In this document: piece by piece, positions 1 to 64,000 of the stretch
Layout: the number at the start of each line of letters is the position of its first letter
How positions within the stretch are numbered: position 1 is the stretch's first letter
NCBI RefSeq assembly: GCF_023516715.1
Contig: NZ_JAMGSI010000002.1
Coordinates: forward strand, 806,001-870,000
Reading direction: 5' to 3'
Source of the DNA: Akkermansia massiliensis
GTDB lineage: Bacteria; Verrucomicrobiota; Verrucomicrobiia; Verrucomicrobiales; Akkermansiaceae
Length of the DNA: 64,000 bases
Notes under the pieces: generated by a model
The model's input: the letters and a program-made list of their open reading frames with translations, nothing else
Databases searched by the model: none
What the model was told of the DNA's origin: nothing
Program-made: the position numbers and the translations under genes

Positions 1-330
1 GATGCCCAGGTCCGTATGAAGGGAGGACAGGGTCATGGACGGGAAGGCGTCAAAGAAATCCGGCAGGCCGGGGTAAAAGGTGAGGCGTTCCCCAAGCTGG
101 GTGAGCCGGGCATTGCTGACGCGGTCCAGGGAGAGGGCGTCCAGCAAGCTTTTCATGTAAATCAGTTCCCCGTCCCAGCCTTCCCGTTCCCCGGTGGCGT
201 TGCACCTGGTCCAGAACTCCTGCGGGGAGATGCCGAATTCCGGAAAAATGGCCTGATCCTGCATGTAGAAGGGGCTCAGGGTCTGGTCATAGTCGAACAC
301 CAGGGCGATCGTATTCTGCGGAGAGGACAT
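1..330 (-). CDS. HAD-superfamily hydrolase (N-terminal part, cut by window edge)
   Basis: Reading leftward from the ATG at 328-330, the frame stays open for 110 codons to the window edge. The N-terminus carries the HAD motif I nucleophile signature VFDYDQTL (DxDxT, residues 11-18), followed by a cap-like helical region and FYPGLPDFFDAF, typical of HAD phosphatases just before the core resumes. It lies 20 nt downstream of lptB on the same strand, so it is probably the last visible gene of the kdsA-lpt operon. It does not look like the short capless Kdo-8-P phosphatase KdsC, because a cap insertion seems to follow motif I. The substrate cannot be told from this fragment. Confidence 0.75.
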   Translation of the reverse strand, partial: MSSPQNTIALVFDYDQTLSPFYMQDQAIFPEFGISPQEFWTRCNATGEREGWDGELIYMKSLLDALSLDRVSNARLTQLGERLTFYPGLPDFFDAFPSMTLSSLHTDLGI

Positions 331-350
331 GGGAGGGGCGGAAAGTGGCG

Positions 351-1097
351 TTACATGCGGAACTGGTCGCCCAGATACTGCTTGCGGGCGATGGGGTCGT
401 TGGCGATTTCCTCGGAAGTGCCGTGCTTGATGACCTTCCCTTCAAACAGGATGTAGGCGCGGTCCACGATGTGCAGGGTTTCCCGCACGTTGTGGTCCGT
501 AATCAGGATGGAAAGGCCGTCCGTATCGCGCAGCTCCATGACGATCTTCTGGATGTCTGAAACGGCGATGGGGTCCACGCCGCTGAACGGTTCGTCCAGC
601 ATCAGCAGTTTGGGGCTGGTGGCGAGGGCGCGGGCGATGGTCAGCCGCCTCTTTTCCCCGCCGGAAAGCTGGATGGCCATGGAGCGGCGCAGCTTGGTGA
701 TGCCGAAGCGGTCCATCAGCTCCACGGCGCGGTCCTTCTGCTGGCGGGAGGTCATGTCCTTGCGGGTCTGGAGAATGGCCAGGAGGTTGTCCTCCACGGA
801 AAGCTTGCGGAAGATGGACTCCTCCTGCGGCAGGTAGCCCATGCCGCGCCTGGCGCGCAGGTTCATCGGCAGTTCCGTGATATTCTCGCCCGCAAAAATC
901 ACGCGGCCTTCGTCCGGGCGCACGAGCCCCGCCACCATGTAGAAGGAGGTGGTTTTTCCCGCGCCGTTCGGCCCCAGCAGGCCTACGATCTCGCCATGGC
1001 CCACCGTCAGGCTGACCTGGTCCACGACGGTCCGCGTTTTATAGGTTTTGCAGATGCCTTCGGCTCTCAGCAGATGGGTGGATAGGGGGGAGCTCAC
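351..1097 (-). CDS. lptB: LPS export ABC transporter ATP-binding protein LptB
   Basis: Cytoplasmic ATPase that powers LptFG extraction of LPS from the inner membrane. The 248 aa are full length for LptB. Visible motifs are Walker A GPNGAGKT (42-49), a Q-loop region GYLPQEESIFRKL typical of LptB, signature LSGGEKRR (144-151), Walker B LLMLDEP (164-170) and the switch His in ITDHNVRET (H202). The start is GTG and overlaps the lptA stop (GTGA, 1094-1097), which implies translational coupling. The lptA-lptB order is the usual one. lptF and lptG are not in the window. Confidence 0.95.
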   Translation of the reverse strand: MSSPLSTHLLRAEGICKTYKTRTVVDQVSLTVGHGEIVGLLGPNGAGKTTSFYMVAGLVRPDEGRVIFAGENITELPMNLRARRGMGYLPQEESIFRKLSVEDNLLAILQTRKDMTSRQQKDRAVELMDRFGITKLRRSMAIQLSGGEKRRLTIARALATSPKLLMLDEPFSGVDPIAVSDIQKIVMELRDTDGLSILITDHNVRETLHIVDRAYILFEGKVIKHGTSEEIANDPIARKQYLGDQFRM

Positions 1098-2062
1098 GGC
1101 TTGCGGTTGGTTTTCTGTTTGTCCCGGTCGGAAAGCTTCTTGTCTACGTGGCGGAACGTGGTCTTGGTGCCGCGGCTGCTGTACATATTCCCGTTCGAGT
1201 ACACGCGGATGAAGGCGTCCTTGTTCGGATTCTTGATGATGGCGTCCGGCGTAATAATCACCGGGGAGCCTGTCAGGATGATTTCCCCGGTTTTGGCGTT
1301 ATAGGTGATCTTGTCCGCCTGGGCGTTGCTGGTTTCCCCCTCCTTGTTGGTATAGCTGGCTTTCACGTTGCCGGAGGCTGCGACCGTTTTAATGGAGTTA
1401 TAGTCAAAATTGCCGCCGTTGGGGAGGGCCACCTGGGGCTTCTCCCCTTCTTTTTCCTTTTCCTTCTCTTTTTCCTGCTTGCGTTCGGAGGGCTTCTTGT
1501 CGCCCGGCTTCTTCGGCACGAACTCCGCATAAATTTTCAGGTGGTCCGCACAGTCCATGGAAAGATTGGGGTTGCGCACCCGGACGTTTTTCATGAACAC
1601 CAGCACGCCTTCTTCCATGTCGAAGTACAGGTCCCCGTCACAATCTACGGAGTACAGGTTGTTTGAGGAATTGGCGCGCATGAAGTTCTCTTCCGGATTG
1701 GGCGCAGCGGGAGCGGTGTCCGCAGCCGGGGCGGCGGCATTGCCGGTGACCTGGTGCTGCTGGCGGAATTCCTGAATCTGCCCGTCAACGGTCTTTTCCT
1801 TCACGTTGTACGCTTCAATCGCCTTCTCACCGTCTTCCTTCAGGCCCGCGGTCGGAACGGGGGCCAGTTCCCGTTCCCTCCGGGCGGTTTCCTCCGCCGT
1901 CAGGGGACGCACGATGCCGGAGGGGGGAGCCAGGGGCGGCTCCAGGCGTGGATCCAGTTCCTTGGGCAAAGGCTGTACGATATGGGCGGGAACGCCGTCA
2001 GTGGCGCCGCAGGCAAGACCTCCGGTCAGGGCGAGCAGCAGCAGGGAGGAAAGTTTTTTCAT
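1094..2062 (-). CDS. lptA: LptA/OstA-type periplasmic LPS transport protein with a charged insert
   Basis: Secreted protein of 322 aa with a signal peptide (MKKLSSLLLLALTGGLACG). The OstA/LptA beta-jellyroll fold is suggested by GVLVFMKNVRVRNPNLSMDC (about 152-171) and by GNVKASYTN...ADKITYNAKTGEIILTGSPVI (about 231-270). These match the family's repeating pattern of a strand, then GNV, then Ad-Y...LtG. The role is to bridge LPS between the inner and outer membranes. It is much longer than E. coli LptA (about 185 aa): a Pro/Ala-rich N-terminal region of about 100 residues and a highly charged KE-rich insert (183-209) split the domain. It sits 11 nt after the LptC-like gene and overlaps lptB. 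Confidence 0.85.
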   Translation of the reverse strand: MKKLSSLLLLALTGGLACGATDGVPAHIVQPLPKELDPRLEPPLAPPSGIVRPLTAEETARRERELAPVPTAGLKEDGEKAIEAYNVKEKTVDGQIQEFRQQHQVTGNAAAPAADTAPAAPNPEENFMRANSSNNLYSVDCDGDLYFDMEEGVLVFMKNVRVRNPNLSMDCADHLKIYAEFVPKKPGDKKPSERKQEKEKEKEKEGEKPQVALPNGGNFDYNSIKTVAASGNVKASYTNKEGETSNAQADKITYNAKTGEIILTGSPVIITPDAIIKNPNKDAFIRVYSNGNMYSSRGTKTTFRHVDKKLSDRDKQKTNRKP

Positions 2063-2073
2063 AAAAGGAATGG

Positions 2074-2553
2074 TTACTTGTTGCGTTGATCCATGCGGAT
2101 GGTGGTTTGAACGGGGCCAAGGATGATGCCCCTCTTGATATTGGTATCCATGTAAAGGCCGGTGCCCCTGGCGGAAAAGTTCTCTTCCTTGAGGGTGGTC
2201 TCCGTATGGGAGACGACCAGTTTTTTGTCCAGAAAGTAGGAGGCAGCCTTCGTGAAAAGATGGGAGGTCTGGTTGTTCTTCCCGTACAGGTACACGTTCA
2301 GGATGCTGGCGGCAATTTCCTGCGGGGCGGCTACGGTCACGCTTGAAGCGGTCAGCAGCATGGAAAGGCGCGGCCCTTCATACCGTGACAGGCTGACTTT
2401 GGGGAGCACCTGGCCTACGGGCAGAAGCTCCAGCATGGGCAATTTCTTGTCTACGCCGGCGAAGGGCGTGGCTGCGGGCAGGGTGGTATCCGCCTGCGCC
2501 GCCATGCCATGCATGGCAATTACCAGAAAGCATGTGAACGGTAACTTCATCAT
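2074..2553 (-). CDS. lptC: LptC-like LPS export protein
   Basis: Small secreted or membrane-anchored protein of 159 aa with an N-terminal hydrophobic leader (residues 1-21). The C-terminus (KEENFSARGTGLYMDT, then GPVQTTIR) resembles the end of LptC/OstA-like domains, where a G-x-G/D strand pattern closes the jellyroll. Its position directly before lptA-lptB and coupled to kdsA (ATGA overlap, 2550-2553) supports the LptC role of handing LPS from LptFG to LptA. Sequence similarity alone is weak, so the assignment rests mainly on context. The alternative is a lineage-specific OstA-family protein. Confidence 0.6.
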   Translation of the reverse strand: MMKLPFTCFLVIAMHGMAAQADTTLPAATPFAGVDKKLPMLELLPVGQVLPKVSLSRYEGPRLSMLLTASSVTVAAPQEIAASILNVYLYGKNNQTSHLFTKAASYFLDKKLVVSHTETTLKEENFSARGTGLYMDTNIKRGIILGPVQTTIRMDQRNK

Positions 2554-3365
2554 GACTGAACCGCCTGATGGATGGACTGAAGGCGTTTCAGCACGCCTTC
2601 AAGCAGGTGGAGGGGGATTTGGTTGGGCCCGTCGGAAAGAGCCTTGGACGGATCCTTGTGCACCTCCATGAACACGCCGTCAATGCTGCCGGTCGCCATG
2701 GCGGCGGACGCCAGCACGGGAGCCAGTTCGCTGTCTCCGCCCGTGGTTCCGCCCAGGCCTCCGGGCCTCTGGACTGCGTGGGTGGCGTCAAACACGACGG
2801 GGAAGCCTTCCTGTTTCATCCAGTACAGGGAGCGCATGTCCACCACCAGGTTATTGTAGCCGAAGGAGGTGCCGCGCTCGCACATCATGAACTCGTCACA
2901 GCCGAAGGCGCGCATCTTTTCCCCGATGTTCACAGTATCCCACGGAGCCAGGAACTGGCCCTTCTTGATGTTCACGGGACGGCCGCTCTTGGCGCAGGCT
3001 TCCAGAAGATCTGTCTGGCGGCACAGGAAGGCGGGAATCTGGAGCAGGTCCACGTATTCAGCGGCAATCTCCGCTTCCCGGGCCGTATGCACGTCCGTAA
3101 CGACGGGCAGTTCCAGCTCTTTGCCGATTTCCGACAGGATGCGGCAGCCTTCCCGTACGCCGGGTCCGCGGAAGGACGTGATGGAAGTTCTGTTCGCCTT
3201 GTCGTAGGAGGCCTTGAAAATCAGCGGGATGTCCAGGTTTTCCGCAATGGACTTGATGGAGCGGGCCATCTCCCAGACGAAGGATTCGCATTCCAGAGAG
3301 CAGGGGCCCAGGAGGTAGAACGGCCGCGGGCCGCCGATTTCAACGGATTGAATGTAAAACGACAT
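2550..3365 (-). CDS. kdsA: 3-deoxy-8-phosphooctulonate synthase (Kdo-8-P synthase)
   Basis: Condenses phosphoenolpyruvate with arabinose-5-phosphate to Kdo-8-phosphate, the first committed step of the LPS inner-core sugar. The 271 aa are full length. Recognisable family stretches are LLGPCSLE (18-25), FKASYDKANR, DVHT, LQIPAFLCRQTDLL, NIKKGQF and DATHAVQRPGG; the last carries the PEP/metal-site residues. The Cys in GPCSLE fits the metal-dependent class, an inference from the motif. It is the first gene of the operon and overlaps the LptC-like gene, so Kdo synthesis and LPS export are co-expressed. Confidence 0.97.
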   Translation of the reverse strand: MSFYIQSVEIGGPRPFYLLGPCSLECESFVWEMARSIKSIAENLDIPLIFKASYDKANRTSITSFRGPGVREGCRILSEIGKELELPVVTDVHTAREAEIAAEYVDLLQIPAFLCRQTDLLEACAKSGRPVNIKKGQFLAPWDTVNIGEKMRAFGCDEFMMCERGTSFGYNNLVVDMRSLYWMKQEGFPVVFDATHAVQRPGGLGGTTGGDSELAPVLASAAMATGSIDGVFMEVHKDPSKALSDGPNQIPLHLLEGVLKRLQSIHQAVQS

Positions 3366-3689
3366 AAAACAAAACCTGTATGTCCTTATATCATGACGGT
3401 TTCAAGCCCTCCGGTCAAGCCGCTATCCTGCCTCCGCCGGGAGATTCGGCAAGAGGGGACCATTTTCTCCGGACCCTTTCTTTAGAAAGTTCATAAGAAA
3501 ATGAAAATCAGCGGAATAAAAGAATTTTTCCTGCCGTATTGCGGAGAATGGGAGGCCATGGAGGGAAAAGGCGGTTATGGTATTGCCGGAATCCGGCGTT
3601 TCTGTTACAAACGGCAGGCATGCACCGTCCCTGCGTCTGCAAGTGGGGAAGATGCTGAACGCCGCCTTCCCTCTGGGGTCTCACTTCAC

Positions 3690-4415
3690 ATGCCCAAAAA
3701 AATTTACAAGCTATGCGTCTCCTATGATGAGGCGGGGGCCGAACTCCGGCAGCATCTGGCGGATCGCATCAAGCTGCTGGGCATGGACGGCGCTCCCGTC
3801 TGGCAGGCTTCCTTCCGGGACATGCAGGCGGACGACCTGCCTCCGGGCGACGGGGTGGTTCAGATTTATCCAGTCTTCATGCAGAGCGGCTGGACGGTGA
3901 CGGAAGCGCTGCCGGAACAATTGAGCGCCATGTATGCGGAACGCGGCGTGTCTCCGGAATTCGAATTCAAGCCGGTGTGGGGAGCTGGGGAAGACGTGAT
4001 GCCCTTCCTGACCGTCCGCGACGCCCTCGGGAAAGAGCTGGGGCCGGGAACGTCCCTGCTGGTGGTGGCCCATGGAGTAGTGGGAAAGGACCTTCCTCCG
4101 GAGCCGTTCGCCTTTTTACAGAAACTGCGGACCTTTTTATGGCCGCAGGAAACGGATATGGCCCTGGCCTATTTCGGCGCTTCCCCCTCCGTGGAGGAAG
4201 TATTTCCACGTTTGAAGGGAAACAGGGTGGTAGTGCTTCCGTTCCTGATCGGGGAGGGAAAGCACATGAGGGAGGACATGCCTTCTCCGGAATTGGCGGA
4301 GAAGTGGGGCAAGGAACTGGAAATATTGCCTCCCCTGGGCGCGTTTTATTTGCAGAAGGCGCGGGAATACTGGGGAAGGGAACGTTCCGGGATTTCCGCG
4401 AAGACCCGTGATTGA
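3690..4415 (+). CDS. CbiX/SirB-like two-domain protein
   Basis: I chose the internal ATG at 3690 (241 aa). The frame is open back to 3501, but the extra 63 residues are low-complexity and unlike the family. Two half-repeats resemble the CbiX chelatase fold. The first has VVQIYPVFMQSGWTVTEALP (roughly 60-80). The second has LLVVAHGV, then FGASPSVEEVF, then VVVLPFLIGEGKHMREDMPS. The conserved His of the class II chelatase lies in AHG, with a second in GKHMREDMP. The family inserts Co, Ni or Fe into sirohydrochlorin, but no cobalamin or siroheme gene is nearby, so the substrate is open. It is convergent with the MATE gene. Confidence 0.6.
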   Translation: MPKKIYKLCVSYDEAGAELRQHLADRIKLLGMDGAPVWQASFRDMQADDLPPGDGVVQIYPVFMQSGWTVTEALPEQLSAMYAERGVSPEFEFKPVWGAGEDVMPFLTVRDALGKELGPGTSLLVVAHGVVGKDLPPEPFAFLQKLRTFLWPQETDMALAYFGASPSVEEVFPRLKGNRVVVLPFLIGEGKHMREDMPSPELAEKWGKELEILPPLGAFYLQKAREYWGRERSGISAKTRD

Positions 4416-4495
4416 CCCCTGGGGCGCTCCATGACGGTTTCCCTTTCCTCCGGGGTGAGATACCGGTTCCGGTGCGGGGCGAATGCCAGCCGCAA

Positions 4496-5902
4496 TCACG
4501 CGGCCTGCCGGACGGCTCCCGGCTCTTCCTCACGGCAGGGAGGGAAGCCCTGCTTCATGGACCGCGCCAGCTTTCTGCTGGTGAAGTAATAGGCGATGGC
4601 GAGAGGCACGCAGGAGCCGATCCAGGCGGCGGGGCTCGCCATGCTGGCTCCGGTGAAGCCCAGGCAGCGGGCCAGCACGATGGCGGCCAGGGCGCGCATG
4701 CACAGCTCCATGACGCCCGCGAAGGTGGGCACGATGCTCTGGCCCAGCCCTTGCAGCGTGTAGCGGAAGACAAAGAGGAGCGCCAGCACCCAGTACATGG
4801 AGGCATTGATGTTCAGGTAGGTCTGGGCCAGGCTGACGACTTCCTTCTCCCCGTCTCCCACGAACAGCCGGATCAGTTCCGGTCCCCAGGCAATATTGGC
4901 GGCGGCTACGGCGATGCTGAACCCCACGGACATCAGGTTGCACTGGAGAACGCCCCGGCGGATGCGCTCCAGATTCCTGGCTCCGTAATTCTGGGCCACG
5001 TACGTAGCCATCGTGATGCCGAAGGACATCATGGGCAGCGTCGCCACCATGTCGATTTTCTGGGCCGCGCTGAAAGCCGCTACTGACTGCGCTCCCAGCC
5101 GGTTGAGGGCAAACTGCACCAGAATGGCGCCAATGGCGATGATGGATGCCTGGAACCCCATGGGAAGGGCCACGCGGATATGCGCCCAGAGGTAGCGGCG
5201 GCTCATGTTCCAGTCCGCCCTGGTCAGCCGGAGAATGGGAAACCTTTTAAAAACGTAGGCGGTGCAGCAGAGGCCCGCAACCAGTTGGGAGGCTACGGTG
5301 GCGACGGCAGCCCCCGCGGGTCCCATGCCGAACCGCAGGATCAGCGCCAGGTCCAGCGCAATGTTCAGTACGCAGGCCAGAACCAGGAAATAGAGGGGCG
5401 TCCGGCTGTCCCCGAGGGCGCGGAGAACGTTGGAGAGGAGGTTGAACAGCATGGCTGCGCCGATGCCCCAGGAAATGACGATGATGTAGGCGTGGGCCGC
5501 CTCCAGGATTTCCGGAGGAGTTTGCAGCAGTTCCAGAACGGGACGAGCGAAGGCGACGCTGACGGCGGTCAGCAGGACGGTCATGATGGAACTCAGGACG
5601 ATGCAGACGGCAAAGCTGCGCCGCACCGCCCGCCTGCGGCCCGCTCCAAAGCGCTGGGCCGTGATGATAGCCAGCCCCGCCGTGAATCCGATGACGAAGC
5701 CGAGGATGAAAAACATCAGGCCGCCTGTGCAGCCCACGGCGGCCAGGGCTTCCACGCCCAGCGTGCGGCCCACGATCAGGGTGTCCGCCATGTTGTAAAA
5801 CTGCTGGAACAGGTTGCCGATCAGCAGGGGAATGGTAAACAGGAAAATCAATTTGGCGGGATTGCCGCTTGTCAGGGTCTTGGTCATCCGGAACGCCCGC
5901 AT
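4496..5902 (-). CDS. MATE-family multidrug/metabolite exporter
   Basis: Inner-membrane antiporter of about 468 aa with roughly 12 hydrophobic segments in two six-helix halves, the normal MATE length. Family hallmarks are an N-terminal LTSGNPAKLIFLFTIPLL, then NLFQQFYNMADTLIVGRTLG, and GDSRTPLYFLV after the first half. The family extrudes cationic compounds in exchange for Na+ or H+. I prefer the ATG at 5902 because AAGAGG lies just upstream of it; a TTG nine codons earlier is the other option. It is a single gene facing away from the rpsB promoter. The substrate cannot be inferred. Confidence 0.85.
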   Translation of the reverse strand: MRAFRMTKTLTSGNPAKLIFLFTIPLLIGNLFQQFYNMADTLIVGRTLGVEALAAVGCTGGLMFFILGFVIGFTAGLAIITAQRFGAGRRRAVRRSFAVCIVLSSIMTVLLTAVSVAFARPVLELLQTPPEILEAAHAYIIVISWGIGAAMLFNLLSNVLRALGDSRTPLYFLVLACVLNIALDLALILRFGMGPAGAAVATVASQLVAGLCCTAYVFKRFPILRLTRADWNMSRRYLWAHIRVALPMGFQASIIAIGAILVQFALNRLGAQSVAAFSAAQKIDMVATLPMMSFGITMATYVAQNYGARNLERIRRGVLQCNLMSVGFSIAVAAANIAWGPELIRLFVGDGEKEVVSLAQTYLNINASMYWVLALLFVFRYTLQGLGQSIVPTFAGVMELCMRALAAIVLARCLGFTGASMASPAAWIGSCVPLAIAYYFTSRKLARSMKQGFPPCREEEPGAVRQAA

Positions 5903-6060
5903 GGAACGCCTCTTCCATGTTTTTTCCAAGACTGTTTTGCGGCATGTTCCTGTTTTTTATACGATAAGTATCAGGCAGGGGATGAAAGCCGCTGCGGAGG
6001 CGCTCCTCCGGCGGGATGCCGCGGATGGCGGAATGGTTGCGTAAATCAATGATTTATGCT

Positions 6061-6089
6061 TTGACAAGAAGGGCATCGTGAAGTATATT
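6061..6089 (+). promoter_or_regulatory. Sigma70-type promoter for rpsB-tsf
   Basis: A perfect -35 TTGACA (6061-6066) and a near-consensus -10 TATATT (6084-6089) are separated by exactly 17 nt. A start near 6096 would give a leader of about 110 nt before the rpsB ATG. This is among the strongest promoter-like sites in the window and fits a highly expressed ribosomal operon. Confidence 0.8.
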
Positions 6090-6167
6090 ATTTGTCCCTC
6101 GCGTGATTCGGCGCAACCTGAACAATGGGGATCGGAGGGGTAGAAAGCGTCGAAGTCCCTAAAAACC

Positions 6168-6190
6168 GCTTTTCCTGCCGCAAGGAAAGC
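6168..6190 (+). promoter_or_regulatory. Hairpin in the rpsB 5' leader
   Basis: GCTTTTCCT (6168-6176) pairs with AGGAAAGC (6183-6190) with a single bulged T and a loop of about six bases. It ends 15 nt before the rpsB ATG and hides an AAGGAAAG stretch, the only Shine-Dalgarno-like sequence nearby. rpsB operons are autoregulated by S2 in other bacteria through structured leaders; a similar role here is inference. Confidence 0.4.
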
Positions 6191-6205
6191 CACCTACATA
6201 CATAT

Positions 6206-6901
6206 ATGATTAATGATCTGATTAACCAGATGGTTGAAGCCGGTGTTCATTTGGGCCACCAGACCCGCAAATGGCACCCCAGCATGAAGAAGTACCTTCT
6301 CAAGGACAAGGCCGGTATCCATATCATCAACCTTGAAGAAACGGAAAAATGCCTGGACAAGGCTTGCTCCTTCCTGGCCGATCTGGCACGCCGCAACAAG
6401 AAGATCCTCTTCGTCGGCTGCAAGCGCCAGGCCCAGGAAGCCGTCCGCGAAGCCGCGGAAGCCACTGGTCAGTACTACGTCAACCATCGCTGGCTGGGCG
6501 GCATGCTCACCAACATGAGCACGATCCGCAAGAGCATCGAACGCCTTTCCTACCTTGAAGGGATTGAAAAGACCCCGGAATTCAAGAGCATGTCCAAGAA
6601 GGAACTGGCCGCTCTGGACCGCGAACGCCAGAAGCTGGAACGCAACCTTCAGGGCATCCGCAACATGGGCGGCGCTCCGGACGCCATGGTAGCCATCGGC
6701 GCCGATCATGAAGACATCGCCATCCGCGAAGCCCACCGTCTGAACATTCCCGTCTGCGTTCTGGTTGACACCAACGCCGACCCGAAGGAAATCGATTTCC
6801 CGATTCCCGGCAACGACGACGCCGTCCGTTCCATCCGTCTGGTCCTTGACTGCATTGTCAAGGCCATCAACGAAGGCAAGGGCGCTCCCGCCGAAGCCTA
6901 A
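6206..6901 (+). CDS. rpsB: 30S ribosomal protein S2
   Basis: Ribosomal protein S2, 231 aa from the ATG at 6206. The frame is open further upstream to 6125, but S2 proteins begin near MINDLINQMVEAGVHLGHQ, and those extra residues would lie inside the leader. Family motifs are GVHLGHQTRKWHPSMKKYL, ADLARRNKKILFVG, YVNHRWLGGMLTNMSTIRKS, and the C-terminal PVCVLVDTNADP with IPGNDDA. It is the first gene of a two-gene operon with tsf, 30 nt apart, the universal bacterial arrangement. Confidence 0.97.
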   Translation: MINDLINQMVEAGVHLGHQTRKWHPSMKKYLLKDKAGIHIINLEETEKCLDKACSFLADLARRNKKILFVGCKRQAQEAVREAAEATGQYYVNHRWLGGMLTNMSTIRKSIERLSYLEGIEKTPEFKSMSKKELAALDRERQKLERNLQGIRNMGGAPDAMVAIGADHEDIAIREAHRLNIPVCVLVDTNADPKEIDFPIPGNDDAVRSIRLVLDCIVKAINEGKGAPAEA

Positions 6902-6931
6902 ACCAACCCATTTAGAAAGAACAGAAACACT

Positions 6932-7804
6932 ATGGCAGAAATTACTGCAGCTCTCGTCAAGGCCCTCCGCGACAAAACGGACGCCGGCATGATGGATTGC
7001 AAGAAAGCCCTCAACGAATGCAACGGCGACATGGAAGCCGCTGTGAAGTATCTTCGCGAAAAGGGCATTGCCAAGGCTGCCGCCAAGGCTGACCGCGATG
7101 CCAAGGAAGGCGTGATCCGCGCCGCCGTGGCTCCCTGCGGCTGCTCCGGCATCATCCTTGAACTCAACTGTGAAACGGACTTCTGCGCCAAGGGCGACAA
7201 GTTCCAGGGCCTGGTGAACGATGTTGCCAAGGCTCTCATGGATTCCAAGGCCTCCACGCTGGAGGAAGCCCTCCAGGTTGCCATGCCCGAAGGCACTACG
7301 GAAGAATACATCAAGGCCATGTGCAGCTCCATCGGTGAAAACATGGCTCTGCGCAAGTTCGCCCGCCTCACGGTGGACGGCTCCGGCGCTGTGGTCTCCT
7401 ACATCCACATGGGCGGCAAGGTTGGCGTTCTGCTGTCTATCAAGGCCGGCAAGGAAGAAACCGTCAAGTCTGACGCGTTCAAGGCTCTTGCCAAGGACCT
7501 GACCCTGCACATTGCCGCCGCCGCTCCCAAGAGCGTCAGCTCCGACAGCCTGGACCCCGCCTTCGTGGCTGAGGAACAGGAAATCGCCAAGCAGCAGCTC
7601 ATCCAGGAAGGCAAGCCCGAACACCTGCTGGAAAAGATTCTTCCCGGCAAGCTGAAGGCCCTGTACGCCCAGTCCTGCCTGCTGAACCAGGGATTTGTTA
7701 AGGATCCCAACGTCACGGTGGACGCCCTGCTCAAGCAGGTCGGCAAGGAACTCGGCGATGACGTCTCCGTCGTCTCCTTCGTCCGCTACCAGCTCGGCGC
7801 GTAA
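6932..7804 (+). CDS. tsf: Translation elongation factor Ts
   Basis: Nucleotide exchange factor that regenerates EF-Tu-GTP. It is 290 aa, full length. The N-terminal UBA-like domain with the signature LRDKTDAGMMDCKKAL (10-25) is followed by the EF-Tu-contacting region (LNCETDFCAKGDKFQGLVND, about 76-95) and the C-terminal coiled-coil/dimerisation region. It is followed at once by an intrinsic terminator, closing the rpsB-tsf operon. Confidence 0.97.
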   Translation: MAEITAALVKALRDKTDAGMMDCKKALNECNGDMEAAVKYLREKGIAKAAAKADRDAKEGVIRAAVAPCGCSGIILELNCETDFCAKGDKFQGLVNDVAKALMDSKASTLEEALQVAMPEGTTEEYIKAMCSSIGENMALRKFARLTVDGSGAVVSYIHMGGKVGVLLSIKAGKEETVKSDAFKALAKDLTLHIAAAAPKSVSSDSLDPAFVAEEQEIAKQQLIQEGKPEHLLEKILPGKLKALYAQSCLLNQGFVKDPNVTVDALLKQVGKELGDDVSVVSFVRYQLGA

Positions 7805-7829
7805 GCTCCGCGGCAGCATCAATCTCAGG

Positions 7830-7862
7830 AGCCGTTCCCTTCGCGGGGAACGGCTCTTTTTT
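7830..7862 (+). terminator. Intrinsic terminator after tsf
   Basis: A perfect 10-bp stem, AGCCGTTCCC / GGGAACGGCT (7830-7839 and 7846-7855), with loop TTCGCG is followed by C and six T residues. It begins 25 nt after the tsf stop. Confidence 0.92.
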
Positions 7863-7901
7863 GCTTGAGATGGATCCATTAAAGATTTATTCATAAACCA
7901 T

Positions 7902-8327
7902 ATGCATGGAGAAACCGGGAGTCCGGATATGGGTCATCAAAATGTGCGGGGAAGAAAAGATCCGGTCCTGCTGCTGATTATTGCCTCCACCGTGGTAGCT
8001 GGTTTCTGGAGCGCTCTTGTGTTGAGGAATGTCTTTGGCCTTGTGTGGGGGCCTTGGTATTTCCTTGCGGTGTTGTGGTTCTTCAAAAAGACCAATAGAC
8101 GGTGGAAATGGGAAACAACTTCTTTTGTTGTTATCGGCCTCGTGTGTTACTATGAACTCTTTTGGTCCCGGGTGACTCCGGAAGATATGCGCGATGCCCA
8201 GTCGGGGCTGATTTTCATTTTTGGTCCGGTTTTTTCCGGAATAGCGGCTCTCCTTGGAGATGCCGGGGCAGCTCTTCTTTCCTTCCTTGTCCGTTCATCC
8301 TGCGGCAAAGATGAGAAGGAGAAGTAA
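7902..8327 (+). CDS. Small hypothetical membrane protein
   Basis: A 141-aa protein with about three hydrophobic segments: roughly residues 22-40, 46-61 and 76-89 near VVIGLVCYYELFW, with another weak one near 102-130. The tail is charged (GKDEKEK). I recognise no family. Position 7902 is the first ATG after the tsf terminator, with no clear ribosome site; an ATG at codon 10 is the alternative. No neighbour suggests a function. Confidence 0.5.
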   Translation: MHGETGSPDMGHQNVRGRKDPVLLLIIASTVVAGFWSALVLRNVFGLVWGPWYFLAVLWFFKKTNRRWKWETTSFVVIGLVCYYELFWSRVTPEDMRDAQSGLIFIFGPVFSGIAALLGDAGAALLSFLVRSSCGKDEKEK

Positions 8328-8532
8328 AGTTGTTTTCGGTAGAAGGGCATCTATTGGTACAGGACGCGGCGGTAGTAAAAACAGACTAGATTTTTCCTGC
8401 GTATTTTTCAGGCCGGCCCCAGTGTTTTTTGGGGAAGGCATGAATGGGAGATGCGCGTGGATGTCTTGATATTGGCGGAGCTGGCACGGTTGGGGTCTTG
8501 TTTTGCCTCAGGAGGCTTGTTAGAGTGATGGT

Positions 8533-9321
8533 ATGGCTTTTCTGGAACTGGATCATGTGAGCGTTGTCTTTCCTGCGGTGCAGGGGCTGCTCTCCTCCCG
8601 CAAACCGGCGTCTGTGGTGGCGGTGGACGGGGTGTCCCTGTCCGTGGAGAAAGGAGAAATCCTTGGGCTGGTAGGGGAGTCCGGCTGTGGCAAGTCCACT
8701 CTGTCCCGCACGGTGATGCTGCTCCAGAAGCCTACGGAGGGACGCATTTTTCTGGAAGGAGAGGAACTGACGGCTCTTTCCGCCTCCGAGGTCAGGAAGC
8801 GCCGTCCGGATTTTCAAATGATTTTCCAGGACCCCTACGCTTCCCTGAATCCCCGTTTCACGGTGTATGCGACGTTGAAGGAGGCGTTGGAATGCCGCAG
8901 CCGCAAAAGATCTTTCTCACAGATGAGGGACGAGGTGGCGGAACTGATGGAAAGGGTGGGCCTGAATCCCTCCCTGATGCGCAAGTATCCCCATGAATTT
9001 TCCGGAGGCCAGCGCCAGCGCGTAGCCATCGCGCGTGCCTTGGCTCCGGAACCCCGGCTGGTCATTGCGGATGAACCCGTTTCTGCGCTGGACGTCTCCA
9101 TCCAGTCCCAGATTTTGAACCTTCTCATCGCTCTGGCCCGCGACTTGAACCTGACCATGATCTTCATTTCCCATGATTTGTCCGTGGTTCATTACATTGC
9201 GGACCGTATTGCCGTGATGCGCAAGGGCCGCATCGTGGAATACGGGGAGGCGGACGAAGTTTTTTCCTCCCCCTCCCACGAGTACACCCAGGCGTTGCTT
9301 GCCGCAGTGCCGCGGCTGTAG
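8533..9321 (+). CDS. Oligopeptide/dipeptide-type ABC transporter ATP-binding protein (OppF/DppF-like), orphan
   Basis: 262 aa with a complete ABC ATPase signature set: Walker A GESGCGKST (48-56), Q-loop QMIFQDPYASLNPR (95-108), signature FSGGQRQR (156-163), Walker B LVIADEP (176-182) and switch His 214. The Q-loop form FQDPYASLNPR is characteristic of the OppF/DppF/GsiA branch, which energises peptide, nickel or glutathione importers. The usual C-terminal dimer extension of OppF is short here, ending HEYTQALLAAVPRL. No permease, binding protein or OppD partner is adjacent, so this ATPase must work with parts coded elsewhere or is a leftover. Confidence 0.85.
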   Translation: MAFLELDHVSVVFPAVQGLLSSRKPASVVAVDGVSLSVEKGEILGLVGESGCGKSTLSRTVMLLQKPTEGRIFLEGEELTALSASEVRKRRPDFQMIFQDPYASLNPRFTVYATLKEALECRSRKRSFSQMRDEVAELMERVGLNPSLMRKYPHEFSGGQRQRVAIARALAPEPRLVIADEPVSALDVSIQSQILNLLIALARDLNLTMIFISHDLSVVHYIADRIAVMRKGRIVEYGEADEVFSSPSHEYTQALLAAVPRL

Positions 9322-9615
9322 GTGAATGGAAGAAAAAAGAAGGGGGGGAGGGATTCCTGTCAATGAATATGCTCGTTCCATCTATCTCCTTTCCAACGAT
9401 CAGCAAAAGGGAAGTGCTCAGACTGTCCTGCATCACCAAATGGCAGATAAAGAAAGTTCGGTGTAGTCATAAAATCCTGGTCAGTAATTTGAGAATTTTA
9501 CATTACTCTCATTTCCATTCGTCATTAGGTAATAAGGCATATTCTTTTTTAACCAGAATATCATGACAATTAAAGGTTAAAATGGTTAAGTGGGGATTGG
9601 GTCATATTTCCACTA

Positions 9616-9975
9616 CTATAATGATATGTCCGGTCCAGCGTTATTGTTTTGGAAAAAACGGGAATGTTGCATGGGTTCCAAAGGTATGCTGATGCCAATT
9701 ATTTTTAGAATGGAATGGAGGATTTTATTGTATTTAGGCCTGTAATAATGGTCGCCGTAAAATTGTTCAGGATAGATGATGCGGTCCGTAAATTCGACAT
9801 GGAATTCTAAAGTTATTTTAATTTCATATCCGCATATTTGACTCATGTCTGAAAGTCGTTTGTTGATTTCGTTGATATTTTTGTCTGTAACCAGTATGTC
9901 TGACCAGTATTCTTCTAATACAAATTTACAAAAAACCTTCGGAAAGTTGTATCTTTTCGAACGTTTTAAAGACAT
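9616..9975 (-). CDS. Hypothetical protein downstream of the RHS module
   Basis: 119 aa, no recognised domain, no signal peptide, charged and rich in Ile, Asn and Tyr. Base composition is much more AT-rich than the surrounding core genes and like that of the RHS tip and the membrane protein before it. It is the third gene in the same direction (RHS, membrane protein, this), 42 nt after the previous start-to-stop gap, so it may be a second immunity gene or part of an older toxin cassette. This is inference from position and composition only. Confidence 0.5.
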   Translation of the reverse strand: MSLKRSKRYNFPKVFCKFVLEEYWSDILVTDKNINEINKRLSDMSQICGYEIKITLEFHVEFTDRIIYPEQFYGDHYYRPKYNKILHSILKIIGISIPLEPMQHSRFFQNNNAGPDISL

Positions 9976-10017
9976 TAAATCTCGAATTGATAATATTATT
10001 AAAATATCAATATAATT

Positions 10018-10296
10018 TTAAAGAAACGGAAAAATTAATAAAAACATTATACATATAAAAAAGAAGTAAAAAATAGAAACAACAAAAAATATCAGTAGAT
10101 TTTTTCTATTTGAGAAGAGAGAATATATCCAGCAAAATAGAAAAATTAAAATAACTAAAATTAAATAGAAAATCAAATAACCTAATTGCCTATCATTATT
10201 TTTATTATAAAATTGTGGCAGAATATATGTGACACATATATTAATTATAAATAAAATAATAGGAACGAACCAGGTTATAACATTTTTTGTATTCAT
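10018..10296 (-). CDS. Small integral membrane protein, candidate immunity protein to the RHS toxin
   Basis: 92 aa, almost entirely hydrophobic, with three transmembrane helices (about 7-27, 39-59 and 67-90). Its ATG overlaps the RHS stop codon (ATGA, 10293-10296), so it is translationally coupled to the toxin. In polymorphic toxin systems the gene directly after the toxin tip is normally the immunity gene. A membrane immunity protein would fit a toxin acting on or from the periplasmic side of the inner membrane. I do not recognise a named immunity family. Confidence 0.6.
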   Translation of the reverse strand: MNTKNVITWFVPIILFIINICVTYILPQFYNKNNDRQLGYLIFYLILVILIFLFCWIYSLFSNRKNLLIFFVVSIFYFFFICIMFLLIFPFL

Positions 10297-13200
10297 TTAT
10301 TTGATGATAGATTATATTCATCTTGTTTTACACCTTTGATAATAAAATTCTTAGAATTGAATTGAAATTCAGGTATTTTACCGGAAACAAAACAAGCTAC
10401 ATTTCTAAAACACTTAGCCATTTTTTCTTTCCATGTTCCTTCTAAAGATCGAAAATCAAAATCATATATATCATATATATCATATATGTACAATGAATAT
10501 TTAAAATTAAATTTATTATCAACAATACCTCCAACAATATAACTATAATCTCCTAAAATATATAGCATATCATTTTCTTTGGAATGGGCCAGAGACCAAT
10601 TTTTCATTCTAATATTCTTATTGCATCTATTTTTAGGATCTTCCTTCACAAAAGCAATGGCTTTTCTAACAGCATACATCTCTGGTTTTTTGGGTATTTT
10701 ATTAGGATCATATGTATAATCAGTTCCTCTTCCTGCCAAAAAATGAGTATAAATTTTCATTATATCAATATTCCAATATCTTAAACTAACAAATCCCATA
10801 ACTGCTGCAAATACAGCTCTTCCATTAGGACCGAGTCCATTAATAATAAAATTATCTATGATTTCGTCATGACCAGGATCACTAAAAGAAAGATTATATT
10901 TCTTTGTCACAATTTCTTTAACATCTCCTAATTCCAATTCAATGGAGCTCAATCCTAATAAATCCGCCTCTATATTAATACTATTATTAATAAATGAGTA
11001 CAAATTCCAACCTCCTTGTTCCTGAATGGGATCGCGGTTGATCCACCTGCCGTCTGCGGGATTGAGGTGGCGGTAATTGTAGTAGACAAGCCCCAATTCG
11101 TCATCTGCATACTCGCAGGAAAACCTGAACTTGTTCTCTTGAGCCATGTCTTCCTTAGCGGTGAGAAGGCTACCAAAAGGAGCATACTCGTAACGAGCTC
11201 TTCTCGTCTGTTGTCCGTCAAAAATGGAAGTAACGTTCTTCAAGGCATCGTGCATGAAGTAGAGATGCTCTTTTACTTTCATTCCGTTTTCCTGCCAGCA
11301 TGTCATCATCAGGATGCGCGTTGCCGTCGGTTCCGTTGGATCCAACAGGTAGCTCTTTATAAGCATAGGCTCAGGCTGCATCAAATCCAGTTCGGCTACC
11401 TGCAGATAATCCCGGTACAGGAACCGGGAGTGGCTGGATACTGCCCCATTGACGGTGACCTTCTTCTCGAAGCGCCTTCCCCGGTAGTCGTAGCCGCAGG
11501 TAATGGACGTTCTGCCATCCTGGCTGGTGAAGACGACGGGGCGGTCATTGGCGTCGTAGGAGATTTCCCAGATGCCCGTTGAGGTCCTGATGCGGGTCTG
11601 GTTGCCGTCGGCATCGTAGACGGGGGTAAAATCTTCTCCTTCCCCGGCAATCTCCGTGTACTGGTTGAGCGGGTTGGATTCGTAGGCTACTTCCTTCTCC
11701 AGTTCACGGGCGGTCTTGCGGTTGCCGATGTTGTCATAGCAGTACGCAAAGCTTCCTCCCCGGCTGATGCGGTCTTCCAGCAGTTCACTGCGGCTGTTGT
11801 AGGTAAAATCTCTTATCGTCGCGGGAGTGGCAGCATCCCATAAGTCCCGTCGTTGAGTAGGACGCATCAGCGCGTCGTAGTCGTATTCGTGGCCGGCCGC
11901 CAATTCGCCATCCGCTCCCTTCCTGTAACCGATAGCGGTTACGAGGTTGAGTGTGGGATGGTAGGTATTGCAGCGGACCATGCCGTTGGGGTAGGTGAGA
12001 TGGTGGAGGAAGCCGGTGGTTTGATCGTACCGCCAGGTAAAAGAAGACTTCAGTCCTTCCAGATTCATCCCAATCATGCCGCCTTTGGAATCGTAGTCAA
12101 GATGGGAGTGCTGCACGGTGCGTGTGCCGAGCATCAAGCGGTATCCGTTGGAACGCCCCTGGGCATCGTATTCTTCTTGAAGAGAACTTTCCACCTGTCC
12201 AAAGGAAGTGTCCTGAATCATCCTTCCGTAGCTGTCATAGGAAAATTCCCTGAGACCCGAAGCGTCATAGACGGAGATTATCTGCCCCAGATGGTTGGAT
12301 GAAAAGATCCAGGGAGAAGTTCCATCGCTGTAGGAAACCGAGATGAGTTCTCCTGTAAAGGGAGCATACTTATACGTTATGACAAGCCCCCTGGCTTTGA
12401 CAAGTGTCTCCTGACGGTTGAGCTCGTCATAGGTTCTGGAAACACAGGAACCGTCGGCATAAGTCTTTTTCAATTCCAGCCCCGTGGCCTCGTCATAGAG
12501 CCAGGTGGTGGTGTCTCCGTCGGTTCGGCCGGAAGGATCGGAAGTGATGTCGCCTTCGTTTGCACGGAAGGTAGTCAGGGCCACCATGCGGTCGGCTTCG
12601 TCGTAGGCGAAGCAGGCCGGCTGAATGGCGGTGCCATATTCGGCCGTCTTTCTGCCGCGTATGTCGTAGGAATAACAGGTTGTTCCTCCCAAAGCGTCGG
12701 TGATGCAGGCAGGATGGTCACAGCAGGACGAGTAGCTGGTGGTGGTGACATGGCCCGCAGGACCAGTAGTCTTAACCGGGCGTCCTGCAAGATCCGTTTC
12801 CTCCATAGTGGTGTTGCCGCGGCCATCGGTTTTTTCCAGAATCACCCCTGTAGAGGTGCAGGAACGCCGCTGGATGGAACAGATTCCGGAGTGGTCGGTC
12901 TGATTGGTCCCAAACCCGTCTACGACAAGAGACTCGGCTACCATGTTTGAAGTGGGAATGCGGCTGAACCGGGTGCGCTTGGTTGGAACAGTGTACTCCG
13001 TCCATTGTACGCTCTGCTGTCCGTAGACGTCCGTGGTGATGGATTTGTTTTCCAGTACAGCGCTGAGTCTGGAAACCATGTTTTCCGTGGTCTGGGTGAG
13101 GGGGAATCCGTCGGCGTTGCAGGTGGTGGAAGTCTGCACCTGGTAGACGCCGTCTTCCCGGAGCCGGTAACAGGAGGAGTTTTCCGAGACTCTGTTTCTA

Positions 13201-13688
13201 GAGGGATCATCCGGATGGAGGTCGTCCAGCTGGACGGTCCGCCTCACGGCGTGTCCCAGTTCATTGTAGACGGTGACTGTAGAGGCCATGTCTTCCGTCT
13301 GGGAACGAACCGGTTGCCCCTTGGCATTGTATGTATTACTGGTGACGATGAACCCTCCCTTCGTATTGGGCTGTTCCTGCCGGACGGTTTGACCGAAGCC
13401 GTTTTCCAGAGACCGCAACAGCACAATTCCCTTGGACAAGGTCGTGGTCAGGATGCCTTCCGAAGTCAATTCCAGCCTGGTCTCCATTTCGCGCTGGCCG
13501 GTTCCTCCCTCCAGAATGACAGTGCCGTCGTAATAGGTTTTGGTAACCAGAGTGGCCCCTGCTGGAGTGGTAACCGTGGTGGTAAGGCCGTCTTCGCTGT
13601 ATTCAGTCCGAGTCACGCGTCCAAGAACATCCGTCGTGGCAATCGTTCTTCCCAAATTGTCATACTCCGTGCTTTCCGTCGTCGTCAT
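10293..13688 (-). CDS. RHS/YD-repeat polymorphic toxin, 5' truncated
   Basis: About 1131 codons from the ATG at 13688. The frame continues open to 13901, but those 71 codons lie antisense to a dnaB fragment and look non-RHS. Many YD repeats are seen (forms such as YDELNRQETL, YDAQGRSNGY, YDANDRPVVF). The RHS core ends with YNYRHLNPADGRWINRDPIQ, then NLYSFINN and DLLGL. RHS proteins form a shell around a C-terminal toxin, released by self-cleavage near this motif. The remaining tip of about 220 residues is AT-rich and unlike the core, with features HFLAGRGTDYTYDP, ILGDYSYIVGG and an IYD-IYD-IYDFDF run. I cannot assign its activity. Signal peptide and N-terminal regions are absent, so it is probably a displaced or silent RHS copy. 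Confidence 0.75.
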   Translation of the reverse strand: MTTTESTEYDNLGRTIATTDVLGRVTRTEYSEDGLTTTVTTPAGATLVTKTYYDGTVILEGGTGQREMETRLELTSEGILTTTLSKGIVLLRSLENGFGQTVRQEQPNTKGGFIVTSNTYNAKGQPVRSQTEDMASTVTVYNELGHAVRRTVQLDDLHPDDPSRNRVSENSSCYRLREDGVYQVQTSTTCNADGFPLTQTTENMVSRLSAVLENKSITTDVYGQQSVQWTEYTVPTKRTRFSRIPTSNMVAESLVVDGFGTNQTDHSGICSIQRRSCTSTGVILEKTDGRGNTTMEETDLAGRPVKTTGPAGHVTTTSYSSCCDHPACITDALGGTTCYSYDIRGRKTAEYGTAIQPACFAYDEADRMVALTTFRANEGDITSDPSGRTDGDTTTWLYDEATGLELKKTYADGSCVSRTYDELNRQETLVKARGLVITYKYAPFTGELISVSYSDGTSPWIFSSNHLGQIISVYDASGLREFSYDSYGRMIQDTSFGQVESSLQEEYDAQGRSNGYRLMLGTRTVQHSHLDYDSKGGMIGMNLEGLKSSFTWRYDQTTGFLHHLTYPNGMVRCNTYHPTLNLVTAIGYRKGADGELAAGHEYDYDALMRPTQRRDLWDAATPATIRDFTYNSRSELLEDRISRGGSFAYCYDNIGNRKTARELEKEVAYESNPLNQYTEIAGEGEDFTPVYDADGNQTRIRTSTGIWEISYDANDRPVVFTSQDGRTSITCGYDYRGRRFEKKVTVNGAVSSHSRFLYRDYLQVAELDLMQPEPMLIKSYLLDPTEPTATRILMMTCWQENGMKVKEHLYFMHDALKNVTSIFDGQQTRRARYEYAPFGSLLTAKEDMAQENKFRFSCEYADDELGLVYYNYRHLNPADGRWINRDPIQEQGGWNLYSFINNSINIEADLLGLSSIELELGDVKEIVTKKYNLSFSDPGHDEIIDNFIINGLGPNGRAVFAAVMGFVSLRYWNIDIMKIYTHFLAGRGTDYTYDPNKIPKKPEMYAVRKAIAFVKEDPKNRCNKNIRMKNWSLAHSKENDMLYILGDYSYIVGGIVDNKFNFKYSLYIYDIYDIYDFDFRSLEGTWKEKMAKCFRNVACFVSGKIPEFQFNSKNFIIKGVKQDEYNLSSNK
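10462..10488. repeat. Three tandem 9-bp units in the RHS tip
   Basis: Units TCATATATA, TCATATATA and TCATATATG follow each other. On the minus strand they code for consecutive Ile-Tyr-Asp triplets just before FDF. A 9-bp unit can change copy number without shifting the frame. Confidence 0.8.
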
Positions 13689-14079
13689 GGGACCCACGTC
13701 CAGGCAGGCCGCCAACAGCCGGGAACGCGAAGTCGCGGAAATATCCGCGGGCCTGAAAGCCCTGGCAAAGGAATTAAAGGTTCCGGTCATCGTCCTGGCC
13801 CAGCTTAACCGTGGACCGGAGACGCGCGCGGGAAATAGCGTGGGCGTCCCCCGTATGTCCGACCTGCGCGAGTCCGGTTCCATTGAGCAGGACGCGGACA
13901 TGATAGGCTTGCTTTACCGTTCCGACTACTACGCCGAGGACGAGGACCAGCGGCAACAACTCGCCGGACAGGCCAGCCTTCACCTCGCCAAAAACCGCAA
14001 CGGCCCCACCGGGGACGTTCCGCTTCACTTTGACGCGGAACTCATGCGTTTCATCACCCGCGAGCCTGAAAAAAAATAG
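13689..14079 (+). pseudogene. dnaB: 3' fragment of replicative DNA helicase dnaB
   Basis: The plus-strand frame ending at the TAG at 14077-14079 codes for about 130 residues that match the C-terminal third of DnaB: REREVAEISAGLKALAKEL, PVIVLAQLNRGPETR, then DLRESGSIEQDADMIGLLYR, LAKNRNGPTGDVPLHF and RFITREP. Homology begins just after where the Walker B segment (DYLQLM in DnaB) would be. Upstream of about 13689 the frame runs into antisense RHS sequence, so the Walker A, primase-binding and N-terminal regions are missing. A complete dnaB must exist elsewhere because it is essential. This is a duplicated or displaced fragment, or an assembly join. Confidence 0.85.
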
Positions 14080-14097
14080 TGTCCCATTTGGGACACT
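14078..14097. terminator. Hairpin at the dnaB 3' end
   Basis: A perfect 8-bp stem, AGTGTCCC / GGGACACT, with loop ATTT overlaps the dnaB stop codon. A run of A residues lies just before it on the plus strand, so on the minus strand it reads as a hairpin followed by a T-tract. It could terminate dnaB or act in both directions. Confidence 0.6.
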
Positions 14098-14642
14098 TTA
14101 CCCTTTCCTTTCCCACCTCCTGACCCTTCCGGATATTTAAGGTTCCACCCTTTCGTCTATTTATGGTTGGTCACACTGCTTCTGATTAATTTCCAGAAAT
14201 CTTGAATAGGGTATAGATGGAATCCGTGTTTAGAGTGAACATGATTTCAACTTTTGAGGTATTGTTAGATTGGACGAAAACGGTGATGGTTTCTTTTGCC
14301 GATTTTTTGTTGTTAAAAGTACACTCTAGAATTCGAATAATATGGATTTGTAGTTATTTCTTGTTACTGAGGTCAGGAAGACAAAGTTTTTTATTTTCAA
14401 CTCTCCCATACTTTTTCTTATCTCTTTTGAAATCATCATATAAATAAATTCAATAATTTATATTTAATTTCATGAAAGCTCAAAGGTGGAGAACCTGCAA
14501 GGAGTGATTGGTTCGATTTTACGGAGGTTATTGGCAGGGTTTATGTTTAATCTTTGAAAATTCTGAAATGATGGCACAGTTTTATGGAATGAAAGTCGTT
14601 GCGCGTTGTCTGACTAAAAACAGTCCTTCCCGTTTTAAAAAC
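14098..14642. other. AT-rich intergenic stretch, no gene seen
   Basis: 545 nt between the dnaB fragment and the amidohydrolase. Short open frames here (for example 14217-14447) have unlikely composition and no ribosome site. I see no RNA gene, repeat or mobile-element end. Confidence 0.5.
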
Positions 14643-15857
14643 ATGCAAATATCATTGTTGACCTTGCTGGTCCTTCTTCTCCAGACTTTTTCGGCCATGG
14701 CGCAGCAACCGGAGGTGCAGAGCGCCGCCAGGGACGCCGTGGAGTGGCGGCACCATATCCATGAGAATCCGGAATTGTCTTTTGAAGAATACAAGACGAG
14801 CAATTATGTGGCGGACCTGCTTGCCTCGTTCGGCCACATTGAAATTCTGCGGCCTACGAAGACCTCCGTGGTCGGCATTCTGCGCGGCGGAAAGCCCGGG
14901 AAAACCGTCGGCTTCCGGGCGGACATGGACGCGCTTCCCGTGCAGGAGGAGACAGGATTTTCCTTTGCCAGCAAAACACCGGGCGTAAGCCATGCCTGCG
15001 GGCATGACATGCACACGGCCATGCTGCTGGGAACAGCCAAGGTTCTTGCCTCCATGCAGAAGGAATTGCCCGGCACGGTGTATTTCATTTTCCAGCCCGG
15101 GGAGGAAAAATCGCCCGGGGGCGCCCTTCCGATCATCAAGAGCGGAGTTCTCAAAGGCGTAGACGCCATCTTCGGTGCGCATGTGATGCCCAATGAACCT
15201 GCCGGGTCCATCGGCATTCTGCCGGCGGGGGCCGCCTCTTCCTCGTCGGACGGTTTTTTCCTTACCATTCAGGGGAAGGGTTCCCATGGCTCCATGCCGC
15301 AGCTGGGCGTGGACCCCATCGTCACGGGCTCTGAAATCGTGATGGCACTGCAAACGGTCGTCTCCCGCAATGCGACGCCCGGGGACATGGCCGTGATCAC
15401 CGTGGGAAAATTCCAGTCCGGCAACGCTCCCAACGTCATTCCGGACAAAGCGGAGCTGGGAGCCTCCATCCGTTCCGTAACGCCGGAAACCCGCAAACTG
15501 CTGGAAGAACGCACCCGGTCCGTCATCGACCATGTATGCAAGGCCAATGGAGCGCAGTACAAGCTGGATTACGTTCTGGGCTATCCGTCCATCCAGAATA
15601 ATGCTGCCCTGCGGGAACTGGCGAAGAAGGCGGCCGTTGAAGCCGTGGGTGAGAAGAACGTTTTTGATTCTCCCAGAATACCGGCCAGTGAGGATTTCTC
15701 CTATTATGCGCAGGTAGCGCCCACTTATTTCATGACCATCGGTTCCGGGGACGGCCCTGCGAATCACAATCCCGGATTCAAGGCGGACGACGGAGCGATT
15801 CTCAACGGAATCAAGGCGGAGGTCCGGATGATCCTGGATTACCTGAACTCCAAATAA
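14643..15857 (+). CDS. Secreted M20-family amidohydrolase (peptidase M20D type)
   Basis: 404 aa from the ATG at 14643, which starts directly at a signal peptide (MQISLLTLLVLLLQTFSAMA). In-frame starts at 14589 and 14508 would add an implausible N-region. Family motifs are RHHIHENPELSFEEY, GFRADMDALPVQE, HACGHDMHTAMLLG (metal-binding Cys/His), FQPGEEKSPGG (catalytic Glu), and the dimerisation domain from IQGKGSHGSMP. This is the aminoacylase/hippurate hydrolase/IAA-amino acid hydrolase branch, which removes acyl groups from amino acids or short peptides. The export signal makes it periplasmic or secreted. It is a single gene, convergent with the cyclase gene. Confidence 0.88.
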   Translation: MQISLLTLLVLLLQTFSAMAQQPEVQSAARDAVEWRHHIHENPELSFEEYKTSNYVADLLASFGHIEILRPTKTSVVGILRGGKPGKTVGFRADMDALPVQEETGFSFASKTPGVSHACGHDMHTAMLLGTAKVLASMQKELPGTVYFIFQPGEEKSPGGALPIIKSGVLKGVDAIFGAHVMPNEPAGSIGILPAGAASSSSDGFFLTIQGKGSHGSMPQLGVDPIVTGSEIVMALQTVVSRNATPGDMAVITVGKFQSGNAPNVIPDKAELGASIRSVTPETRKLLEERTRSVIDHVCKANGAQYKLDYVLGYPSIQNNAALRELAKKAAVEAVGEKNVFDSPRIPASEDFSYYAQVAPTYFMTIGSGDGPANHNPGFKADDGAILNGIKAEVRMILDYLNSK

Positions 15858-15885
15858 AAGGAGGAAGGCAACAAGGGAAAGGCCC

Positions 15886-17049
15886 CTATTCCTGGCCGGA
15901 GCAGCGGGCGGCCTCCTGCATTTCCCGGATGCATTCCTCCATTAGCGCGGCGTCTATTTCATGGACGTCCTTTCCCCGGCCTATCCCGGTAAGCATCAAT
16001 ACCGTCAAATGGCCGCCAAGGTGCTCACGGAAGGCTTCCAGGCCCTTCAGCACTTCGCATGCGCCATCCTCCGTCCTGCGGGAGAGCAGAGGGTGGAACA
16101 CGGGCAGTCCCAGGGCTTTCAGTACGGAGACGATTCTTTCCGCCTCCGCAGCAGGCAGCCATCCCTTCCTGACGGAATAAAGGATATCCAGGCACATGCC
16201 CACGGAAACGGCTTCCGCATGGCCCAGCGTGTAGCCGGACATGGTTTCCATGTAATGGGCGGCCCAGTGTCCGAAGTCCAGGGGGCGGCTGGAACCCAAT
16301 TCAAAGGCGTCTCCACCTCCGGCGATGTGAGCGGCGTGCAGCAGCGCGGAACGCTCCACGGCATATTCCAGCGCGTCCCGCTCGCAGGCGGCCAGCGCGT
16401 CGGCGTTCGTTTCCAGCCAGTCAAAGAAGGAGGCGTCTTTTACCACGGCCACCTTCACCACTTCCGCCAGGCCGGCCCTTTTAAGGGAGAGGGGCTGGGA
16501 ATGAAGGAACAGGAAGTCGTTAAGCGTGGCCCAGGCTACGGCGAAGGTGCCCAGGTAGTTCTTCTGCCCCATGAAGTTAATTCCGTTTTTGACGCCTACG
16601 CCGGAATCCGCCTGGGAAAGGGTGGTGGTGGGCACGCGCAGCAGCCGGATGCCGCGGTGGGCGGTGGCGGCGGCAAAGCCCGCTACGTCCAGAAACGCCC
16701 CGCCTCCCACGGCAATGATGTAGGAATGGCGGTCGATGCCCGCTTCCACAATGTGGCGGAGGGCCTTTTCCCACGCGGCAAAGCCGGTTTTGGCCGCTTC
16801 CCCGCCCGGAACGGAACGGCAGCCGGCATAGGCCAGTTCTCCGGCGTTCTTTTCAAAATAACGGTCGATGTCCGCCGGGAGCTGCGGATAAAACCGTTCC
16901 AGCCCTTCCTCCATGAGGACGAGGACGCGGCCTCCGGGCCTCTGCTCCATCAGGCTGGCCAGCGCATCGTTTTCCGGACGGAAGGCTCCGTGGGTAAAGC
17001 CCGTTCTATAGGGAAAATCCAGCCGGATATTCAGCGTATGAAGGGACAT
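15886..17049 (-). CDS. 3-dehydroquinate synthase family cyclase, EboD-like
   Basis: 387 aa. The fold and NAD-binding signature of the sugar-phosphate cyclases are clear: AVGGGAFLDVAGFAAATAHRG (near 113-133), PTTTLSQADSGVGVKNGINF, and HWAAHYMETMSG...LGHAEAVSVGM with metal-binding His residues. Canonical AroB has TTLLAQVDSSVGGKTG; here the segment is TTTLSQADSGVGVKNG, which I associate with EboD-type cyclases rather than housekeeping AroB. It may still serve as the only DHQ synthase of the shikimate pathway. It lies 36 nt after the HtrA-like pair on the same strand. No other shikimate or ebo gene is near. Confidence 0.75.
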   Translation of the reverse strand: MSLHTLNIRLDFPYRTGFTHGAFRPENDALASLMEQRPGGRVLVLMEEGLERFYPQLPADIDRYFEKNAGELAYAGCRSVPGGEAAKTGFAAWEKALRHIVEAGIDRHSYIIAVGGGAFLDVAGFAAATAHRGIRLLRVPTTTLSQADSGVGVKNGINFMGQKNYLGTFAVAWATLNDFLFLHSQPLSLKRAGLAEVVKVAVVKDASFFDWLETNADALAACERDALEYAVERSALLHAAHIAGGGDAFELGSSRPLDFGHWAAHYMETMSGYTLGHAEAVSVGMCLDILYSVRKGWLPAAEAERIVSVLKALGLPVFHPLLSRRTEDGACEVLKGLEAFREHLGGHLTVLMLTGIGRGKDVHEIDAALMEECIREMQEAARCSGQE

Positions 17050-17085
17050 TTCAGAAGGAATGCAATGGAATGGCTCGCGGCTTTC

Positions 17086-18666
17086 CTAATCCCTGCGGAG
17101 CACGGGAACAGCCCTCATCTGGATGAAGCGGTCCGCCTTGGCGGCCTCTTTCTGGGACATGTACATGGTGTACGGCTGCTGGGCCACCTCAATGCGGTGC
17201 GTGCCGCCGGGAGCGGGCAGGTCCAGAAGCTGGTTGAGGTGCTTGAGGCTCTTTACCTGGACGCCGTTCACTTTTTCCACAATGGAGGAGTTCATCTGGG
17301 CATAGCCCAGCGTGGCCTGGGTGGGCAGCGCCATCAGGAAGACCACGATTTCATCCACGCCTTTTTTCCGGATGTCTTCCTTTTTCTGAATAGCTTCCAG
17401 CAGGTTGAGAGGGGGGCGGTTCTTGCTGAGCTTATTGATTTCCCTCATCAGGGCTCCCGTCAGGGGGACGAACACCAGACCTCCGTAAATGCGGTAGGGG
17501 GGATTGGAAATAAAGGGGGCCGGATTGATCAGATCCCCCTCCAGCGCGCTCCGGTCAAGCTTGACATCCAGCGTCATGGGCTGGCTGACGCCGTCCTTAT
17601 CCTTGCGGCGGATGCCCAGCGTGATGGTGTCCCCCGGCATGGCGGAGTCACGGAACAGGACGTTGGCGGAAACGGGGCCCAGCGCGGGGTCCCTGATCAG
17701 GCCTTTGCTGTCCAGCGGAATGCCGTTGACGCTTTCCACCACGTCTCCGGGACGCACGCCTGCCTTGTAAAAGGAACCGTAGACAGGCAGTTTCACCACG
17801 TAAAAGCCGCCGCCGGTTTCCGGAAGGCCCAGGAACTTGCGGAAAACGGGGTCCGTCAGCTCCGTGACCTGGGTGCCGTCCGCCGGGAAGCCGGTGTAAT
17901 TGCCGGACCGGGCCTGTTGGAGGAACCGGGAAATCATGGTATGGGTCACGGCCAGCGCCTTCTGGGCGGAAGGATCGCAGCTGGCGCTGAGAGCCACCAG
18001 TTTATTATCCCTCATGATGGGGTTGCCTGCGCCGCCTTTCAGAGGCGTGACGGAGGATTTGACATTGTACAGGACAAAAGGTTCGCTGTTGGTGAAAGGG
18101 CTGGAGCTTTCCGTTGCCAGAAGGGTTCCGGACGTAGTGATGGGGAGGCCGTCGTCATTGAACTGCCAGAAGGTCACCTTGTCGCCCAGGCGCGGGGCGT
18201 TCCCCAGCGTGACGGGCACCAGCTTGTCCAGGAAGGCGGCGTCTGCCTCGTTTTTCAGGCGCAGCAGGGCAAGATTGGCTTCCGGGTCAAAGGCGGTCAC
18301 GGTCACGGGAACCGTTTGGGAGCCGTCCGCGGAGGTCACTTCCACGAAGCTGGCGGAATAAACGATGTTGGCCGCCGTCAGAATATTGCCGTCCCCCAGG
18401 TAAATGCCGAAGCCCTGGCTGTACGCCGGGTTTTCCTTGCTCCACGGCTGGACCATGGCATAGCCCTGGTTGGTGGCGTTAATGCCTACCATGGAGTTGG
18501 TGGGAGAAGGGAGCTGCGCCGGAGCGGCCGTTTCCTCCACCTGTTCAGGCGGTGTTTCCGGCTGCTGCCCGGGCTGGGGTTCGGGAGCGGTTCGTCCGGC
18601 TTCGCGCGGCTGGCAGCCGCCGAGCAGAATCAGGGAACCGAGGGCGAAAAGGGAAAGAATTTTCAT
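17086..18666 (-). CDS. Catalytically dead HtrA-like PDZ lipoprotein
   Basis: 526 aa with a lipoprotein signal (LILLGGC, lipid-modified Cys 18), a Pro/Glu-rich linker (20-55), a trypsin-like domain (about 60-260) and PDZ regions after it (PGDVVESVNGIP, then VEKVNGVQVKSLKHLNQLL near the end). Its layout mirrors the neighbouring active HtrA. All three triad positions are replaced: Asn 100 for His (LTAANIV), Asn 131 for Asp (EANLALL) and Ala 213 for Ser (GGAGNP in place of GNSGGP). It is therefore a pseudoprotease, perhaps a regulator, scaffold or substrate adaptor of the active enzyme. It starts 5 nt after the HtrA stop, so the two are co-translated. Confidence 0.85.
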   Translation of the reverse strand: MKILSLFALGSLILLGGCQPREAGRTAPEPQPGQQPETPPEQVEETAAPAQLPSPTNSMVGINATNQGYAMVQPWSKENPAYSQGFGIYLGDGNILTAANIVYSASFVEVTSADGSQTVPVTVTAFDPEANLALLRLKNEADAAFLDKLVPVTLGNAPRLGDKVTFWQFNDDGLPITTSGTLLATESSSPFTNSEPFVLYNVKSSVTPLKGGAGNPIMRDNKLVALSASCDPSAQKALAVTHTMISRFLQQARSGNYTGFPADGTQVTELTDPVFRKFLGLPETGGGFYVVKLPVYGSFYKAGVRPGDVVESVNGIPLDSKGLIRDPALGPVSANVLFRDSAMPGDTITLGIRRKDKDGVSQPMTLDVKLDRSALEGDLINPAPFISNPPYRIYGGLVFVPLTGALMREINKLSKNRPPLNLLEAIQKKEDIRKKGVDEIVVFLMALPTQATLGYAQMNSSIVEKVNGVQVKSLKHLNQLLDLPAPGGTHRIEVAQQPYTMYMSQKEAAKADRFIQMRAVPVLRRD

Positions 18667-18671
18667 GGCGG

Positions 18672-20243
18672 TTAACGGGCGGGGTTGGTGTTCCGGTCAG
18701 GCTGGCGGCCGGGAATGGCGCTGTCCAGACGGGCGTTTTTCGGGATGTTGTAGGTTTTGGAGATGCGCTTGTTGGCCGCCTCCATGGCCTTGCCTTCAAA
18801 GATCAGGGGGCGTTCCCCGTTTTTCAGTTCAATAATCACGTATTCCGGCATATTCTTCGGATAAAGGAGTTCGTAGGCGTGGGTGAGGCCCTTGACCTTC
18901 ACGCCGTTGATTTTTTCCACGATGGCGTTGGAGATGGAGCCGGACAGGCGCGCGTTCACTTCATCGTCCAGCACCTTGGTGATGATTACCATGTCTTCAT
19001 GGTCCACGCAGCCGCCGTCTTCCTGGTAATCCCGGATATCCAGGGCGACGTCCAGCATGGAGATGTCCGCCGCCGCAAGCACATTGCGCTGGATGGGCTG
19101 GAACACCAGGCCGCCGAAGACGATATAGCGGGGCATCTTGTCGTATTCCGCCATCAGCAGATCCTTGGAGAGAGAGGGCTTCATCACCATCTCCACCTTC
19201 ATGGGCTTGCCGTCGCGGATGATATCCAGCGGGAGCCGGTCATCCTTGAAGCAGCGTTCAATGAGCTCTTTCATGCTGATTTTCTGGCCGTCCAGCTCAA
19301 TCATGGCGGAGCTGTCCACGTCGTAGCCGTCCACCTTCATCAGCAGGTCCCCGTTGCGGAGCACTCCATCGGCGGAGGAGCCCTTGAGCACTTTGCCGAT
19401 CAGGACGCCCTTCTCGTCGTCCGGCAGGCCGAACGCCTTGCGCATGGCGGGATTCAGGATGGGCGCGGCCTGGATGCCCATGTCCACGTAGCCGTCATAG
19501 ACGCCGTCCTTGATGTCCTCCAGAAAGTGGCGGATGACGGGCGTGGGAATCACGTAGCCCGTGTTGTTGGCGTTGTTCAGGCCCTGGAAGGCTACGCCGA
19601 TGACTTTGTCCCCCATCAGGGCGGGGCCCCCGCTGTTGCCCGGATTGATGGCGGCGTCCACCTGGATGGTCAGGTGTTCCGTGTTGCGGGGGTGGGCATA
19701 TGTGGTGAAGTCGATGCGGGAGACTACGCCGCGCGTGACGGAAAGCCTGTTGCCGCCGATGGGGTAGCCGATCACCCTCACCTCGTCTTCCAGGTGGGGC
19801 AGGTTCTTGCTGAATTCAAAAGGCCGGATGCCCTTGAAGGGCTTGGGGTCGTCCGCTTCCAGCAGGGCCAGGTCCGCATCATGGGCGATGAATTTGACCC
19901 TGGCGGGAATTTTGCGGGAATCCCCGTACATGGAGATGTAAATGCGTTCCGCGTTGCTGACCACATGGGCGTTCGTCATGAAGGCGTTTTCCCCGATCAG
20001 GAAGCCGGTGCCGATGCCGCCCTGGTAGCGGCCCGTATCCCATGGAGTGGCGTAGTCCGGCGTCAGGGAATCCACTTCGATCTTCACGACTCCCTTGTAT
20101 TGGTCATTGATGGAAACGACGGGGCCGGACATGACCTTGTCCACCCCGAAGTCTGAAATGGAAACGGCCGGTTCATCCGCGTAGGAAAAAGCGGCGGCGG
20201 CCAGGACTGCACACAGTCCTTGGAGGCAGGTATGGAAGTGCAT
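18672..20243 (-). CDS. HtrA/Deg-type PDZ serine protease
   Basis: 523 aa with an N-terminal signal peptide (1-22). The trypsin-like domain has an intact triad: His 93 (TNAHVV), Asp 124 (HDADLALLEA) and Ser 204 (NPGNSGGPAL). Two PDZ-like regions follow: GVLIGKVLKGSSADGVLRNG near 290-310, and a C-terminal one with VEKINGVKVKGLTHAYELL. Such proteases degrade or chaperone misfolded envelope proteins in the periplasm. The C-terminal half is longer than in E. coli DegP. It is the middle gene of a three-gene set with an unknown protein upstream and the dead paralogue downstream. Confidence 0.9.
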   Translation of the reverse strand: MHFHTCLQGLCAVLAAAAFSYADEPAVSISDFGVDKVMSGPVVSINDQYKGVVKIEVDSLTPDYATPWDTGRYQGGIGTGFLIGENAFMTNAHVVSNAERIYISMYGDSRKIPARVKFIAHDADLALLEADDPKPFKGIRPFEFSKNLPHLEDEVRVIGYPIGGNRLSVTRGVVSRIDFTTYAHPRNTEHLTIQVDAAINPGNSGGPALMGDKVIGVAFQGLNNANNTGYVIPTPVIRHFLEDIKDGVYDGYVDMGIQAAPILNPAMRKAFGLPDDEKGVLIGKVLKGSSADGVLRNGDLLMKVDGYDVDSSAMIELDGQKISMKELIERCFKDDRLPLDIIRDGKPMKVEMVMKPSLSKDLLMAEYDKMPRYIVFGGLVFQPIQRNVLAAADISMLDVALDIRDYQEDGGCVDHEDMVIITKVLDDEVNARLSGSISNAIVEKINGVKVKGLTHAYELLYPKNMPEYVIIELKNGERPLIFEGKAMEAANKRISKTYNIPKNARLDSAIPGRQPDRNTNPAR

Positions 20244-20285
20244 GGTGGTCTGTAGTGAAGAGGTAATGTTGTGAAAGTAAGTTGG

Positions 20286-21407
20286 TTATAGATTGCTTTT
20301 CCGGCTTTGGGTTGCCAGGCTTTCCTGGAAGGAGTTGACTTCCTCCAGCAAGGAAGAAAAACGTTCCGTCACCTCGTCGTCTACCTGGCTGCGGCGGATG
20401 TCCAGCGCGGCTACCGTCTGGCGCGTCTGTTCCACGCACAGGGCCATGCGGGCGGCCATGGTGCAGTAGTCCGCATCGTTTTCCTTCTCCTGGAGCAGGC
20501 AGGAGAGAATGCGCGGGGTGATGTAGCGGATGCAGTAAAAAATCTGGTTCAGGGGTTCCGGCGGTTCCGTCCGGTTCCTCTGGGATTTGTTGATCTCCCG
20601 GCTGAACTGGCGCTGGCACAGGTCCGTCAGCTCCATGACCTGCTGGAAGAGGGGGTGGAACATGCAGGACTGCACCTCCTGGGCCTCCTGTTCGTTGAGG
20701 ATGTCAAAGAGGCTGAGCATGCCGGTGCTTTTGCAGGAACACGGAGTGCCCGTTTCCTCCGACTGGGCGATGTTGTCAAGCACGTCGTCCCAGCCCATCA
20801 CAAAGGCCAGGCGGATGTCTCCGGTGGGGTTCAGCCTGTATTTCTGGAACACTTCCTGGTAGGCGATGGCGATGGCTTCCGCCTCCCGCAGGCGCTTGTC
20901 CCAGTGGTGGTCGGGCAGGTTGCCGTCTTCCTGGGTATTGGCATAGGTTTTGGACCATTCCTTCACCTGGGTGCGCAGCATCTGCTGGTTCGCCATGATC
21001 TGAACCTGTTCCTCGCAGGAATCCATGATCCATTCGGGGAGGGAGACCTTGATGGAAAAGGCCGTGCTTTCCAGCAGCACCATGTCGTGGTGGCTGGTGA
21101 ACCATTCCAGGTACAGGGAGTTTTCCATGGTTTTCTTCCCCTTGACGGGCATGCGGCGGCTGGCCGTCATGTCCCCCGCCACGCCCCGGATGTTTTCCGG
21201 GAGCTGGGTAAGTTCCGCAGGGAGCATCCGGGGGGAGGGGTTCCTGAAATCGACCAGGCATCCGGCCAGATCCTGGAGGCAGTCCCCCTGCAGGGTGATA
21301 TTCACCGGATGGGGCATCCCCATAAGCTGCAGCGCAAGCTTGACGGTTCCGCGTTCACGGTTGTCCAGCGTGCCGTAGTGGACGTAGTCTGTAATTCTGA
21401 AAATCAT
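20286..21407 (-). CDS. Hypothetical protein upstream of the HtrA pair
   Basis: 373 aa, no signal peptide and no family I recognise. The C-terminal half (about 230-370) is helical and rich in Gln/Glu, with possible coiled coil (DEVTERFSSLLEEVNSFQESL). Several Cys residues occur around residues 226-250 (PCSCKSTGM) and later, without an obvious zinc pattern. It is cytoplasmic by composition. The ATG at 21405-21407 is the first in frame. It precedes htrA by 42 nt on the same strand, so a link to the protease pair is possible but only by position. Confidence 0.7.
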   Translation of the reverse strand: MIFRITDYVHYGTLDNRERGTVKLALQLMGMPHPVNITLQGDCLQDLAGCLVDFRNPSPRMLPAELTQLPENIRGVAGDMTASRRMPVKGKKTMENSLYLEWFTSHHDMVLLESTAFSIKVSLPEWIMDSCEEQVQIMANQQMLRTQVKEWSKTYANTQEDGNLPDHHWDKRLREAEAIAIAYQEVFQKYRLNPTGDIRLAFVMGWDDVLDNIAQSEETGTPCSCKSTGMLSLFDILNEQEAQEVQSCMFHPLFQQVMELTDLCQRQFSREINKSQRNRTEPPEPLNQIFYCIRYITPRILSCLLQEKENDADYCTMAARMALCVEQTRQTVAALDIRRSQVDDEVTERFSSLLEEVNSFQESLATQSRKSNL

Positions 21408-21454
21408 ATGGGGAGGTGGGGGATAGAGGGGGGTAGGGAGAGGTCAATGTTGAA

Positions 21455-22063
21455 TCAGCAGGAGGCTGTTACCTGGGGCAGTTCCGCATTTTTCTTTTCC
21501 ACGGCATCCATGTTGACAAGCAGTTCTGCAATGGAATCCCAGCGGCCCCGGCTCAGGGCTTCACGGGCTTCCGCCGGCATCCGGATGGGGAAGGAACCTT
21601 CCTTCCAGGAGGCTGTCATGTTCAGGAGGTCGATCGTCACTTCCGTTTCCGGATGATCGGAAATGTACCGGGTCAGTGCGGCAATGTCATCCGCGGACGC
21701 GCACACGCAAGGGAGGCCGATGCCGGTGCTGTTGCCGAAGAAGATTTCCGCAAAGGATTCCGCGATGACGGCTTTGATGCCGGAGCGTTTGATGGTTTGC
21801 GGAGCGTGTTCGCGGGAGGAACCGCAGCCGAAGTTGGAGCCGCCCAGGATGATGGAAGCCCCCTTGAAGCGGGGATCGTCCACCGGATGGGATTTGGACT
21901 GTCCGTTTTCGTCAAAGCGTTCGTCCCAGAACATGACTCCCGCCAGCTCGTCAAACGTGATGCATTTGAGGAAGCGGGAGGGGATGATGCGGTCCGTGTC
22001 CATGTCCGGTCCGGGAACGGGAACGCAGGTGCCGGTGATGGAGGTGAATTTGGTCAGAGACAT
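21455..22063 (-). CDS. leuD: 3-isopropylmalate dehydratase small subunit
   Basis: 202 aa, full length for LeuD. Typical stretches are PGPDMDTDRIIPSRFLK (near 17-33), ILGGSNFGCGSSREHAP (swivelling-domain active-site loop) and FFGNSTGIGLP. With LeuC it isomerises 2-isopropylmalate to 3-isopropylmalate in leucine synthesis. It lies 19 nt after leuC on the same strand; leuA and leuB are not in the window. Confidence 0.95.
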   Translation of the reverse strand: MSLTKFTSITGTCVPVPGPDMDTDRIIPSRFLKCITFDELAGVMFWDERFDENGQSKSHPVDDPRFKGASIILGGSNFGCGSSREHAPQTIKRSGIKAVIAESFAEIFFGNSTGIGLPCVCASADDIAALTRYISDHPETEVTIDLLNMTASWKEGSFPIRMPAEAREALSRGRWDSIAELLVNMDAVEKKNAELPQVTASC

Positions 22064-22082
22064 AAAGGAAAAAGTTGGAAAG

Positions 22083-23495
22083 TTAATTCAGGGAAAACAC
22101 GTCGCGCGCGTCGGAGACCTTCCCGGTCAGGGCGGCGGCGGCCACCATGGCGGGGCTCATCAGCAGGGTGCGCCCGGTGGGGCTTCCCTGGCGGCCCTTG
22201 AAGTTCCGGTTGGAGGAACTGGCGCAGAGCTGGTCCCCCTGGAGCTTGTCCGGATTCATGGCCAGGCACATGGAGCAGCCCGCCAGGCGCCATTCAAAGC
22301 CGGCTTCACGGAAAATGTCCGCGATGCCTTCCTCTTCACACTGCCTGGCAGTCATCTGGGAGCCGGGAACGGCCAGGGCCCGGATGCCGGGAGCCACATG
22401 GCGCCCCTTGATAAGGGCGGCTACTTCCCGGAAATCCGAGATGCGGCCATTGGTGCAGGAGCCTACGAAGCACACCTGCACCGGCAGTCCCTTGAGGGGC
22501 ATGTCCGCGGGGAATTTCATGTATTCCAGCGCCTCATTGATCATCTTCCGTTCGTCGTCGTTCCTGGCGGAGGAGGGGTTGGGCGTGCTGCCGCTGATGC
22601 CCGTGTTCTGGTCCGGGGAAATGCCCCATGTCAGCGTCGGTTCAATGGCGGCTCCGTCAATCTCCACGATCTCGTCGTACTCTGCGTCCGCATCGGAAGC
22701 GAAGCTCAACCAGCGTTCCACGGCCTTGTCCCAGTCCGCGTCGGTGGGGGCGAACAGACGGCCCTTGATGTATTCCACCGTGGTCTGGTCGGGGTTCACG
22801 TAGCCGCAGCGGGCCGCGCCTTCAATGGACATGTTGCAGAGGGTCATGCGTTCGTCCATGCTCATGGCGTCTATTACGTTGCCGCCGTATTCATAGGCGA
22901 AGCCCAGGCCGCCCTTGGCGCCCAGAAGGCCGATGATGTGCAGGGCCACATCCTTGGCGCGCACGCCGGGGGCCAGTTTCCCGTTCACGTTGATGCGGCG
23001 CACCTTGAGCGGGCTGAGGGCCATGGTCTGCGTAGCCAGCACGTCGCGCACCTGCGTGGTGCCGATGCCCATGGCAATGGAGCCGAACGCGCCGTGCGTA
23101 GCCGTGTGGGAGTCCCCGCACACGATGGTCATGCCCGGCTGGGTGATGCCGAGTTCCGGGCCTACCATGTGCACGATGCCCTGGAGGCCGGTGGGGAGGT
23201 CGAAAAAGCGGATGCCGTTTTCCGCGCAGTTCCGGCGCAGTTCCTTGATCATGGCGTCAGCCGTAGCGTCCGCGAACGGTTCCGCCTGGTTGTCCGTGGG
23301 GATGATGTGGTCCACGGTGGCAAAGGTGCGTTCCGGGTGACGCACGGTTAGGCCCAGGTCCCGGACCATTCCGAAAGCCTGCGGAGAGGTGACTTCATGC
23401 AGCAGATGTGTAGCGATGAACATTTGCGTTCTTCCGTCCGGCAGGATGCCGACGGAATGAGCGTCCCAGATTTTTTGGAAAAGTGTTTTCCCCAT
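22083..23495 (-). CDS. leuC: 3-isopropylmalate dehydratase large subunit
   Basis: 470 aa from the ATG at 23495 ([15 protein letters not shown]), where LeuC proteins normally begin; the frame is open 21 codons further without family similarity. The 4Fe-4S ligands are visible in [10 protein letters not shown] and in GCSMCLAMN near the C-terminus. Substrate-site stretches are [13 protein letters not shown] and VTSPQAF. It catalyses the dehydration/hydration steps with LeuD. It is transcribed first, then leuD, then possibly the unknown gene and the HtrA pair. Confidence 0.95.
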
Positions 23496-23651
23496 AACTG
23501 GTATAAGCATCCGTCCGTTCGGGAACCGCGTCAAGATGCAAGGACGTATTGCTGACACGGTCTGTGTCTTACAGGAAGTGTTTTTTTGAACATTTCCCCT
23601 GCATTCATGGTCTGAAATGGCCGCTTCCCAGCCTTTGGCGCATTTCCGTCT

Positions 23652-24338
23652 TCAAGGGAAGAAGGATTTTTCATGCTCCCCGGCACACTCTGCACCTTTT
23701 GAATTCCGGTGGAATTTTTCCTTCCACAGTGTTGCAAAAGCGTTTCCGAACCGGTCCAGCAGGTCGTCCTTCTGCCCGGATTCCGGCATTTCCTGTTCCA
23801 GGCAGGTCATCTGCACGCCCTGGATGCCGCACGGAGTGATTGCCTGGAAGGGGGGCAGGGATTCGCGGGTCACGTTGAAGGCGAAGCCGTGCATGGCGAT
23901 CCATTTTTTCACCCCTACGCCGATGGAGGCTATTTTGCGGTCCTCCACCCATACGCCCACCAAACCTTCCCGGATGCGGGCCTGTACGCCGAATTTGGCG
24001 CAAGCTTCAATCAAGGCGTTTTCCAGGGCGGTGACGTAGTTGTGCAGGTCCCTGCCGCAGCGGTTCAAATCCGTGATGGGGTACCCTACGAGCTGGCCGG
24101 GGCCGTGGTAGGTGGCCTGCCCGCCACGGTTGATTTCATGAACGGGGAAGGGGAGCGCGGAACCGGGGTGCAGGCTGGCGTGGTCGCGCGTGCGCCCGAT
24201 GGTATAAACCCCGGCATGTTCCAGCAGAAGCAGGTCATCTTCCCGTTCCGGGTCTTCCTGATGGGCCCGGACCAGTTGTTCCTGAAGTTCCAGGGTTTCC
24301 TGATAGTCTGCCAGGCCGGGAATGCGGATGATGTTCAT
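23652..24338 (-). CDS. lipB: Octanoyltransferase (lipoyl(octanoyl) transferase)
   Basis: Moves octanoate from acyl carrier protein to lipoyl domains of 2-oxoacid dehydrogenases and the glycine cleavage system. 228 aa from the ATG at 24338 (MNIIRIPGLADYQETLELQ). The frame continues upstream, but that part is antisense to the amidase gene. Motifs are GRTRDHASL, RGGQATYHGPGQLVGYPI, the conserved Lys region ASIGVGVKKW and the catalytic Cys in TPCGIQG. It follows the amidase by 34 nt on the same strand. lipA is not seen. Confidence 0.93.
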   Translation of the reverse strand: MNIIRIPGLADYQETLELQEQLVRAHQEDPEREDDLLLLEHAGVYTIGRTRDHASLHPGSALPFPVHEINRGGQATYHGPGQLVGYPITDLNRCGRDLHNYVTALENALIEACAKFGVQARIREGLVGVWVEDRKIASIGVGVKKWIAMHGFAFNVTRESLPPFQAITPCGIQGVQMTCLEQEMPESGQKDDLLDRFGNAFATLWKEKFHRNSKGAECAGEHEKSFFP

Positions 24339-24372
24339 GCTGCGGAGGGGCAACCCCCGGTAAGTGCGGGGC

Positions 24373-25428
24373 TTAACGCGTTCTGCGCACCTGCTGGCCC
24401 AGAGCGGTGCGGTACTGGCGCACGGCGGCGGCCAGGGAGGAGGCCATGAAGTTCTGGTAGCGCTCCGTGGAGATGAGCAGAGCTTCCTGCGGGTTGGACA
24501 TGAATCCGCCTTCCACCAGAATGGCTGGGTGCTTGATGGTGCACAGCACGGAATAGCGGGCGCGCTTGATGCCCCGGTCAACCATGGAGATGCCTTCCTT
24601 GATGGCGAGCGGCCCTTTCAGCATGTGCCCCTGCACGGCTGTAGCCAGGGCGATGTTCATGCTGTCCTGGGAGTTGCCCTGGAGGGCGTCCTGGCGGATG
24701 TTGCGGGACATGGAGGAGGAAGTGCCCGCAGGGGCCAGCGTGAAGGTTTCCACCCCGCGGGCGGAGGGGCCGCCGTCATTGAAGTGGATGCTGATGAAGA
24801 TGGCGTTGCTGTGCCTGTTGGCGATGCGGACGCGGTCCTGGAGGGTAATGAAGTTGTCCGTGTCACGGGTCATCACCACCTGGTAGCCCATGCCCTTGAG
24901 ACGGTCCCGCAGTTTTTTGGCGACGGAGAGGTTGATGTCCGCCTCCCTGCTGATGCGGTTGCGCGTGCCGCTGTCATGGCCGCCGTGGCCGGGGTCAATG
25001 ACTACCGTATTGAAGCTGCGGCGGTTGGCGATGTAAGTGGGGCGCAGGACCGGGTCAATGATTTTGTGCAGGTCCATGTTGGAGACCATCAGCCCCTTGG
25101 ACGGATGGTCCGCCACGGGATAGGAAAGCACGAACTTCATGTTGTTCATGAACATGTCCTGGCTGTGCGCCTGCATGCGTATCTGGATCTTTTCCGGCAC
25201 TTCGTAAACTTTCTGCCGTCCTTCCGTGCGTTCCCGTGTCAGTTTGTAATGGGTGCGCACCTCGGACATCGGAATGTACTGCACGCCGTTGATGGTTTCC
25301 GGGTTCCATCCGAAGGCCGTGGACAGCGTCAGCAGAAACATGCCCAAAACGCCGAGCACGGCTGCAAATGATGTGCGAGAGGTCGGATACATAGGACGAT
25401 ATCGCGTCCAGACTAACGGATTTTTCAT
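24373..25428 (-). CDS. N-acetylmuramoyl-L-alanine amidase (Amidase_3, AmiC-like)
   Basis: 351 aa from the ATG at 25428; the upstream open frame is antisense to recA. An N-terminal hydrophobic segment (about 19-40) is a signal peptide or anchor. The catalytic domain (about 145-340) has the zinc ligands and Glu residues of Amidase_3: VVIDPGHGGHDSGT, READINLSVAKKL, SIHFNDG and ILVEGGFMSNP. It cleaves between N-acetylmuramic acid and the stem peptide during cell separation or wall turnover. The region before the domain (40-140) shows no recognised AMIN motif. It stands next to the recA terminator and close to the dcw cluster. Confidence 0.9.
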   Translation of the reverse strand: MKNPLVWTRYRPMYPTSRTSFAAVLGVLGMFLLTLSTAFGWNPETINGVQYIPMSEVRTHYKLTRERTEGRQKVYEVPEKIQIRMQAHSQDMFMNNMKFVLSYPVADHPSKGLMVSNMDLHKIIDPVLRPTYIANRRSFNTVVIDPGHGGHDSGTRNRISREADINLSVAKKLRDRLKGMGYQVVMTRDTDNFITLQDRVRIANRHSNAIFISIHFNDGGPSARGVETFTLAPAGTSSSMSRNIRQDALQGNSQDSMNIALATAVQGHMLKGPLAIKEGISMVDRGIKRARYSVLCTIKHPAILVEGGFMSNPQEALLISTERYQNFMASSLAAAVRQYRTALGQQVRRTR

Positions 25429-25488
25429 GACGCACAAGAGAAAAGTTTCCGTGAAAGATTCTTTTGCGCCTGCCTCCGGAAAGGGAAA

Positions 25489-25516
25489 AGGCGGCTCCCG
25501 GAAGGGGGAGCCGCCT
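25489..25516 (-). terminator. Intrinsic terminator after recA
   Basis: An 11-bp stem, AGGCGGCTCCC / GGGAGCCGCCT (25489-25499 and 25506-25516), lies 30 nt downstream of the recA stop. On the minus strand it is followed by a T-rich tract (TTTTCCCTTT), as expected for a terminator of recA. Confidence 0.8.
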
Positions 25517-25546
25517 TGAATGAGTGGGAACAGGGAAGGAGCCGGA

Positions 25547-26587
25547 TTATTTGGCCGCCTTCTCGTCCATCTTGGCCTTGACCAGTTCTTCGATTTCCTT
25601 GTACAGGTCAGGGTTGGACTTGAGGGCTTCCTTCGCGGCGTCCCTGCCCTGGGCGATCTGGCTGCCGTTATAGCTGATCCAGGAGCCGCGCTTCTGGATG
25701 ATGTCATACTCCATCGCCAGGTCCAGCAGGCTTCCCACGGAGGAGATGCCTTCATTGTACATGATGTCGAACTCGCATTCCGTGAAGGGGGGCGCCACCT
25801 TGTTCTTGACCACCTTGATCTTGGTGCGGTTTCCGGCTACGGAGCCGTCGCTGGCCTTGATCTGGCCGATGCGGCGGATGTCCACGCGCACGGAAGCGTA
25901 GAATTTCAGGGCGCGTCCGCCGGGAGTGGTTTCCGGGTTGCCGAACATGACGCCGATTTTTTCACGGATCTGGTTGGTGAAGACGCAGACGGTGCGGGCC
26001 TTGGAGATGAAGCTGGTGAGCTTGCGGAGGGCGGCGGACATCAGGCGCGCCTGGGCGCCCACCGTGGAGTCTCCTATTTCGCCTTCCAGCTCCTGCTTGG
26101 TGACCAGCGCGGCCACGGAGTCCACCACGATGACGTCAATGGAATTGGAACGCACCAGGGCTTCGCAGATTTGCAGGGCTTCTTCCCCGGAGCTCGGCTG
26201 GGAGACCAGCAGGTCGTCCAGGTTGACGCCCAGGCGGGCGGCGTACTGCGGGTCCAGGGCGTGTTCCACGTCAATGAACGCGGCCAGGCCGCCGGCTTTC
26301 TGGGCCTGGGCGATGGCCGTCAGGGTCAGGGTGGTTTTACCGGAGGATTCCGGTCCGTAGATTTCCACGATGCGGCCGCGGGCGAAGCCGCCCACGCCCA
26401 GCGCGCGGTCAATGAGAAGATTGCCGGTGGGGATGACGTCCACTTCCATCTTGACGTTGTCTCCAAGGCGCATGATGGCGTTTTCTCCGAAGTCTTTCTG
26501 GATTTGGGAGAGGGCCAGGTCAAGGTTGCGCTTGCGGGCCGCTGCCAGTTTTTCCGCTTCGGGTGATAAAGGTGTTTCGTTGCTCAT
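25547..26587 (-). CDS. recA: Recombinase RecA
   Basis: 346 aa, full length. DNA-dependent ATPase for homologous recombination and SOS induction. Motifs are Walker [10 protein letters not shown] (78-86), MAW-like strand [10 protein letters not shown], Walker [11 protein letters not shown], loop regions [22 protein letters not shown], and the DNA-binding segment. The acidic C-terminal tail typical of RecA is short and Lys/Glu mixed ([10 protein letters not shown]). It has its own promoter and terminator and sits directly after ftsQ, where ftsA or ftsZ is often found. Confidence 0.98.
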
Positions 26588-26599
26588 AATATCGTGGAA

Positions 26600-26627
26600 A
26601 GTATAGCTTGCGCGGCGTTATTGGCAA
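26600..26627 (-). promoter_or_regulatory. Probable recA promoter
   Basis: On the minus strand TTGCCA (26622-26627) and TATACT (26600-26605) are separated by 16 nt, 13 nt upstream of the recA ATG. The transcript leader would be only a few nucleotides. A TGTTC half-site (26629-26633 on the plus strand) overlaps the upstream edge and could belong to a LexA site, but no second half at the expected spacing is seen. Confidence 0.5.
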
Positions 26628-26810
26628 GTGTTCAATAGGTCTTCACGATCTCATTTCCCGTTGAGAAAGAATAGAATTCTGACATGGGGGAAAACCTGTG
26701 AAAACCAGGTGTTTCGCTCGGGAGGAATTGAGGAAAATATGGGAGAACGTTCCCGGGAGAAGGCCGGGAACGGGGAAAAACCGCTTCCGGGAGGGGACGC
26801 CGGCACGGCG

Positions 26811-27761
26811 TCATTCCTCAATCGGTTCCGCAAGGGGGATGTCCTCGTAGGAATCGTCGAAAATGACGGGGATATTGTGCTCCGGAATCAGGTTGATGGC
26901 GCTGATTTTCCGGTGCGTCTGGCGTGCGTGCCGGAGAGCGCGGGACAGTTTTTCCACCTGGTGCTCCAGGCCGTAATGGCTGAAGGTGGCCTGGCAGTCG
27001 TTGGAGAAGCGCACGCAGAAGGACCAGTCGTTGGGCGTGGTGATGGAGACGATGCTGGGCAGGTATTCCGTCACCGTGCCGGAGAGCAGCTCAATCAGCT
27101 TCATGGGCGCTTCCAGCTCCCGGATGCCGACTCCGTAGCTGAGCTGGCCGGAGCTGGGCGGCCTGAGCGTGACGGAGGGCATGTGCCTGCCCTGGATGTA
27201 GGGCATGTGGACCTGCTCCATACAGGGGAAAATGACGCCCTCCTTGTCCGCCAGAACGCCGTATTTGGCGTCTCCCGGGTGGACGCCCAGTTCCGGGCAG
27301 TCAATCCATGCCACGGGGATGCGCGCGTCAATGTCCACCAGCAGCGTGGGATTGGAGGATATCTGGCGCTTGACGGCCGCCCGGCGGATGGCCGGGCATT
27401 TTTCCAGCCGCTGTTCCAGTTCCGGGGCATCCATGGAAAAGATGTTGTCCTTCGGGCCTATCCCCATGACGGCGAAAGCCTGCTCGGAGTTGAAAATGCC
27501 GTTGCTTTTCAACGTGACGGTGTCGATGGAGAGCCAGTCGTACTTGAGGATGTAATCCGTCCAGAGGAAGACGATGGCCCCGATAAGGCCGAAGATGAGC
27601 GTGTAAACGGTGACGATGTGGTACAGCTTGCGCCGGAAGAGCCAGAAACGGTAGTTCCTGCCCTTGCGCTCAATGGTTTCTTTTCTGGCCTCCCGTTCCA
27701 GCAGGAGCATTTCCGGCCTTTTGGCGGAACGGGGGACTGGCGTTGTGGCTTTGTGCGACAT
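26811..27761 (-). CDS. ftsQ: FtsQ-like cell division protein
   Basis: 316 aa from the ATG at 27761; an in-frame TTG at 27800 is less likely. It is a bitopic membrane protein: charged N-terminus, one transmembrane helix (about 42-64, TVYTLIFGLIGAIVFLW), then a POTRA-like domain (LSIDTVTLKSNGIFNSEQ onward) and a beta domain (PTLLVDIDARIPVAWI). FtsQ links early and late divisome proteins in the periplasm. It lies last in the dcw cluster after ddl, the usual ddl-ftsQ order. Similarity is diffuse, as is normal for FtsQ; context strengthens the call. Confidence 0.82.
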   Translation of the reverse strand: MSHKATTPVPRSAKRPEMLLLEREARKETIERKGRNYRFWLFRRKLYHIVTVYTLIFGLIGAIVFLWTDYILKYDWLSIDTVTLKSNGIFNSEQAFAVMGIGPKDNIFSMDAPELEQRLEKCPAIRRAAVKRQISSNPTLLVDIDARIPVAWIDCPELGVHPGDAKYGVLADKEGVIFPCMEQVHMPYIQGRHMPSVTLRPPSSGQLSYGVGIRELEAPMKLIELLSGTVTEYLPSIVSITTPNDWSFCVRFSNDCQATFSHYGLEHQVEKLSRALRHARQTHRKISAINLIPEHNIPVIFDDSYEDIPLAEPIEE

Positions 27762-27808
27762 CGGGGGGTGTGGGATGGGCGACTCCCCGCCCTCTGTCAA
27801 ATATTACG

Positions 27809-28744
27809 CTATTTCCGGGGGGTGGCTAGCGATAATTCCGCTATTTTTTCGCAAAGGGCCTCGTAGGACCAGCCGGCGGCAGCAGCCGCCTTGGGGAGCA
27901 GGCTGGAGGGGGTCATGCCGGGAATGGTGTTAATTTCCAGCACGAAGGGGGAGTCGTCTACCTCGCGCAGCAGCACGTCCACGCGGCCGTACACCTCCAC
28001 GCCGGCGGCGCGGTAGGCCTTCAGGGCGGCCTCCTGCACCTTGGCGGCGATTTCTTCCGGAAGGTCCGCCGGGCAGATGTAATCCGTGCCTCCGCCCATG
28101 TTCATCCACGGGTACTTGTTGCTCAGGTCATAGAAGCCGGAGCGGGGGCAGATGTGGATGACCGGGAGGGCTTCCCCGTCCAGAACGCCCACCGTAAGTT
28201 CACGGCCTTGAATGAATTCCTCCACCAGCACGGTGGTGCCGTGGGTAACGGCTTCCTCCATGGCGGGGAGCACGTCTTCCTGCTTGTGGATGATGTGGAC
28301 GCCCACGCTGGAGCCCTCGCAGGGAGGCTTGATGACGAAGGGAAGGGGAAGGGACGGCATCACGATGCCGCCGGAGCAGTCCAGGATTTCCGCGCGGGGG
28401 GTGGGAACCCCGGCTTCCAGAAATACCTTCTTGGATTCGGACTTGTCAAAGCACAAGGCGCTGGAACGGGAACCGGCTCCCGTATACGGAACGCCGCGTT
28501 CCTCCAGAATGGCTTGAAGGGCCCCGTCCTCGCCGAAGGTGCCGTGAATGATGTTGTAGGCCAGTTCCGTGCCTTCCGGCAGCCGGAAGTCCGGACCATG
28601 TACGTCCACCTCCGTTACGTCGGTAAACCCGGCCTGGCGCAGGGCGCCGTAAACGGACTTTCCGGAGACGAGGGATACTTCCCGTTCCGCTCCGGGGCCG
28701 CCAAGGAGAAGGGCAATCTTGAGGTCGCGCTTGAGAGTGCTCAT
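27809..28744 (-). CDS. ddl: D-alanine--D-alanine ligase
   Basis: 311 aa, ATP-grasp enzyme making D-Ala-D-Ala for the murein pentapeptide. Family motifs are LLGGPGAEREVSLVSGKSV (13-31), HGTFGEDGALQAILE, PFVIKPPCEGSSVGVHI (ATP-binding), VEEFIQGRELTVGVL and the C-terminal metal/ATP site VLEINTIPGMTPSSLLPKA. It is 23 nt after murC/B and 47 nt before ftsQ. Confidence 0.96.
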   Translation of the reverse strand: MSTLKRDLKIALLLGGPGAEREVSLVSGKSVYGALRQAGFTDVTEVDVHGPDFRLPEGTELAYNIIHGTFGEDGALQAILEERGVPYTGAGSRSSALCFDKSESKKVFLEAGVPTPRAEILDCSGGIVMPSLPLPFVIKPPCEGSSVGVHIIHKQEDVLPAMEEAVTHGTTVLVEEFIQGRELTVGVLDGEALPVIHICPRSGFYDLSNKYPWMNMGGGTDYICPADLPEEIAAKVQEAALKAYRAAGVEVYGRVDVLLREVDDSPFVLEINTIPGMTPSSLLPKAAAAAGWSYEALCEKIAELSLATPRK

Positions 28745-28767
28745 GTTGAAATAAAATAATGAATGGG

Positions 28768-31065
28768 TTAAAACTGGGGTTCCCGGTCTCCGATGACCTG
28801 GGCTTCCGATTTCAGGTCAATGCCGCGGTTTTCCATGGCTTCCTTCCGGATCATGTCAATCAGGATGGTGATGTCCCGCGCCCTGGCATGGCCGCGGTTG
28901 ATGATGAAATTGGCGTGCACGTCTGACACGCAGGCATCCCCCACGCAGGCGTTTTTCAGGCCCAGCTCGTCAATGAGCCTGCCCGCCGGGATTTCCTCCG
29001 GGTTCTTGAAGATGCAGCCTGCGCTGGCTCCTACGGGCTGGGAAAGCTTGCGCTTGGCCCTGGCCGCCGCCAGGAGCCGTTCCATTTCCTCCGCCGGGGC
29101 GGGCTGCGCTTCAAACACGGCCTGAAGCACAAAATTATGGGCCAGGTCCGGGATGGAGCGGTACTGGGCGTTCAGTTCCTCCTTTGTGTGACTGCGGATT
29201 TCCCCGTCTTCATCCAGGCAGACGACGGAGACGAGGTTTTTAATCATGTCCATGCCCATGGCCCCGGCGTTCATGCGGAGGCTTCCTCCCACATTGCCTG
29301 GAATGCCGTCCATCCATTCCAGGCCGCCCAGGCCGTTCTGGACGGCGGTGGAAACCAGCTTTTTCAGCCGCACTCCCGCGCCGGCGGAAAGGCGGTTCCC
29401 CTGAATTTCCAGGACGTCGAATTCGCCTCCGGAGGGGTGGATGACGGCGCCGCGCAGGCCGCCGTCCCTGACGATGATGTTGGAGCCGCGGCCAATGACG
29501 TGCACGGGAATGTTCCTGTCCCGGCAATAATTGACGGCTGTCTGCATGCCGGAGAAGGTGGAGGGCTCCAGCCAGTACTGGGCGCAGCCTCCCACCCTCA
29601 TGGTGGTGTGGCGTGACATGGGTTCGTACAGCTTGCCTTCCAGGGATTCGCCCGCGGTGCGTTCCAGATCCTCCAGCAGAGCCAGGTCGCGCGCGATGCG
29701 CATGCCGCATTCGTGGACGTTTCCGGCCCCCAGCGTCAGGAACAGGTCTCCGGGTTTCAGCGCGTTGCCGATGGCGTGGTGGGCCGTGCCCAGGTCGGGA
29801 AGATAATGGGTTTCCACCGGGCCGTGCCTGTGCATGGCGTCGATGATGGTCTGGCCGCTCACTCCTTCAATGGGCAGTTCGCTGGCGGGGTAAACGTCCG
29901 CCACAAAGACGAGGTCCGCCGCCTGGAGCACCTTGCCGAAGTCGTCCGCCAGCATCTGGGTGCGCGTGTAGCGGTGCGGCTGGAAGTAAACCACCAGGCG
30001 GTTCGGCTGGAGGGAGCGGGCGGTCTGGAGCGTGGCGGCTATCTCCGTGGGATGGTGGCCGTAATCGTCCACAATCCGGATGGTGGGGGAAAGGTATTTG
30101 GTCTCAAAGCGGCGCTTGGCCCCGGCGAAGGAAGCCAGGCCGCGCGTTATCGCCGGGAAGTCCACGCCCAGTTCCGTTGCCAGCGCAATGGCAGCCAGGG
30201 AATTCAGCACGTTGTGGCGTCCGGGAATGCCCAGCTCCACGCGGCCCAGTTCCTCTTCCCCTTTCAGGACGGTGAACAGGGTGCGGCCGCGGCGTTCCAG
30301 GATGTCCGTGGCGGTGTAATCCGCACCAGACCAGCCGTAGGAAACGGAATTGGGATAGCCGGCGCATACGTCCGCTGCGCCGGGATGGGCGCGGCAGTAA
30401 ATGATCTTGCCCCGCGTCTGGGAGCACAGCTGGTCAAACACGGCCTTGATTTCATCCAGGTCCTTGTAATGGTCCAGGTGTTCCGGCTCAATGTTGAGGA
30501 CGATGCTGTGCTCCGGGATGTAGTTCACCAGCGTGCCGTCGCTCTCGTCCCCTTCCGCCACCAGGTATTCGCTGTCCTCGTTCCAGTGGGCGTTGGTGCC
30601 CAGCACGGGGATTTCCGCCCCTACATAGTGGCACGGGCGCATGCGGCCTTCCCGCATCAGGTGAGCGCAGAGGGCCGAGGTGGTGGTTTTGCCGTGCGTG
30701 CCGGAGACCACGACGCCCTTCTTCCCGTTCAGGATGGCCGCCAGGCATTCCGCGCGGCGCATGCAGGGAATGTTCAGTTTGCGCGCGGCGGAAAGGGCCG
30801 GATTATCCTCCCGGATGGCGCTGGAATAAATGACGATTTCCGCGTCGGAGACGGCGTCCGCTGAATGCGGGCAGGAAAAAGAAAGTCCCAGGCTCTGGAG
30901 CCGTTCGGTTTCCGTGCTGGTCACCCGGTCGCAGCCGCTCACCCGGTGCCCCATTTCCATCAGCATGAGCGCCAGGCCGGACATGCCGGACCCGGCCACC
31001 CCGATGAGGTGGAGACGTGCCGGATGTTCCCTGTCCATCAGGCGTTTGCGTAAAGTCTCAATCAT
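28768..31065 (-). CDS. murC/murB: Fused UDP-N-acetylmuramate--L-alanine ligase and UDP-N-acetylenolpyruvoylglucosamine reductase (MurC-MurB)
   Basis: 765 aa from the ATG at 31065 (MIETLRKRLMDREH), overlapping the murG end by 8 nt. Residues 1-470 are MurC: GVAGSGMSGLA nucleotide fold, GTHGKTTT (122-129) ATP loop, EPEHLDHY, and LGAGNVHECG near the end. From about 478 to the end is MurB: TTMRVGGCAQYWLEP, GRGSNIIVRDGG (FAD), WMDGIPGNVGGSLRMNAGAMG, and SAGCIFKNP near the active site. MurB usually has Ser in that motif (GSxFKNP); here it is Cys, a variant also known in the type II group. MurB makes UDP-MurNAc and MurC adds L-Ala, so the fusion joins two consecutive reactions. Confidence 0.95.
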   Translation of the reverse strand: MIETLRKRLMDREHPARLHLIGVAGSGMSGLALMLMEMGHRVSGCDRVTSTETERLQSLGLSFSCPHSADAVSDAEIVIYSSAIREDNPALSAARKLNIPCMRRAECLAAILNGKKGVVVSGTHGKTTTSALCAHLMREGRMRPCHYVGAEIPVLGTNAHWNEDSEYLVAEGDESDGTLVNYIPEHSIVLNIEPEHLDHYKDLDEIKAVFDQLCSQTRGKIIYCRAHPGAADVCAGYPNSVSYGWSGADYTATDILERRGRTLFTVLKGEEELGRVELGIPGRHNVLNSLAAIALATELGVDFPAITRGLASFAGAKRRFETKYLSPTIRIVDDYGHHPTEIAATLQTARSLQPNRLVVYFQPHRYTRTQMLADDFGKVLQAADLVFVADVYPASELPIEGVSGQTIIDAMHRHGPVETHYLPDLGTAHHAIGNALKPGDLFLTLGAGNVHECGMRIARDLALLEDLERTAGESLEGKLYEPMSRHTTMRVGGCAQYWLEPSTFSGMQTAVNYCRDRNIPVHVIGRGSNIIVRDGGLRGAVIHPSGGEFDVLEIQGNRLSAGAGVRLKKLVSTAVQNGLGGLEWMDGIPGNVGGSLRMNAGAMGMDMIKNLVSVVCLDEDGEIRSHTKEELNAQYRSIPDLAHNFVLQAVFEAQPAPAEEMERLLAAARAKRKLSQPVGASAGCIFKNPEEIPAGRLIDELGLKNACVGDACVSDVHANFIINRGHARARDITILIDMIRKEAMENRGIDLKSEAQVIGDREPQF

Positions 31066-32182
31066 GGATGGCTGCATGGTCCGTGTTTTCAATGACATTG
31101 GCGATGCGGGATACTGCATCAGGCGTATCCAGACGTAAAGCACATTCATTCATGGAGGCCAGCAGGGAGGAATCCTTGAAGACTTCGTTCAGAAAAGCCG
31201 CAATATCGTCCGGCGTGAGGGTGTTTTCACGCATCATGCGCGCCGCCCCGTGGGCCGCGAAGACGCGCGCGTTGTGCGCCTGGTGGTCATCCGCGGCAAA
31301 GGGGTAGGGAACCAGCAGGGCCGCCTTCCCCATGTGGGCCAGCTCCGTCAGGCTGGACGCCCCGGAACGGGAAATGACCACGTCCGCCGCGGCGTACGCG
31401 GTCGCCATGGCGGAACAGAACTCAATGACGTGCACATGGGGCATGTCCGCCGTCAGCTGGCTCACGCGCGCAAAATCCGCGGAGCCGGTGATGATGAGGA
31501 AGTCGCACAGGTCCGCGCACTGCCGGGCCGCTTCAATGACCAGGGAATTCAGGTTCCTGGCCCCCTGGGAGCCGCCCATCACCAGGGCCACGCGGCGGTC
31601 CTTCGGCAGGTTGAGCTCCGCCCGGGATTCATCCTTATCCCTGCGTTCCTCCATCTCCTGGCGCACCGGGGTGCCGGTGACGATGCACTTGGCGGGGTTG
31701 AAATAGTGCCTGGCCTCCTCAATGCCCAGCAACACGTTCGTGCAGCATTTGGCGGTCATGCGGTTGGCCTTGCCGGGCAGGGCGTTGGAATCGTGCACGT
31801 AGGTGCGGATGCCCTTGCGGTGGGCGGCGTAAACGGGGGGGAAGGAAGTAAAGCCGCCCATGCCGATGACGACGTCCGCATTCACCTCGTCCAGAAGGCT
31901 GCGGCTGAAACGGATGGCCTTGTACAGCCTGAGCCCGAAGCCCAGCAGGGACATGGACGGGATTTTGGGCATAGCGATGGCCTCAATGGTGCGGAAATTG
32001 AGATCGCCGTAATTCTTGCTGGCCTGCGCATCCACCTTCTTCTGGGAAATGAGGAGGGTGACGTTGTGGCCGCGCTTTTTAAGTTCCTGGGCTACGGCTA
32101 TGCCGGGGAAAAGGTGCCCCCCCGTGCCGCCGCAGGCAATCACGATGTTCAGGGTGGGACGCGAGGGAGAGGGTTCAGTCAT
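31058..32182 (-). CDS. murG: UDP-GlcNAc:undecaprenyl-PP-MurNAc-pentapeptide GlcNAc transferase
   Basis: 374 aa, GT28 family, converts lipid I to lipid II at the inner face of the membrane. Motifs are the N-terminal G loop IACGGTGGHLFPGIAVA (12-28), GMGGFTSFPPVYAA, HDSNALPGKANR, VMGGSQGARNLN and the UDP-GlcNAc site SRSGASSLTELAHMGKAALL. The ATG overlaps the ftsW stop (ATGA, 32179-32182). Confidence 0.97.
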   Translation of the reverse strand: MTEPSPSRPTLNIVIACGGTGGHLFPGIAVAQELKKRGHNVTLLISQKKVDAQASKNYGDLNFRTIEAIAMPKIPSMSLLGFGLRLYKAIRFSRSLLDEVNADVVIGMGGFTSFPPVYAAHRKGIRTYVHDSNALPGKANRMTAKCCTNVLLGIEEARHYFNPAKCIVTGTPVRQEMEERRDKDESRAELNLPKDRRVALVMGGSQGARNLNSLVIEAARQCADLCDFLIITGSADFARVSQLTADMPHVHVIEFCSAMATAYAAADVVISRSGASSLTELAHMGKAALLVPYPFAADDHQAHNARVFAAHGAARMMRENTLTPDDIAAFLNEVFKDSSLLASMNECALRLDTPDAVSRIANVIENTDHAAIHD

Positions 32183-33321
32183 AATCTTACGTCAATGGAG
32201 CGTTCGTCTTTGCGGGTGATTTCACAGTTGGGCTGTGCACCGGTGGAAAATCTCTGAATGCTGGTGAGCATGCCCAGGGCGGCCAGCGTGAAGACCAGGT
32301 TGGTGCCCCCGAAGCTGATGAAGGGCAGCGGCAGCCCGGAGTTGGGCACGGCGTTGGTCACCACGGCAATGTTCAGGATGGCGGGGCAGAAGATGATGGC
32401 GACGATCCCCACGGCCAGGAACCGGCCGTAGGCGTCCCGGCACTGCATGGCTACGCCGATGCCCGCATAGGTCATCAGGAAATAGCAGAGCAGGACGAAC
32501 ATGGTTCCGTAAAAGCCGAACTCCTCCCCAAGCGGGGCGAAGATGAAGTCCGTATGGGCGAAGGGAAGCGTGCCGTGCTTTTCCGCGCTGTTGCCCAGGC
32601 CCACCCCGTCCAGGCCGCCGCGGGACAGGGCGATGGAGGCGCGGTACTGCTGGAGCCCCGCGCCCAGGCGGTGGGCGTCCAGGTCCTTCCAGGCCAGGAA
32701 GCGTTCCAGGCGGTTGGCGTTGCTCTGCACCAGAACGTACAGGGCCGCTCCGGCGAGCGCTAGGGCGCCGCCCAGGTAAATCTTGCGCGTGCCGGCCACG
32801 AACATCACGCAGAACGCGGCCAGGGCCAGCGCTACGGAGGTGCCCATGTCCTTTTCAAAAAGAATCAGCGCCAGCGGAATGCCGAAGATGACGCCGGGCA
32901 TCACGAACCCCCACCAGAAGGAGGTAGTGCGGTCCCGGTACAGGGCCAGCCAGTTGGCCAGCGCCATCATCATGCAGAGCTTGGCGCATTCACTGGGCTG
33001 GAACTGCATGCCGATGGTGATCCAGCGGCGTTCCCCGTTGATCTCCTTCCCGATGCCCGGCACGTAGCACAGCACCAGCAGGAAGCAGGCGAACCCCAGA
33101 ATCCACCAGATATACTTCCTCCATATCCGGTAATCTATCCGGGAGAGGATCATGGCCCCCACCAGCCCCGCGCAGGCAAAGGCGGTCTGCTTGAACAGGG
33201 GCTCGTACGGGTGCTTGGTTTCTTCCGCCCAGGCCGCCGTGCTGGATACCATCACCAGGCCCACGACCAGAAGGCAGATGACGAAAAACCAGACCAGAAT
33301 CATGCAGACTTTGGAAGACAT
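32179..33321 (-). CDS. ftsW: SEDS-family peptidoglycan glycosyltransferase FtsW
   Basis: 380 aa with about 10 transmembrane helices. SEDS signatures are PSECAKLCMMMALANW, LILFEKDMGTSVALALAAF and the C-terminal GVAMQCRD...PLPFISFGGTNLVFTLAALG (shortened). It polymerises lipid II at the septum together with FtsI, which is coded in the same cluster. Position between the LysM gene and murG is the normal ftsW place. Confidence 0.94.
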   Translation of the reverse strand: MSSKVCMILVWFFVICLLVVGLVMVSSTAAWAEETKHPYEPLFKQTAFACAGLVGAMILSRIDYRIWRKYIWWILGFACFLLVLCYVPGIGKEINGERRWITIGMQFQPSECAKLCMMMALANWLALYRDRTTSFWWGFVMPGVIFGIPLALILFEKDMGTSVALALAAFCVMFVAGTRKIYLGGALALAGAALYVLVQSNANRLERFLAWKDLDAHRLGAGLQQYRASIALSRGGLDGVGLGNSAEKHGTLPFAHTDFIFAPLGEEFGFYGTMFVLLCYFLMTYAGIGVAMQCRDAYGRFLAVGIVAIIFCPAILNIAVVTNAVPNSGLPLPFISFGGTNLVFTLAALGMLTSIQRFSTGAQPNCEITRKDERSIDVRL

Positions 33322-33348
33322 GGCGGCAGGGGCGGGAAGAGAAAGAAC

Positions 33349-34149
33349 TTACTTCTTGGGAATCATGATCTTTTGACCGATCTTGAGGCGTGCTACGTCC
33401 CGGTCGTTCATCTTGTTGAATTTCTGGAGGGAGCGCCAGTTCATCTTGTACTTGCGGGCGATTACGGAGAGGGTCTCACCCTTCTTCACGATATGCGCCA
33501 CGCCGTCCGGTTCCGTTTCCGCGGCGGCGGTTTTTTCCGGCGCCATCTTGTCGCCGGGGCGTGCCGGAATGACGAGCGTGCTTCCGCTGACAAGGCGCTG
33601 CACCCTGGGATTGACGGCTTTCAGGTCATTGACGGCCACCTGGTTGTCACGGGCGATCCGTTCCCACGTATCCCCCGTGCGCACGATGTGGCGCGCAGGA
33701 CCTGCCACCGGAGCGGCATCCGGAATGTGTTCCTGCACGGCGGGAACCGGCTGCCTGTTCGGGCGCGCGTCCACCACCTGTTCCGGCTGCGTGATGGTGA
33801 CCGGAGCCGCGGGAGCGGCCTGGGGAGCCTGGGGCAGAACCGCCGGGGGAGCCGCAGGAACGGGCGTCTGGGAAACGGTGGGCGGCGCGGGAAGGGCGGT
33901 TGCCATTTCCACGGTCTCCGTCGTATTCCTGAACCAGGTGCTGCGGACATAGACGCCGCCGATAACAAGAAGATGGAGAAGAAGGAGGACGACGAGCCAG
34001 CGCACGACGGTGCTGCTGGGAGCGTCATCTTCAAATTCGGAGACGCGTGCGCGGTATCTGCTGAGCTTGGCACGGAGCACGGTGCCCATTTTGCGTTTCG
34101 GACGGGTGCGTCCGGTCGGATTGTGATCGGGGGTCTTGGTCGTTTTCAT
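33349..34149 (-). CDS. Membrane-anchored double-LysM peptidoglycan-binding protein
   Basis: 266 aa. A basic cytoplasmic N-terminus (1-45) precedes one transmembrane helix (49-68) and a long Pro/Ala-rich linker (about 85-150) that can span the periplasm. Two LysM domains follow at 153-195 (HIVRTGDTWERIARDN ... TLVIPA) and 218-264 (HIVKKGETLSVIARKY ... KIMIPKK). LysM binds GlcNAc-containing murein. Its location between murD and ftsW inside the dcw cluster suggests a role at the septum or in coupling to the wall. It has no catalytic domain. Confidence 0.88.
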   Translation of the reverse strand: MKTTKTPDHNPTGRTRPKRKMGTVLRAKLSRYRARVSEFEDDAPSSTVVRWLVVLLLLHLLVIGGVYVRSTWFRNTTETVEMATALPAPPTVSQTPVPAAPPAVLPQAPQAAPAAPVTITQPEQVVDARPNRQPVPAVQEHIPDAAPVAGPARHIVRTGDTWERIARDNQVAVNDLKAVNPRVQRLVSGSTLVIPARPGDKMAPEKTAAAETEPDGVAHIVKKGETLSVIARKYKMNWRSLQKFNKMNDRDVARLKIGQKIMIPKK

Positions 34150-34172
34150 GATGGTGGGTTTCTGGTGGGTTG

Positions 34173-35483
34173 TCAGGAAAGGGGGGAGAGGGCGTTCACC
34201 GCGTCCCGGAAGGCCTGGCCGCGCTGGACGTAGCCGGTGAACATGTCAAAGGAGGAGGTGCCGGGGGAGAACAGGACGGTGTCTCCCGTCCTGGCGCAGG
34301 CGCGGGCCTTGGCCACGCAGTCCGCCACGTCCGCTGCTTTTTCCGTGGGAACCACGGGGGAAAAGGCGTCCTGGAGCTGGTCCGCAATCTGGCCGAAGAC
34401 GACGCACGCGCGCACCTTTTCCTTCAGCATGGGCCGCAGGGGCAGGTAATCCAGTCCCTTGTCCTTGCCTCCGGCAATCAGGATGACCGGGGAATTCTGG
34501 GATTTCAGCGCTGCTTCCAGCGCGTGCAGGTTCGTGGCCTTGGAATCGTTCAGCCACAGCACGCCGTCCAGCGTGCGGACGGTCTCGCAGCGGTGGCCGG
34601 GGGGAGTGAACTCCTTCAATACTTCCGCAGCCGTTTCCGCGGGAATGCCCAGGTGGCGGCAGGCCAGCACGGCGGCCATGGCGTTTTCCGCGTTGTGGCG
34701 CTGGTTCAGGGTGGTATCCGCCAGGTTCAGCAGGGGCTTGTCTCCCTCCATGACCTGCGGTTCCCGGTAATAAAGGTCCGCCGCCGGATCTTCCGAACTG
34801 AAGGTGCGGACGGGGGCTTTCAGGTGCGGGAGCCTTTCCCCGGCGCGCACGACGGCCAGGTCTTCTTCCGTCTGGTTGTCGAAGATGTGCAGCTTGGCGT
34901 GGTAGTAATCCTCCACGGACTTGTAGCGGTCCATGTGGTCCGGCGCAAAATTGAGCCATACGGCCACGTCCGGGTGGAAATCGCGGATAGTTTCCAATTG
35001 GAAGGAGCTGACCTCCAGCGCCAGCACGTCCGGCACGGAATCCCGGAGCAGGATTTCCGCCATCGGGACGCCGTAATTGCCGCAGGCGATGGCCGCCTTT
35101 CCGGCGCGAAGCAGGATTTTTTCCACCAGGGACGTGGTGGTGGTTTTTCCGTTGGTGCCGGTGATGGCGATGATGCGGCCATGGTAGAAGCGGCAGGCCA
35201 GCTCCATTTCACCGATGGTTTCCACGCCTTCCCGCCCGAAGGCCCTGACAAAGGGGCTGTCCGTCTCAATGCCGGGGGAGATGACCACCAGGTCCGCGCG
35301 GAAGGCCCTCCCGTCTTCCTCCGTGGCGGCGGCGTGCAGCGGAATGTCTTCCGGCCAGTTGCCGATGGAGGGGGAGGCGTCAAACACGCGCACCCGGGCG
35401 CCATGCTTCATGGCGAGGCGCGCCGCGGCGCGTCCGCTTCTTCCCGCTCCCAGGACGGCGATGTTGAGATTGTTGAGCTGCAT
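34173..35483 (-). CDS. murD: UDP-N-acetylmuramoylalanine--D-glutamate ligase
   Basis: 436 aa from the ATG at 35483 (MQLNNLNIAVLGAGRSG); the frame beyond it overlaps mraY out of phase. Mur ligase motifs are ITGTNGKTTTTSLVEKIL (ATP loop), EVSSFQLE, NFAPDHMDRY, HNAENAMAAV, and DSKATN...ILIAGGKDKGLDY (shortened). It adds D-Glu to UDP-MurNAc-L-Ala. It lies 11 nt after mraY. Confidence 0.96.
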   Translation of the reverse strand: MQLNNLNIAVLGAGRSGRAAARLAMKHGARVRVFDASPSIGNWPEDIPLHAAATEEDGRAFRADLVVISPGIETDSPFVRAFGREGVETIGEMELACRFYHGRIIAITGTNGKTTTTSLVEKILLRAGKAAIACGNYGVPMAEILLRDSVPDVLALEVSSFQLETIRDFHPDVAVWLNFAPDHMDRYKSVEDYYHAKLHIFDNQTEEDLAVVRAGERLPHLKAPVRTFSSEDPAADLYYREPQVMEGDKPLLNLADTTLNQRHNAENAMAAVLACRHLGIPAETAAEVLKEFTPPGHRCETVRTLDGVLWLNDSKATNLHALEAALKSQNSPVILIAGGKDKGLDYLPLRPMLKEKVRACVVFGQIADQLQDAFSPVVPTEKAADVADCVAKARACARTGDTVLFSPGTSSFDMFTGYVQRGQAFRDAVNALSPLS

Positions 35484-35494
35484 GTTCGTGGTTG

Positions 35495-36598
35495 TCAGGC
35501 GGTGGTGATCAGGAAAAGGCCCAGGAACGCCAGCAGGAGGCTGATCATCCAGAAGCGGGCAATCACCTGGGTTTCCTTCCATCCCTTGAGTTCAAAATGG
35601 TGGTGGATGGGAGCCATGGCGAAGATGCGTTTACCGTGGCGCAGCTTGAAGCTGCCTACCTGGAGAACGACGGATGTGGCCTCCATGACGAAAACGCCAC
35701 CGATGACGATGAAAAGAAGCTCCTGCGCCGTGCAGACGGCGGCCATGCCGAATGCTCCGCCCAGGGCCAGGGAGCCGGTATCCCCCATGAAGACCCTGGC
35801 CGGGTAGCAGTTGTGCCACAGGAAACCCAGGCAGGCGCCCACCAGGGCCATCATGAAAACGCTGATTTCCCCTGCGCCGGGGTGGAAGGGGATGTCCAGG
35901 GAATCCGCCATCAGCCAGTTCCCGCAAATGGCGGCAATGATGGCGTAGGAGATGCCCGTGGTGACGGAGCAGCCGGAGGCGAGGCCGTCCAGTCCGTCCG
36001 TCAGGTTCACCGCATTGGAGGCGGACATGACCACCACGACGCCGAAGGGAATGTAAACGTACCACGGCAGGTTCACCTGGCCGTAGAACGGAATGAACAG
36101 GGAGGAGACGTAGTCATGCAGTTCCACGCGGGGGCTGCCTTCCGGGTACAGGTACAGGAACGTGACGCCCGCCAGCCCGGCCAGGAACTGGATGAAGAGT
36201 TTTTTACGCGCGGAAATGCCGTCCGAGGTTTTCTTGGCCACCTTCAGGTAGTCGTCCCGGAAGCCCAGCAGTCCCAGCGCCAGGGTGACGAACAGGCAGG
36301 AGATGATGAAGGGATTGTTCATTCTGGCGCACAGCAGGGTAGCCGCCGTCATGGAGCCTACGATCAGCACGCCGCCCATGGTGGGAGTTCCCGCCTTGGC
36401 TCCGTGGAGTTCCGCCAGCTTGTGCACTTCCTCCGCGGTCCTGATGGGCTGGCCGATTTTCAGGGAAATCAGCGCGCGGATTACCCGCGGGGCGAACATC
36501 ATCGTCAGGACAAAAGAGATGAGGCAGGCCAGCAGGGCTCTCCCTGCCGGTTCTGCAAGCGCCCCCGCGGGGCTGAGCTGTTCAATGAAGGAATGCAT
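35495..36598 (-). CDS. mraY: Phospho-N-acetylmuramoyl-pentapeptide transferase
   Basis: 367 aa, about 10 transmembrane helices. Transfers phospho-MurNAc-pentapeptide to undecaprenyl phosphate, making lipid I. Signature stretches are KAGTPTMGGVLIVGS, LGFRDDYLKV (Asp pair), SNAVNLTDGLDGLASG and GDTGSLALGGAFG, with MAPIHHHFELKGWKET near the end. I chose the ATG at 36598 (MHSFIEQL), because the preceding residues are out-of-frame murF sequence. Confidence 0.97.
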   Translation of the reverse strand: MHSFIEQLSPAGALAEPAGRALLACLISFVLTMMFAPRVIRALISLKIGQPIRTAEEVHKLAELHGAKAGTPTMGGVLIVGSMTAATLLCARMNNPFIISCLFVTLALGLLGFRDDYLKVAKKTSDGISARKKLFIQFLAGLAGVTFLYLYPEGSPRVELHDYVSSLFIPFYGQVNLPWYVYIPFGVVVVMSASNAVNLTDGLDGLASGCSVTTGISYAIIAAICGNWLMADSLDIPFHPGAGEISVFMMALVGACLGFLWHNCYPARVFMGDTGSLALGGAFGMAAVCTAQELLFIVIGGVFVMEATSVVLQVGSFKLRHGKRIFAMAPIHHHFELKGWKETQVIARFWMISLLLAFLGLFLITTA

Positions 36599-36603
36599 AA
36601 AAT

Positions 36604-37977
36604 TTACTGGGGCGGAAAGGTGAGGTTCATGACTTGCTCCATCCGGGCAAGGCGGCTGCCCTTGAAAAGGACGATGTCTCCCGGCGCCGTGTGGCTGCGG
36701 AGCCATTCGGCGGCTTCCTCTGCGGAGCCGAAGTTCAGTCCTTTGGTGGATGAGTTCGGAGAAATGGCGTCCGTAATCCGGGCGGCATCCGTTCCCACGC
36801 TGACCACGCAGTCAAAGCGGAGCTTTTCCGCCGTGCGTCCCACCAGCGCGTGCCCTTCTTCGGAAAACGTTCCCAGTTCCCCCATTCTGCCCAGCACCGC
36901 AAAGCGCCTGCCGGTGCAGGAAAGCTCCGCTGCGGTGTGCAGGGCGGCCTGCATGGAATCCGGATTGGCGTTATACGTATCGTCCACTACCAGAATGCCG
37001 TTGGACCGGGTGCAGTGGAGCCTGCCGCCCGTGAGCTGCGCCCGGTTGAGGCCGGAGACGATCTGCTCCTTCGCAAGACCTGCCACCCAGCCGGCGGCGG
37101 CGGCCAGAAGCGCATTGGCCACCATGTGGCGGCCGTGGACGGGCAGTTCCACCACCTCCCGGCAGAAATCAGGAATGGAAAGGGTGAAACGCGTCCCATT
37201 CTCCGTGGAGACCGGGTTTTCCGCGCGGACGGTTCCGGAGTCAATGCCGCACTCAATGCACGCGGCGCGGGTGGACCGGCGGATCATGTCCGCATAATCG
37301 CAGTCCGCCGGGAAAATCATGAAGCCGTCTTCCGGCAGGCAGCGGGCTACCGTGCATTTTTCCCGGGCAATGTTTTCCCGGGAGCCCAGGTATTCAATAT
37401 GGGAAGTGCCGATGCTGGTGATGATGCCGATCTTCGGGCGTGTCATTTCACACAGGGGGGCCAGTTCTCCCGGATGGTTCATGCCCATTTCCCACACGGC
37501 GGCCTCGTCCGCCGGGGAAGCCCGGAGGATGCTGAGGGGAACGCCGATGTGGTTGTTCAGGTTTCCCTGCGTGGCGATGGTCCGGAGTCCCTGGGAAAGA
37601 ACGGAGGCGGTCAGGTCCTTGGTGGAGGTCTTCCCGTTGGAGCCGGTCAGGCCGATGGCGGTGAGGGTCAGCCCGGCACGCCACCAGGAGGCCAGCTGCT
37701 GGAGGGCTTTCAGCGTATCCTCCACCAGGATGACGGCGCAGGAGGGGTCCATCCCTTCCTCCACGCGGCTGACGACGACTGCCGCCGCGGTGCGGGAAGC
37801 CTCCGGGGCAAACAGGTTGCCGTCAAACTTTTCTCCTCCCAGCGCGAAGAAAACGGCATGGGGCGGCAGGGCGCGGCTGTCTGTGCACACGCCTCCGGAA
37901 GCGACCCTGTCAAAGGGGCCGCTGACCAGTTTTCCGCCGATGGCGTTGCAGATGCCGTGTGCCGTGAGGGAGGTCAT
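36604..37977 (-). CDS. murF: UDP-N-acetylmuramoyl-tripeptide--D-alanyl-D-alanine ligase
   Basis: 457 aa. Adds D-Ala-D-Ala, made by Ddl in the same cluster, to the UDP-MurNAc-tripeptide. Motifs are GLTGSNGKTSTKDL (ATP loop), EMGMNHPGEL, TSIGTSHIEYLGS, PGRHMVANALLAAA-like PVHGRHMVANALLAAA, and DDTYNANPDSMQAAL. 18 nt after murE, 5 nt before mraY. Confidence 0.96.
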   Translation of the reverse strand: MTSLTAHGICNAIGGKLVSGPFDRVASGGVCTDSRALPPHAVFFALGGEKFDGNLFAPEASRTAAAVVVSRVEEGMDPSCAVILVEDTLKALQQLASWWRAGLTLTAIGLTGSNGKTSTKDLTASVLSQGLRTIATQGNLNNHIGVPLSILRASPADEAAVWEMGMNHPGELAPLCEMTRPKIGIITSIGTSHIEYLGSRENIAREKCTVARCLPEDGFMIFPADCDYADMIRRSTRAACIECGIDSGTVRAENPVSTENGTRFTLSIPDFCREVVELPVHGRHMVANALLAAAAGWVAGLAKEQIVSGLNRAQLTGGRLHCTRSNGILVVDDTYNANPDSMQAALHTAAELSCTGRRFAVLGRMGELGTFSEEGHALVGRTAEKLRFDCVVSVGTDAARITDAISPNSSTKGLNFGSAEEAAEWLRSHTAPGDIVLFKGSRLARMEQVMNLTFPPQ

Positions 37978-37995
37978 GAAAGATGAAATGATGTG

Positions 37996-39501
37996 TTATG
38001 CCTGCGGGAACTCTTCCCTCTCCTTGATGAACATGTTGCGCCGCACTTCCTTGGCGTCGCTGAAATCGATGCGTCCGGTGGAAAGCTCCTGGTAGTTTTC
38101 ATGGCCCTTGCCCGCAATCAGGACGACGTCCCCCAGCCGGGCCTGTTCGATGGCCGTGGCGATGGCCCGGGCGCGGTCCGGAATGATGGCGTACCTGCCT
38201 TCCGGCATGCCCGCCGTAATCTGGCTGATGATGGAGAGGGGCTCCTCGCTCCTGGGGTTGTCGGAAGTGACGATGCAGGCGTCAGACAGGCGCGCGGCCA
38301 CGGCGCCCATCAGCGGGCGCTTGCCCTTGTCCCGGTCACCGCCGCAGCCGAACACGGTAATCAGGCGGCGGGAGCAGATTTCCTTGAGCGTCCTGCAGAC
38401 GTTTTCCAGGGCGTCCGGCGTGTGGGCGTAATCAATGAAGATCTGGGCGCCTCCGGGGTGGGTGAACAATTGCAGTCTGCCGGGAACCTGCGGAATGTTC
38501 TGGAGGTTCGCGATGGCGTCCCGTACCGGGATGCCGGCGCAGATGACGGCCGCCAGCGCGGCCAGGCTGTTGTACATATTGAATTTGCCGATCAGGGGCA
38601 CGCGCACCAGGTAGCTTTTTCCCTTGTATTCCAGTTCGTATTCGCTGCCCTTGGCCGTGGCGTGGTGCACCAGCATGCGGAAATCCGCGCCCAGGGCGGA
38701 ACCGTAGGTCTTGACGGCCATGCGGCCGGAGAACATTTCTGCCAGGCGGCGGCCGTAGGCGTCGTCAATGTTGATGACGGCCACGGGCTTGCGGCGGGCC
38801 CTGGTGTCCTGCGCCATCTGCTCGAACAACTTCGCCTTGGCCTGGAAATAATTCTCCATGGTGTGGTGGTAATCCAGGTGGTCCTGGGTCAGGTTGGTGA
38901 AAATGCCCACGTTAAAATTAATGCCGGCCACGCGTTCCTGGTCCAGCGCATGGGAGGATACCTCCATGGAAACGCCGCGGCAGCCGTTTTCAAACATCTC
39001 CTTCAGCAGGTGTTCCAGCTCCAGCGGGCCGGGCGTGGTGTGGGTGGAGGGGGTGATTTCCTCCCCGTTGTCATAGGCGATGGTGCCGATCAGCCCGGCG
39101 CGCAGCCAGGACTGCTTCAGCAGGGAATGGGCGATGTAGGCCGTCGTAGTTTTTCCGTTCGTCCCCGTCACGCCTATCATGGTCATGTGGCGGGAGGGAT
39201 GGCCGTTCCAGGCCGCGCCCATCAGGCTGACGGCCAGGCGGGAATCGTTCACCTCCACCCAGCTGACTCCGGCGTCCCTGGCTTCCTTCGTGCAGGGCAT
39301 TTCCGCGACGACGGCGCAGGCTCCGCGGCGGATGGCTTCCGGAATGAACTCGTGGCCGTCCGCCTGGGTTCCCTTCAGGGCAATATAGCAGGAGCCGGGC
39401 AGAACGCGGCGGCTGTCGCATTCCAGATGGGAGATTTTCACCTGGGGGGAGCCGGTGAGCGTATGGGCGGGAAGGTCTTTGAGCAAGGTAAGTAGCTTCA
39501 T
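37996..39501 (-). CDS. murE: UDP-N-acetylmuramoyl-tripeptide synthetase (meso-diaminopimelate type)
   Basis: 501 aa from the ATG at 39501 (MKLLTLLKDLP). Motifs are GVTGTNGKTTTAYIAHSLL (ATP loop), EVSSHALDQERVAGI, NLTQDHLDYHHTME, DYAHTPDALEN, and SDNPRSEEP (DNPR), the signature that selects meso-diaminopimelate rather than lysine. This supports a Gram-negative type murein. 7 nt after ftsI. Confidence 0.96.
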   Translation of the reverse strand: MKLLTLLKDLPAHTLTGSPQVKISHLECDSRRVLPGSCYIALKGTQADGHEFIPEAIRRGACAVVAEMPCTKEARDAGVSWVEVNDSRLAVSLMGAAWNGHPSRHMTMIGVTGTNGKTTTAYIAHSLLKQSWLRAGLIGTIAYDNGEEITPSTHTTPGPLELEHLLKEMFENGCRGVSMEVSSHALDQERVAGINFNVGIFTNLTQDHLDYHHTMENYFQAKAKLFEQMAQDTRARRKPVAVINIDDAYGRRLAEMFSGRMAVKTYGSALGADFRMLVHHATAKGSEYELEYKGKSYLVRVPLIGKFNMYNSLAALAAVICAGIPVRDAIANLQNIPQVPGRLQLFTHPGGAQIFIDYAHTPDALENVCRTLKEICSRRLITVFGCGGDRDKGKRPLMGAVAARLSDACIVTSDNPRSEEPLSIISQITAGMPEGRYAIIPDRARAIATAIEQARLGDVVLIAGKGHENYQELSTGRIDFSDAKEVRRNMFIKEREEFPQA

Positions 39502-39508
39502 GATAGGA

Positions 39509-41608
39509 TTATCTGCGCGGCAGTTTGGACGGGGAGGAAGAGGCTTGGGCACGGGAGGCTTTTTTGTCTGCCTCCGCGGAAGGGGTATTCTTGGGAATGT
39601 TCATGGCCGCCGCCAGGCGGGTGGCCAGTTTCTGGAAGACCGGAGCGCATACGGTGCCGCCGCCGGGGTGGCAGTGCTTGGAGGTGGGATCGTCAATGAC
39701 GATGAGGCAGACGAAGGCCGGGTCCTCCACCGGAAGCATCCCTACAAAGGAGACGGTATAGCGGTTGTCAAAATAGCCGCCCGTGGGCTTCACCTTGTGG
39801 GCGGTGCCGGTCTTGCCCCCCACGTTGTAGCCTTCAATCCGCGCCCTTTTGGCGGTTCCGTCCAGGTCCGTGACGTGGAACAGGGCGTTCCGGAGGTTCC
39901 GGGCTGTTTTAACGCTCATGACCCGGCATACTTCCACGGGGGGGGAGGGCTGGAAATTCTTGTCGTCCACGTAAATGCCGTCCACCAGCCGGGGGCGCAT
40001 GCGCACGCCGTCATTCGCGATGGCGGCGTAGGCCATGGCGACCTGCAAGGGGGAGACCATCAGGGAATAGCCGAAGCTGATGCGGGAGAAGTTGACGAAG
40101 TTGCTGCCGTCCTGGCACTGGCTGTTGGTTTCCCCCGGCAGGTCGATGCCCGTCTTGGAGGAAAAACCGTATAGGTCAAAATACTTTTTATACGTGGGCC
40201 AGCCCGATTTCAGCGCAATGCGGAAGGCGCCCGGGTTGCTGGACTTTTTCAGCACGCCCGCCACGGTCAGGCCGCTGTAGAAACGGGGGGCGTCCGTGAC
40301 GGGGCGGGAGCCGGGCACCATGTAGGGCGTGCAGTTGATCATGGTATCGAATGTGGCCTTTCCGCTGTCCACGGCGGACGTGACGGAAACGATCTTGAAG
40401 GTGGAACCCGGTTCGTACAGGGACTGCACGGCGAAGTGGTAGGCGCCTTCCTGCAGGCCCTCGCGCGTATTTAAATTATAGTGGGGACGGCTGGCCATCG
40501 CCAGAATGCTGCCGGTCTTGGGCTCCACGACGATAATGCAGCCGCGGGGCTTGTGGGTCTGGTCCGTGTAAAAGGAAATGGCGGCGTCCAATTCCTCCTC
40601 CACGATCGTCTGGTACTCCATGTTCACGGTCAGGCGAACGTTCAGGCCGTCCACGGCGTCCTTGAAACGGGAATCCGCGGAGGGGATGATGCGGCCCCGG
40701 CTGTCCTTCCGGTACTCCCTGATGCCGTTGTGGCCCAGAAGCTGGTCGTCCAGCTGTTTTTCAAGGCCGGAAAGGGCCACGGGCCGCGGACCGCTGTCCT
40801 TCGTCTGGGCGATGTAGCCCAGAATGTGCACCATGCATTCCGGCACGGAATAAACGCGCTTGGAAGAAGTCTCAAACCGGAACCCTTGGACGCGGGCGTT
40901 CTGGATGGCCTGGCGCAGCAGTTCCGCTTTTTCCTCGGACAGGTTCTTGGCGATGACGATGCGCTTCTTGGGAATCTCCCCGTCCTTTTCCACCGTGTTG
41001 ATGATGTCCTGCACGCTCATGTCCGGCAGGAAGGGGGCGATCACGCTGGCGGCGTATTCCAGATGGGCCTGCACGTATTTTCTCACCATCTCCGGCTCAT
41101 AAAGCTCTTCCAGCTTCTTCCTGGCCATGTCTACCCCTTCCGGGCCGTCCTCAGGCTCTTCCAGCAGGATTTTCGCCAGATTGTGCTCCTTGCTGCCGTC
41201 CTTCTTGCTGGCCGCCTGTCCCAGGATTTTGCTGCGGAAACCGGAAACGAGCTTCTCTTTCTCCTTGTCCGTGGCGGCTTCTCCCCAGAAGGCGGAGTGG
41301 ACGGCCTTGGAATAGGCAAGAGCCCAGCTGATGGTCTTGGGATCGTTCAGGTGGTAGCCGTCCGCAATCAGCTCGGAACTCTGCATGTTGTTGGTGAGGA
41401 TCTCCTCATTGGCGTCCATGATGCGACCGCGCTGGGGCAGGAGAACCTCCCGTTCAATAATGCCGCCGCTGGGGACTCCGCCCGTTTTCCGGGGGGAAAC
41501 CAGTTGGAGGTTGACCAGCGTCAGCATCAGCCAGATGACCGCAGCGCCCGCCACGCCGCACAGGACGAGGCTTCTTCTGGCAAATCTGGACTTCGTGATC
41601 GTGGTCAT
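39509..41608 (-). CDS. ftsI: Division-specific penicillin-binding protein 2B/3 (FtsI)
   Basis: 699 aa from the ATG at 41608. One N-terminal transmembrane helix (about 20-38) is followed by a dimerisation domain beginning RGRIMDANEEIL and a transpeptidase domain. Active-site motifs are complete: STFK (402-405), SSN (456-458) and KTGT (599-602). A charged, Lys/Glu-rich region at roughly 110-185 is longer than in E. coli FtsI (588 aa). No PASTA domain is present; the tail is Lys/Ser/Pro-rich. It cross-links septal murein with FtsW. Confidence 0.95.
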   Translation of the reverse strand: MTTITKSRFARRSLVLCGVAGAAVIWLMLTLVNLQLVSPRKTGGVPSGGIIEREVLLPQRGRIMDANEEILTNNMQSSELIADGYHLNDPKTISWALAYSKAVHSAFWGEAATDKEKEKLVSGFRSKILGQAASKKDGSKEHNLAKILLEEPEDGPEGVDMARKKLEELYEPEMVRKYVQAHLEYAASVIAPFLPDMSVQDIINTVEKDGEIPKKRIVIAKNLSEEKAELLRQAIQNARVQGFRFETSSKRVYSVPECMVHILGYIAQTKDSGPRPVALSGLEKQLDDQLLGHNGIREYRKDSRGRIIPSADSRFKDAVDGLNVRLTVNMEYQTIVEEELDAAISFYTDQTHKPRGCIIVVEPKTGSILAMASRPHYNLNTREGLQEGAYHFAVQSLYEPGSTFKIVSVTSAVDSGKATFDTMINCTPYMVPGSRPVTDAPRFYSGLTVAGVLKKSSNPGAFRIALKSGWPTYKKYFDLYGFSSKTGIDLPGETNSQCQDGSNFVNFSRISFGYSLMVSPLQVAMAYAAIANDGVRMRPRLVDGIYVDDKNFQPSPPVEVCRVMSVKTARNLRNALFHVTDLDGTAKRARIEGYNVGGKTGTAHKVKPTGGYFDNRYTVSFVGMLPVEDPAFVCLIVIDDPTSKHCHPGGGTVCAPVFQKLATRLAAAMNIPKNTPSAEADKKASRAQASSSPSKLPRR

Positions 41609-41624
41609 GAACGGCTCGGCGCAT

Positions 41625-41969
41625 TTAATTGCCTGCCGCGGCAATGCGGGAGGCGTTTTCGGAAGAAATGTATTCTACGGCTGAGGGCTCGATAGGCTGA
41701 AGGTTGGACTTGTCCTGGGCCAGCCTGTCGCGGATGGCCCAGCGGCTGGTCAGGGAGGAAGTCTTGGAACGGTAATATTCCTTCGTGAGTTCGCAGGAAG
41801 CGATCTCCTCGTTCATTTGCTTGATGTCGCGCGCGACCTGGATCTGGTCGTTTTTCAGCACGGCATAAGTGATGCCCGCCCCGCAGGTGAGGGAGGCGAA
41901 GGCAATGAGCCACATGATCATGCTCACGCTGATCTGGTGGCCGGTGAAACGCTGTTTGAATCTTTTCAT
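41625..41969 (-). CDS. ftsL: FtsL-like bitopic division protein
   Basis: 114 aa from the ATG at 41969. A basic N-terminus, one transmembrane helix (about 15-36, MIMWLIAFASLTCGAGITYAVL) and a periplasmic coiled coil (about 40-75, IQVARDIKQMNEEIASCEL) match the FtsL/DivIC design. FtsL sequences are poorly conserved, so the call rests on topology and on its place between rsmH and ftsI, where ftsL is nearly always found. Confidence 0.75.
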   Translation of the reverse strand: MKRFKQRFTGHQISVSMIMWLIAFASLTCGAGITYAVLKNDQIQVARDIKQMNEEIASCELTKEYYRSKTSSLTSRWAIRDRLAQDKSNLQPIEPSAVEYISSENASRIAAAGN

Positions 41970-41992
41970 GGCGGTGGCGAAGGAGAGATGGG

Positions 41993-43558
41993 TCAGATGA
42001 TTTTTTCCACGCCGCGCAACTTGGCGCTGCGGGAACGGGGGTTGGTTGAAAGTTCTTCTTCTCCCGCAGTGACGGGCTTGCGGGAAAGCAGGCGGAAGCA
42101 GTAATCCGGGTTGGGGCGCGGAGCCGGCCATTCCGGACGGTCGATTTCCGGACGGCTCCGGAGGTCGAAGAACTGCTTGACCCTGCGGTCTTCCAGGCTG
42201 TGGAAGGTAATAACGGCCATGCGGCCCCCCTTGCCCAGCAGGCGCACGGAGGAATCCAGCAGCGCGTCCAGCGCGTCCAGCTCCCCGTTGACGGCGATTC
42301 TCAAAGCCTGGAACGTACGGGTGCCGGGATGCTGCCGCCCCTTGCGCGGAAGGACGGATTCCACCACGCGGGCGAGCTGGGCGGTGGTGGTGATGGGAGC
42401 CAGGGAACGCGCCTTTACGATGGCGCGGGCAATGGCGCGGGAAGCCCGTTCCTCTCCGAACTGCCAGAGGATGTCCGCGATCTCTTCTTCCGGGGCCTCG
42501 TTCACCAGGTTGCGGGCGGAAAAGGCGGCGCGGGTGTCCATGCGCATGTCCAGCGGGCCGTCTTCCCGGAAGGAAAAGCCGCGGGAGGCGGTATCAAGCT
42601 GGTGGGAGGAAACGCCGAGGTCCGCCAGCAGGCCGTCCACCTGGGAAACGCCCTGCTGGGCGAGGATGCTTTCCACATCCTGGAAATTGCCGGCGAGCAC
42701 CTTGAAACGGGAGCCGAAGCGGGCCAGCTTCAGCGCGGCGGCGCGGCGGGCGTCCGGGTCGCGGTCAATGCCCCAGACGGTAGCGCCCTGTTCCAGAAGA
42801 AATTCCGTATGGCCGCCGCCGCCGAGCGTACAGTCCACGATCAGTTTGCCGGGGCCTGCCGCCAGCATGTCCACCGTCTCATGCAGCAGAACCGTAACAT
42901 GGTTAAAACCGTTGCCGGAAACGGCTCCGTCCGTTTCCGCGTCAGCGGAGGCGGAAACGGCGTCATCCCCCAGTTCGGAAACCAGGGCGTCCACTTTGGC
43001 TTCGGCTTCCGGAGCTTTCAGGGCTTCCGTGTGGTACACGCCTTCCCAGTTCATGGAGGGGGCAAGCGCCTTCCAGGAACAGACCAGCTCGTCCACCCCC
43101 TTCTCCTCCGTCAACTCCGCAATCACGTGCACATGGTTGCGGCAGATGCTCCATGCCAGCACGCGGCAGGACGTTTCCGCCGCAAGGGCATTTGCCAGGG
43201 CCTGCGCCTCCTCCGTGCGGACATGCGTACCCGCGCCCGCGCGTAAAGAAAGCTCAACATGGCCATCAAAAGCCCGGTTCAGGCTGGAGGACAATGCGCC
43301 CAATTTGCCATAAGCGCCCTTCTGTCCCGCCAGGGACATTTCCGCGGTGATGCGTGCCTTCTCCTGCTGCCAGGCGATCATGTCCTGCGCCGGAAGGGCG
43401 TCGTGCCCCCAGAAAACAATGGAATAAGCCGTAACCTCCGCATTCAGCCCGGTTCTGGCGCCGACGCCCAGGCCGGAAACAAGCCAGCCCGGGCGCAGCG
43501 CAAGCGTTGCGTAGGGATGGGCCTGATGCGTGGGCGGAATGGTAGGGTCTGGGGGCAT
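41993..43558 (-). CDS. rsmH: RsmH 16S rRNA m4C1402 methyltransferase with an N-terminal RAYT-like HUH domain
   Basis: 521 aa, about 210 longer than normal RsmH. Residues about 218-521 are RsmH: HVTVLLHETVDML, SAM-binding DCTLGGGGHTEFLL (242-255), GIDRDPDA, GLLADLGVSSHQLD, SFREDGPLDMRMD and ITFHSLEDRRVKQFF. Residues about 45-180 resemble REP-associated tyrosine transposases (Y1/HUH): GHDALPAQDMIAWQQEKARI matches their early adSLP...W..E segment, and LAWSICRNHVHVIAEL (134-149) matches the metal-binding WVVMPNHVHVLVE motif (His 142, His 144), followed by VDELVCSWKAL. A Tyr at 175 may or may not be the catalytic one. A 40-residue acidic Ala/Asp/Glu-rich linker joins the two. The frame is unbroken from the ATG at 43558. 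Confidence 0.85.
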   Translation of the reverse strand: MPPDPTIPPTHQAHPYATLALRPGWLVSGLGVGARTGLNAEVTAYSIVFWGHDALPAQDMIAWQQEKARITAEMSLAGQKGAYGKLGALSSSLNRAFDGHVELSLRAGAGTHVRTEEAQALANALAAETSCRVLAWSICRNHVHVIAELTEEKGVDELVCSWKALAPSMNWEGVYHTEALKAPEAEAKVDALVSELGDDAVSASADAETDGAVSGNGFNHVTVLLHETVDMLAAGPGKLIVDCTLGGGGHTEFLLEQGATVWGIDRDPDARRAAALKLARFGSRFKVLAGNFQDVESILAQQGVSQVDGLLADLGVSSHQLDTASRGFSFREDGPLDMRMDTRAAFSARNLVNEAPEEEIADILWQFGEERASRAIARAIVKARSLAPITTTAQLARVVESVLPRKGRQHPGTRTFQALRIAVNGELDALDALLDSSVRLLGKGGRMAVITFHSLEDRRVKQFFDLRSRPEIDRPEWPAPRPNPDYCFRLLSRKPVTAGEEELSTNPRSRSAKLRGVEKII

Positions 43559-43567
43559 GAAGGGAGA

Positions 43568-44023
43568 TCAGAGAATGCCGTAGGATTGGTTGATATCGGA
43601 AATATTGGCGTTTTCACGCCGGGAGACTTCTTCATAGAGAGAAGGTTCCCATAATTCGAAATATCCTCTCCGCGCGGCGAGCCGGACGGAGGAACTGAGC
43701 TGTGCGTGTTCGCACATTTGTTTGGGTATCAGTAGTTTGCCCTGGGCGTTGATGATGGCCTCCACGCAGTTGGCATATAATCTGCCGATGAACAGGTCGA
43801 TCTGCGCTTCCGTGTAGCCGGGCGTGGCTTCTATCTTGTCAATGAGTTGCTGGAATTTTTCCCGCGTATAGGCTTTAACGGTCGGCAATTCAAGGCGCCG
43901 GCCGGATAGCAGGAGCAGGGCGCAGCCTTCGGTAGGCCTCCATTCAGCCGGAATCGCAATCCGGTTTTTGGGGTCCAGCTTGTGCGTGTATGCACCAAAA
44001 AGGTTGTCTGATACACTGCTCAT
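43568..44023 (-). CDS. mraZ: Transcriptional regulator/division protein MraZ
   Basis: 151 aa from the ATG at 44023 (MSSVSDNLFGAYTHKLDPKNR). Two AbrB/SpoVT-like half-domains each carry the MraZ loop: THKLDPKNRIAIPAEWR and INAQGKLLIPKQM. MraZ forms a ring that binds a row of short repeats in its own promoter and represses the dcw cluster. The first start in frame, five codons upstream, would fall inside the operator region and is less likely. It is the first gene of the cluster; rsmH follows after 9 nt. Confidence 0.94.
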   Translation of the reverse strand: MSSVSDNLFGAYTHKLDPKNRIAIPAEWRPTEGCALLLLSGRRLELPTVKAYTREKFQQLIDKIEATPGYTEAQIDLFIGRLYANCVEAIINAQGKLLIPKQMCEHAQLSSSVRLAARRGYFELWEPSLYEEVSRRENANISDINQSYGIL

Positions 44024-44031
44024 CGCATGCA

Positions 44032-44071
44032 AGTACACTACGTAGTGACTTCAATACACTTTAATGCACCT
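44032..44071 (-). promoter_or_regulatory. MraZ-box-like array of 10-bp units
   Basis: On the minus strand four contiguous 10-mers follow each other: AGGTGCATTA (44071-44062), AAGTGTATTG (44061-44052), AAGTCACTAC (44051-44042) and GTAGTGTACT (44041-44032). The first three share A-R-G-T at the same phase. MraZ operators in other bacteria are rows of GTG-containing repeats at 10-bp spacing. A perfect palindrome CACTACGTAGTG (44036-44047) overlaps the last two units. The array ends 8 nt before the mraZ ATG. Confidence 0.7.
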
Positions 44072-44081
44072 GAAATGTCAA
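44053..44081 (-). promoter_or_regulatory. dcw-cluster (mraZ) promoter
   Basis: On the minus strand a perfect -35 TTGACA (44081-44076) and -10 TGTATT (44058-44053) are 17 nt apart. The -10 lies inside the second repeat of the MraZ-box array and the first repeat fills the spacer, so bound MraZ would block RNA polymerase. Confidence 0.75.
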
Positions 44082-44180
44082 CCCCGTACTGGAAAAAAGT
44101 ATTTTTTCTTGTGTTCATGTCGTGAAAAAAAGCATTGATCCGCTCTTGCGCCGCTCCGGGACCGGTATTATATTCCGCGC

Positions 44181-44960
44181 ATGATGCAGTTTTGCGTGTT
44201 GGGCAGCGGCAGCGGAGGAAATGCCACCATCGTCAAGGCGGGGGAAACCGTCCTGCTGGTGGATGCCGGGTTCAGCGCCGCCAGGCTGCGGGATAAAATG
44301 AAATCCGCCGGCGTGGAACCGGAGGAGCTGGACGCCATTCTGCTCACCCATGAACACACGGACCACATGAAGGGCGTGCATCAGTTCACCAGGAAATACA
44401 CCGTGCGCGTCTATGCCACCCGCCATACGGCCATGTGCGTTCAGGAAAAGGCGCCGGAAGCCCCCTGGGCCTACTTTGAAAAAGGGCAGTCCTTTAAAAT
44501 AGGGGATATCGTCATCACCCCCTTTGCCACCTACCATGACGCCGTGGACCCGGTGGGATTCAAGTTTGAAACGGAACGGTCCAGCCTGGGCTTCATTTCC
44601 GATACGGGGCAGGCCCCCGGCTGCGTGGCGGAACACCTCTCCATGGTGGACAGCCTGGTGGTGGAATCAAACTATGATCCGGACATGCTGGCGGCCACCC
44701 CCAAGCGGCCCTGGCCGTTGAAGCAGCGCATCGCCTCCACGCACGGGCACCTTTCCAATGAACAGGCCTGCGACCTGCTGAGGCGCATCGCCCATGACGC
44801 CCTGAAAAACGTAGTGCTGGCCCACCTGAGCGCAGAAAGCAATTCTCCGGAATTGGCAGAAAGCCTGATGCGTGCTACCCTGCATGACATGGGACTGGCT
44901 TCCACCTCCCTGTTCTGCGCCAGCCAGGACTCCTGCCTGCCGTGGATACGGGTCTGCTGA
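44181..44960 (+). CDS. Metallo-beta-lactamase-fold hydrolase (YycJ/WalJ type)
   Basis: 259 aa. Starts with CVLGSGSGGNATIV, then LLVDAGFSAARLRDKM and the zinc motif LTHEHTDHMKGV (HxHxDH), with later ligands in THGHLSNEQ and LAHLSAESNSPE. This is the WalJ/YycJ branch, probable exonuclease-like or phosphodiesterase enzymes tied to wall homeostasis in Gram-positives; the role outside them is not settled. It is divergent from mraZ and followed 28 nt later by the TRIC gene. Confidence 0.85.
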   Translation: MMQFCVLGSGSGGNATIVKAGETVLLVDAGFSAARLRDKMKSAGVEPEELDAILLTHEHTDHMKGVHQFTRKYTVRVYATRHTAMCVQEKAPEAPWAYFEKGQSFKIGDIVITPFATYHDAVDPVGFKFETERSSLGFISDTGQAPGCVAEHLSMVDSLVVESNYDPDMLAATPKRPWPLKQRIASTHGHLSNEQACDLLRRIAHDALKNVVLAHLSAESNSPELAESLMRATLHDMGLASTSLFCASQDSCLPWIRVC

Positions 44961-44988
44961 ATCCGCCTCTTTCCTTCCTCCTGCCGCC

Positions 44989-45675
44989 ATGTTCCTCTCC
45001 ATCTGTGAAATCATGAGCACGATCATTGGAGCCCTGGCGGGATCCATTGCTTCTTCGCGCGTGAAAATGGACCTGTTCGGCGTGATTGTCTGCGGCACCC
45101 TGGCGGCCCTGGGCGGAGGGACCGTGCGCGACCTTCTGCTGGACATTCCGGTGTACTGGACGCTGCCCTCCGGGGAAATCTTTGTCCTGGCCGCCGTCGT
45201 CACCAGCCTGGGAACCTTTTACGTGGCCCAGAAATACCCGCCGCCCATGGGCACCATCCGCGTGGCGGACGCCATCGTTCTGGCCCTCTTCGGCATGATC
45301 GGCACGGAAAAATCCTACCTCCACGGCTATACGCCCACCGTTTCCGTGATGATGGGCATCTGCACCGGCGTGGCGGGCGGCCTGCTGCGCGACGTGCTCA
45401 CCGGAAACGTTCCCTACGTGTTCCGCCCCGGGGAACTGTACGCCACCGCGGCCCTCCTGGGAGGCGTGGCGTACGCGGTGCTTTACTACTTCGGGATCGA
45501 CTCCTCCACCTGCTTCGTGACGGGCTTCGTGGTCACGCTCTCCGTGCGCCTGGCGGCCATCCGCTGGAACTGGAACCTGCCTTCCTACATTCCCCTGTTC
45601 TCCCCGGAGGCGGAACCGGAAGCCATGGAGGAAGAGGAAAAGGAGATTCTTTCCGGGAAACCCGGCGGACGGTAA
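44989..45675 (+). CDS. TRIC-family (UPF0126) membrane protein
   Basis: 228 aa from the ATG at 44989; residues upstream overlap the hydrolase gene. Seven hydrophobic segments in two repeated three-helix units plus one, each unit carrying the family signature: GTLAALGGGTVRDLLLD and GICTGVAGGLLRDVLTGNVP. These are prokaryotic trimeric intracellular cation channel homologues; some members carry glycine. The C-terminal tail is acidic (EAEPEAMEEEEKE). It converges with the HNH gene, with only 6 nt between stops. Confidence 0.85.
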   Translation: MFLSICEIMSTIIGALAGSIASSRVKMDLFGVIVCGTLAALGGGTVRDLLLDIPVYWTLPSGEIFVLAAVVTSLGTFYVAQKYPPPMGTIRVADAIVLALFGMIGTEKSYLHGYTPTVSVMMGICTGVAGGLLRDVLTGNVPYVFRPGELYATAALLGGVAYAVLYYFGIDSSTCFVTGFVVTLSVRLAAIRWNWNLPSYIPLFSPEAEPEAMEEEEKEILSGKPGGR

Positions 45676-45681
45676 TCCGCG

Positions 45682-46230
45682 CTACTTGTGGAAGCACCCT
45701 TCCATGCAATAGACGGAAAGCTTCTCCACCGTACCGTCCCGCTCGCAGCAGGAGCGCATGTTGCAGTGCGGGCACAGTTCCCGCACATTTGCTACGTCCA
45801 GGGTTCCCCGTTTTTCGTGAAGGGAATAAAGGTACTTCAGGTATTTCCCCTCCGCGATGCGGTGGTGGCTGTCCTTTTCCTTCAGCCCCTTCCATTCGTA
45901 CAGGCGTTTCCCGCCCTTGGAGGAATTGCAGGACTTGCATACCCTGACAACGTTATCCATGATATCTTCTCCCCCGCAGTCGCGGGGCAGGATATGCTCC
46001 GTGGTCAAATTCTTTTTTTCGCCGCAATAAATGCATTCTCCGGGATGTTCCATTTCCCTGACCCATTCGCGAACGGAGGAAGACCAATGTATGGTCCCTG
46101 CGCAAAGCTCCTTCCACTTGCTCATAATCATGCCGTAATTGGCCTTTCCGAAGCCGGAAGAAGAGGCAATGATTTTGGCATATTGGTAATAAATGATTTG
46201 GCGGACGGATTTGACGGCGGGAGGAGGCAT
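45682..46230 (-). CDS. HNH endonuclease-domain protein
   Basis: 182 aa. The HNH/zinc core is CIYCGEKKNLTTEHILPRDC with GG following (about 66-87), then NVVRVCKSCNSSKGGKRL: two CxxC pairs, His in TEHILP, Asn in DNVV. A second Cys cluster is at the C-terminus (CPHCNMRSCC and CMEGC). The N-terminal 55 residues have no known domain. Such single HNH proteins can be homing-type, restriction-type or DNA-repair nucleases; no methylase, intron or phage gene is next to it. Slightly AT-richer than its neighbours. Confidence 0.75.
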   Translation of the reverse strand: MPPPAVKSVRQIIYYQYAKIIASSSGFGKANYGMIMSKWKELCAGTIHWSSSVREWVREMEHPGECIYCGEKKNLTTEHILPRDCGGEDIMDNVVRVCKSCNSSKGGKRLYEWKGLKEKDSHHRIAEGKYLKYLYSLHEKRGTLDVANVRELCPHCNMRSCCERDGTVEKLSVYCMEGCFHK

Positions 46231-46284
46231 GATGAGGATATAAAAGCTGCTTGTTGAATGATGCTGTCCGGATTTTCCGGAGCT

Positions 46285-47634
46285 TTACTTGCCCAGGCAG
46301 AAGGAGGAAAAAATGGCGCCCAGCACGTCCTCCGTATCCACGGCTCCGGTGATTTCCCCCAGATGCGTCAGGGCTTCCCTCAGTTCCAGAGCCGTGAATT
46401 CCGGGCTCTCCTGCCGGGAGATGGATTCAGAAGCCAGCCGGACATGCTCCAGGCACAGGCCCAGTTCATGCTGGTGCCGGGCGTTGATGGCTACCAGGGA
46501 GCTGCCCGTTTCACCGGGCAGGGAGGAAGCGAAGGCCCGGACGATGGCTTCTTCCAATTCCTTTCTGCCTGCTCCGGTGGCGCAGGAAAAACGGATGCCG
46601 GGAACGGCCTCCCAGTCCGGGTGGATTCCCAGGTCGCACTTGTTCAGAATCAGCAGCCGGGGCGCGGTACGGGCGGCCGTGGGGAAAGCCTCTGTCCGGG
46701 GCGCGGAGGCGTCCGCCACTTCCAGAACCAGGTCGGCGGTTTCCAGCGCCCTGTTGGTACGAGTGATGCCGGCCTGTTCAATCACATCGGAAGATTCCCG
46801 GACGCCTGCCGTGTCAATCAGCCGCAGAGCCAGCCCGGCGAGCTGGATGGATTCCTCCACCGTGTCCCGCGTGGTTCCGGCGATATTGCTGACAATGGCC
46901 CGGTCATACCCCAGCAGGGTATTCAGCAGGCTGGATTTTCCGACGTTGGGCGGTCCGGCGATCGCCGTGCGGATGCCTTCACGCAGAAGACGGCCGCCCT
47001 CGGCGGTCCGCAGCAGCCCGGAAAGCTTTTCCTCCATGCTCCGGAGCCGCGCCAGCAAACCGGAAGCGGTGTCCGGGGAAATATCTTCATCCGGAAAATC
47101 AATGTAGGCCTCAATATGGGCCAGGACGTGAACCAGGCTGTCCTTCAGTTCGTCCACCTGGGAGCCGATGCCCCCGTCCAGCTGGGTTTGCGCGGCTTTC
47201 AGGGCTAGGTCGCTCCCGGCGGAAATCACGTCCATCACGGCCTCAGCCTGGGTCAGGTCCATGCGTCCGTTCAGGAAGGCCCTCTTCGTGAACTCGCCCG
47301 GTTCCGCCGGGGAAGCTCCGCACCGGTACAGGCGTTTCAGCAGGCGGTCTGTCACCAGCATGCCGCCGTGGCAGGAGATTTCCACGGTATCTTCCCCCGT
47401 ATAACTGGCCGGGGCCGGGAACCAGGTGATGAGCGCCTGGTCAATGGCGGTTCCCTCCGCGTCCAGAATGCGGGCCAGCGTTGCCCGGCGCGGCTGGAGG
47501 CGTTCCGTGAAGGCCGCGGGGGTGCATTGTTTCAGGATGGCCATGCAGCTGGGACCGCTCATGCGGATGACGGCAATGGCTCCCTGTCCTGCGGCGGTGG
47601 CCTGCGCGGCTATGGTGCGTTCCGGGTCAATCAT
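46285..47634 (-). CDS. mnmE: tRNA uridine-5-carboxymethylaminomethyl modification GTPase MnmE
   Basis: 449 aa. N-terminal folate-binding domain (TIAAQATAAGQGAIAVIRMSG shortened), GEFTKRAFLNGRMDLTQAEAV hinge, GTPase domain with AGPPNVGKSSLLN, IAGTTRDTVEE, DTAG and NKCD, and the C-terminal catalytic Cys in FCLGK. With MnmG it modifies wobble U34 of several tRNAs. Its ATG overlaps the mnmA stop (ATGA), so two enzymes acting on the same U34 are coupled. Confidence 0.97.
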   Translation of the reverse strand: MIDPERTIAAQATAAGQGAIAVIRMSGPSCMAILKQCTPAAFTERLQPRRATLARILDAEGTAIDQALITWFPAPASYTGEDTVEISCHGGMLVTDRLLKRLYRCGASPAEPGEFTKRAFLNGRMDLTQAEAVMDVISAGSDLALKAAQTQLDGGIGSQVDELKDSLVHVLAHIEAYIDFPDEDISPDTASGLLARLRSMEEKLSGLLRTAEGGRLLREGIRTAIAGPPNVGKSSLLNTLLGYDRAIVSNIAGTTRDTVEESIQLAGLALRLIDTAGVRESSDVIEQAGITRTNRALETADLVLEVADASAPRTEAFPTAARTAPRLLILNKCDLGIHPDWEAVPGIRFSCATGAGRKELEEAIVRAFASSLPGETGSSLVAINARHQHELGLCLEHVRLASESISRQESPEFTALELREALTHLGEITGAVDTEDVLGAIFSSFCLGK

Positions 47635-48704
47635 GGTTCTATGGATTCAAAAAAACCGCCCCCGAGCAACTTGCCTCCGTCGTAAAAAGCGCAGACCTGT
47701 CCCACGGCCAGCGCCCGGAGGGGCGTGTCAAAGCTCAGGCGCACCTTTCCTTCTTCCAGATATTCGCAGGAGGCCCATTCCGCCTTGGCGCGGTAGCGGG
47801 GCTGCGCCATCACGCGGGAGGGCAGGGGCGCCAGCGTATTGGAAATGCCGCCGACCACCGCATGGGCCGCATACAGTCCCTGCGTGGATGCGTCTTCATA
47901 CCCCAGGATCAGGCGGTTGCGTTTGACGTCCTTCCCCACCACCACGTAGGCGATTCCCTCCCGCGGTGAGGCGACGCCGTGGCCTTTCCTCTGGCCCATG
48001 GTGAACAGGTGCAGGCCGTTGTGGGAGCCGAGCGTCTTCCCCTCCGTATCCACGATTTTGCCGGGTTTATCCGGCAGGTAGTGGCGCAGGAAGTCGCTCA
48101 TCTTCACCTGGCCGATAAAGCAGATGCCCTGGCTGTCCTTCTTGCGCGCCGTGGGAAGGCCGTATTTGTCCGCCAGCACGCGGACCTCCGGCTTCAGCAG
48201 GTCCCCCAGGGGGAACACGGCGCGGGCTGTCTGGTCCGGGCGCATCAGGGACAGGAAGTAGGACTGGTCCTTGTTCGGGTCCCGCCCGCGCAGGATGAAG
48301 GAGCCCTGCGGCGTATCCAGCCTGCGGGCGTAGTGGCCGGTGGCTACGGAGTCAAACCCCTGCTCCAGGGCGTAATCCAGAAAGACGCCGAACTTCATTT
48401 CCCGGTTGCACAGCACGTCCGGATTGGGCGTGTATCCGGCGCGGTAGCCTTCAATCAGGTAATTCACGATGCGGGCGCGGTATTCGTCCACCAGGTCGAT
48501 GACCCGGAATTCAATGCCGATTTTTTTGGCGACGGACAGCGCGTCCTGAATATCCTGCTCCCACGGGCATTCGCCGGGAATGCCCTCGTCATTCACCCAG
48601 TTTTTCATGTAGGCCCCCACCACGTCATGGCCCTGCTCCACGAGCAGGGCTGCTGCCACGGAGCTGTCCACCCCGCCTGATAAGCCTACAAGAATGCGTG
48701 CCAC
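47631..48704 (-). CDS. mnmA: tRNA-specific 2-thiouridylase MnmA
   Basis: 357 aa from a GTG at 48704 (ARILVGLSGGVDSSVAA), where MnmA proteins begin; the frame extends upstream without similarity, and no ATG is well placed. Motifs are the PP-loop GLSGGVDSS, catalytic Cys in NPDVLCNREMKFG, second Cys in DSQGICFIG, and GATGHYAR-like SVATGHYARR. It thiolates C2 of wobble U34, complementing MnmE/MnmG. Confidence 0.95.
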   Translation of the reverse strand: MARILVGLSGGVDSSVAAALLVEQGHDVVGAYMKNWVNDEGIPGECPWEQDIQDALSVAKKIGIEFRVIDLVDEYRARIVNYLIEGYRAGYTPNPDVLCNREMKFGVFLDYALEQGFDSVATGHYARRLDTPQGSFILRGRDPNKDQSYFLSLMRPDQTARAVFPLGDLLKPEVRVLADKYGLPTARKKDSQGICFIGQVKMSDFLRHYLPDKPGKIVDTEGKTLGSHNGLHLFTMGQRKGHGVASPREGIAYVVVGKDVKRNRLILGYEDASTQGLYAAHAVVGGISNTLAPLPSRVMAQPRYRAKAEWASCEYLEEGKVRLSFDTPLRALAVGQVCAFYDGGKLLGGGFFESIEP

Positions 48705-48925
48705 GATGCTGAAAAAGAGATGAATATAATGAAGCGGCCTGCTTTTGGAAAGCCTTTCCCGCCTGCCTCTGTAAACCAAAGATGCCCCCGCAAGCCAAGA
48801 CAAAAAGCGTGGAAGACGAATATCCGGGGCGTAACCTGGGAAAACAAGAAGATGCCTTACAGTCTTTTTATGCAGGAAAGGGTTTGCACTAGTGACGCTT
48901 TTGTTGTCCGGATTTGGATGCCTCT

Positions 48926-49753
48926 TTAATTTTTCTGTTTGGGCAATCCTTTGTAAAGGTAGGCCGCTTTCGGCACCCGGCCGACGGTTCTGTCCAGCAG
49001 GGCCGGAATGTCCTTGTCCCTGTATCCGGCCAGACGCAGGTATTTTTTAACCTCCTGGGCCTTGGTCGGGAAGCAGGTCATCAGTTCCCTGATAAATCCG
49101 CGTTCTTTGCTTTTGATGGCGAATTGAGCGTTGTTGCTTCTCGAACTCAGCGCGCTTGTCTTGTTGAACAGCTTGGTATCGTTTCCTTCTGGCATTCCGG
49201 AGGCATGGTCGATGAGCATGTGGGCGAAGATTTCCGTAGCTTCAAAAGCATAATCTACCTGGCTGTGGAATTGTTTGATGATCAGAGCTTTTGCGGATAA
49301 ATAAAATCGAAGGGCCTCTTCCCTGCCTGGGAGGCTGCTATTCTTGTCCGTTAGCGCAAGGAAAGGGATGCTGTTCGTGAAAAACTCTTTTGCGTGGTGA
49401 TCTACGCTAGTGTAGGTAGCAAGCCATTCGACATTTTCGTAATCGTTGAGGTCAATGAACGGGGCCTTGGCAATCAGATAGCACAGGAAAAGCCCCTCCG
49501 TCAGCTCCTGAGGGGTGACGTCCTTTTTCCGGTAGCGGTTGGCTTCTTTCAATATTTTATCCGCCCCCTGGTAGAACGGAATGATCTGGCCACTGTCCAG
49601 CAGTTTCTTAAGCCGCAGGAGTTCCGGGTTTTGCTTGTTCAGATTCCTGATGGCGGAAGGAAGGGGGAGCTGGTCCTGCTCCGGAGAGGCTGAACAGGGA
49701 AAAGACAGCGAGTAAAGGACGAATAACAGAAGGAAGGGATAAGATTTATTCAT
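48926..49753 (-). CDS. Secreted hypothetical protein
   Basis: 275 aa with a clear signal peptide (MNKSYPFLLLFVLYSLSFPCSA). The rest is predicted helical, with no recognised domain or catalytic motif. The gene follows another secreted unknown by 18 nt, so the two form a pair and may act together in the envelope. No homologue name comes to mind. Confidence 0.75.
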   Translation of the reverse strand: MNKSYPFLLLFVLYSLSFPCSASPEQDQLPLPSAIRNLNKQNPELLRLKKLLDSGQIIPFYQGADKILKEANRYRKKDVTPQELTEGLFLCYLIAKAPFIDLNDYENVEWLATYTSVDHHAKEFFTNSIPFLALTDKNSSLPGREEALRFYLSAKALIIKQFHSQVDYAFEATEIFAHMLIDHASGMPEGNDTKLFNKTSALSSRSNNAQFAIKSKERGFIRELMTCFPTKAQEVKKYLRLAGYRDKDIPALLDRTVGRVPKAAYLYKGLPKQKN

Positions 49754-49771
49754 GATGCTAAAAACAGGAGG

Positions 49772-50761
49772 TTATGGATTGGCGGTAGAGTCGGCATGCA
49801 GGGCGTCGTCTGCTGTGCTGCGCGTGACGGTGCATCCGAATTTGGTGATGCTTACCTTGATATTTTTCAAGCCCCTGGTGGGGGAGTCTTTATTGGTTTC
49901 CCTTTCATCTTCGTACTCAAAACTGAAATCCTGGGAATACGTGTCATTGCCAACCTTGCAGCAGTCCTTGCCGTCGGCGTGTACGTACCACCCGCAGGTC
50001 CATGAAAAGGAATCGGGAAGTTTCATGTCCTGCAAGTGCTGCAAGCGAATATCCTTCTCCTTGTCCCATCTCCAGCCGATGTTGTCATGATGGTGGGCAT
50101 TCAGGGCATTGGGCCACATCAGCTGTTTTCCCGGGGTATGCACCGGTTTGAATCCTTCCGGGTCTTCTGCCCGTTCCATGATGGGAACATTGCTGAAACT
50201 GACCGCCAAGGGAAGAAAAGTCACGACAAGCTTGGAGGAAGCTCCCGGTCTGTCTTTCTCCTTGTCCCGGGGATGTTTTTCCACCCGTTTCCCGGAATGT
50301 TCCGCTTTAATGTCAGAGGGAACGAGAATGCTGAAAACGGAGGGTTCTCTTTTCGGCAGTTCTTCATCAAGGCTGGTTTTAACTCGAACCTTCAGGTTAG
50401 TATCCTCGGTAAGGTTTCTGCTGATGGTCAGCGTAGCTTGATTAATATCGTCATTTGATTTCTCAATGCTGGCCGCCTTCTCCGGCTCCAGGGACCATTC
50501 AAGGGAATCCGGGTCTACGTCCCTAACTCTCTTGCCGTTCAGGGCCAAGGTGACCACTTCTCCAATACCGACTTTGGTGCGTTTCCTGTCCTCGTCCTGG
50601 TCTCCTTGGTCGAGGAGGCATTGGGGAGAGACAACCTTGGTTTCCGATTCGATGTACAGGGAGCGGTCATCCGTGGTGGGAATGTCTTCTGCATGAACAA
50701 AGGTTGCCAGGGCATGCAGAAAAATGCCGGTAGAGGAAAGGCGGAAAGAGGGAAAGTTCAT
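49772..50761 (-). CDS. Secreted hypothetical protein, possible Ig-like N-terminal domain
   Basis: 329 aa from the ATG at 50761 (MNFPSFRLSSTGIFLHALA), which gives a usable signal peptide; 11 codons further upstream is an alternative. Residues about 60-140 look beta-rich (TKVGIGEVVTLALNGK, then WSLEPEK, then TLTISRNLTEDTNLKVRVKT), like Ig-type or invasin-type modules. A Lys/Arg/Asp-rich middle (about 155-175) precedes a His/Trp/Cys-containing C-terminal part (HHHDNIGWRWD, TCGWYVHADGKDCCKVG). No family is recognised. First gene of a two-gene secreted pair. Confidence 0.7.
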   Translation of the reverse strand: MNFPSFRLSSTGIFLHALATFVHAEDIPTTDDRSLYIESETKVVSPQCLLDQGDQDEDRKRTKVGIGEVVTLALNGKRVRDVDPDSLEWSLEPEKAASIEKSNDDINQATLTISRNLTEDTNLKVRVKTSLDEELPKREPSVFSILVPSDIKAEHSGKRVEKHPRDKEKDRPGASSKLVVTFLPLAVSFSNVPIMERAEDPEGFKPVHTPGKQLMWPNALNAHHHDNIGWRWDKEKDIRLQHLQDMKLPDSFSWTCGWYVHADGKDCCKVGNDTYSQDFSFEYEDERETNKDSPTRGLKNIKVSITKFGCTVTRSTADDALHADSTANP

Positions 50762-50903
50762 GCCAGGGTGCGAGCTGAGGAGAGTTATGCTCATGATAGT
50801 CTTCCGCCCCTTTTAATGTCAATGCATCCAAAAATATGTTAGATACAGTTTGCCGGGGGAAGAAACGGGCGGTTTTCCGGATGTTTACCGTCCTAGGAGG
50901 GGG

Positions 50904-51818
50904 CTAATGCTCCAGCTCCCGTATGATGCATTTCGCCAGCTCCCGGGGGGAGGCGGAGGGGGCAGCCGGAAGTTCCCGGAGCCATTGCTCCCGTTTCAAC
51001 CAGGTACGCTGGCGTTTGGCGTATTGCCGGGTGGCGAGCGCCAGTTTCGCCTGACAGGTTTCACGGGTGATTTCCCCGCGCAGCAGGCTGCGTATCAGCG
51101 CTAGGCCAAGCGTGCGTTCCGCCGTGGCGGAGCAGGGGCCCAGGGCAGCTGCTTCCTCCACGGCCCCCTCCTGCATCATGCGTGCGGCGCGGAGGGCGAT
51201 TCTCCCGTCCAGTTCCGGAACTTCCCTGGTGATGACCCAGCCGGGCCCCAGGGGCGGCTTCAGCCAGTTCCGCTTCCAGAAGGAAAGGGGTTTTCCTCCG
51301 GCAAGGACGATTTCCAGGTTGCGTTCCACATACCGCCGGTTGGAAGAATTGGTCAGGGCTGCGCCTTCCGGGTCCAGGGAAGCCAGCCTGGCGTGCAATT
51401 CTTCCGTGGAACAGTCCGCAAAAGCGGCGCGGAGGGCAGCGTCCCCCGGCGGCGCTTCCGACATGCCGTGGGAGAGGAATTTGAAGTACAGTCCGGAGCC
51501 GCCCGTGACGATGGCCGTTTTTCCGCGGGCATGGATATCCTCCACGCACCGCATGGCGCGGTGGTAGTGTTCCGTGGCGTCCCAGGGCATCCGGGCCGGA
51601 ATGATGGATACCATGTGGTGGGGAACGCGTGCCCGGTCTTCCGGGGAGGGAGCCGCCGTTAGAATGGGAAGCTCACGGTACACCTGGTAGGCGTCCGAAC
51701 CGACGATTTCCGCACCCAGCATTTCCGCCAGTTCCACGGCCACGGCGGATTTTCCCGACCCGGTGGGTCCGGCAAGGAACAGCGTAGCGGGAAGGCCTGT
51801 AGTAGAAATGCCGGGCAT
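50904..51818 (-). CDS. miaA: tRNA dimethylallyltransferase
   Basis: 304 aa from the ATG at 51818 (MPGISTTGLPATLFLAGPTGSGKS). Adds an isopentenyl group to A37 of tRNAs reading U-starting codons. Motifs are the P-loop GPTGSGKSA, GSDAYQVYR (canonical sDsmQvYrg), PHHMVSI, VTGGSGLYFKFL and NRRYVERNLEI. The C-terminal part is slightly short, ending YAKRQRTWLKREQWL plus a tail. 7 nt after the acetyltransferase gene. Confidence 0.95.
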   Translation of the reverse strand: MPGISTTGLPATLFLAGPTGSGKSAVAVELAEMLGAEIVGSDAYQVYRELPILTAAPSPEDRARVPHHMVSIIPARMPWDATEHYHRAMRCVEDIHARGKTAIVTGGSGLYFKFLSHGMSEAPPGDAALRAAFADCSTEELHARLASLDPEGAALTNSSNRRYVERNLEIVLAGGKPLSFWKRNWLKPPLGPGWVITREVPELDGRIALRAARMMQEGAVEEAAALGPCSATAERTLGLALIRSLLRGEITRETCQAKLALATRQYAKRQRTWLKREQWLRELPAAPSASPRELAKCIIRELEH

Positions 51819-51825
51819 GGCGCAG

Positions 51826-52428
51826 TCAGGATTTTTCCGGATGCCTGAGGCGTTCGGGCAGCGGCTTGTTTTCTGCGGGATTGCCGATCGCGAGACAGCC
51901 GGAAGGCACATCCCTGGTGACGACGGCTCCGGCGGCTACCACGGCTCCGGAACCGATGGTGACGCCTTTCAAAATGATGGCCCTGGTTCCGATGAAGCAG
52001 CCTTCTCCGATGTGAATGGGCTTGCCGTGCCCGGGATTTCCCCACGTGCTGCCCCAGCTGGCGCCGCTCCGGGGATAGTGCATGTCGTTGTCCAGAATCA
52101 GCGTGTCTGCGCCTATCAGCGTATGGCGCCCGATGTGGATGCCGTTGACGCAAACCAGGGTGGCTCCGCTGATGCCGCAGCCGTCCTCCACGGTGATGCG
52201 GGCTTCATTGGAAAGGGCCGCCAGGCAGGCATGGTGGGAAAGCACCGGATTCATCCGCGCCATGGAGTGGATGGTGACGCCGTTGCCGATGGTGATGCAA
52301 GCTCCCGGGAATTTTTTAATCCGGGGCAGGCCGGACAGGATGACGCCCGTTCCGGTACGCACTCCCCGGAGCTTGAGCAGCAGGCAGCCTATCTTTGAAA
52401 GGAACCGAATAATGAGCTTTTTTATCAT
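51826..52428 (-). CDS. Left-handed beta-helix acyltransferase (CysE/LacA/Maa group)
   Basis: 200 aa. An N-terminal hydrophobic/basic helix (MIKKLIIRFLSKIGCLLLKL) suggests membrane association. Hexapeptide repeats run from about residue 45 to 175 (ITIGNGVTIHS, ITVEDGCGISGATLVCV, IHIGEGCFIGTRAIILKGVTIGSG). The active-site-like stretch is DNDMHYPRSG. The family O-acetylates sugars or amino acids; here it probably decorates the surface glycan built by the neighbouring glycosyltransferases. Confidence 0.85.
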   Translation of the reverse strand: MIKKLIIRFLSKIGCLLLKLRGVRTGTGVILSGLPRIKKFPGACITIGNGVTIHSMARMNPVLSHHACLAALSNEARITVEDGCGISGATLVCVNGIHIGRHTLIGADTLILDNDMHYPRSGASWGSTWGNPGHGKPIHIGEGCFIGTRAIILKGVTIGSGAVVAAGAVVTRDVPSGCLAIGNPAENKPLPERLRHPEKS

Positions 52429-52490
52429 GGGAAGAAAGGCGAAAACAAGTTTTCTTTGGAAGCTCCGGAGGTAGAAGAAAAACCTGCCTG

Positions 52491-53660
52491 TCAGGAATCC
52501 GTGTTATTTTCCTCTTTCATGTCCAGCAGCGAGCCATAGACGTCCATAAAGTCTTGGGAAGTAGTTTGAATACTGAGCTTCCTTTTTATTTCCTCTATTC
52601 CGTATTTTCCCATGGCAATGGATTTATCCAGGGATTCCGTCACGGCAAGGACGGCTTGGCGAATGGCTTCGCTGTCTTTGACTGGGAGGATGTATCCGGA
52701 TTTGCCGTCTTCGACGTATTGTTTGCTCCCGGCATTGACCGTAGTGATAACCGGTAATTCCATACAGCGGGCTTCCTTGACAATGGTGGGTCCTGTATCG
52801 GCCAGAGTTGGAAGTAACAGGCACCAGGCCGTTTCCATCTGCTGCCTGAGTTGCATCCTGGATAGTTCCCCAAGCCAATGGATATTGGGAGGGCATTCGG
52901 AATTTAGCTTGGTGCGTAGTTTCCCGTTTCCTGCAATATAAAGGTCTACATGCGCCAGGGAGGGATCTTTAAAGGCTTCAATCAGAAAGGGAAGACCTTT
53001 ACGTTCGTTCAGTGATCCTGCGAACAGGCAGGATGGCCGTGTACTGGGAGCGCGTTTCTTTTCCTGGAACTCGGACTCAATGCCGTAGTCGATAAGATGG
53101 ATGGAGGCTGCCGGGTTGAGTTTCCGGACACATTCCGCAGCCCATGGTGATTCACATGTAATATGCTGGTATGCCGGAGTTGTTCGTTTTTCCCAGAATG
53201 CTTGAAGGTGCGCCAGAAAGGGCATTTTACTTTCCCGGCAATAGGCATGCAGGGCCCCCTGGTATGATAATAATCGGGAATACGGCTGGTTCATGCATGC
53301 CTTGGCATATGGAAATTCAATGCCCCATGCATGGACCAGGGCTGGTTTCAGGGAATGGAGAAGAAGGCGTATTCTTTTAGAGGCAAGAAAATGCCCGCTT
53401 AAAAGTCCCAGAGCCAAACTTGGATCAGGCAGAATGTGAATGGTCTGGCCTTTCAGTTGCCGGACGGTATGGGCCTTTACATATTTTTTGAGAGTAATCC
53501 AATGAATTTCATAGCGTTTTTGATGAGCCAGATCGCAGAAAAAAGCATAAATCCATGGAATCAAGGTGTGGTCTTGATCTTGAAACTCTTCAGGAAGCAA
53601 GCGTCCCAAAGGCATGTTTGCCAAAATGGCGATAACAGGAAGAGATGACCGATTTTCCAT
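52491..53660 (-). CDS. Glycosyltransferase family 4 protein
   Basis: About 389 aa from the ATG at 53660 (MENRSSLPVIAILANMP); a start 20 codons earlier is also in frame. The GT-B C-terminal domain is clear: CLFAGSLNERKGLPFLIEAF, LYIAGNGKLRTKL, then DTGPTIVKEARCMELPVI, which holds the GT4 nucleotide-sugar site (the E of the EX7E motif region). It is cytoplasmic and adds a sugar from a nucleotide donor to a lipid-linked glycan. Lower GC than the dcw region. 62 nt before the acetyltransferase. Confidence 0.85.
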   Translation of the reverse strand: MENRSSLPVIAILANMPLGRLLPEEFQDQDHTLIPWIYAFFCDLAHQKRYEIHWITLKKYVKAHTVRQLKGQTIHILPDPSLALGLLSGHFLASKRIRLLLHSLKPALVHAWGIEFPYAKACMNQPYSRLLSYQGALHAYCRESKMPFLAHLQAFWEKRTTPAYQHITCESPWAAECVRKLNPAASIHLIDYGIESEFQEKKRAPSTRPSCLFAGSLNERKGLPFLIEAFKDPSLAHVDLYIAGNGKLRTKLNSECPPNIHWLGELSRMQLRQQMETAWCLLLPTLADTGPTIVKEARCMELPVITTVNAGSKQYVEDGKSGYILPVKDSEAIRQAVLAVTESLDKSIAMGKYGIEEIKRKLSIQTTSQDFMDVYGSLLDMKEENNTDS

Positions 53661-54004
53661 ATAAAAACAGCAAGGACTATTAATAACGCGGACGAATTGA
53701 AAAGTCCAGAAAATGCGCAAGTATGATGATGAGCGCCTTGGCTGCGAGCAAGATGAAAAAAAGATTGTGTCTGTTTTCTATCTGGAATCCCTTTTTTAAA
53801 CTGATACAATAATGGTCTTTCTTTAAAACGGGAGACTTGGTCTCCGCAATCTCCTATTGAAAAATTTTAACGCGAAAATTCTCATAACTGAGAAACTTGG
53901 CTGGTCCGGAAAATGCAATGATGAAAATGGTGAGAAGGCGTTTTACCGTGGGATAACGTTCGTGAGGAAAATAGCCGGGGCCGAATTCATCCCATGGAAT
54001 CAAT
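53661..54004. other. Intergenic gap between two glycosyltransferase genes
   Basis: 344 nt, AT-rich. Short open frames on both strands have no ribosome site and no family resemblance. I see no clear promoter, RNA or repeat here. Confidence 0.4.
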
Positions 54005-55192
54005 TCAATCCTTCTGCTTTGGGGTACGGGAGGAGGCAATGGAGCTGAGCAGGTCTTCCCATTGTTGATATACGACTGATGGGTCATACTGTTCCTGCCA
54101 TTGCCGCAGCCCCTCCTGCCCCCGGCGCTCCCGGAATTTTTCGTCCGTCAGAGCCCCCACGGTTTTTTCCAATGTGGCGGAGGATGTTTTTTTCAGGATG
54201 ATGCCTCCCTTCAGGGTGGAAACGGCTCCCACATCGGGAGCAAACCATGGGATGCCGCACGACATGGCCTCCAGAATGCAAAGCGGCTGCTGCTCCTGAT
54301 AGGAGTAAAGGAAAACGGCGGCGCTCTCCATAATGGCGGCTTCCACCTCCGGACGGGGAAGATTGTAAAGAATCCTGAATCTGGGATCGTCCCCAATAGC
54401 CTGCTCCATTTGCTCAGCGTAGGAATTGCGTTGCGGAACAAGGAAAAGGAAAACGATGTTGTCCAGCTTGGTTTGCTTTACATGGCGAATAAACAGAAGC
54501 TGCCGCTTCGTGTTGCAGGCGCTGGCGGGGCACGTGAAAACGGGAGCGTGGGACAATCCGTATTTTTCCCGGAAGAAAGGAACGGCTTGTTTCAGCGCCG
54601 GAAACGTGTTGGGAATGCAGACGTAACGGGAAAGATTCAGTTTGGAGCAGTAGTAATAATCGAACCCTTTGAAGGGCGTTCCATAGGAGTCAAGGAAAAC
54701 AAGGCGGTTTAACGGGGATTCCCGGTGTACGTTCAGAATGCCCCTGCGTATTTGGAAAAAGGAGCAGAGCCATTTTTTCATGCCGAAAAAAGGAGGGTAG
54801 TCCACGCGGAAATAGGAACGGAGGTTGGTGGGCATGCCGTGGGAACGCAGAAAAAAGGGAAGGCGCTTTTCCCGTGCGCATGCCAGCAATTCCTTCCGGC
54901 ACCAGCCCGACCAGGAATGGTAAACGATAAAATCCGGCTGGATATCTTTTAAAAAAGCGTCCAGGTACTCCTTCAAGCGGTTGGTGTCGTCCGTCAGGGA
55001 ATCCGGCAGGGCCGTGATGGGGCAGCATCTTGTGCGGGAAGGATCCTCCGGCAAATCCTGCTGGCGGGTGAGAACGTGAATGTCCCAGCCTCTGGAGCCC
55101 AGGCTGTGCGCCATTTCATAGGCCGCCATACTCACGCCTCCTTCCCCGGGAGGGAAGGCATAGGCGGCAATCAGAATCCTTCCTTTGCTCAC
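54005..55192 (-). CDS. Glycosyltransferase family 4 protein
   Basis: 395 aa from a GTG at 55192 (SKGRILIAAYAFPPGEGGVS); a TTG 18 codons upstream is possible but adds a non-family stretch. The N-terminal loop AYAFPPGEGGVSMAAYEMA is typical of GT4 acceptor-binding domains. The C-terminal domain shows FTCPASACNTKRQLLFI, YNLPRPEVEAAIMESAAVFL and QQPLCILEAMSCGIPWFA (E-x7-E type). It is part of the surface glycan locus, divergent from the flippase gene. Confidence 0.83.
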   Translation of the reverse strand: MSKGRILIAAYAFPPGEGGVSMAAYEMAHSLGSRGWDIHVLTRQQDLPEDPSRTRCCPITALPDSLTDDTNRLKEYLDAFLKDIQPDFIVYHSWSGWCRKELLACAREKRLPFFLRSHGMPTNLRSYFRVDYPPFFGMKKWLCSFFQIRRGILNVHRESPLNRLVFLDSYGTPFKGFDYYYCSKLNLSRYVCIPNTFPALKQAVPFFREKYGLSHAPVFTCPASACNTKRQLLFIRHVKQTKLDNIVFLFLVPQRNSYAEQMEQAIGDDPRFRILYNLPRPEVEAAIMESAAVFLYSYQEQQPLCILEAMSCGIPWFAPDVGAVSTLKGGIILKKTSSATLEKTVGALTDEKFRERRGQEGLRQWQEQYDPSVVYQQWEDLLSSIASSRTPKQKD

Positions 55193-55294
55193 GGGCGGTA
55201 ATATAGATGGAAGAGGGAAATAAAACAAGAATGCTTTATGGAACAATGTTGGATAACTGGTATGGAGCAGGTTGTGGCTTATGGATAAAAAGAT

Positions 55295-55323
55295 GTTGAT
55301 GCAGTGGAATGTTGTGCTAGATT
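55295..55323 (+). promoter_or_regulatory. Possible promoter for the flippase gene
   Basis: TTGATG (55295-55300) and TAGATT (55318-55323) are 17 nt apart, in the gap between two divergent genes and about 140 nt upstream of the flippase ATG. Each box has one or two mismatches to consensus. Confidence 0.3.
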
Positions 55324-55462
55324 AATGCCGCTTTTCATGGCCGTATGACTGGCAGAATATCCTGTTTGTATTTTACCAGCCGGATAAATGAAACCGGGTA
55401 TGAATGATTTCTGTATTTTTTGTTTTCTCGTGAAGAGAGGATAAGTCCATGGAATAAATGGT

Positions 55463-57022
55463 ATGAAGGAGTCTCGCGTAAAAAAAAGCCTGTTGAATGC
55501 CCGGGTGAACCTCATTTTTTATGTTCTGATTCTCATCATTTCATTTTTTTCAAGAAAAGTTTTCCTGAATTGCCTGGGCGCTGATTTCGTCGGTTTGACG
55601 GGAACTTTAATGAATCTGCTGAATTTTCTTAATTTGGCGGAGCTTGGCATAAGCACGGCTATCGGATATGTGCTTTATAAACCTATTTTTGAACATGATG
55701 AGGCCAGAATTAATGAAATTATTTCTGTTCTGGGTTACATGTACCGGTGGATAGGGCGCATCATTATTGCCGCCGGATTGCTGCTTTCCTGTTTTCTGCC
55801 GCTGATCTTCCCTTCAACGGGATTTTCCTATGGAATCATCTATTTTGCTTATTATTCTTTTCTCGCCTCTTCCCTGATTGGGTACTTCGCCAACTACAGG
55901 CAGACTCTCCTGGGGGCGGACCAGAGGAATTACGTGGTGGCCTTCTATTTCCAGACGGCCTCCATAATCAAAATTTTATGCCAGATATTATCTGCGTGGT
56001 ATACGGGCAGCTATTATCTATGGATAATGATAGAACTGCTGTTCGGCATTATTTATTCCTTCATCCTTAACTGGAAAATTAATCAGGTATATCCCTGGTT
56101 GAAAAGCAATGTGGCTCTGGGAAAGGAACTGTTCAGGAAATACCCTGAGGTTATTAAATATACCAGGCAGCTCTTTGTACATCGGCTGGGTTATTTTTTC
56201 CAGTTCCAGGTCACGCCGTTTCTGGTTTATGCATTTGTTTCCCTGCAGATGGTCGCCTACTATGGCAACTATTCCACCATCATGGATAAACTGTTCCTCC
56301 TGGTCAACAACCTGCTGGGCAGCACGGAAGCCAGCGTGGGAAATCTGATCGCGGAGGGGAATGCGGAAAAAATCCGCAAGGTGTTCAATGAATTATTTTC
56401 CCTGCGCATGCTGATAGCCGGGACAATCTGCTTTACCCTTTACCAGCTTCTGGAGCCATTCATCACGCTTTGGCTGGGAGCGGGCTACATCCTCCCCCGG
56501 GAAATCATGATCCTGATCATCATCAACCTGTTCATCACTGTCACGCGGGGTGCAGTGGATCAATTTTTATACGGCTACGGCCTGTTCTGGGATGTCTGGG
56601 CGCCCATTGTAGAAAGCGTGATCAACATTTCCGTAGCAATTATCGGAGGTTACCTATGGGGATTGCCCGGCATTCTTCTGGGGGGTATTTCCAGCCTGGT
56701 GCTTATTGTTGGCATTTGGAAACCCTTCATGCTGTACACTTGGGGATTCAGAAAGAACGTGATGAATTACTGGCTCCAATTCGGTTACCAGCTGGCGCTG
56801 ATTCTGATACCTATGGTGCTGATGAACTGGATTTGGAAATATTCCCCCTTGCAACCCTCCGGGTCTTTCCTGAACTGGTTTGCCTGCGCCTTCCTGATGG
56901 TTGTTTCCTATGGCGTCATAACGATTCTTTTAATGTATTGCTGTACGAAAGGCATGCGTGGCATGGTACATCGTGGACTGGCAATAGCGGGGACGCGGCT
57001 GCTCTGGAAGAGGAAAAAGTAA
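55463..57022 (+). CDS. Wzx-type polysaccharide/O-antigen flippase (MATE/MOP superfamily)
   Basis: 519 aa with about 12-14 transmembrane helices. The N-terminal part (FYVLILIISFFSRKVFLNCLG, shortened, then ADFVGLTGTLMNLLNFLNLAELG) is typical of oligosaccharide flippases, where a double-basic start is followed by a helix and FLxxLGxxxxGL. It would move undecaprenyl-PP-linked glycan units to the periplasmic face. It stands alone on the plus strand among minus-strand glycosyltransferase genes. AT-richer than the core. Confidence 0.85.
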   Translation: MKESRVKKSLLNARVNLIFYVLILIISFFSRKVFLNCLGADFVGLTGTLMNLLNFLNLAELGISTAIGYVLYKPIFEHDEARINEIISVLGYMYRWIGRIIIAAGLLLSCFLPLIFPSTGFSYGIIYFAYYSFLASSLIGYFANYRQTLLGADQRNYVVAFYFQTASIIKILCQILSAWYTGSYYLWIMIELLFGIIYSFILNWKINQVYPWLKSNVALGKELFRKYPEVIKYTRQLFVHRLGYFFQFQVTPFLVYAFVSLQMVAYYGNYSTIMDKLFLLVNNLLGSTEASVGNLIAEGNAEKIRKVFNELFSLRMLIAGTICFTLYQLLEPFITLWLGAGYILPREIMILIIINLFITVTRGAVDQFLYGYGLFWDVWAPIVESVINISVAIIGGYLWGLPGILLGGISSLVLIVGIWKPFMLYTWGFRKNVMNYWLQFGYQLALILIPMVLMNWIWKYSPLQPSGSFLNWFACAFLMVVSYGVITILLMYCCTKGMRGMVHRGLAIAGTRLLWKRKK

Positions 57023-57101
57023 GCGTTCCCTATGGGGCATTATAAGGATTTTTTACTTCCTTGGCAGGAAAAATAAGTGCAACTCTTTTTTATTCATATA
57101 T

Positions 57102-58670
57102 TCAGGGTAACTGGTTGATTTCCACGACAGCGGTCTGGGCATAGTGGTGGCCGACAAAAACCCACACTTGCCGGGGTTGCCCGGTCGTGTTGGGGGCAAG
57201 CGTCAGGGTGATTTGGCCGCCGCCGGCTGGTATCTGCTCCGCGGATTGGCTGCACCATACGGCGGCGGGGTCATGCCCGCACATCGTGTCGTTAATGGCG
57301 TACACAGCCTCCGCCAGCGTGGAGGATACCGTCAGCGTTACTTCACCGCCTTCCGCTCCCACCTCCAGCGCGGAAGCCGTCACCTCCGGCACGGGCTTGA
57401 TCGCCACTCCGTCCATGACCACCTTCCCCAGGATATCCCTGGCCGCCGTGCTGCCGGGCAGGCTGCCCGTGTTCACCCGCATTCCGGCCATTCTCAACCC
57501 TGTCTCCTGCGCGCTGGCCACTTCATGGGCTTTGACTGTTGCTGACAATACAGCCGTATGGCCGCCGCCGCAGAACCGCGCTGTCATGGGCATGACGTAT
57601 TGCCCGTCGACGAACAACTCCCACCTGTTTTCAACGTAGGGATGGTCTGCCGCATGCCGGGGCGCCATTGCTACGGCAAGATAGGTGGCGTTTGGGACCA
57701 GCGCCCACACATACCGGGCTTCCCCGTTGCCGCGCCCGTAATCCGTGCCGCGAATCAAGCAGGATGCAGAACTGCCCAGGTAAGACTTGCCGTATAAAGT
57801 CGCCTGCCAGGCGGGCGTCATATCATAACCGTTGTAATTATTAACGGAATTGAGCAGAGGAAACCTGTAATCCTGCCCTGTCCCGGCATGGTCATAATTG
57901 CACCAGTGAATGGGATGCGCATAGCATGGCGAGGACGGGTTTGTGGTGCATCCATAGCCATGTGTGGTGCTTCCCAGCATGATGGACGCCTTGTCCGCCC
58001 CCGTAATGCACCATGCCGCCGCCGCCGCAAAACTGGAATCTTTGTAGGTTCCCAGTGAATGAGCAAATTTCCAGGGCTTGGTGCCCACCCCCAGCAAGGA
58101 AATGCCGGAGGCGGGAGTCATTCTAATGACATGGTCATATAGTTCATTTTCAATGATGCCTTCCTTGACGGATGCATTGGCGCTGGAATACTTGTAAATG
58201 CTGAGGGATTGCATGCGCGCCAGCAATGCCACCCATGACGGAACGGCGGCATAGGAGGCGCTGCGCACCAGGAGCCATTCCCGTCTGGCCTGCTCTTCGA
58301 GCATGGAGTCCCAGGACAGGGCCTCCTGGGCCGTGGCAGGCAGCGGCACGCGAACGCCTCCGTTGGCGTTGACGGTGCCGGCAAAGGTTCCGGACTCCGC
58401 CATCATATTTTTTAAAATGGCATCCTCTCCGGGTTGAACGCCGTCCTGGACAAACAATCTCGGGACGGGCGTTTTAAAAATCTGTATGACAAAAGCGTTT
58501 TCATCGGATATTTCTACCGCATCCGTCGGAGCCACAAAACCGTATTGGCCCGCTTTTCCTGCTTCCAGAACAAGCATGAGATCCACGCTGGAACTTAAAA
58601 CGGCATGTACTGTACAAGCTTTTGTACAAGTCATTACATAGGAACTTCCTTTGATAGTGTCAACTTTCAT
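57102..58670 (-). CDS. Hypothetical protein with C-terminal BACON-like domain
   Basis: 522 aa, no signal peptide. The N-terminal 100 residues are beta-rich, starting MKVDTIKGSSYVMTCTKACT. The middle (about 175-420) is Gly/Tyr/Trp-rich (ITGADKASIMLGSTTHGYG, YGRGNGEARYVWALVP, WELFVDGQYVMPM) and could be a carbohydrate-binding or phage-tail-like fold. The last 93 residues follow the BACON pattern: GAEGGEVTLTVSSTL, VWCSQSAEQIPAGGGQITLT, APNTTGQPRQVWVFVG and a terminal INQ. BACON domains occur in gut bacterial surface proteins and gut phages. It interrupts the glycosyltransferase locus and may be an insertion. Confidence 0.65.
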   Translation of the reverse strand: MKVDTIKGSSYVMTCTKACTVHAVLSSSVDLMLVLEAGKAGQYGFVAPTDAVEISDENAFVIQIFKTPVPRLFVQDGVQPGEDAILKNMMAESGTFAGTVNANGGVRVPLPATAQEALSWDSMLEEQARREWLLVRSASYAAVPSWVALLARMQSLSIYKYSSANASVKEGIIENELYDHVIRMTPASGISLLGVGTKPWKFAHSLGTYKDSSFAAAAAWCITGADKASIMLGSTTHGYGCTTNPSSPCYAHPIHWCNYDHAGTGQDYRFPLLNSVNNYNGYDMTPAWQATLYGKSYLGSSASCLIRGTDYGRGNGEARYVWALVPNATYLAVAMAPRHAADHPYVENRWELFVDGQYVMPMTARFCGGGHTAVLSATVKAHEVASAQETGLRMAGMRVNTGSLPGSTAARDILGKVVMDGVAIKPVPEVTASALEVGAEGGEVTLTVSSTLAEAVYAINDTMCGHDPAAVWCSQSAEQIPAGGGQITLTLAPNTTGQPRQVWVFVGHHYAQTAVVEINQLP

Positions 58671-58696
58671 GAATAAACTAATTTTTAAAATACTCC

Positions 58697-58933
58697 CTAC
58701 TTGCCGATACGGTCATCAGGTATAAAACGTTGACGCATTCTTGCACACGCTTTGCTGGCCTGCTTTGAATGCGTGTACTGCCAGAACTGGTTGGCGGAAA
58801 TAGTCACCGTGGAACCCGGTCGTGGAAAACTAATGGAGGCATCCGTAAAATGATCTTTTTGGACAAGCCGGAAAATCACTATACCGGAATCTGGGCGTGA
58901 AAAGGGCTTCCATGAAAAACCCTTTGTACGCAA
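58697..58933 (-). CDS. Small hypothetical protein upstream of the BACON-like protein
   Basis: 78 aa, basic, starting MRTKGFSWKPFSRPDSGIVI. Composition is plausible for a real protein (a hydrophobic core IVIFRLVQKDHFTDASI and a basic Arg-rich tail). It ends 26 nt before the next gene on the same strand. No domain recognised; it could be a chance frame. Confidence 0.35.
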   Translation of the reverse strand: MRTKGFSWKPFSRPDSGIVIFRLVQKDHFTDASISFPRPGSTVTISANQFWQYTHSKQASKACARMRQRFIPDDRIGK

Positions 58934-59260
58934 AGCTAAAAATCAAAAGGAAAAAATGGGCTTATTCTGCTTTCGTAATAACGTTTATGTGCGGGAAAGA
59001 CAGGCAAATTCTGAAGCTGTGGCTTCGGATCATCATCAGCCGCGGAATGAAAAAGACATGAGCTTCGTGCATTTGAAGCATTTGCAGCCATGGAAATCCC
59101 GAGTGGACAATTTCCTGACTCGGGGAAATACCAAGGAAAAAAGGAATACGGATGGTATCCCGAAAAAAAATGGCTGATATTGGCGTTCCTTAATAAAAAA
59201 GCGCTCTGTAAATCGGTTGCTTCCTGGTCATCGGGAAAGGCAGGAAAAGCTGGCGCAATC
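58934..59260. other. Intergenic gap, no gene seen
   Basis: 327 nt between the small gene's start and the GT8 stop. An open frame on the plus strand (58956-59177) has no ribosome site and unlikely composition. No RNA or repeat recognised. Confidence 0.4.
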
Positions 59261-60208
59261 CTACTGGTGTTTGCCCTGCAAAAGCCGTTTGCCCTTCCCC
59301 AGGAGGCATCTCATTCGGGAAACAAACATTCGGGCAGAATCATTTTGCTTTCGGAAATCCCGGATATTATCTTTCCACGGAGATTTTTTCCAATACTTGT
59401 AGAACAGCCCGTTATCCTGACGCAGGCTATTGGGCTGCCAGGGCTTGGGATGCCCCCAGTAATGAATGATGCCGGGACTGGTGGCGGCTTCCAACAAATC
59501 CTTCGGCTCTAGGGGATTATTCTCGAAGCTTTTTATTCCTTCCCAGCGGATCGACCAAATGGCGCCGTCGCAGATGTTCCACATGGGATGGAGCAAGAAA
59601 ATACGTTCTTGATAACATGCGTTCAAAATATCCTGATCCTGCCAGGAGAGATGATGGATGTTGCTTTTCGCATAAGATAAAACTTGGGCTTCAAACCGTT
59701 CTTCACGAATTTTCTTAACATGATAAAGAACAACGCCTGCATTGATGTAAATGGAATCCCTGCCCAGATTCATTTCCCGTTTCCAGCGTGAGAAAAACTC
59801 CTCAGTCAAATGTTCCGTAGTGAAAACGCCGGCGATGAGGCAATCTCCGAACTCGGTTTCATACATGGAACTGATATCCCGGTTGAAAATGGTATCAATA
59901 TCTACATACAGGGCGCGTTCCACCGTGGCGGGAAGTTCCCCTGCGAGGCCAAGACGGTAATACGTCGCTGCCGACCACTTGGAACCAACGGGAAAATCCT
60001 TGTATTTATCCTTCATGTCAATGAAGTGTAAACTCAGGCGGTAAGACCGTTGCAGAGAATTTAAACGAGCCGTATTATCCTCGTTCAAACCGTCTGTCAT
60101 GATGTAAATATCGGCATGAACGTCGGCTGGTAAATTCTCCATGAGGGAAACGATGCTTACCCCCGTTCCCAGCGCTCCCTTATCGTCTGTAGCGTATACG
60201 ATGTTCAT
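59261..60208 (-). CDS. Glycosyltransferase family 8 protein (LPS galactosyl/glucosyltransferase-like)
   Basis: 315 aa. Retaining GT-A enzyme: N-terminal MNIVYATDDKGALGTGVSIVS, metal-binding DxD in YVDIDTIFNR (Asp 103, Asp 105), INAGVVLYHVKKIR and the C-terminal HYWGHPKPW, all GT8 hallmarks (LgtC/WaaJ-like). Uses UDP-Glc or UDP-Gal in typical members; the donor here is unknown. Follows the GT2 gene by 60 nt on the same strand. Confidence 0.92.
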   Translation of the reverse strand: MNIVYATDDKGALGTGVSIVSLMENLPADVHADIYIMTDGLNEDNTARLNSLQRSYRLSLHFIDMKDKYKDFPVGSKWSAATYYRLGLAGELPATVERALYVDIDTIFNRDISSMYETEFGDCLIAGVFTTEHLTEEFFSRWKREMNLGRDSIYINAGVVLYHVKKIREERFEAQVLSYAKSNIHHLSWQDQDILNACYQERIFLLHPMWNICDGAIWSIRWEGIKSFENNPLEPKDLLEAATSPGIIHYWGHPKPWQPNSLRQDNGLFYKYWKKSPWKDNIRDFRKQNDSARMFVSRMRCLLGKGKRLLQGKHQ

Positions 60209-60268
60209 GGTAAAGGTCCGGCATGGACTATGGCAGGTGAAGAAATGGATCTGCGTTTCCCATCCGCG

Positions 60269-61261
60269 TTACTGGTTTCTATTGAGAAACAACATGGATC
60301 TTCCCATTCTTTCCAGGCGGTCCAGCCAGACGCATAAGGAAACGGTTCTATTCATGAGCGCAGTAAATGATTGTTCCATTCCTTCCTTTGCAAAACATGC
60401 CTTCGCATAGGCGTCAAAATAGGTCCGGTTCAGGTAGGGATGCGTCACCTTCCTGATTCTGCCCAGCAAGGAGGTCCTTTCCTCTTCGTCAAGAGCCAGC
60501 AACCTGTTGGAATGCAATTCCCTGATGATCAGGAAATGAACGGCGAACTGCCATGTGGGTTTTTTCATGGCTTCAAGTTCATTCAGCAAGGGCGCAAGGA
60601 GCGTATGAATGGAGACATGCCGGTAATTCACATCATGCATGGCGGATGATGCCCTTTGCCGGTAAATTGAGGTGACGGTTCCTCCCAGCCCGATCAGGGC
60701 TGTCTGCCTCATGCACCGCGTCCAGTACAGGTTGTCTTCTCCATAGGACATATTTTCCTCCCAGGACGGAAGTTGAAACGCAAGAGATGAACTCAGGATA
60801 ACATTGCTTGGGTGCATGAATAGCAATCCCCTTAACCCCAATTTCCGGATGAATACAGGATGGGATGGGGGACGTGGCGCTATGTTGGCCAACTCGTCCA
60901 GGATGTGACGGTTGGAATAAACCAATATCTCAGGATGAAGATTGAAAAAATTAGCCGCCAGCGCCAAATGTTCTGGGTACCAGTAATCGTCCCCGTCCAG
61001 AAAAGCGATATAAAGGCCTTGGGCTTTCTTCATTCCTGCATTTCGTGCTCGCGAAACGCCGCCGTTGCGCTGGGAAATAAGATGAATTCTTTGGTCGTGA
61101 AAAGATTGGATGATAGAAACGGTTCCGTCTGTAGAACCATCGTCAACGATAATAATTTCAAAATCCTGAAATATTTGAGCCAGTACCGACTGAATGGTAG
61201 CAGCAATATATTTTTCCAGGTTATAGGCTGGAATAATAACGCTGAAAAATGGCTTCTGCAT
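60269..61261 (-). CDS. Glycosyltransferase family 2 protein
   Basis: 330 aa. GT-A fold: FSVIIPAYNLEKYIAATIQS (shortened start), IIIVDDGSTDGT (UDP-binding, 37-48), SRARNAGMKKAQGLYIAFLD with GDDYW (metal-binding Asp 89-92). The C-terminal 130 residues are helical and probably bind the acceptor. It is clearly paralogous to the partial GT2 at the right edge, including the shared IRKLGLRGLL stretch. It forms a pair with the GT8 gene. Confidence 0.92.
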   Translation of the reverse strand: MQKPFFSVIIPAYNLEKYIAATIQSVLAQIFQDFEIIIVDDGSTDGTVSIIQSFHDQRIHLISQRNGGVSRARNAGMKKAQGLYIAFLDGDDYWYPEHLALAANFFNLHPEILVYSNRHILDELANIAPRPPSHPVFIRKLGLRGLLFMHPSNVILSSSLAFQLPSWEENMSYGEDNLYWTRCMRQTALIGLGGTVTSIYRQRASSAMHDVNYRHVSIHTLLAPLLNELEAMKKPTWQFAVHFLIIRELHSNRLLALDEEERTSLLGRIRKVTHPYLNRTYFDAYAKACFAKEGMEQSFTALMNRTVSLCVWLDRLERMGRSMLFLNRNQ

Positions 61262-61423
61262 TTAGGAAGGAGATGGAACGCTTTTGGAGCTGGACGGGAA
61301 TCCGGATGTGGAGGAAAGACTTCGCGCTGATTCTGGAGTAATAACAATCGGTAAATGGAGGAGGGAAAAAATCCCTCGTGACGCCTTCATTGTTAATCAA
61401 CGCATTGATGGACCAAATCATAG

Positions 61424-61438
61424 CGGATTAAGAATCCG
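61424..61438. repeat. Palindrome CGGATT-AAG-AATCCG
   Basis: Perfect 6-bp inverted repeat with a 3-nt centre. It is one of several GGATT-N3-AATCC copies in the 61-63.4 kb intergenic regions. Confidence 0.7.
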
Positions 61439-61581
61439 TGATTAATCAACGCCGCCATAAAAGATGCGCATGATAGGGAACATCAGGATGATAGGAGAAT
61501 CTTTTTAATCCCTGTTATCCCCGTCATCCTTATATTCCCCATTACCCCTAACAAACTTTTTCCCAGATTTTTCCGTTGACG

Positions 61582-61598
61582 CCGGATTCTTAATCCGG
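61582..61598. repeat. Palindrome CCGGATT-CTT-AATCCGG
   Basis: Perfect 7-bp inverted repeat with a 3-nt centre (CTT is the complement of the AAG centre of the copy at 61424, so the two copies are inverted relative to each other). Confidence 0.7.
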
Positions 61599-61683
61599 TA
61601 CAAACGTGACGCCTTATCTATAAGTACTGTGGATCATAGTCCATCTCGGGATTCACATTTCCTTTTCCGTGCCGCTTTTCTTC

Positions 61684-62736
61684 ATGAATCCTCCGGAACT
61701 CCCCTCCATCAGCATTATTCTGACCGGGCATAATGAGGAATATTGCATTGGAGATGCCATCCGGAGCGTATTCGGGCAGGATTACGAGGGGCCGGTAGAA
61801 ATCATCCTGTCTGATGACGGTTCTTCCGACGGTACTTTTGCAGTCATGCAGGAAATGGCGGCGGAGTACCGGGGACCGCACCGTGTGGTATTGAACCGGA
61901 ATGAAACCCCTCTGGGGCGCGGGCCGCATATACGGCAGGCCGTGGAGTTGGCCACCCATGAATGGATTCTCCGTCAGGACGGAGATGACTGTTCCTTCCC
62001 CTGGAGGTGCAGGATTTTTGCCGGAGTGGTGACGGAGCATCCGGATGCCGTGGCTGTCGTCAGCCAGATGACCCGCGTGTATGAGGAAGCCGGCGTTATG
62101 TTCGAATTCCCGGCGTTTCCTGCTGTTCCGGAAGAGGCCCCGGTGATCAGGCTTCAAGAGGGGACTTTCTCCTCCACTGCCCATTACGGAGGCAGTATGA
62201 TGATCAGGAAAAGCGCCTGCCAATGGGGGCGCTCCCTGCCGATGACGGACAATTTTGAAGATGACCTGATGGGATTTCATGTGTGGCTGCAAGGCAGCAT
62301 CTATGAATTGCCGGATGTCTCCCTGTACTATTACAGGTTTGCCGTCAAAAATATTTGTGCCGTCAACAGTGCAGCGCGGTTTGCCAGCATGAAAACGGCT
62401 GCGGCCTTTGAAAAAAGGGATCGGCTGATGCGGCGCCAGTTGAAGAAAAGCAAGGAAGCCGGCCTGGAACTGTGTAAGGACTTGTTGAAGGGCCGCACTC
62501 CGGTTTTCCGTTCGCGGGAAGAATTGCTTGACGAAATGGAGGAGAGAAGAAAGGCGATACGCTGCATTGATCAACAGCAGAACTGGTGGAACTATTCCTT
62601 CCGCCGCAGGTGGGCGCTAAGGAAGCCGGGATGGATGGGCATCGTCCATTGCTTGCCGCAAAAGCTGTATCTGCTCTACATGGTCTTCTTTTTCAAGCTC
62701 AGGAAAGTGAAAAGAGCCGTTTGCGGAGCGCGGTAG
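61684..62736 (+). CDS. Glycosyltransferase family 2 protein
   Basis: 350 aa from the ATG at 61684; a GTG five codons earlier is possible. GT-A motifs are ISIILTGHNEEYCIGDAIRS, IILSDDGSSDGT and RQDGDDCSFPWR (DxD region), then the acceptor-side NFEDDLMGFHVWLQG. A basic C-terminal part (KKSKEAGLEL ... RRRWALRKPG) and a final hydrophobic stretch (LYLLYMVFFFKLRKVK) suggest peripheral membrane contact. Single gene, opposite to the GT2/GT8 pair. Confidence 0.88.
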   Translation: MNPPELPSISIILTGHNEEYCIGDAIRSVFGQDYEGPVEIILSDDGSSDGTFAVMQEMAAEYRGPHRVVLNRNETPLGRGPHIRQAVELATHEWILRQDGDDCSFPWRCRIFAGVVTEHPDAVAVVSQMTRVYEEAGVMFEFPAFPAVPEEAPVIRLQEGTFSSTAHYGGSMMIRKSACQWGRSLPMTDNFEDDLMGFHVWLQGSIYELPDVSLYYYRFAVKNICAVNSAARFASMKTAAAFEKRDRLMRRQLKKSKEAGLELCKDLLKGRTPVFRSREELLDEMEERRKAIRCIDQQQNWWNYSFRRRWALRKPGWMGIVHCLPQKLYLLYMVFFFKLRKVKRAVCGAR

Positions 62737-63213
62737 GGGGTGCCTGAAGACCCCGGATGGAAAGGGCCCGCCAGGGCAGGGAAAAGCTCTTGGATAAAAC
62801 CTCCGTGAAGTGTTCATGGAACCATGTTCTGCATGGCTGCTTCCTCTGCTGCATGGGGAATAGCGTGTGCAGGTTTGAGTGCGTGGAATGGGAAAAAGGG
62901 AATGAATGCGTATTCATGCGCGAAAAAGAAGAAGGGGAAATCTTGATACCGGTCATTTGGCAGATAGGGACGCAGGGGGATGAACTGCATGCAGGGAAGG
63001 GCGATGCATAATCTTTGTCGATAGGTGAAAGCCTCCGGGAAGCGTCTTTTCAAACCGAAGGGATTGATCGGAGGGATGTAGGGAAAAAATGAAGGAAGTG
63101 CCGTATTTCATGGAATCATCCTTCTTTGGTTATCCGGAAAAACAGGAATCAGGATAGGAAAGCAAAAAGCATTTTATGTTTTGTTACTAAAAATGAGAAC
63201 TGATGGCTTAACC

Positions 63214-63233
63214 GCGAATTTCTAATCCGGATT
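63214..63233. repeat. Imperfect GGATT-type palindrome
   Basis: CGAATT-TCT-AATCCG (one mismatch) runs into a perfect 10-bp palindrome AATCCGGATT (63224-63233), giving two overlapping stem options. Confidence 0.5.
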
Positions 63234-63382
63234 CAATAAAAAATACTTAATATAAATGGTGACAGTTGAGGGGAGGCAATCCTGGAAAGAAATGTCCTTC
63301 CTGTCGTGCAGCAGCATGAAGCCGTATAAAAAACTCATAATGTGCATGTTGGTAAACCTTCATGTATCCGGACAAAGAACCC

Positions 63383-63395
63383 GGATTAGAAATCC
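63383..63395. repeat. Palindrome GGATT-AGA-AATCC
   Basis: Perfect 5-bp inverted repeat with a 3-nt centre, 33 nt upstream of the last glycosyltransferase start. The AGA centre complements the TCT centre of the copy at 63214. Confidence 0.6.
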
Positions 63396-63427
63396 TGTAT
63401 TTCTCCACCGAGTTTTAAATCTGGAAA

Positions 63428-64000
63428 ATGGAAGAAAAGAACAGGCATATCCGGGATAGCCGCTATGGTTGGATAGAATTCAGCGTGATTTTAATCGCCT
63501 ATAATCTGGAGCATTATTTGAGAAAAACCGTTCAATCCGTATTGGATCAGGAATTTAAGAATTTTGAATTGATCATCGTTGATGACGGCTCGACGGATGG
63601 CACCCTTCAAGTGGTGGAATTTTTTCAGGATTCCAGAATTAACGTCATTTCCCAGGAAAATGGAGGCGCTTCGCATGCCAGAAACACGGGAATGAAAGCG
63701 GCCAAAGGAAAATACGTGGCATTCCTTGATGGAGATGGCTACTGGTATCCTGATCATTTGAAGATGGCATATGATTTTTTCCGGAAGCATCCCGGCGTGT
63801 ACGTTTATGCCGCCAGATATACATGGAACAAGGAGGATTGCATTCCCCGCAGGAAGGGAAAACCGTGCTCCTTCGTAGTCAGGAAACTGGGGTTAAGAGG
63901 GCTTTTATCCATCCATACGAGCAGCGTTGTTCTGAATTCCTCCCTGGCATCTTCTCTTCCCTTGTGGGAAGCAGGCATGAAATACGGAGAGGATGTCCTG
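63428..64000 (+). CDS. Glycosyltransferase family 2 protein (cut by window edge)
   Basis: 191 codons visible from the ATG at 63428, open to the right edge. GT2 motifs are FSVILIAYNLEHYLRKTVQS, LIIVDDGSTDGT, HARNTGMKAAKGKYVAFLD and DGDGYWYPDHL. It is closely similar to the GT2 at 60269-61261 over the whole visible length (including VRKLGLRGLLSIH and the KYGEDVL ending), so the two are paralogues on opposite strands. The usual DGDD reads DGDG here, a change at the second acidic position that may or may not matter for metal binding. Confidence 0.9.
   Translation, partial: MEEKNRHIRDSRYGWIEFSVILIAYNLEHYLRKTVQSVLDQEFKNFELIIVDDGSTDGTLQVVEFFQDSRINVISQENGGASHARNTGMKAAKGKYVAFLDGDGYWYPDHLKMAYDFFRKHPGVYVYAARYTWNKEDCIPRRKGKPCSFVVRKLGLRGLLSIHTSSVVLNSSLASSLPLWEAGMKYGEDVL

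Follow-up and report, generated by a model that had tools for sequence, protein, structure and literature searches.

A conserved tandem of a predicted active HtrA protease and a triad-less sister protein in Akkermansia and other Verrucomicrobiota

Two adjacent HtrA genes in Akkermansia massiliensis

The window analyzed here is a stretch of 64,000 nucleotides of the A. massiliensis genome (contig NZ_JAMGSI010000002.1, positions 806,001 to 870,000). On its minus strand lie two genes, A upstream and then B, which encode proteins of 523 and 526 amino acids (positions 18672–20243 and 17086–18666 of the window, respectively) and are separated by a spacer of 5 nt (18667–18671). Gene A encodes a predicted active HtrA protease of the Deg2/Deg9 type, whose N-terminus resembles a signal peptide by eye. 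Its protease domain (Trypsin_2, residues 78–209; 19617–20012) contains the catalytic residues His93, Asp124 and Ser204 (codons at 19965–19967, 19872–19874 and 19632–19634), and a PDZ_3 domain occupies its C-terminus (residues 366–503; 18735–19148). Gene B encodes a triad-less paralogue with a degenerate Trypsin_2 domain (residues 86–225; 17992–18411) and a C-terminal PDZ_3 domain (residues 388–515; 17122–17505). It carries Asn100 at the His site (18367–18369), Asn131 at the Asp site (18274–18276) and Ala213 at the Ser site (18028–18030). The sequences around these sites are TAAN, PEAN and GGAGNP, and the alignment places a 2-residue insertion immediately ahead of GGAGNP. B is a predicted lipoprotein on the basis of an LLGGC lipobox at residues 14–18, of which Cys18 is encoded at 18613–18615. 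A preliminary description of this locus had reported the same spacing, coordinates and near-equal sizes, the triad of A, and the three substitutions and lipobox of B; all of these proved correct for the window.

Both proteins pass the Pfam cut-offs for Trypsin_2 and PDZ_3 (PF17815). An additional PDZ-type model is found in each, PDZ (PF00595) barely above its cut-off in A and PDZ_6 above its cut-off in B, so that the order Trypsin_2, PDZ-type, PDZ_3 bears out the common protease-PDZ layout noted earlier. A and B share 24% identity across 421 amino acids (E 2e-26). The same genome encodes another HtrA elsewhere (L003), which by eye keeps the motifs ITAYHV, DIAV and GNSGGP. Promoter and terminator scans at the locus gave no signal above that of shuffled sequences.

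By sequence, the plant Deg2/Deg9 proteins (4fln, 5il9, 5ilb) are the best solved relatives of both A and B, with E values against 4fln of 1.4e-79 and 2e-26, respectively. Together with the domain order, these matches indicate that A and B are both Deg2/Deg9-type HtrAs. The AlphaFold models, computed from 11-row alignments, are poor (mean pLDDT 46.1 and 45.8, the former for B), too much so for active-site detail to be read from them. A structure search with the B model returned 5ilb, 5il9 and 4fln as its top three (Z 23.8, 23.2 and 23.0; 264–269 aligned residues), the match to 5ilb (rmsd 3.5 over 269 residues) bearing on the overall fold only. Other HtrAs are nearly tied with Deg2/Deg9 (for example 8kic, Z 22.8), so the model points to an HtrA fold rather than to a subfamily. 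At phylum level the PDZ_3 domain occurs in 52 of 145 genomes (above the cut-off in 51), and in none of 14 control genomes.

Distribution and linkage of the pair

With B as query, matches were obtained in all 59 genomes searched at genus and order level (its own genome, 36 of the genus and 22 of the order), two in each. By coordinates, the two matches adjoin in 58 of them; those of G029 fall on separate contigs, A being located at the start of one. At class and phylum level, in samples that overlap, 63 of 140 and 50 of 145 genomes gave matches. We fetched 120 stretches which, with the window's own locus (L001), make a set of 121 loci from Verrucomicrobiota. Left out of it were nine of the 59 genomes (G007, G011, G017, G020, G022, G025, G028, G029 and G036), nine genomes of the Akkermansia genus from the class search (G084, G093, G102, G109, G121, G136, G148, G162 and G178) and two genomes with PDZ_3 and no B match (G226 and G243). 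A scan of contigs with an exact peptide pattern returned five loci, all in Akkermansia or Akkermansiaceae: four, from A. muciniphila or Akkermansia sp., are 90–95% identical to B and one, from an Akkermansiaceae MAG, is 82% identical.

The 121 loci comprise 96 adjacent pairs and 25 single matches; 24 of the latter carry the His-Asp-Ser triad, and the other (L101) was counted as an unlinked B. The A and B labels of L105, whose B frame starts early, were swapped back, and a second HtrA frame in L136 (513 aa; NNHVV, GNSGGP) was excluded as an ordinary HtrA. The resulting 97 B proteins (96 paired plus L101) span 36 families and 55 genera as counted by database codes, any B too divergent for the thresholds used (E 1e-10 in the genome search, 1e-8 in the flanks) escaping this count.

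All 96 adjacent pairs have A followed by B on the same strand. The gap between the genes, estimated with gene starts picked by an ad hoc signal-peptide rule, has a median of 19 nt, does not exceed 60 nt in 85 of 96 pairs and ranges from -71 to 432 nt. Moreover, every one of the 97 fetched B-bearing genomes also holds an A-type HtrA with the full triad, the A-type assignment resting on tree placement for 36 of the 96 adjacent A proteins and for L153, and on position and score for the others. The sole exception to linkage that is not readily put down to a contig end is G115, a draft assembly that has kept both genes on separate contigs (B as L101, A as L153); about 2.5 and 2.8 kb of sequence, respectively, are present where the other gene would be expected, and lack it. 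Conversely, no B accompanies L150, a further A-clade sequence in the tree, whose contig stops 27 nt past the gene. None of the 22 single PDZ_3 HtrA loci that fall outside the A clade has an adjoining B. No B was found anywhere in 20 of the 22 genomes concerned; G280 and G115, which make up the remainder, carry B at another place, together with an A.

The flanking genes vary. Frames of at least 90 aa within about 3 kb of the pair were compared (blastp 1e-10), and no family besides A and B is common to more than 7 of the 96 loci; contig ends truncated many of these stretches, and the locus of the window contributed just 1.5 kb downstream and about 0.1 kb upstream. A-B is therefore the conserved unit. 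Gene neighbourhood was dropped as a clue to function because flanking families recur in at most 7 of 96 loci; likewise, the AroB-like gene that follows B in the window (15886–17049) was rejected as part of the unit, being near the pair in only 5 of 96 loci. Taken together, the survey indicates that the pair is not peculiar to Akkermansia and is a real, old and well-conserved association of an active and an inactive HtrA.

The degenerate site, origin and lipid anchor of B

The triad is intact in 96 of 96 paired A proteins, which are thus predicted to be catalytically competent. B lacks this hallmark of competence: none of the 97 proteins has His or Asp at the corresponding aligned column. No B with an intact triad, which the preliminary description had named as evidence against its reading, occurs among them. 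Its claim that all three residues are lost holds fully for His and Asp; loss of the Ser is not certain for every B, since 49 of 97 proteins have a Ser no more than one residue away from the aligned column (at the column itself in 2), often just before an aromatic residue.

The Asp column of B is occupied by Asn in 82 of 97 proteins overall. Among the B proteins from outside Akkermansia, this Asn is present in 64 of 67, and the column ranks 17 of 462 by conservation. The His column of the same proteins holds Glu, Asp or Gln in 59 of 67, and Phe, Trp or Tyr is found at or beside the Ser column in 57 of 67. Since several residues occur at each, the columns of His and Ser come lower by entropy, at ranks 174 and 226 of 462. 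In the Akkermansia genus, the His, Asp and Ser columns rank 498, 203 and 513 of 514, those of His and Ser being among the most variable of the protein. B thus has a recurrent pseudo-site outside Akkermansia that is relaxed within this genus. It follows that the exact Asn-Asn-Ala set of the window, to which the preliminary description had drawn attention, is not special, its columns being variable among Akkermansia B proteins; the informative pattern is the pseudo-site that recurs outside the genus.

Phylogenetic trees built with the triad columns removed place B on one side of a branch with SH-aLRT support of 99 in a 97-row tree (36 of the 96 pairs, 24 singles and L101) and of 100 in a 67-row tree (28 pairs and 11 singles). 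In the 97-row tree, three B subgroups hold the same loci as three A subgroups. Constraining A and B of one subgroup to group together costs 62 log units (p-AU 0.0015), so that the idea that B degenerated independently in each subgroup was rejected for the one subgroup of three that was tested, by a test designed after the tree had been seen. The A clade is separated from the outside singles with moderate support (86). Deep branching order is provisional because branches are long and tree searches were quick. The recurrent Asn and aromatic residue, which lie outside the tree data, agree with one origin of B. As far as the trees go, we provisionally retain a single origin; the pair is older than the Akkermansia genus, and its origin older than the sampled families.

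Among five close Akkermansia genomes (the window, L034, L035, L036 and L038; 10 pairwise comparisons for each gene), dN/dS values are 0.09–0.17 for B and 0.05–0.10 for A. B evolves faster than A, and it is under purifying selection in these genomes. The preliminary description had proposed selection for a non-catalytic role coupled to the active enzyme. This proposal has gained in strength from the absence of intact triads in B, the order and strand common to all adjacent pairs and the low dN/dS of B.

Lipobox-like starts were sought with a crude rule of our own design, which was loosened after misses had been seen under a stricter version. The first, stricter rule gave 29 of 96 B proteins (about 21 of 30 in Akkermansia and 8 of 66 in others), 5 of 96 A proteins and 3 of 25 singles. 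Under the relaxed rule, such a start is found in 29 of 30 B proteins of the Akkermansia genus and in 13 of 67 others, as compared to 4 of 30 and 11 of 66 A proteins, respectively. The lipid anchor thus appears to be mainly a trait of the Akkermansia genus, a lineage-specific addition. The membrane tethering suggested in the preliminary description may accordingly apply within Akkermansia, but it is not supported as a general function of the family.

Possible roles of B and comparison with known systems

The near-strict linkage of A and B and their co-retention while neighbours change suggest that the dead copy is likely a working partner. The explanation that we favour, and hold to be probable although by no means secure, is that B is a non-catalytic partner of A in an ancient tandem made of an exported Deg2/Deg9-type HtrA and its dead sister. 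B, which retains the HtrA fold and the PDZ_3 domain, would most likely join A in a hetero-oligomer or dock onto it, and would set the assembly, activation or substrate access of A; in the Akkermansia genus, B as a predicted lipoprotein would in addition bring A to the membrane. We infer from these patterns that A and B are in physical contact and that B is regulatory rather than an independent chaperone. However, linkage and co-inheritance would also fit proteins of the same pathway that never touch, and the relaxed pseudo-site of Akkermansia implies that this genus can do without the function that the conserved site has in other lineages.

Alternatively, B might work on its own in the periplasm as a chaperone, scaffold or receptor that holds proteins through its PDZ domains and dead cleft, sharing envelope quality control with A but forming no complex with it. 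Its retention of both PDZ and PDZ_3 domains and its tolerance of the relaxed pseudo-site in Akkermansia fit such a role, for which PflC of Campylobacter, a triad-less HtrA-derived scaffold (PMC12222027), provides a precedent. We nevertheless regard it as rather unlikely, given that an A-type protease accompanies B in every fetched B-bearing genome, that the PDZ_3 HtrA loci outside the A clade have no adjoining B and nearly all of their genomes (20 of 22) none at all, and that the linkage persists as neighbours change. A role of B as a lipid-anchored adaptor whose function is to tether A to the membrane seems more doubtful still. The lipobox of the window's B and the near-universal lipobox-like starts in its genus speak for it, but the frequency of such starts in B outside the genus is close to that of non-Akkermansia A proteins under the same crude rule, and the pair is older than the genus; tethering was thus not the founding role. 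Finally, B might be a functionless duplicate in decay, as its faster evolution and the freely varying triad columns of Akkermansia could suggest. This seems very improbable in view of the long open frames of all 97 B proteins (those of L099 and L102 being cut by contig ends), an origin that predates the sampled families, the dN/dS values and the highly conserved Asn at the Asp site outside Akkermansia.

The partner explanation can be taken further, to a more specific proposal that we advance tentatively and would not expect to hold in all its parts together. Verrucomicrobiota would possess an obligate two-subunit HtrA, in which the assembly or activity of the live A depends on the dead B. The pseudo-site would have been rebuilt, with an acidic residue or an amide in place of His, Asn in place of Asp and an aromatic plug at the Ser position, and would lock the cleft or read the state of the partner. 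Akkermansia would have lost the plug and gained the lipid anchor, so that a soluble complex became membrane-bound.

Dead relatives of HtrA are known (MamO, dead MamE copies, PflC, Deg7 and several plant Degs), and the service that a dead subunit renders to a live HtrA has been settled in few cases. Here a dead HtrA is fixed beside its live sister in many families of the phylum to which the gut symbiont Akkermansia belongs. These families provide a natural series in which to study the function of the dead subunit and the way in which the partner became a predicted lipoprotein. From its domains, B is also liable to be mis-annotated as a protease. We found no description of this A-B pair in the literature searched, in which subscription journals were thinly covered, and neither "PDZ" nor "HtrA" occurs in the available main text of a study of the A. 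muciniphila outer-membrane proteome (PMC4960237). The pairing of active and dead HtrAs is already known in kind, and this family seems to be undescribed in that literature, which is no proof of novelty.

We know of no dead partner adjoining plant Deg2/Deg9. These proteins are placed in the chloroplast stroma and the nucleolus (PMC3473262), as opposed to the bacterial envelope here. PflC presents another likeness, since it lacks the triad and has Asn65 at the position that corresponds to the catalytic Asp in Campylobacter jejuni HtrA; it differs in being a flagellar motor scaffold, and the accessible text mentions no adjacent protease (PMC12222027). MamE-MamO is a likeness in kind, in which an active HtrA works with a dead HtrA relative. 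According to one study (PMC4794232), MamO is required for MamE-dependent proteolysis although its own triad is not, and the authors had found no physical interaction between the two. They conclude that selection has favoured the pairing of an active with an inactive copy, with three separate losses in the MamE family. An active and a dead HtrA are likewise kept together here, in 96 adjacent pairs and one unlinked case. However, MamO has a TauE-like transporter domain, binds metal and is magnetosome-specific, whereas A and B do not differ in domain layout and are not part of magnetosome systems; a Pfam search of B down to E 1 gave Trypsin_2 and PDZ-type models only, with no TauE-like C-terminal domain. 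In Deg7, active and degenerate protease halves, each with PDZ domains, derive from a whole-gene duplication (PMC3473262), and the protein trimerises via its degenerate protease domain (PMC4754418, citing Schuhmann 2011). The Deg7 halves are fused in one chain, whereas A and B are two separate frames. By analogy, the best reading is that B may be to A what MamO is to MamE, or what the dead half of Deg7 is to its active half.

N-terminus of the triad-less paralogue and single PDZ_3 HtrAs

Near the N-terminus of B, the triad-less HtrA paralogue, a C-[KEQN]-P-[TR] motif was found in 28 of the 30 Akkermansia-genus proteins (for example at loci L156, L158 and L161), lying directly at the lipobox Cys in the cases inspected. 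From the sequences, this motif would represent a mature N-terminus specific to the genus Akkermansia. In the tree, single PDZ_3 HtrAs from six loci (L115, L116, L090, L103, L149 and L152) form a distinct long-branch clade. All of them possess the His/Asp/Ser triad, and no adjoining dead partner was present in the fetched stretches of these loci.

Genes flanking the pair

Just upstream of the pair formed by the active protease gene (A) and B, the same strand encodes a 373-aa protein (20286-21407, minus strand), for which the sole Pfam match was at chance level (E 0.22) and the NCBIfam search gave no match. A 3-dehydroquinate-synthase-like gene (15886-17049, minus strand; NF004852, PRK06203) begins 36 nt past B. 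Of the 96 loci, 5 have a relative of this gene close to the pair, in one case on the opposite strand.

DnaB fragment and RHS-repeat frame

A DnaB C-terminal fragment is located at 13540-14079 on the plus strand (DnaB_C, E 8.8e-41). It is antisense to the opening portion of an RHS-repeat frame (10293-13901, minus strand), and the RHS match starts at the point where the fragment stops. Three open frames at other places in the genome, of 471, 541 and 458 aa, also match the fragment (92%, 85% and 49% identity, respectively), which suggests that it is a rearranged partial copy.
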